Positions 1-21,901 of a stretch of 21,901 bases of DNA are shown here, one piece after another; within the stretch, counting starts at the first letter, position 1, and each line of letters starts with the position of its first letter. The notes under the pieces were generated by a model. It was not told the origin of the DNA, made no database searches, and worked only from the letters and a program-made list of their open reading frames with translations. Origin of the DNA: a virus. The stretch covers positions 1 through 21,901 of the IMG/VR virus record IMGVR_UViG_3300037585_006137; one strand, 5' to 3'. The position numbers were made by a program, and so were the translations under genes.

Positions 1-2
1 AG

Positions 3-1556
3 GCTGGAAAAATTGCAGGATTAGCTGCAATAGGTATGTCTGCTTTAGGACTTGGAGCAGAAGCTTTAGGTGAGCAAAGGATAAAGCATCAAAGGGTTGG
101 CCCTGAATCCTTAAGGACTATGAGCTATCAGAGGTGGCTTGAAAGTAATGGCGAATATTACGGTTTAGAAACTCAAGCAGATAGAGGACAGAGTGGATTT
201 GGTGTTTCTGGAATGGCTAGTACACTAAGAAAACTAAAAACTGACTTTGGTTCTCCATATCAAGGTCCAGCTTATAGCAGTTACGTGTTCAAAGAACAGG
301 AGATGTTGAACGAGAGACGCAAATACATCTTAAAGAAATTCGCAGACGTACACTTTAATGATGGTGGACCAGTAAACGATTTATTGAAATCGTCAATGAT
401 GCCTGTAGCTTTTAGTAGAAGTATGTCTAATGTAGCAAAAGCAATGGCTTTGAGCTCTTCCTCAATTAGGAGAGGTAACAGTTTTATAACTGAGGGTGAG
501 TATGTGGATGTTAAACACAGAGGTGGACTCTCTGCTCAAAAGCTGTTCAAAGTAGATTTGAACAATTATCAAATTAGCGCACAAGATGCTGATACAATCC
601 TACTAAAAAGAAAAGGAGTTGTAAATGCTCTGAGTAATTATTTTGGATTCAATCAAGGACAGAACTCTTTTAGTGTACGTTTCAGTGCTATTGACGCACC
701 CGAAACTGCAAAAGGCTCTAAAGAAGGAATGCCTGGAGCTCAAGAAGCTCTCGGTAGACTGAAAGCTCTTATGAACCAAGGGAAGAAAATAGAGTTGTTC
801 TTGAATCCTGGCGACATTACCTACGGAAGACAAGTCGGGTCTCTATTCGTAGATGGCAGAAATGTAGAATTAGATTTAGTAAAAAGTGGGAGTACAAGAT
901 TCTTAAATTTCAAAGGAAAAAATAAACAGATTTTTGATACTAGTGTTTTTAAATCAAATGAAATGTTAGCGCAAGGTAAAGAGTCAGGTATCTGGGGCGA
1001 CCCCTATTACAAACCATTCCAGGAAATAATAAGCAAATCAGGCCAAAATATAACTTTTAACTCTCTAGTGAATCAAAGAAAACTTGCATCAAGTGGAAAT
1101 TTAATGAGTTTATCTGCTCTTATGAAAACTGCTGGAGATATGGGTTTTTACAGCCCAATGATAGCTAAAGAAACTAACGACTTACTATTAAGTGTGAAGA
1201 AAGACGGATTTAGCGCTGACTACAAATCGCCAATTCTTTTTAATGCTCCGAATGCAACACATAGGAAATATATAGAGCATCTTAAAGGTGATATAACTGG
1301 ATTGATGGAAAACCCGACAGGAAATGTTATAAAGAAACATTCAGCAAGTTCAGGTTATAAAAAACTAGACAAAAAGCTTTCTATTGATACGGCTGGTACT
1401 ACTACTTCAGCTTACAGTAAGAGACCACACGAATCTTTTAGTAGATTCGGAGTCGATAAACAAAGAAAGAGGTTAAGGAAAATGAAAATGATAATGGCAC
1501 AAAGAGATGCAATGAGAGGTTTGAATGAATCTCCAATAGGACACCACAGGATGTAA
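3..1556 (+). CDS. 5'-partial phage protein with a complete staphylococcal-nuclease-like (SNase/TNase) domain
   Basis: The frame is open to the left edge, and the first in-window ATG (36) has no well-placed ribosome binding site, so the gene almost certainly starts upstream. Residues are counted from that ATG. The segment around the ATG is Gly/Ala-rich and hydrophobic. Residues about 180-325 match the SNase fold: DADT (184-187), VRFSAIDAPET (R215, D220, E223) and YGR (R265), then an alternating VGSLFVDGRNVELDLVKSG strand-helix and IWG near 319. These correspond to D19/D21, R35, D40, E43 and R87 of staphylococcal nuclease. The R35-E43 spacing is identical (8) and the E43-R87 spacing nearly so (42 versus 44), so Ca-dependent phosphodiesterase activity is expected. 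The C-terminal 60 residues are basic and carry IDTAG (450-454), shared with the next gene. Its place beside terminase and virion genes suggests a virion or packaging-linked nuclease. The target is unknown. Confidence 0.85.
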   Translation, partial: AGKIAGLAAIGMSALGLGAEALGEQRIKHQRVGPESLRTMSYQRWLESNGEYYGLETQADRGQSGFGVSGMASTLRKLKTDFGSPYQGPAYSSYVFKEQEMLNERRKYILKKFADVHFNDGGPVNDLLKSSMMPVAFSRSMSNVAKAMALSSSSIRRGNSFITEGEYVDVKHRGGLSAQKLFKVDLNNYQISAQDADTILLKRKGVVNALSNYFGFNQGQNSFSVRFSAIDAPETAKGSKEGMPGAQEALGRLKALMNQGKKIELFLNPGDITYGRQVGSLFVDGRNVELDLVKSGSTRFLNFKGKNKQIFDTSVFKSNEMLAQGKESGIWGDPYYKPFQEIISKSGQNITFNSLVNQRKLASSGNLMSLSALMKTAGDMGFYSPMIAKETNDLLLSVKKDGFSADYKSPILFNAPNATHRKYIEHLKGDITGLMENPTGNVIKKHSASSGYKKLDKKLSIDTAGTTTSAYSKRPHESFSRFGVDKQRKRLRKMKMIMAQRDAMRGLNESPIGHHRM

Positions 1557-1559
1557 TAA

Positions 1560-2537
1560 ATGATAGGAACACTTATAGGCGGTTCAGTCATGATGGGCGC
1601 ACAACAACTTTCAGGCAGTATGTCAAATTATATGTCTATGGGTGCTGCTTACTCAATGGGCTTCTCGCCTTTGACATCTTTAAGCGCAAACGATATGATA
1701 TATTTCAAGCCACCTGAGGGCGCAGGCAACAAAGTGCACATGGAAGGGTTTGGAAAAACTTTTATCAAAGAGCAGATTAAAGGAAATGTAAACCCTTTAC
1801 CCCAGCAGACAGTGAGTCCTAATAGTATAACTGGATACAGAATACAAGATGGAAAAGCTGTAAGAGCGAATATGAAGGATATGATTCCATCTGGTGCGCC
1901 TGGTGTAGCAATGAGTTTGATTGGCCCTGCAGTAAGTGCTTATTATCTAGTCGGAGGTTACCAAGATAATGGAATTATAGGTTTGACTGATGCTTACTTT
2001 TTAGATATTGCAGCAAGTTCTGCTGCTGTTTCTGCAAATTATAGCAGAGGAGTTGGTCCTACTGACAAAATGGTTACACAGAATCCAGTATTAAAAGGAA
2101 CAGTAGGCGTTAGTAGAACTGTTGGTTTTGGAGGAATGGCGCTTTCTGGTTTTGGAGCTTATAGCGGTTACGAGATTGGTAAAAGTATAGCTGGGATTCC
2201 TGGAGGGTTTGCTGGTGCTTTTGCTGGTGCTCACTTCGGAAAAGGGATAGCTAGACATCCTGGAGTGTTCTTACCTCTTGCTGTAGGAGCTTTTGCTTTG
2301 AAAGAAGCGGGAAGTTTTGCAGTTAGTGCAGTTAGCCATGTAGTGAAAGAAGGTCACAGAAGAAGAAAAATGAGGGGAAGAATTGATACTGCTGGAGACA
2401 CGGCCGCATTCTTTAATAAAAATGCAATAACTATGAGAGGAAGAGCATTTGAATCAATGAGAAAATCACATCTAAATGCTAGAAGCGCTCTAGGTATGGA
2501 AGCTAACATGACTCATATGAATAGAAATTATTTTTAA
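1560..2537 (+). CDS. Gly/Ala-rich protein with glycine zipper; putative virion or membrane-interacting protein
   Basis: Not a family I can name. The 325-residue product is rich in Gly, Ala, Ser and Met. Residues about 110-160 and 185-262 are hydrophobic. Within the second stretch, Gly215, 219, 223 and 227 form a GxxxGxxxGxxxG glycine zipper, a pattern typical of tightly packed or membrane-inserting helices. A basic segment (EGHRRRKMRGR, about 264-274) follows, then IDTAG (275-279) and a basic, Met-rich tail. The same IDTAG sits at the same distance from the C-terminus of the preceding nuclease-domain protein. The gene starts 3 bases after that gene's stop, with AGGA about 9 bases upstream, so the two are co-translated. 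A role as an internal, ejected or tail-tip protein is inference; no signal peptide is evident. Confidence 0.65.
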   Translation: MIGTLIGGSVMMGAQQLSGSMSNYMSMGAAYSMGFSPLTSLSANDMIYFKPPEGAGNKVHMEGFGKTFIKEQIKGNVNPLPQQTVSPNSITGYRIQDGKAVRANMKDMIPSGAPGVAMSLIGPAVSAYYLVGGYQDNGIIGLTDAYFLDIAASSAAVSANYSRGVGPTDKMVTQNPVLKGTVGVSRTVGFGGMALSGFGAYSGYEIGKSIAGIPGGFAGAFAGAHFGKGIARHPGVFLPLAVGAFALKEAGSFAVSAVSHVVKEGHRRRKMRGRIDTAGDTAAFFNKNAITMRGRAFESMRKSHLNARSALGMEANMTHMNRNYF

Positions 2538-2547
2538 AAGGTAAAAA

Positions 2548-4761
2548 ATGGATATCAAGAAAGAGCTTTATATAGAGAATGAGTATGGGTATACACACCA
2601 AGACCCAGATGCAGTTCTATCTAAAGAGGTAATACAAGAATACAAAGAGAAGTACAATATAAATACAAACGTACATAGAACTTGTGTTAACTGTCAAATT
2701 AGACAAATAGAAAAGTACAAGAAGGAAAACGATGACGATCCGAAAGGATTTAAAGTTAAGTGCGATTTCATTCCTAAAGGCTTACCTGCAGGTTCAGCTT
2801 CTAAAGTTAGACAGATAGCTGATGACTCTGACATCCCCTACGATAGAGCAAAGAAGTTGGTTCTCGCTACTGTAGATCCAGTAGCTTGGGCAGAGCTAAT
2901 GTTAGGTTTTGATGATAGCAATGAGAACTGGGCTATTAGAAGCTATCAGAAAGAACAATTAAGATGCTCTGCGTACAGGCTTGCTTGTAGGGAAGGTCGT
3001 CGTAGTGGTAAGACTTTTATTATGGCCCTGAAACTAGTTTACTATGCTTTTAACCTTTTAATAAATAAAGGATTTGATTCATCTGGAAATGAAGTAATTG
3101 AAGGACCTTCTATAATGATAGTTACTCCTTATCAGGCTCAATTGACTAATATTTTTAATGAGATGGAAGACTTAGTTAAAAGAAACAAAGAGCTTGCACA
3201 TCAAGTAACTACAGGAACTGCAGATAGCCTTTACATAAAGACTCCAATGTTTAAAATGGAGTTTAGGAACGGCGGATCTATCAGAGGTTTTGTTTCTGGT
3301 TTGGGTGTTAAAGGTGATGGATCTGGTGGTGGTACTATTCGTGGTCAGTCTGCCGATGTTATATATCTAGATGAAATGGATATGATTCCCGAAGACATTC
3401 TAGATAAAGTTATCACTCCTATCCTATTAACGAAGCCTGGAGTTAGGTTGATCGCTACTTCAACTCCCATTGGAAAGCGCGGCAAATTCTTCCAATGGTG
3501 TTTAGAAAGGGATGACTTTAAGGAAGACTATTACCCTTCTTCAGTTTTACCTCATTGGGATTCCATAAAGAACGAACTCTTAAAAGAGAATACAGAGGAA
3601 GGCTTTCGAGCAGAGTATATGGCTGAATTCATAGAGGGTTCTTTTGGAGTCTTTAAGCCTTCTTGGATCTTTAATGCCAAGAAAGATTACGAGTACCATG
3701 AGACTAAACTACATAACGTAATGCTAAGACTAGGAGTACCTAACGTCAACGAAATGATAAAGTGCATTGGTATTGATTGGAATAAGAATGCAGGTACAGA
3801 ATTCTTTGTTATGGGGTATTGCACTAGTACTGGGCTTTGGATTGCTTTAGATGCTATAAATGTTCCAGCAACTCAGTATTCTGCTAAAAGGTGGATGGAA
3901 GAAGTAATTAGATTAAACTACAAATGGAAACCTGATTACATATATGCTGATGAGGGTTACGGACATACTATACTTGAAGACTTAAAACTGTATTCACATA
4001 GAATAAAAGCCAAGCCTAATAAAACTGAAATGGATATACAGACTGCTAGATTAAACGACAGATTGGTTTCTTTTAACTTTTCTAGAAATTTAGAAATTAG
4101 AGATCCAATCGATGGTAAACTTATAAAAAAATCGGGAAAGCATTTTCTTGTAGAAAACGCTATAAGGATATTCGAAGATGGAAGAGCAGTACTGCCAGCT
4201 TCTGATGACGTTATATCAAAGCAGATGTTAAACTACATAATAACAAAAAGACATGCTGTGAATAACAAACCAGTATACGGAATGGAGAACAGACATATAG
4301 GCGATCATAGATTGGATGCATTAATGTTGGCCTTAGGTGGGTTGACTTTGGAAAGTTCAGTTTACTCTAATTCTGGACAAATGGAGATATCGATACCCGA
4401 ATTCTTCGGTAAGGAAGAATTCAATAATAATAGCTTTTCAACTGCAGGAGATCAGGAAAGAGAAATTAGAGATGGCCTAGGGCGGTATAAAGTGCCGAGG
4501 GCGTATAACATACTAAAAATAATGCGCGGCGATGGCTCAGATAAACAAGACGCAGAAATTAGACAAAAATACTACAATGAAGGTGTTTGGGATGTTGATA
4601 ATAAATATGAAAGAAAAAGAAGAGGGCAAAGCTTTAAAAACAATGAAGAATCAAGTATAATGGAATCAATAAGAAATAAGAATAACAACTTTAGACCTTC
4701 CGAACCTATAAGTAGGGGTCCTCGAAGAAACAGAAGAGGAAAAAGGTCTTGGAGAAAATAG
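2548..4761 (+). CDS. terL: Terminase large subunit (packaging ATPase and nuclease)
   Basis: This is the DNA-packaging motor. It docks on the portal, pumps DNA using ATP and cuts the concatemer. The N-terminal ATPase shows Walker A EGRRSGKT (149-156), Walker B VIYLDE (271-276, D275 and E276) and a coupling motif TSTPIGKRG (304-312). The C-terminal RNase H-like nuclease shows GIDW (D410), YIYADEG (D468) and HIGDHRLDA (D586, D590), the expected acidic triad plus one. At 737 residues it is longer than most (about 450-650). The excess is an N-terminal 110-residue extension with C46, C49 and C72, and a basic Arg-rich C-terminal tail (about 700-737) likely to bind DNA or the portal. The start follows AAGGT by 5 bases. 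No small terminase subunit is recognisable in the window. Confidence 0.96.
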   Translation: MDIKKELYIENEYGYTHQDPDAVLSKEVIQEYKEKYNINTNVHRTCVNCQIRQIEKYKKENDDDPKGFKVKCDFIPKGLPAGSASKVRQIADDSDIPYDRAKKLVLATVDPVAWAELMLGFDDSNENWAIRSYQKEQLRCSAYRLACREGRRSGKTFIMALKLVYYAFNLLINKGFDSSGNEVIEGPSIMIVTPYQAQLTNIFNEMEDLVKRNKELAHQVTTGTADSLYIKTPMFKMEFRNGGSIRGFVSGLGVKGDGSGGGTIRGQSADVIYLDEMDMIPEDILDKVITPILLTKPGVRLIATSTPIGKRGKFFQWCLERDDFKEDYYPSSVLPHWDSIKNELLKENTEEGFRAEYMAEFIEGSFGVFKPSWIFNAKKDYEYHETKLHNVMLRLGVPNVNEMIKCIGIDWNKNAGTEFFVMGYCTSTGLWIALDAINVPATQYSAKRWMEEVIRLNYKWKPDYIYADEGYGHTILEDLKLYSHRIKAKPNKTEMDIQTARLNDRLVSFNFSRNLEIRDPIDGKLIKKSGKHFLVENAIRIFEDGRAVLPASDDVISKQMLNYIITKRHAVNNKPVYGMENRHIGDHRLDALMLALGGLTLESSVYSNSGQMEISIPEFFGKEEFNNNSFSTAGDQEREIRDGLGRYKVPRAYNILKIMRGDGSDKQDAEIRQKYYNEGVWDVDNKYERKRRGQSFKNNEESSIMESIRNKNNNFRPSEPISRGPRRNRRGKRSWRK

Positions 4762-4784
4762 TTAATATTTAAGGAGAATAGAAA

Positions 4785-6224
4785 ATGTCAGGAAGATTAA
4801 GAGCAAGTAGATCACTTATGCATCAGATGGCTCAAATGACCCTAGGAAAAGGGAAACCACCTGGAGGGGTGCCTAGAGCTACTAGTAAAGCAACGAGTAG
4901 TGCTGCTGGACCGATGAGAACAGATCCCGATGGAACACAATATTATCACGGTGGATTTACCGTTCCACCAGAGCCTAAAGCTCTAGCGCCTGCAGTTAGC
5001 AGTTTTAAATCTTATGGAACTAGTGGAGGACCACAGTCAAGTTTTACACCTGTTGGCACTGCAACTAAACCTAGTTTTACATCTATGCAAGGTTCATCAA
5101 GAATAAAAGAATACACTCCCCCTCCTCCTGCAATGCTTCGTAAGTATCCAGGTGTAAGGCCTCCCGCTGCTGCAGTTCAAGCTAAGGGGCCACATCCAGC
5201 TCTTTCATCAGGAGGGTCAATTATTGAACTTGATGGACCTTCCGGTAATATTCTTTATGGGCAGAAGGGAGTCATTCCTAGCAATGCTCCTGCTGCTAGA
5301 ATTAGTATTACTGGAAAGGCAGTCTCTAATCCTAGTTTAGAAACTGTAAGTTCTAGACATTTGCAAAATAGTGTCAGTCCAGTTAGAGCAGATGCAATTA
5401 GGAAAGGTTACAGTCAAGAATTGCTCACGGGTGCAAATGTAAAAAAAGGCAATGAATGGCACGATGTACCCGGTGAAGCAATGGAGGCTTATAAAAAGGG
5501 TGTCCCTGTAGATGACTTTTTGGATAGTACTACCATATTGGGTGATTATAATCGGATTGTTACTAAGGAAGGTAGTGCTGCAGTTCCAGGCAAGCCAGGA
5601 ATTTTTGGTTTTGGAGGGACAAAGGGTAAACCTGCGATTCCTGATGAAACAAGACCAGAAACCTATAGAGATTTACTTGCAAGTAATAAAGCTAAAAATC
5701 CAGTATCTTCAAAAGAGCCTATATATGATAGTGCTACGACTGTAAGTCAACTTAATAAAGCTACAGGAGTAGCAACTGGTGCAGGTGGTGGTGCAGATGC
5801 CGCTTTAACTGGTTTAGGTTATTACGGTGCTTCTGCTATGTTTGGTATTGGTGCTACAGCTATGGCTGAAGGTGGATTCTCTATGGAAGGTATAACTACT
5901 GGAGCTGTTATGGGTGTTGGAGGTGGAATTGTTGGTAGAATGGCTGCTGGATCTCTTCAAGGTGGATTTTTAAATCAGAGTATGAGAGGTACTGGATCCT
6001 TTATTGGCGATGCTGCTGAAGATAGTTTTGCTGCTGGAATGAGAGGTACAATTGGAAGTGGATTAACTAATGCTGCAAACTCTTTATCTGGAATGAGTCA
6101 AGCTGCAATGACTAATACAAATAGAGCTATGACTTTTGCTGGAGCTGGTTTGGCTGGATTCTCGATGGGTAGGGATAGAGACCACTCAAGAGGGTTTAAT
6201 AGTGGCAGAGGTAATAGATTTTAG
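4785..6224 (+). CDS. Pro/Gly-rich protein with C-terminal glycine zipper; putative virion protein
   Basis: Unrecognised 479-residue protein behind a strong AAGGAG site. The first 170 residues are low-complexity and Pro/Ser/Gly-rich (PPPP at 112-115), likely disordered. Residues about 200-320 are more ordinary and polar. Residues about 325-460 are Gly/Ala/Met-rich and hydrophobic, including GAVMGVGGG, where Gly373, 377 and 381 form GxxxGxxxG. The end is basic and Gly/Arg-rich (MGRDRDHSRGFNSGRGNRF). This layout resembles the 325-residue protein on the other side of the terminase, although IDTAG is absent. A structural, internal or ejection role is inferred only from composition and from its place between terminase and head genes. 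Whether it is membrane-active cannot be read from the sequence alone. Confidence 0.6.
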   Translation: MSGRLRASRSLMHQMAQMTLGKGKPPGGVPRATSKATSSAAGPMRTDPDGTQYYHGGFTVPPEPKALAPAVSSFKSYGTSGGPQSSFTPVGTATKPSFTSMQGSSRIKEYTPPPPAMLRKYPGVRPPAAAVQAKGPHPALSSGGSIIELDGPSGNILYGQKGVIPSNAPAARISITGKAVSNPSLETVSSRHLQNSVSPVRADAIRKGYSQELLTGANVKKGNEWHDVPGEAMEAYKKGVPVDDFLDSTTILGDYNRIVTKEGSAAVPGKPGIFGFGGTKGKPAIPDETRPETYRDLLASNKAKNPVSSKEPIYDSATTVSQLNKATGVATGAGGGADAALTGLGYYGASAMFGIGATAMAEGGFSMEGITTGAVMGVGGGIVGRMAAGSLQGGFLNQSMRGTGSFIGDAAEDSFAAGMRGTIGSGLTNAANSLSGMSQAAMTNTNRAMTFAGAGLAGFSMGRDRDHSRGFNSGRGNRF

Positions 6225-6250
6225 TTATAATAAATGAAGTAAAAAACTCA

Positions 6251-6264
6251 CCCCCGTTAGGGGG
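6251..6264 (+). other. Short G/C hairpin in a 67-base intergenic gap
   Basis: CCCCC (6251-6255) pairs with GGGGG (6260-6264) around a GTTA loop, in an otherwise AT-rich gap of 6225-6291. On the + strand it is not followed by a T run (AAACTATTT), so it is a poor + strand terminator. On the - strand the hairpin is followed after a few bases by six T. It sits about 28 bases before the next start codon, in the leader of the 143-residue gene. It may affect mRNA stability, processing or translation; the function is unproven. Confidence 0.45.
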
Positions 6265-6291
6265 AAACTATTTGCAAGGACATTTAAGAGC

Positions 6292-6723
6292 ATGGCTTTA
6301 AGTTTACTAGATACCGATTATAATAACTACGGTAACGATCCATATAGAAGTTTTCATGATGGCTTTTCTGGTCAAACTCATGAAAATAAATTTTACATTA
6401 GAAACACTGATAAAACCAGATACTATACCAATGTAGTTGTTCAGCCTAAATTTAGAGACGGTTACAATGATCTAGGAGTTTCTGGAAATACAGGTTGGAG
6501 TATAAAAGTAATGTACGGAGAGTTGCAACCTACTGAAGAAGAATGGTCTTTGGTAAAATCTGGAGATGCGTTAAAGATACCTGATATTGGTAGTGAGTTT
6601 AGTCCAGATACAGTTATAAATCATCCTATTTGGGTGAGGATATTTTGCCCTGGGAGTACTTCCGCGCAGATAAAAGAGAATATGTATGTATCTATTAGTT
6701 ATTTCGAAAAGGTTTGTAAATGA
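6292..6723 (+). CDS. Beta-rich hypothetical protein, probably a small structural protein
   Basis: Unrecognised 143-residue protein. It has no membrane segment and no Cys cluster. Its single Cys pair is near the C-terminus (IFCPG and the final VCK). The pattern is aromatic- and Gly/Asn-rich, with alternating short strands (KFYIRNTDKTRYYTNVVVQP, then WSIKVMYGEL and MYVSISYFEKVCK), consistent with a compact beta-sandwich such as a decoration or fibre-base protein. The start is weakly supported: AAGGA lies 11 bases upstream and a closer AAGAG 2 bases before the ATG. It is the first gene after the largest gap in the left part and overlaps the next gene by ATGA, so it probably leads a translationally coupled set of four genes ending before the portal. 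Confidence 0.6.
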   Translation: MALSLLDTDYNNYGNDPYRSFHDGFSGQTHENKFYIRNTDKTRYYTNVVVQPKFRDGYNDLGVSGNTGWSIKVMYGELQPTEEEWSLVKSGDALKIPDIGSEFSPDTVINHPIWVRIFCPGSTSAQIKENMYVSISYFEKVCK

Positions 6724-7223
6724 AAAAAGTAATTAGTCACACTGATTTTATGAGAGCTATCGAGGAATTAGAGAAGATTCCTTTCGATGAGAAGGCTCAG
6801 AACTTGAGAGCTGAGTATTTAGACATGAGAAGTACTTCTGAGAAAGAAGCTGAAGAAGATATTAATAGTATATTTGTTTCAGCTCTTGAAAAAGATATTA
6901 GAAGTCTTGATACTGTACCTTCTCCTCTCACTAAAGAGGAGAGTGCTGCTTTCGATAGCAAGTATACAGAGACTGCAGAAGATTTAAAAGAGCTTTTTCA
7001 AAAAGTAGAGAAAGCTAAAATTGCAATTGATAAACAGATAAAAGATATTGAAGGCGGTTTTACTGTTGATCTTAAAGGCAGCCCTAGAGTAAGAAGAGCT
7101 TGTAAGAAGATATTCGGCGATAGAAAGAGATATATTAGTTACGACGACTATTTAAAAGCTAGAGAAATTAGAGATTCTTTCACTTCAGAAGAAGGTGAGA
7201 GTATGTTTAGGGATGAGGAGTAA
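6720..7223 (+). CDS. Hypothetical acidic/basic helical protein
   Basis: The 167-residue product has no recognisable domain. It is strongly charged and helical in pattern, with Glu/Lys-rich heptad-like stretches at about 10-60 and 80-110 (KELFQKVEKAKIAIDKQIKD), so a short coiled coil or helical bundle is likely. A basic patch near residue 125 (RVRRACKKIFGDRKR) could bind nucleic acid or a partner protein. Its ATG overlaps the stop of the preceding gene (ATGA), implying translational coupling. Position among head genes suggests a morphogenesis role, but nothing in the sequence identifies it. Confidence 0.55.
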   Translation: MKKVISHTDFMRAIEELEKIPFDEKAQNLRAEYLDMRSTSEKEAEEDINSIFVSALEKDIRSLDTVPSPLTKEESAAFDSKYTETAEDLKELFQKVEKAKIAIDKQIKDIEGGFTVDLKGSPRVRRACKKIFGDRKRYISYDDYLKAREIRDSFTSEEGESMFRDEE

Positions 7224-7226
7224 GGG

Positions 7227-7553
7227 ATGGGACTCTTTAAAGATGCGATGAGAGGTAAAGAAATAAATGGAGAGCAAGACGGCTCTGAAGAAAATAAAAT
7301 TGCTTCTGATCAAGAATATATGAAGCTGTTTATGAAAATAGGGCGTGATTTTGTTCATAAAGATGATATAATAATAATCATCGACAAGCTCCTGGAAGCT
7401 TTAGATCCACTTGGCCAGAGCGGAATAAGAAGTAGTGATTTGGTAGCAGATATAGGTGCAAAAAGAAGAGCAGAAGAGTATAAGCATTTCTTAGATAATG
7501 ATAAGCTTGGTTCTGACTACTATAACGATTTAATTGATTTAAGTGAAGAATGA
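7227..7553 (+). CDS. Small hypothetical protein
   Basis: The 108-residue product is acidic, Lys- and Asp-rich, and predicted helical. It has one short hydrophobic stretch, DIIIIIDKLLEAL (about 48-60), too short and too flanked by charge to be a membrane span. No known motif is seen. The start is well supported by GAGGAG 7 bases upstream, inside the end of the previous gene. The stop overlaps the next ATG (ATGA). It lies in a coupled run of four genes between the 479-residue protein and the portal, so an accessory head or assembly role is plausible but not shown. Confidence 0.55.
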   Translation: MGLFKDAMRGKEINGEQDGSEENKIASDQEYMKLFMKIGRDFVHKDDIIIIIDKLLEALDPLGQSGIRSSDLVADIGAKRRAEEYKHFLDNDKLGSDYYNDLIDLSEE

Positions 7554-9403
7554 GCGAAAACGAATTATATTTAGATGCTGCTGCTATTTGCGATCATTAT
7601 GAAAAAATAGCTAGACTTGATTTTAGCAGAAACTCTGCATTGGTTACTCTTAGTTCTAACTTGAATGTAGTTGACCAAATTGCTAAAGCTGCAGAAAACG
7701 CTCTGAATCAAATGGCTGGGATAAATTCGGAAATATCTGACGAATCAAAGCCAAGTGTAGACCAAGAGCCTTCGAAAGAAGAGACTAAGGTTCAAGACAC
7801 TGAAGTTAAATCTGCTCAGAATAGTTGTGAAGATGTAAACGTTCCGTTTATTGGTAAAAATAAAGAGTTGATAGCTGAAGGTCAAATACAAGGTGAAATT
7901 CCTAGTGTAGCTGAAGGTTATGGCCTCTTTCCTTCTAACTGGGAAGAGCCAAAAGAAGTTCTCGACACATTGGAAGACTGTTATAATTGTAATTTAAGGG
8001 CAGACTTCAAGTGGCAGTTAAAGCCGCTCAATCTAATGAATGAATTAAATAAGCTTATCGATCAATTGCATGGAACAATTGATGATATATTAACTTCTTT
8101 AGAACCTTTTGATTTTCTAAAAGGCATTTGTGATTTTAAAGGTAAGTTTAATTTTGTCTGTGCTGCTGATTGGATGGCGCTTCTAATGGCTTGGGATGGA
8201 TTGCTATCGAGTTATTTTGGCCAACTAGTTAGACTTTCCCTTAACTGGACTTTTATAATTGGACCCTTTATTAAATGGATAATAGACTCTGCTGGCGTAA
8301 TGATAGATGTAGTAAGGAGAGCACTGTCTGCTCCTTTGGATTGTTTGGCTAATTTTTTAAAGCAAGCCATTCTGTTAAAAAACAAAGCAATTGACTCTTA
8401 TGATTCTACTGTTGCGTTTGCAGAAACTTTGCCTGAATATTTTAAGAATTCAGGATGGGAAGATAAGTACAAAGCTCATAACCGACTAAACGTTCAGAAA
8501 GGAGAACTCGGCGCTGCAGGGTATATCTTTGGAAAAGAAGAAGGGGCGTTTAAATTTACTGGAGATGGAGATGGTGTATTTACTGGTTTTGATTATAGTT
8601 TAAATGATACCGCTGAAGATTACTTCAAAAAGAAAAAAGCTCAGAGGGCCCTAGAGAGAAAACAGAAGAAAAAGCAAAAGCTTCAATATAAAATTAAAGA
8701 TCAAGAAAGCGAAGTAAAAAGCAAAACAAGAAACGCTGATATTGCTATCGAGAATCTAGAGAAAGCTTTTCCTTACGATAGCGCTACTGAAAAAGAATTA
8801 AAATTCAAAGAGAGACAAATTAAATCATATGGCAAGATGATAAGTGATGAGCAAGAAAAACTTGAAAGGCTCGAGTCTAAGAAAGATTCATTTGGGTTTT
8901 TAGAGAACATACTTCTACATGTCAATGAAGCAAAAGCTTTTATAAATAATCTTTTTGCTAATTTTTTGTTATCTTTGAAATCTTTAAACACTTGGGTAGT
9001 TGGGAGTTTGAACTTTTCAGTAAAACTTGGTGGCCAAATCTTAATGGTACTTGATTTAATTAAGATGGTTAATGGTATTATTAACATCAGTAAAGCTATA
9101 AATAAGAAAGGGCTTGATTTTGATGGTCTTTGTTCTTTAGCTGAAGAAGATCCAGAAGCGGCAAAAGAGTTAATGAATAGATGGTTTGGAGGAGACACTT
9201 TAATATCGGATACTAAGAAATCGGTTGCAGATGCAGCTGAAGATATAAAGCAATTTGAGGATAAGTTTTGCGGTGGTGTTGATGTGAATACTTTTTCTGG
9301 CGCAAATCCATCCGGAGGATCATCTGGAAGTTCCGATCCATCTGATTTAGATAATATAGATGCAACTGTAAATATAAGTGATATAGTTTATGATGACGAA
9401 TAA
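7550..9403 (+). CDS. Large hypothetical virion-region protein with hydrophobic helices and coiled coil
   Basis: The 617-residue product cannot be assigned to a family. The visible layout is as follows. Residues 60-100 form an acidic linker. A CxxC lies at C144/C147, with more Cys at 194 and 204. A hydrophobic, Trp-rich region spans about 200-275 (including WTFIIGPFIKWIIDSAGVMI). A long Lys/Glu coiled coil spans about 355-445. A second hydrophobic region spans about 460-515. A Gly/Ser/Asp-rich acidic tail occupies 580-617. The pattern of amphipathic or hydrophobic segments around a coiled coil fits an internal virion or membrane-contacting structural protein, but this is inference. It is translationally coupled by ATGA to the gene before it and lies 9 bases upstream of the portal gene. 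Confidence 0.6.
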   Translation: MSENELYLDAAAICDHYEKIARLDFSRNSALVTLSSNLNVVDQIAKAAENALNQMAGINSEISDESKPSVDQEPSKEETKVQDTEVKSAQNSCEDVNVPFIGKNKELIAEGQIQGEIPSVAEGYGLFPSNWEEPKEVLDTLEDCYNCNLRADFKWQLKPLNLMNELNKLIDQLHGTIDDILTSLEPFDFLKGICDFKGKFNFVCAADWMALLMAWDGLLSSYFGQLVRLSLNWTFIIGPFIKWIIDSAGVMIDVVRRALSAPLDCLANFLKQAILLKNKAIDSYDSTVAFAETLPEYFKNSGWEDKYKAHNRLNVQKGELGAAGYIFGKEEGAFKFTGDGDGVFTGFDYSLNDTAEDYFKKKKAQRALERKQKKKQKLQYKIKDQESEVKSKTRNADIAIENLEKAFPYDSATEKELKFKERQIKSYGKMISDEQEKLERLESKKDSFGFLENILLHVNEAKAFINNLFANFLLSLKSLNTWVVGSLNFSVKLGGQILMVLDLIKMVNGIINISKAINKKGLDFDGLCSLAEEDPEAAKELMNRWFGGDTLISDTKKSVADAAEDIKQFEDKFCGGVDVNTFSGANPSGGSSGSSDPSDLDNIDATVNISDIVYDDE

Positions 9404-9412
9404 GGGATTAAT

Positions 9413-11230
9413 ATGAATATAAAATTATTGAGTCAATTAATTGATGTAGTTAGAGTAGAAGACAAGACCATTCTTTCTAAACCGAATATAGTTAAAAAAA
9501 TTAGCTCTAAGTCTATATCTTATACTGAACGACATAGAGGTAGTTGGTTTAAGCCTGAGTACGATTTGGAAGAAATACAAATCGCTCAAGATACAGATAG
9601 TTACCTTTTTAGATCTATTAAGAAGAAAGTAAATAGATTTTTAACTGCTGGTTGGGAAATTGTTGGAAACAATAAAGAGACCGTAGACTATATAAAGAAA
9701 AGAATATCTGAAATAGAATATGTTTCTAGTCAGCCCTGGAATCTGCTACTTACAGATACTGCTGTTGATTTATTTAGATTTTCAAATTGCATGTGGGTTA
9801 AAAGTCGAAATGTAAATTCTTCTTCTGGTAAAATTAGAAAGATTTTTGGAGCTAGAGAAGTAGAACCAGTTGCTGGATATTTTATAATGCCTTTCGAAAC
9901 TTTATCTTTCAAGACTAAAAGAAGTGGGGATATTAAAAAGATTAGACAGAAAATGCCATCAGGCGATTTTCGTGAGTTCTTTCCTCATGAAGTTGTACAT
10001 TTCTACGACAATAAGAAGCCAGGTTTCGCTATGGGTACTCCAGAGATTACACCAGTTTTAGAGGATATAGCTTTACTTAGAAGGATAGAGGAGAACGTTG
10101 AAGATTTATTAGAAAGCAATCTTTACCCGTTGTTTCATTATCAAGTTGGTTCGGATAGTCTTCCTGAAAGGTATTCACCCGAAGGAATTAAAGAGACTGA
10201 CATTGTTAAAAGTAGTATCGACTATATGCCAGCTGGTGGAATTTATGTCTCAGACCATAGGCACAAAATAACTGCTATCGGCTCTGAAGGTAGAGCTTTA
10301 AGAATAGAAGGGTACCTGGATTATTTTAAGAAAAGAGTATTTGCTGGGCTCGGAGTTTCTTCTGTTGATATGGGTGAAGGAGACACAGCTAACAGCTCTA
10401 CGGCTCACAGTTTGTCTAAATCAGCAATATTGGATGTTGAAGCAATGCAAAAAGTTATGAAATCTTTTATAGAGTTTCATATTTTTAATGAACTTCTACT
10501 TGAAGGTGGTTATGATCCTTTAGAGCAAGACGATAGGGTTGAAATTAAATTTGGGGTAGTAGACATGGAAGTAAGGAGTAAGCTTGAAAATCAAACTATA
10601 CAGCTATTCTTAAATAAGCTTATAACAGAGACTGAAGCTAGAAAGAGATTAGGCCTACCTCCTGAAGTTGATATAGAGGAAACACATTACAAGTTATATG
10701 AAGAGCCTTTAGCTTTACTTAAAATGAGCGGCCCTAATACTGCCGCTACTGAAGCTCTAGTTGAGTCCGAAAGATCTTCTATAACTAGAGAAGGCGCCGA
10801 GAAAGAAAAATCTTCTAGTGTTGAGAGAGAATCTAGAGGAAGGAAAGGAGAAATGGCCAAACAGGGAGCTAGCAATTTAAGCACAAGCATATCTAAACCT
10901 GAAAATCAGCATGGGGTTAGAACCTCACCTAAGTTTACAAGCGATTATGTGGTTTTACGTTTGAATGCTATTCAAAATATATTTGACGATATACTTGACA
11001 AAACCAAGGAAAACTATTTAGTATATAGTAGTGTTAAAGAAAAATATATAAATATATTAGACAATTTGCTATTAGATATAAATAATTTTGAAAAAAACTT
11101 GAAAAATAACGAGAATGTTATAAATAATAATGATAGAATAGATTCTGTATTTTCTCCAGGTTTGGAAGAAATATTAGAATTATACGAATTTAAAACTTTA
11201 AGTTTAAAAAAGGAATTTACAAATGATTAA
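9413..11230 (+). CDS. Portal protein
   Basis: Predicted to be the dodecameric ring at the capsid vertex through which DNA enters and leaves. The 605-residue length, position before the protease gene, and several portal-like stretches support this. These are an N-terminal helical region with a wing-like SIKKKVNRFLTAGWEIVG (64-81), MPFETLSFKTKRSGDIKKIR followed by FFPHEVVHFYDN, and then the long-helix stem/crown pattern GTPEITPVLEDIALLRRIEENVEDLL. The clip/loop segment FAGLGVSSVDMGEGDTANSS and ETEARKRLGLPPE are also common in phage portals. Residues about 440-500 are charged and low-complexity (Glu/Ser/Arg), and the C-terminal 90 residues form Asn-rich helices. The start has a weak AGGG site. 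The stop overlaps the protease start by 8 bases. Confidence 0.9.
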   Translation: MNIKLLSQLIDVVRVEDKTILSKPNIVKKISSKSISYTERHRGSWFKPEYDLEEIQIAQDTDSYLFRSIKKKVNRFLTAGWEIVGNNKETVDYIKKRISEIEYVSSQPWNLLLTDTAVDLFRFSNCMWVKSRNVNSSSGKIRKIFGAREVEPVAGYFIMPFETLSFKTKRSGDIKKIRQKMPSGDFREFFPHEVVHFYDNKKPGFAMGTPEITPVLEDIALLRRIEENVEDLLESNLYPLFHYQVGSDSLPERYSPEGIKETDIVKSSIDYMPAGGIYVSDHRHKITAIGSEGRALRIEGYLDYFKKRVFAGLGVSSVDMGEGDTANSSTAHSLSKSAILDVEAMQKVMKSFIEFHIFNELLLEGGYDPLEQDDRVEIKFGVVDMEVRSKLENQTIQLFLNKLITETEARKRLGLPPEVDIEETHYKLYEEPLALLKMSGPNTAATEALVESERSSITREGAEKEKSSSVERESRGRKGEMAKQGASNLSTSISKPENQHGVRTSPKFTSDYVVLRLNAIQNIFDDILDKTKENYLVYSSVKEKYINILDNLLLDINNFEKNLKNNENVINNNDRIDSVFSPGLEEILELYEFKTLSLKKEFTND

Positions 11231-13058
11231 ATTGATAGACTATGTTAGGGTTGCTCCAGATCCAAAACTCTATGATTTGTCAAAAAAAGATAAAATTGTT
11301 TTAATTGATAACGCTATTAATAATTCTACTAAGCATGGTTTGATTATTACTTACGATTTAAGTCATTCAGCTAGAAAAATAAACAACAGGATCTACACTG
11401 TCGCTGGACAGCAAAATGGTATTAAATCTCTTTTAACTCCATATGCCAAACCAATACTTCAGCACCATGATGGTGGTAGAGATCCTATTGGCCGTTTCAT
11501 TCGTGGAACTTGGCAAGATTTATCTCCTGAAGCTATTAAGCATTTTAATAATTTAGATTCTTTTATGACATTTAAAAGAGATGTAAACAGTGACGATCCA
11601 GAACGGATTTATAAAGCTCTCAAGAAAAACAATTTACTTAAAAGCAGAAATTGGCCTGGTTTAGGTAGAATGAGAGTTCAAGCCAAAATTAACGATAAAG
11701 AAGCGATTGAAAAGTTTCTTGATGGTAGATACATTACTTTTTCTGCTGGTTCTACTACAGATAGACATGTTTGTTCTATTTGTATGTCTGATTGGGCTAA
11801 AGGTGATATTTGCGAGCATAGACATGGAAAGAACTATGACGGAGAAACTTGTGTTTTTATAACTGGTGACTTTGTTGTTCTTGAAGGTTCTGTAGTAAAT
11901 ATGCCAGCTGACGATTTATCTCAGATACAATCGATGGAATTCCTTTCAGATGGAATCAACGGTACTAAAGTAGAAGATTCTTATATCGAGAAAGAATATA
12001 TATATTTAAGTGACTCTATAATGAATTTTAATGAGGAGGTTCAGATGAAAAATGAGAGTAATCCGGAACAACCTGCTGTAAGTGAAGAGGAAGTTGAGCA
12101 AACCGAAACTTCTGAAATTGCTGATGCTTTGGAAGTTTCTGATGATGTAGAAGTAGCGGATCAAGTAATGACTAAAGTCTATGATTACATTGATCAAGCT
12201 ATTAGTAAATTAAAGGATAATACCGATGAAGAGAAAGAAGAAGTCAAATCCGAAGATACTGGAGAAGTACTCAAGACCGAAGATAAAAAAGCAGATGAAG
12301 TCCAAGAGCTGGAAGGAAGCGATGGGACCGAGGTACAGGGGGTACAAACCGATATACAAGATGAAGAAGAGAGTAAAGAAGTGAAAGTTGCTGACACTGA
12401 TGGTGATATTAAGAATATCCTTGCAGAAGAAATTGCAACAATTAAGAATAAAAAACTTCAACTCCAAGACACTTCCGTAGATTGGTATCTACTTGATGCC
12501 GCTCTAAATTTTGAAGTAGGCGACAAAGCGCTTACAACAGAAGCTAGAAATGAGCTTCCTGATTCAGTTTTCTGTGGACCAGAAAGATCTTTTCCAGTTC
12601 ATGACTGTGCTCATGTTACTGCTGCTAAAAGATTAATTGGCAGAGCAAAACTATCAGAAGATCAAAGAGCTAAAGTTTTAAACTGCATTGATACAAAAGC
12701 GAAAGAAATGTCTTGTGAATCTTCTCAAGATTCAATTAAGAAACAATACGAAGAAGTTATTTCTCAACTGAAAGAAGAGATTGAAACTTTGAAAACAAAA
12801 GTTAATAAAATAGAAGACAAGAATGAAGACAATAAAATTGTTTTAGAGCCTGTTGAAAATCCTTCAGTTGCGACTTCCGATCAATCAAGTCCTACTGGAG
12901 AACAAAAGATTAAATCACTAGGTTCATATGAACAGCAAATTGTTGACAATTATAAAACTATATTAAATAGTGACGGTGAGTGGAATGCGCAAAATTACTT
13001 TAATAGTAAAGCAAAATACTTACCAAAAGGTTTTCACCCAAAAAAATATTTAAAATAA
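11223..13058 (+). CDS. Prohead protease fused to scaffold-like C-terminal region
   Basis: The N-terminal 260 residues look like a capsid-maturation serine protease of the herpesvirus-assemblin-like fold. LLTPYAKPILQHHDGG (H81/H82) with DPIGRF supplies the His motif, and DGRYITFSAGSTTD supplies the probable nucleophile S174. It is followed by a Cys/His cluster (C184, C187, C197, H199, H201, C210) that probably binds zinc and that I recall from some phage proteases. Residues 265-400 are very acidic and low-complexity. Residues 440-497 hold a compact domain (LPDSVFCGPERSFPVHDCAH), reminiscent of a small domain often attached to phage proteases. Residues 502-535 form a coiled coil, and the C-terminus is basic (YLPKGFHPKKYLK), as in scaffolds that bind capsid protein. 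The gene overlaps the portal by 8 bases, with AAGGAA as its site. Confidence 0.88.
   Translation: MIKLIDYVRVAPDPKLYDLSKKDKIVLIDNAINNSTKHGLIITYDLSHSARKINNRIYTVAGQQNGIKSLLTPYAKPILQHHDGGRDPIGRFIRGTWQDLSPEAIKHFNNLDSFMTFKRDVNSDDPERIYKALKKNNLLKSRNWPGLGRMRVQAKINDKEAIEKFLDGRYITFSAGSTTDRHVCSICMSDWAKGDICEHRHGKNYDGETCVFITGDFVVLEGSVVNMPADDLSQIQSMEFLSDGINGTKVEDSYIEKEYIYLSDSIMNFNEEVQMKNESNPEQPAVSEEEVEQTETSEIADALEVSDDVEVADQVMTKVYDYIDQAISKLKDNTDEEKEEVKSEDTGEVLKTEDKKADEVQELEGSDGTEVQGVQTDIQDEEESKEVKVADTDGDIKNILAEEIATIKNKKLQLQDTSVDWYLLDAALNFEVGDKALTTEARNELPDSVFCGPERSFPVHDCAHVTAAKRLIGRAKLSEDQRAKVLNCIDTKAKEMSCESSQDSIKKQYEEVISQLKEEIETLKTKVNKIEDKNEDNKIVLEPVENPSVATSDQSSPTGEQKIKSLGSYEQQIVDNYKTILNSDGEWNAQNYFNSKAKYLPKGFHPKKYLK
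12034..12040 (+). promoter_or_regulatory. Internal Shine-Dalgarno site for the nested scaffold start
   Basis: AGGAGGT lies inside the protease coding sequence, 4 bases before the in-frame ATG at 12045, at the boundary between the protease domain and the acidic scaffold-like region. In protein terms it encodes the unremarkable residues NEEV, so it is not required by a conserved protease motif. Confidence 0.72.
12045..13058 (+). CDS. Nested in-frame scaffold protein (internal start within the protease gene)
   Basis: Codon 275 of the protease gene is an ATG preceded by AGGAGGT with a 4-base spacer, one of the strongest ribosome binding sites in the window and better than that of the full-length gene. 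Initiation here would give a 337-residue protein lacking the protease domain. It would keep the acidic region, the small Cys-containing domain, the coiled coil and the basic C-terminus, which is a typical scaffold layout. Lambda (C/Nu3) and related phages use this arrangement to make scaffold in excess over protease. The site is seen directly; its use is inferred. In-frame ATG 12021 lacks a comparable site. Confidence 0.7.
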   Translation: MKNESNPEQPAVSEEEVEQTETSEIADALEVSDDVEVADQVMTKVYDYIDQAISKLKDNTDEEKEEVKSEDTGEVLKTEDKKADEVQELEGSDGTEVQGVQTDIQDEEESKEVKVADTDGDIKNILAEEIATIKNKKLQLQDTSVDWYLLDAALNFEVGDKALTTEARNELPDSVFCGPERSFPVHDCAHVTAAKRLIGRAKLSEDQRAKVLNCIDTKAKEMSCESSQDSIKKQYEEVISQLKEEIETLKTKVNKIEDKNEDNKIVLEPVENPSVATSDQSSPTGEQKIKSLGSYEQQIVDNYKTILNSDGEWNAQNYFNSKAKYLPKGFHPKKYLK

Positions 13059-13073
13059 TAAGGAGATTTTAAA

Positions 13074-14456
13074 ATGGCTATTAAAAAATTTAGTGGTTCA
13101 TTCAGAACAAGAGATGATGTATTCGATAACATTACCCCGAATAACATGGTCCAACCGAAAGTATCTCACCCTGCAGGTGAATGGAAGCCTGCTGCTTGGT
13201 TACCTGTAAAATGGAAAGGTGAGGCATCAAAAGATTATTTCGTAATTTCATCAGGAAAAGTAGTATCATTGGATGCTTCTGGTCGCGTAGTACCTTCTGG
13301 TTTGCGTAAAAAGGCTGTAGCTGCAGATCCTATTTTTACTTATACTTCAAATGACGTTTCAGCTAAAACAGAAGATATTAGAACTGGCGAACCTTTAACA
13401 GCTGCTGCTGTTAAGACTGTTACTCTTGAAGAATTCTGCGTAGCAGTTCTTGAAAGAGGCTGGGTAGATCATAATGATTTGTCTATCTCTGGAGTGAGAT
13501 TGGCATTTAATGGTACTGCTGACGACGATGATGCTATTGAAATTATTAAATTGTTCATTTCAGAACCAATTGGTATCTGTGCATATGACATCTATTCTTG
13601 GGCAGGAGATTCACCTGACTCATTAAAATATACAAACTATCAAAAGCAACACTTGATTCAGTTTATTACTGAAGCTCAAATGAGATTGCCACAAATGGCT
13701 AATAGTACTCAAGTACCTGCAAAAACTTTTCAAAATACTGCCTATGTGCCTGGTACTCATGGACAGTTTCCTACTGGGTCTGCTGTTTTGTTACTTACTG
13801 CATCTGATTTAAATGATCTCGAAAGATACGATAGAGAGTCCGATGAAGTTCTTTACTCTGGTGGAGCTTCTGCTTCATTGAAAGGAATTTATCTAGGAAA
13901 GACGAAGTTAGTTCCTGAAATTAATGCTTTAACTGCTGCTAATAAAGATACTAAAATTGATGTTACTGGAGCTTCTACTGTGGCAGCTGTTGTAAATGCA
14001 AAGAAACGAATTCAAGATATTTCTAGCCTCGGAGATTATTTCTTTGATGCTGCTGTTGGAGTTCTTATAGTTCATTCAGATTTTGATGATACTACCGCAC
14101 ATAATAATGATACTATTTCTCCATGGGAATATGGCAGTGCTGCTTCTGCAGAACATCAACACATTTACTTCGTAGGCCCTTGTAAGCCTGGGGATTATAT
14201 TGATTATGACGTAGAGTCTAACTTTACTGCTACTGCTACTAAAGCTGATTCACTTGGACGAGTACTTGAGATTCAATCATTCCCTAAATCATTAATGGAT
14301 AGAACAACTACAGCTTGGCAAGGTTCTTCTTTCGACGCATCTATGAGAATGCCAGGTTCTGCAACAGAAGGACTTCCTGATAATTTGACACTTTCTGGTC
14401 AAAACGGTGAAGTCGTTGGTAACAGAATGGTTATTGCTAATATTAGAATTTTATAA
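13074..14456 (+). CDS. Putative head decoration / major structural protein
   Basis: The 460-residue protein lies between the protease/scaffold and the major capsid gene, the usual slot for a decoration protein. It has a strong ribosome binding site (AAGGAG, 8 bases), like that of the capsid gene, which suggests abundant synthesis. Residues 55-77 (DYFVISSGKVVSLDASG, VVPSGL) have the look of a lambda-D-type decoration segment. The remainder is beta-rich and Ala/Thr/Asp-rich, with no membrane segment or catalytic motif. It is much longer than simple decoration proteins (about 110-150 residues), so it may combine a decoration core with an outer domain. A second capsid-lattice or fibre protein is an alternative. 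Confidence 0.6.
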   Translation: MAIKKFSGSFRTRDDVFDNITPNNMVQPKVSHPAGEWKPAAWLPVKWKGEASKDYFVISSGKVVSLDASGRVVPSGLRKKAVAADPIFTYTSNDVSAKTEDIRTGEPLTAAAVKTVTLEEFCVAVLERGWVDHNDLSISGVRLAFNGTADDDDAIEIIKLFISEPIGICAYDIYSWAGDSPDSLKYTNYQKQHLIQFITEAQMRLPQMANSTQVPAKTFQNTAYVPGTHGQFPTGSAVLLLTASDLNDLERYDRESDEVLYSGGASASLKGIYLGKTKLVPEINALTAANKDTKIDVTGASTVAAVVNAKKRIQDISSLGDYFFDAAVGVLIVHSDFDDTTAHNNDTISPWEYGSAASAEHQHIYFVGPCKPGDYIDYDVESNFTATATKADSLGRVLEIQSFPKSLMDRTTTAWQGSSFDASMRMPGSATEGLPDNLTLSGQNGEVVGNRMVIANIRIL

Positions 14457-14474
14457 TAAAAGGAGATTAATAAA

Positions 14475-15770
14475 ATGGAATTTAAATTAATAGATGGAAG
14501 TGCTTTGCAACTTCCTAGTAATGAGAAAGCTGCCGCAAGATATCTAGCTGATATGATTGCAAATAATGGTCAGCTTCCAGATTCAGAAGAAAGAGTTAAA
14601 TGGTCGACTTTTGTTGAAACCATTTCTCCAAAGAACACAGACTTGGTAAGAAGTTCAGAGATTACTCCTCTTCTTCAAAAGTCTATGGAAATCCTTATTC
14701 GTGAACCAGTAGAACCTAATCTTGTAATTACAGGATTGTTCAATAGAGTTCAAGCTGAAGGTCTATCTACACAAGTACTTGCTGGTGCAATTGGTGCTGT
14801 ATATGCTCAAGATGTTCAAGAGCATGGTACTTATCCAGAAGTAAACTTCCAAATCGGTGGTGCTGTTTCTACAGCTTACATCGGAAAAGCAGGTATCGCT
14901 GCTTCATTTACTGATGAAGCGCTTCGTTACTCTACTTACGATATCATGGCTATGAATCTTAAGCTTATGGGCAATGCTCTTGCTCGTCACAAAGAACAAA
15001 AAGCTGCTGCTTTCTTGAAGTCTTTAGGTACATCACTTTTTGATAATGATAAGCCTGCTGAATCTCTTTTTGGTGTTCTAAGTGGACGTAATGAAGCATT
15101 AAGTCAAAATGGTGCTATGACTATGGATGATCTTATGAAAGGTATGGCTCACATGTCAGAAGAAGGATTTGCTCCAGATGTACTTTTGATGCATCCTCTC
15201 TTTTACTATAACTTTGTAAGAGATCCAGTTTTGCGTCAAATGATGCTTGCTCATGGTGGTGGACAGTTCTTTAATCCATACACAGGAAATCCTGGCCCTC
15301 AGAATCCTTGGAATCAAGGCGCAATGGGAGCTATGGGTCCTTCCAATGGTCGTTCAATTGTTCCTGGTGGAAATATCGCTGGTGAGACAGCTACATCTTT
15401 AGCTAATCGTTCTCAACAAGCTACTTCTGCTCCTAACATTCCTTCTTACTTCCCATTTGGATTTAGAGTTGTTGTTTCTCCTCTTTGTCCTTTTGATCCA
15501 GAATCAATGAAAGGTGACATTTTCCTTCTTTCTTCAGGTAATGTTGGTTTTTATCTTGTTGATGAAGATCCTACAACTGTAGAATGGAGAGATGAAAATA
15601 CTGAAGTTGTTAAAGTTAAGATTCGTGAACGTTACGGCTTTGCTGTTGCTCATGAAGGTCAAGGTGTTGGTGTATTGAAAAATGTACGCGCTAAGCAAAA
15701 CTTCTGGGATGGAACAGTAAATGCTGATGCTAGTTTAGGTGTACATGTTCCTGATGCTACAATTTCTTAA
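14475..15770 (+). CDS. Major capsid protein, HK97-like fold
   Basis: Predicted to form the icosahedral shell. The 431-residue product has an N-terminal helical arm (about 1-75). The stretch NLVITGLFNRVQAEGLSTQV introduces the folded core. FTDEALRYSTYDIMAMNLKLMGNALARHKEQKAAAFL looks like the spine helix. PDVLLMHPLFYYNFVRDPVLRQM and FPFGFRVVVSPLCPF fit the P-domain/A-domain pattern. The end has DPTTVEWRDENTEVVKVKIRERYGF, as in many HK97-fold capsids. A Gly/Asn/Pro-rich loop of roughly 45 residues near 260-310 may be surface-exposed. The ribosome binding site is strong (AAAGGAG). By my count 10 of its 17 arginines use CGT/CGC, unlike neighbouring genes that use AGA, a sign of selection for high expression. 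A strong terminator follows. Confidence 0.92.
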   Translation: MEFKLIDGSALQLPSNEKAAARYLADMIANNGQLPDSEERVKWSTFVETISPKNTDLVRSSEITPLLQKSMEILIREPVEPNLVITGLFNRVQAEGLSTQVLAGAIGAVYAQDVQEHGTYPEVNFQIGGAVSTAYIGKAGIAASFTDEALRYSTYDIMAMNLKLMGNALARHKEQKAAAFLKSLGTSLFDNDKPAESLFGVLSGRNEALSQNGAMTMDDLMKGMAHMSEEGFAPDVLLMHPLFYYNFVRDPVLRQMMLAHGGGQFFNPYTGNPGPQNPWNQGAMGAMGPSNGRSIVPGGNIAGETATSLANRSQQATSAPNIPSYFPFGFRVVVSPLCPFDPESMKGDIFLLSSGNVGFYLVDEDPTTVEWRDENTEVVKVKIRERYGFAVAHEGQGVGVLKNVRAKQNFWDGTVNADASLGVHVPDATIS

Positions 15771-15810
15771 TTTTAATTAATTAAACTTGCAGTGCTAAAG
15801 TGCCAAACCA

Positions 15811-15838
15811 GGGAGGAGGTTTTTCCTCCTCCCTTTTT
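15811..15838 (+). terminator. Intrinsic (rho-independent) terminator after the capsid gene
   Basis: A perfect 9-base-pair stem, GGGAGGAGG (15811-15819) with CCTCCTCCC (15825-15833), closes a T5 loop and is followed directly by five T (15834-15838). It lies 41 bases after the capsid stop and only 19 bases before the next start codon. It should limit read-through from the capsid transcript into the neck genes. The 40 bases before it, which include a repeated AGTGC, hold no gene. Confidence 0.93.
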
Positions 15839-15857
15839 ATAATTAGGAATAATTAGT

Positions 15858-16073
15858 ATGAGCGATAATGAAGATTTACTTAAAAAATGGAAAGAGATAA
15901 AGAAAAAAGAAGAAAGAGATAACCCATATGCTGGTTTTATTATTGATGAAGGCGAATTTGTTGAGATTAAACCAGGTGTTCAACAGTTAAGTGTTGAAGA
16001 ATTAAAAGAAGAGGAAAACGATAATGGCAGCTCCAACGATAACAGCAATATATCCGAGCAACAACGCGACTAG
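15858..16073 (+). CDS. Small acidic hypothetical protein
   Basis: The 71-residue, highly charged product is Lys/Glu-rich at the start (LLKKWKEIKKKEERDNPYAGF), acidic in the middle, and Asn/Ser-rich at the end. It has no recognised domain. AGGAA lies 9 bases before the ATG. Its last 50 bases overlap the start of the next gene in another frame, and the overlapped part encodes a low-complexity tail, so it is probably a tolerated extension. The position just after the capsid terminator suggests a small neck or head accessory protein. It is unusually short for the block but well placed and well started, so it is likely real. Confidence 0.6.
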   Translation: MSDNEDLLKKWKEIKKKEERDNPYAGFIIDEGEFVEIKPGVQQLSVEELKEEENDNGSSNDNSNISEQQRD

Positions 16074-17106
16074 TGTTCCTGTTGGTGCAAACATTGAAAT
16101 TACCTTTTCTACTGCATTAGATTTATCTACTGTAAAGAATAATATAGTTCTTTATGGAAAAGATTTTGATTTTGCTTCTGGCCCTGATACTGCTGTTTAC
16201 TTTAATGAAGATGGAACTAATAAAGAATTTTTAAAATCACCTGGATTTAAAGGTGTAGTTAAATGTGATTATGAATTAGTATACATTGATTCAAATGGAG
16301 ATACAGTAAGTTTAGAGCCTACCAGCATTTCTGATGAAAGTGCCGGCCCATACACCCACAAAGTAATTATCAAACCTAAGACTATACTGTCTCCTGACTT
16401 GGATTACAACCTTTATATTATAGGTGAAGATGAGTCTGGAACTAATAAAGGTATAAGTACTAGGACAGTATATGAAGTTGATTCCAGCGGTGCTACAGGT
16501 ACAACTGGAGTCATGCATGTTTATGGTGGATATAAAGGCGAATCCCATGAAACTGTAAACGTTAAAATCACTACTGGTGGAAACATTGGTACTGCTGAAT
16601 ATAAGTGGTGGTATTCTACTGATGTAGAATCCAATGCTACAACTGGAAAAGTTACATCTAGAAGATTTAGAAAACTAGATAAAGGTATTCAGATTAGATT
16701 TACTGGATCATCTTTTGTTGTTGATGATGTCTATACTGTGAATGTTAGAGCGAAGGAGATGCTTGAGCAATCTTATACATCTTCTTTCTCTACTTCCAAT
16801 ACAGAAGTAACGCAGCTTCCAGATACCACCTCCACTAGTGTTATTGGAACATCTGTATCTAGTGTTTCTGGAGTACCGTTAAGTATCATTGACGTTACCC
16901 CAGCAGATGGAGCAAGCCATCAAAAATTTTCAGATAGAAAGATAACCATTGAGTTTTCTGCTACATTAGATTCTACTACAGTTACTCAAGATTCAGTAAC
17001 TGTTTTAAGCTATCCAATATCTGGTATAATATCTTCAGCAGATGAAGAGAGTGAGTTGTTTAAGAAACTCACAGTTGATTCAAATAAAATTATTATAGAT
17101 TTATAA
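16024..17106 (+). CDS. Virion protein built of Ig-like modules (Big_5-type domains)
   Basis: The 360-residue protein is made of beta-modules. Residues 1-150 start with TITAIYPSNNATSVPVGANI, EITFSTALD and STVKNNIVLYG, the signature of bacterial Ig-like domain 5 (SbsA-type). Residues about 160-260 form a different beta-module (GGNIGTAEYKWWYSTD, KLDKGIQIRFTGSSFVVDDVYTVNV), of a type I recall in phage structural proteins. Residues 286-360 begin a second Ig-like domain (IIDVTPADGASHQKFSDRKI) but stop at KLTVDSNKIIIDL, before the closing strands. The start is firm because the first domain begins at once and GAGGA lies 8 bases upstream, although it overlaps the previous gene by 50 bases. It is probably a neck, head-fibre or collar protein. 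Confidence 0.78.
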   Translation: MAAPTITAIYPSNNATSVPVGANIEITFSTALDLSTVKNNIVLYGKDFDFASGPDTAVYFNEDGTNKEFLKSPGFKGVVKCDYELVYIDSNGDTVSLEPTSISDESAGPYTHKVIIKPKTILSPDLDYNLYIIGEDESGTNKGISTRTVYEVDSSGATGTTGVMHVYGGYKGESHETVNVKITTGGNIGTAEYKWWYSTDVESNATTGKVTSRRFRKLDKGIQIRFTGSSFVVDDVYTVNVRAKEMLEQSYTSSFSTSNTEVTQLPDTTSTSVIGTSVSSVSGVPLSIIDVTPADGASHQKFSDRKITIEFSATLDSTTVTQDSVTVLSYPISGIISSADEESELFKKLTVDSNKIIIDL

Positions 17107-17118
17107 GAAGGACTATTT

Positions 17119-18117
17119 ATGAGTTATAAAAGAGATTGCGTACCAGTAGGCCAGGTTGTTACTTTGCAAGCAATCTTCGTTGATGCTTGTAATAAACCTG
17201 TTGATCTGGATACCGATACTTTAACTTTAGAGATATACAATTCTTCTGGAACTTTAGTTACAACTATAGCTAGTGCTAGTATTACTAATATAACTACTGG
17301 TTTTTACGAGTACAGTTATACTGTTCCTTCCGATGCAACAGAAGGTTTGTGGAAAGATAAATGGAGTGGCCAAATTGGCGGCGTTGATATTAGTAATGAA
17401 TTTACTTTCAAGATTATGGAAACTGGAAGTATTAAATTGCAAACCGTTAATGGTAATACTCTAATTGTAATACTCTTAAGTAAAACTATTGCTGACACCG
17501 ATGGTAACGCTTTAGGAGAAGAGAAACAGTTAACCTTCTCTACTAGGTATAGTCCTTATTATGCTTCTCCTGATTTAGTTAGATTAGAATGTGGAAACTG
17601 GTTGAATGGAATTCCAGATGATACTTTAAGTTTAATGATCCATTGGGCTTCAAAAGAAGCAGATGTGTACAGGAAGAGATCTATAAAGAATAGAGATATT
17701 TTTGAAACTGCAAGATTGAAATTTGTAGTATACGATGTTGCTTTAAGATGTCTAATGCTTCCAGTAAATGGAAGTGGAGGAACAAAACAACTAGGGGATT
17801 TACTTATTAAGAATAATATGGACTTCGGTAAAGCAATTAAAGATATCAGAGATAAGAGAGAAGAATGGTTGAGAGTTCTAAACTCTGGCGGGTCTATTGT
17901 TCCTGGTCAAGGTTTTGCTCCTAGTATTGCTATCAAAGGGCAATATCATCCTGAGAACAAAAAGATGGGAAGGCTTTGGTGGTCTCCAGATGAGTTTCCA
18001 TACAATCAACCTGCAGGAAATAAAAGTTTTAGAAAAGGAACTCAAAGAAAGTTTAGAAAAGGCTATAGTGATTTAAGTATAAGAAGTGTATACTTTAAAG
18101 ACGAGGAGCCAGATTAA
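17119..18117 (+). CDS. Ig-module plus head-tail adaptor (neck) fusion protein
   Basis: The 332-residue protein has three visible parts. Residues 1-103 form an Ig-like module (VPVGQVVTLQAIFVDACNKP, TGFYEYSYTVP, EGLWKDKWSG) of a type common in phage neck and baseplate proteins. Residues 104-145 (VNGNTLIVILLSKTIADTDG, NALGEEKQLTFST) read as the closing half of a Big_5 domain whose opening half ends the preceding gene. Residues 146-260 (YSPYYASPDLVRLECG, IPDDTLSLMIHWASKEADVY, then helices to LRVLNSGG) resemble the helical head-tail adaptor that binds under the portal. The C-terminus is basic. AAGGA precedes the start by 7 bases, and the stop overlaps the next ATG (TAATG). Confidence 0.72.
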   Translation: MSYKRDCVPVGQVVTLQAIFVDACNKPVDLDTDTLTLEIYNSSGTLVTTIASASITNITTGFYEYSYTVPSDATEGLWKDKWSGQIGGVDISNEFTFKIMETGSIKLQTVNGNTLIVILLSKTIADTDGNALGEEKQLTFSTRYSPYYASPDLVRLECGNWLNGIPDDTLSLMIHWASKEADVYRKRSIKNRDIFETARLKFVVYDVALRCLMLPVNGSGGTKQLGDLLIKNNMDFGKAIKDIRDKREEWLRVLNSGGSIVPGQGFAPSIAIKGQYHPENKKMGRLWWSPDEFPYNQPAGNKSFRKGTQRKFRKGYSDLSIRSVYFKDEEPD

Positions 18118-18680
18118 TGAGTTTTAAAAGAAAGCTTTTTAAAGGACAAACTAGTGAGAAAAGCTCTCCTAACGAGATAAACTTACGAAGTGAGTTTGAT
18201 AAGCTTGTTTTTGGTGCGGGTGGTGGAACACCCCACAAAAAACGGGTTTTAATTAGAAAGTTTCGATTGGATGATGGTATAAAAAAACAATGCGTTTGTC
18301 TAAGTGGTCTAACTAGAGAAGCTTCCCTTGAATGCCCTTTCTGTTTAGGGGAAGGATATTATTGGGATGAGAAGTGGTCAGATTGCTATTCTAATTATCT
18401 TGGCGCAGATGCTGGTCAGGGCAATAGGAAAAGAAATTTGGCACCTGGTGTTACTAGAGTAGATTATAAGATATTCTATTTTAGATTCGATGAAGAAATT
18501 AAATATACGGATAAAATAATTGAAGTAAAACTTGATATTGAAGGGAATCCAGTTGTACCATATATTAGAGAAGCGATATATAATCCTCAAACTATTGTAG
18601 AGAACAGAGCAGATAATGGCAGGCTTGAATACTATACAATATATGCTAGAGAACAAGATGCAATTGCAAGGGATCCTTAA
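18117..18680 (+). CDS. Neck/head-completion protein with Cys cluster
   Basis: The 187-residue protein carries C59, C61, C73 and C76 in the order CVC, 11 residues, CPFC, followed by LGEGYYWDEKW. This looks like a zinc knuckle, and I recall similar sequences in head-tail connector or stopper proteins of other myoviruses. The rest alternates strands, including VDYKIFYFRF, with no membrane segment. GAGGAG precedes the start by 8 bases, and the gene is coupled on both sides by TAATG overlaps. It sits between the adaptor-like protein and the putative tail terminator, where a stopper or connector protein would be expected. Function is inferred from context. Confidence 0.6.
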   Translation: MSFKRKLFKGQTSEKSSPNEINLRSEFDKLVFGAGGGTPHKKRVLIRKFRLDDGIKKQCVCLSGLTREASLECPFCLGEGYYWDEKWSDCYSNYLGADAGQGNRKRNLAPGVTRVDYKIFYFRFDEEIKYTDKIIEVKLDIEGNPVVPYIREAIYNPQTIVENRADNGRLEYYTIYAREQDAIARDP

Positions 18681-19426
18681 TGAGTAATAAAGAAAAAGCA
18701 ACAATGTTAGAAGAGATATCTGAACAGCTTTCAAAAGAAGCACAGAAGTTTAGTATCGCTTTAAACAATAATGGCAAAATTACTTCAGTTTATGAGATTG
18801 AAACTAAAATTAACAACATTTATGAATTTGATGTTAATAAGTTTCTTCCTAATGCTACAGCTATGACTCTAGATAAGTTCTATGAATTAACAGCAGAGCT
18901 TATAAGAAATGCTCAAATACAAGATGGTATAATTGAGGATGAAATAATTGCATTCACAGAAGAATACACACCAGAAGAATTCCATAACTTTGGAGACGAA
19001 GTTATCGTTTTCAGACTTTTAAAAAGAGAACCCGCAAGAATGGACAGTAAGGGGACAAGTAGACCACAGCGAAATAGTATGCACTCTTATGAAATGTTAA
19101 AGCCTAACTTTCCTAATAAAAGTATTATTGTTGAGTCTCGTCCGATTGATCATATTATTGAACTTACTTGCTGGGCTAAAACTAATAGGCTCGCTAATAA
19201 GCGTGCCATTTGGTTAGAAAAATTATTGATAAATAACTCCTGGGTTTTTGAAACTCAAGGAGTAGAAAGATTTTATTGGGAAGGACGCGGACCTGATACT
19301 TATATGACTTCAGGCGAGCAAAGACTTTTCTATAGGCCTTTGAAATTTTTTGTTAGATTCAGAGAATTCGAGGCTAAATTATATTCAGTTATTAAAGATA
19401 TTGAAATTATTTACGGAGGAAATTAA
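18680..19426 (+). CDS. Putative tail terminator / tail completion protein
   Basis: The 248-residue protein is immediately upstream of the tail sheath and coupled by TAATG to the neck protein. The first 100 residues are helical and charged. The second half is beta/alpha with IDHIIELTCWAKTNRLANKR, AIWLEKLLINNSWVFETQGV and a PLKFFVRFREFEAK strand, the general pattern of tail-terminator folds that cap the tail tube at the neck. Cys is almost absent. The identification rests mainly on gene order and secondary-structure pattern, so a second neck protein remains possible. Confidence 0.5.
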   Translation: MSNKEKATMLEEISEQLSKEAQKFSIALNNNGKITSVYEIETKINNIYEFDVNKFLPNATAMTLDKFYELTAELIRNAQIQDGIIEDEIIAFTEEYTPEEFHNFGDEVIVFRLLKREPARMDSKGTSRPQRNSMHSYEMLKPNFPNKSIIVESRPIDHIIELTCWAKTNRLANKRAIWLEKLLINNSWVFETQGVERFYWEGRGPDTYMTSGEQRLFYRPLKFFVRFREFEAKLYSVIKDIEIIYGGN

Positions 19427-19428
19427 AA

Positions 19429-21897
19429 ATGGCTAGAAATAAATATAGCGGTCAGATTTCTGCAGACTTTGTCAGTGGAAACTTATTCGAAAGTGATCGA
19501 ATTACAGGACCATACATGTGTATAGTTGGTACAGCTAGCGCCGGACCATCTTATGTTTTGAGAAGAGTTTCTTCTCTTGCAGCTGCTGTTGACCTTTACG
19601 AAGATACAGATACAAAACTCATTAGAGATATTGCTTTGGCTTTTCAAGAAAACCCAAATGTAAACTTGTACTGTATGAGAATTGGTGGAACAAAAGCTTC
19701 AGTTGAATTAACACAAGCTAATACAAACGCAAAATTATATATTCAACCCCAGTATGAAGATGCTGAGATTCTTGAAAAATACAGATTTGCTATGATGAAG
19801 AGTACCTTATCAGAAAACTCAACAAATGAGTTTCCTAGATTGTTAATCTATGATATTGAAGATGAAATTGTAGTGTATGATAGTGATGAAATTGTAATAA
19901 CAGACTTAGGTCTATTTAAAGTTACAATTGACAGTACATTTCAATACCATGAAGCAGGTTTAGATTCAGATGGAAATCCAGATTTTGTAGATTCAGCAAA
20001 CTATCATAGTTTAGAAGAACTAAATGATGGAACTACTGCTGCAGCTGCTTTGGGTGATTCTATTAGCAGTACTAATGCTATTAGTGGTTCGGTTTACATT
20101 GCAGGTACAGATGGATTAAGATTATCAAGTTCAGAGAAATATGCTTGTTTGCAAAAAGCTTATGACTTAATTGCTACAAGATATATGGACTTTATTGTTC
20201 CTTCTGACATATATGTAGATTCAGCTAATATTGTCGATACAGTTTCTGGTAACGATAAAGCTGCTGGTGGTGAAGTTTTAGTTTATCAAAATGTTGATTG
20301 GTCTAGTGGAGCTCCTACACCTGGAGATGCTACTTCTGATGTTCTTGGATATGCTTGGCACTTTAGATTTAAAGCAAAGACATACACATTTATGTCTGCA
20401 GCTTCTGACTTGTTTAGTGCTGCAGGGTTAGCTGCTACGCAAGTTACTGGTAGTATTGCAGCAGGCGGTGCTCAGGATGCTGATATTACTTTTGATGCTG
20501 CATTGAAAAAATGCTTAATCCATGACAGCCAATACAAAGTAAACAAAATTAAGTTTGCATTTGCAGATGTCCCAAGTGCTTCTCCAAATGTTGTCAGAAC
20601 GGAAACAATTGACAGTGACGGTGTTCTTACTATCAGTTTAGCAATTAAAGCAGGTTCTGCAACTGCAGGTGAATTAAAAGCTGCTCTTGAAGCTTCTACT
20701 TATGTTGGTACTGCTACCATTGGTAGTGCTATTGATTCAGAGGTAATTACTAATGTTAGTACTGAAGAATCTGCAGAAACAGTAACTGGTTCTAACTGGT
20801 TAACTCACAAAGAGTTAGTTGGAGAAGATATACCTAGTGAAGTATGGAGTAAGTTTTCTAACTCTGCAAACTCATCTTTGAGAGAAGTTAACTTTGCTCA
20901 TCAATTAGCACAATTCTGTTATTATGCTTCTAGTAGTTATCATATGTGTTTAGGTTTTGTTTCATTTAAGCGACCTACATCTTACAATCAAATTGATTTG
21001 GCTAACTACTTTGGTGAACTGCCAGTATATCAAGGATGGAATGGCAACTTAGGAAACGAAGCTATTAAGACTCCTGGAAATGGTATTCTTGGTAACAAGT
21101 TTATGGGTGGAGCTAAAGGTTATAGATACGCTCAATTGAAAAACGGAAGTGCAAGCAATGGTTACAGTTTTGGTGGATTTATTTGCACTAAAGGTCTTGG
21201 ACTGCCGAATGGAGAAGGATATGGTATCGATCAGAATGATGAAAAAGTAGATAGAAATAAGTTTCCAGTTGATATTGGTAGACATATTGTTATTTCTGCT
21301 GCTTGGCCAACTGCTAGTGCAACTGTAGGTGGAACAACCAGTACATTTAAAACTTCTATCTCAAGTGTTCTTGCAGCGAGAATCTTTGGTTCACCTGTAA
21401 ACAGAGAGCCTTTTGGAGAAGCAAATGGATTAGTAAATGCTTCATTGTCTTTGACAAGTTCTGAAAGTTCTCTAGTATCACAAGGTTATGCCGGTGATTC
21501 ACGAGTTGCTAGAGTTTCTTTACTCAATACAACGAATCAAGGTTTAGTGTATCTTACTAGCATTTCTACAGCTGCTCATCCAATTGATGATTATAAGAGA
21601 ATATCAACTATACGTTGTGTAAATAGAGTTGTAAATGGATTAAGAAGTCTTGCTAAAGGCTACATTGGTACATCTTTCAATTCTGCTAATATTCTTTCTC
21701 TTCAAACTGCCATTAACGGTTACTTGAAGTCAGAGAAAGATGTTGGTGTGCATCAAGGTGCCGTTGCTCAAATTTCTTATACTAGAGCTGACAGAATTAA
21801 TGGCAATTTAAAAATTAAGTTAAGAATGATTCCACCATTCTCTCTTGAAACTATCGAAGTGGAAACATCTATATTGGCTGATGCTAGTGAATTATAA
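19429..21897 (+). CDS. Tail sheath protein, enlarged
   Basis: Predicted to be the contractile sheath that drives the tail tube through the host envelope. The N-terminus (ESDRITGPYMCIVGTASAGP, then LIRDIALAFQENPNVNLYCMRIGG) has the usual sheath pattern. The C-terminus (HPIDDYKRISTIRCVNRVVN and RSLAKGYIGTSFNS, then a last beta segment) matches the conserved sheath core that links subunits. At 822 residues it exceeds most sheaths (about 450-700). Residues about 335-455 look like an inserted beta-module (DSDGVLTISLAIKAGS, AGELKAALEAS). The ribosome binding site is strong (GGAGG, 8 bases). The gene ends 4 bases before the window edge; a tail tube gene is expected next. Confidence 0.93.
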   Translation: MARNKYSGQISADFVSGNLFESDRITGPYMCIVGTASAGPSYVLRRVSSLAAAVDLYEDTDTKLIRDIALAFQENPNVNLYCMRIGGTKASVELTQANTNAKLYIQPQYEDAEILEKYRFAMMKSTLSENSTNEFPRLLIYDIEDEIVVYDSDEIVITDLGLFKVTIDSTFQYHEAGLDSDGNPDFVDSANYHSLEELNDGTTAAAALGDSISSTNAISGSVYIAGTDGLRLSSSEKYACLQKAYDLIATRYMDFIVPSDIYVDSANIVDTVSGNDKAAGGEVLVYQNVDWSSGAPTPGDATSDVLGYAWHFRFKAKTYTFMSAASDLFSAAGLAATQVTGSIAAGGAQDADITFDAALKKCLIHDSQYKVNKIKFAFADVPSASPNVVRTETIDSDGVLTISLAIKAGSATAGELKAALEASTYVGTATIGSAIDSEVITNVSTEESAETVTGSNWLTHKELVGEDIPSEVWSKFSNSANSSLREVNFAHQLAQFCYYASSSYHMCLGFVSFKRPTSYNQIDLANYFGELPVYQGWNGNLGNEAIKTPGNGILGNKFMGGAKGYRYAQLKNGSASNGYSFGGFICTKGLGLPNGEGYGIDQNDEKVDRNKFPVDIGRHIVISAAWPTASATVGGTTSTFKTSISSVLAARIFGSPVNREPFGEANGLVNASLSLTSSESSLVSQGYAGDSRVARVSLLNTTNQGLVYLTSISTAAHPIDDYKRISTIRCVNRVVNGLRSLAKGYIGTSFNSANILSLQTAINGYLKSEKDVGVHQGAVAQISYTRADRINGNLKIKLRMIPPFSLETIEVETSILADASEL

Positions 21898-21901
21898 TTA
21901 A

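Follow-up and report, generated by a model that had tools for sequence, protein, structure and literature searches.

Why does a phage encode a nuclease domain of the staphylococcal type (SNase) inside a long protein next to its terminase and virion genes, and what could such a protein do during infection? The window, that is the whole stretch of DNA analysed here, is a linear viral record of 21,901 bases, and its first frame raises this question (Table 1). The original prediction assigned a catalytically complete SNase domain to this protein and connected it with the virion or with DNA packaging.

Table 1. Positions of genes, protein segments and key codons in the window.
Feature	Position	Strand	Evidence or remark
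EXO-SNase protein, C-terminal 517 residues	3..1556	+	open frame; 5' end (exonuclease half in relatives) beyond contig edge
Gly/Ala-rich hydrophobic segment	9..77	+	protein's hydrophobicity maximum
TDFGSPYQGP motif, between hydrophobic segment and SNase domain	240..269	+	near-invariant columns
SNase domain	540..1007	+	PF00565 match at 675-998; AF2; Foldseek
SNase key codons	D195 585, D197 591, R226 678, D231 693, E234 702, R276 828	+	open-frame numbering
Basic tail ending SPIGHHRM, clade-conserved	1293..1553	+	conservation and composition
g2, Gly-rich protein, no assigned function	1560..2537	+	sits between EXO-SNase and terL
Terminase large subunit (terL)	2548..4761	+	PF03237 38.9 bits; phrog_2 1.2e-29
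Portal protein	9413..11230	+	phrog_9232 5.4e-51
Major capsid protein	14475..15770	+	PF25209 64.5 bits

The SNase domain and its surroundings

The SNase domain encoded in 3-1556 is genuine, with signals far above chance. The PF00565 profile, proposed earlier as a check, matches the protein with 43 bits against a cut-off of 21 (E 7.1e-11), and a phmmer comparison with staphylococcal nuclease from the PDB reaches 7.8e-6. An AlphaFold2 model of the domain, calculated from an alignment with 35 relatives, has pLDDT values mostly around 90 and forms a barrel that Foldseek matches to staphylococcal nuclease entries (1kab, E 5.3e-9, target TM 0.83), in line with the predicted fold. The protein contains one such domain, and the equivalents of R35, E43 and R87 and of the metal ligands D21 and D40 are all present and are invariant in the relatives. 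The residues predicted as D184, D186, R215, D220, E223 and R265 were all found; they had been counted from the ATG at position 36, and addition of 11 gives the open-frame numbering from base 3 that is used in Table 1. Also the predicted spacings hold, since R to E is 8 residues, identical to R35-E43 of SNase, and E to R is 42 compared to 44, a difference of 2. The domain is somewhat bigger than the predicted 573-1010 and spans approximately 540-1007. Compared to staphylococcal nuclease and the PF00565 family (PDB 1SNC, 1STN), the phage domain shares the barrel fold, all six catalytic and metal positions and the R-E spacing. It differs by its embedding in a 1,000-aa protein, by an Ala or Ser at the T41 position and by a longer D21-to-R35 segment (29 versus 14). 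Staphylococcal nuclease requires more calcium than is usually present in the bacterial cytoplasm, and by analogy this need could hold the SNase domain quiet inside the producing cell. A minus-strand frame of 76 aa at 603-833 is unsupported as a gene.

The segments around the domain were described correctly as well. Composition counts show that both the Gly/Ala-rich stretch ahead of it and the basic tail behind it are real, with 43% G+A in residues 1-30 and 19 K+R versus 7 D+E in residues 431-517. The Gly/Ala-rich segment is the hydrophobicity maximum in 69 of 76 relatives and reaches a KD value of 1.6 in 23 of them; this comparison of hydrophobicity revealed no secure membrane span or secretion signal. 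TDFGSPYQGP is the single copy kept in the window of a motif of 25-30 residues, NxIEGLxHxGMAxxxRxxxTxFGSGW, that is repeated two to three times around the SNase domain in distant homologues (L208, L211 and L213-L219). DFGSPY as a common head-protease or targeting signal was rejected, because it is absent from the other proteins of these loci, and a query based on it gave zero matches in cultured phages.

Downstream of the gene, Pfam and PHROG matches identify terL, portal and capsid, confirming the predicted location in a head and packaging block. A protease-like gene downstream of terL has a weak match to phrog_18299, and the last gene of the window is tail-sheath-like and homologous to annotated sheath genes of the phages ME3 and MTATph1. 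According to terminase and portal, the nearest cultured phages are Moorella phage MTATph1, Acinetobacter phage ME3 and Bacillus phage KLEB27-3 (approximately 22-36% protein identity); the annotation of ME3 refers to Bacillus phage 0305phi8-36.

The exonuclease half of full-length relatives

Judged from the frame that is open at base 3 and from the greater length of its relatives, the window protein is a fragment, and some 600-700 N-terminal residues would lie beyond the contig. Full-length relatives have approximately 940-1,600 aa, distant ones up to 1,785, and are arranged as a DEDDh 3'-5' exonuclease, a helical middle part, the Gly/Ala-rich hydrophobic segment, the SNase domain and the basic tail. 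In their N-terminal part the motifs DxET, NxxFE and Hx4D follow each other in this order, and 31/31 sequences have the full set of acidic and His residues. This is the order of ExoI, ExoII and ExoIII in DEDDh exonucleases of the DnaQ epsilon type (phrog_192), while the ExoII residue, Asp in most DEDDh exonucleases, is Glu in almost all phage members, and long insertions separate the motifs. When the region was aligned with 18 DnaQ-type sequences by hhalign, ExoI and ExoII aligned with 92-95% probability, compared to at most 3.7% in 20 column-shuffled controls. Matches to phrog_192 (DNA polymerase exonuclease subunit) were found in 11 of 26 members, and distant members bridge the families with values of 4e-20 (L212) and 2e-13 (L215); L212 is also above the cut-off for PF13482. 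Pfam does not recognise the exonuclease half in the clade of the window, probably because of the long insertions. The model of L009 is confident over the exonuclease half, which in BFVD retrieves by Foldseek a full-length phage protein (6e-44) and ME3_11 (5e-7). Since known exonucleases are matched weakly and the top rows from the PDB are all SNase, the evidence for the RNase H-like fold of such enzymes is not conclusive by itself. Taken together, motifs, profile-profile alignment and bridging members support a divergent exonuclease of the DEDDh (DnaQ) type in the N-terminal half. Because this part of the window protein is located beyond the contig edge, we infer it for the window virus from its relatives. 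Thus, the complete SNase domain of the original prediction stands, but a DEDDh half was missed; the protein is probably a dual nuclease, termed EXO-SNase here, with its C-terminal half in the window.

Two members carry an additional insert in the exonuclease part. In L051:3340-7188, an intein-like insert (CLGADTLVEL...GLVVHN) starts at a Cys directly after the ExoII Glu and ends with HN before Ser, and in L174:2674-6909 an insert begins at the same residue. Inteins typically end with HN before Ser and prefer conserved active-site motifs.

Retention of EXO-SNase and carriers in cultured phages

Retention was assessed in a set of 51 loci that was baited with the terminase and hence not selected for SNase. 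Six loci end before the gene, and in 45/45 informative loci an EXO-SNase homologue is located upstream of terL. Further homologues, distant ones among them, came from a scan that used the family alignment and raised the total to 78 distinct proteins (47 clusters at 50% identity). As the patterns of this second scan contain a portion of the SNase motif, the conservation claims lean mainly on the first set. Each SNase position is covered by 77 or 78 proteins and is the same in all of them; the exonuclease positions, covered by 58-66 proteins each, are likewise invariant, with the exception of one Glu-to-Asp at ExoII. Within the clade of the window the gene order is constant as far as contigs reach, with EXO-SNase, g2 and terL followed by portal, protease and capsid; g2 was undetected in some distant members. 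EXO-SNase belongs to the core genes of the lineage. The original prediction had tied the gene to the head and packaging block, but had missed that it is not accessory cargo. The gene is kept in all informative loci, which led us to reject a stand-alone nuclease acquired by chance, and the invariant catalytic sites led us to reject a degenerate nuclease.

Two further observations concern neighbouring genes. A gene of approximately 260 codons precedes EXO-SNase directly in nearly all loci (L009:1194-2048, L041:4361-5152 and equivalents). It has conserved cysteines (CxGxxxCPFxxxCPIP) and zero Pfam or PHROG family matches, and is possibly the terminase small subunit. In L051, L052, L192 and L204 the terL frames exceed the usual length by about 1,000 bases and possibly hold inteins, as reported for the terminase of prophage BtI1 (PMC2147016).

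The dual nuclease itself is confined to uncultured members in our searches. The window protein alone as query found nothing in viral contigs, and in cultured phages it matched stand-alone-type SNases only (22 Bacillus SPbeta-type records and one Enterococcus phage). Likewise, tblastn with full-length members against 50,697 phage records returned zero dual-nuclease homologues. A scan of genome contigs gave no clue to the host, because the best 78 loci listed match the SNase part of the query alone.

In the cultured sister phages the two nucleases have other carriers. ME3 has them on separate proteins. ME3_11 (529 aa), encoded two genes upstream of terL, is a homologue of the exonuclease part with a Gly/Ala-rich segment near the C-terminus, but the SNase domain is absent. 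The baseplate hub ME3_37 contains a SNase domain (53 bits) beside an M23 peptidase. A 2,225-aa protein of MTATph1 at the hub place has a SNase region above the cut-off in a six-frame search, and a baseplate protein of KLEB27-3 matches the SNase-type phrog_452 (2e-8). These two hub copies may be inactive, because the D40 metal ligand is replaced by Q in KLEB27-3 (L065:25336-32316) and by N in MTATph1 (L066:28381-35058). That the BtI1 hub carries a SNase domain was already described in 2007, in a comparison of 0305phi8-36 with BtI1 whose authors saw no obvious use for it (PMC2147016). The hub proteins of BtI1 and ME3, relatives of gp147 of 0305phi8-36, thus share with EXO-SNase a SNase domain in a virion-module protein, but they belong to the tail hub and are devoid of the exonuclease. 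Among nine large uncultured relatives, eight have a hub homologue without match to the SNase region of the ME3 hub, and one SNase each. The SNase function thus appears to be present once per virus, on differing carriers. Shortly before the hub-place protein, MTATph1 encodes another nuclease candidate in a virion-module protein, the unannotated 1,309-aa tail-region protein CDS0027 (L066:21013-24942), with an RNase_T exonuclease match of 24.2 bits versus a cut-off of 24.

Some distant members of the family are extended further. Protein-kinase-like regions, which match general kinase profiles, follow the SNase domain in L212:8138-11728, L215:4304-8647 and L214:1422-5288, and a HExxH metallopeptidase-like stretch follows it in L217:9572-11665. 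Kinase-like regions were found in none of the proteins of the window's clade.

Possible roles of the dual nuclease

A complete SNase domain in the head and packaging block makes the proposed link to virion or packaging likely, while leaving both branches to be weighed. We consider a nuclease of the polyvalent type that forms part of the virion and enters the cell on infection to be the best reading of the sequences, and hold it with moderate confidence. EXO-SNase would be produced late together with the head proteins, packaged in or on the particle and delivered with the genome. In the infected cell, sequence-independent cutting of nucleic acid by the SNase domain would expose 3' ends for degradation by the exonuclease domain, so that host or competitor DNA/RNA would be destroyed and nucleotides supplied. 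Here we infer presence in the virion, delivery, target and the activity of both enzymes. The polyvalent proteins of phages are encoded near virion genes (PMC5512222) and are, similar to EXO-SNase, very large and multidomain, although SNase is not named among them in that study. At least two effector-type domains per polypeptide, as in polyvalent proteins, are present in the relatives (exonuclease and SNase, in some also a kinase-like region), and the gene lies among late virion genes. The constant place of EXO-SNase in the head module speaks for delivery, and the kinase-like and HExxH regions, themes of injected polyvalent proteins, may do so by analogy. The SNase on the hub of sister phages, together with the polyvalent-type architectures of distant relatives, lends further support to a virion-carried protein. 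Against delivery, the universal retention beside terL also fits a role in packaging. Further points against it are the lack of a secure membrane span or secretion signal, the weak Foldseek matches of the exonuclease half to PDB-type exonucleases, the position of this half beyond the window, and the Glu at ExoII.

A packaging or DNA-processing nuclease would work late with the terminase, resolving branches or trimming ends of replicated DNA ahead of packaging or in its course, without need for host entry. In agreement with such a role, the gene is always the second one upstream of terL in the clade and is kept in all 45 informative loci, and ME3 has a homologue with the exonuclease alone at this place. 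There is also a precedent in a T4-type head nuclease, which has non-specific DNase activity and is needed for packaging (PMC7824862). However, SNase enzymes are sequence-non-specific and would be a threat to the phage genome, the SNase of the sister phages is part of the tail hub, remote from packaging, and the kinase-like and HExxH extensions of distant members are ill-suited to such a task. We regard a packaging role as the main rival, though rather unlikely, and it is the hub argument that tips the balance towards delivery, without settling the question. Even less probable is a nuclease that is not virion-borne but acts late inside the cell, where it would gain nucleotides from what is left of the host DNA or from competing elements. 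In its favour, YokF of SPbeta and other stand-alone phage SNases are annotated as chromosome-degrading, but genes of nucleotide metabolism are not adjacent here and a fusion into a 1,000-aa head-linked protein would be unnecessary. A structural protein that uses nuclease domains as DNA-binding modules in the head, catalysis being dispensable, would suit the constant neighbourhood of head genes and the large helical regions without enzyme match, yet it is very improbable given catalytic positions of both domains that are invariant over 78 divergent proteins.

Both domains have been described before, and the BtI1 hub is an earlier example of SNase in a phage virion protein. In the literature searched we found no account of a gene next to terL that fuses an exonuclease with SNase; UniProt has a full-length member that has gone unremarked under the name 'SNase-like'. 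Here SNase is joined with an exonuclease in one protein whose gene belongs to the core of a large lineage of uncultured phages, and the two active sites are fully conserved. If it is linked to packaging, EXO-SNase would be a new component of the DNA-packaging apparatus. If virion-borne, it would constitute a pre-loaded dual nuclease that is delivered at infection. Going further, we tentatively propose that throughout this lineage of large tailed phages the particle obligatorily carries a paired endo- and exonuclease and ejects it into the host, with the SNase part moving in evolution between tail hub and head-side protein. If this is true, the particle, and not a newly made phage protein, would start the destruction of the host genome. 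The findings suggest that large tailed phages of a little-known group carry a built-in DNA shredder in their particle.
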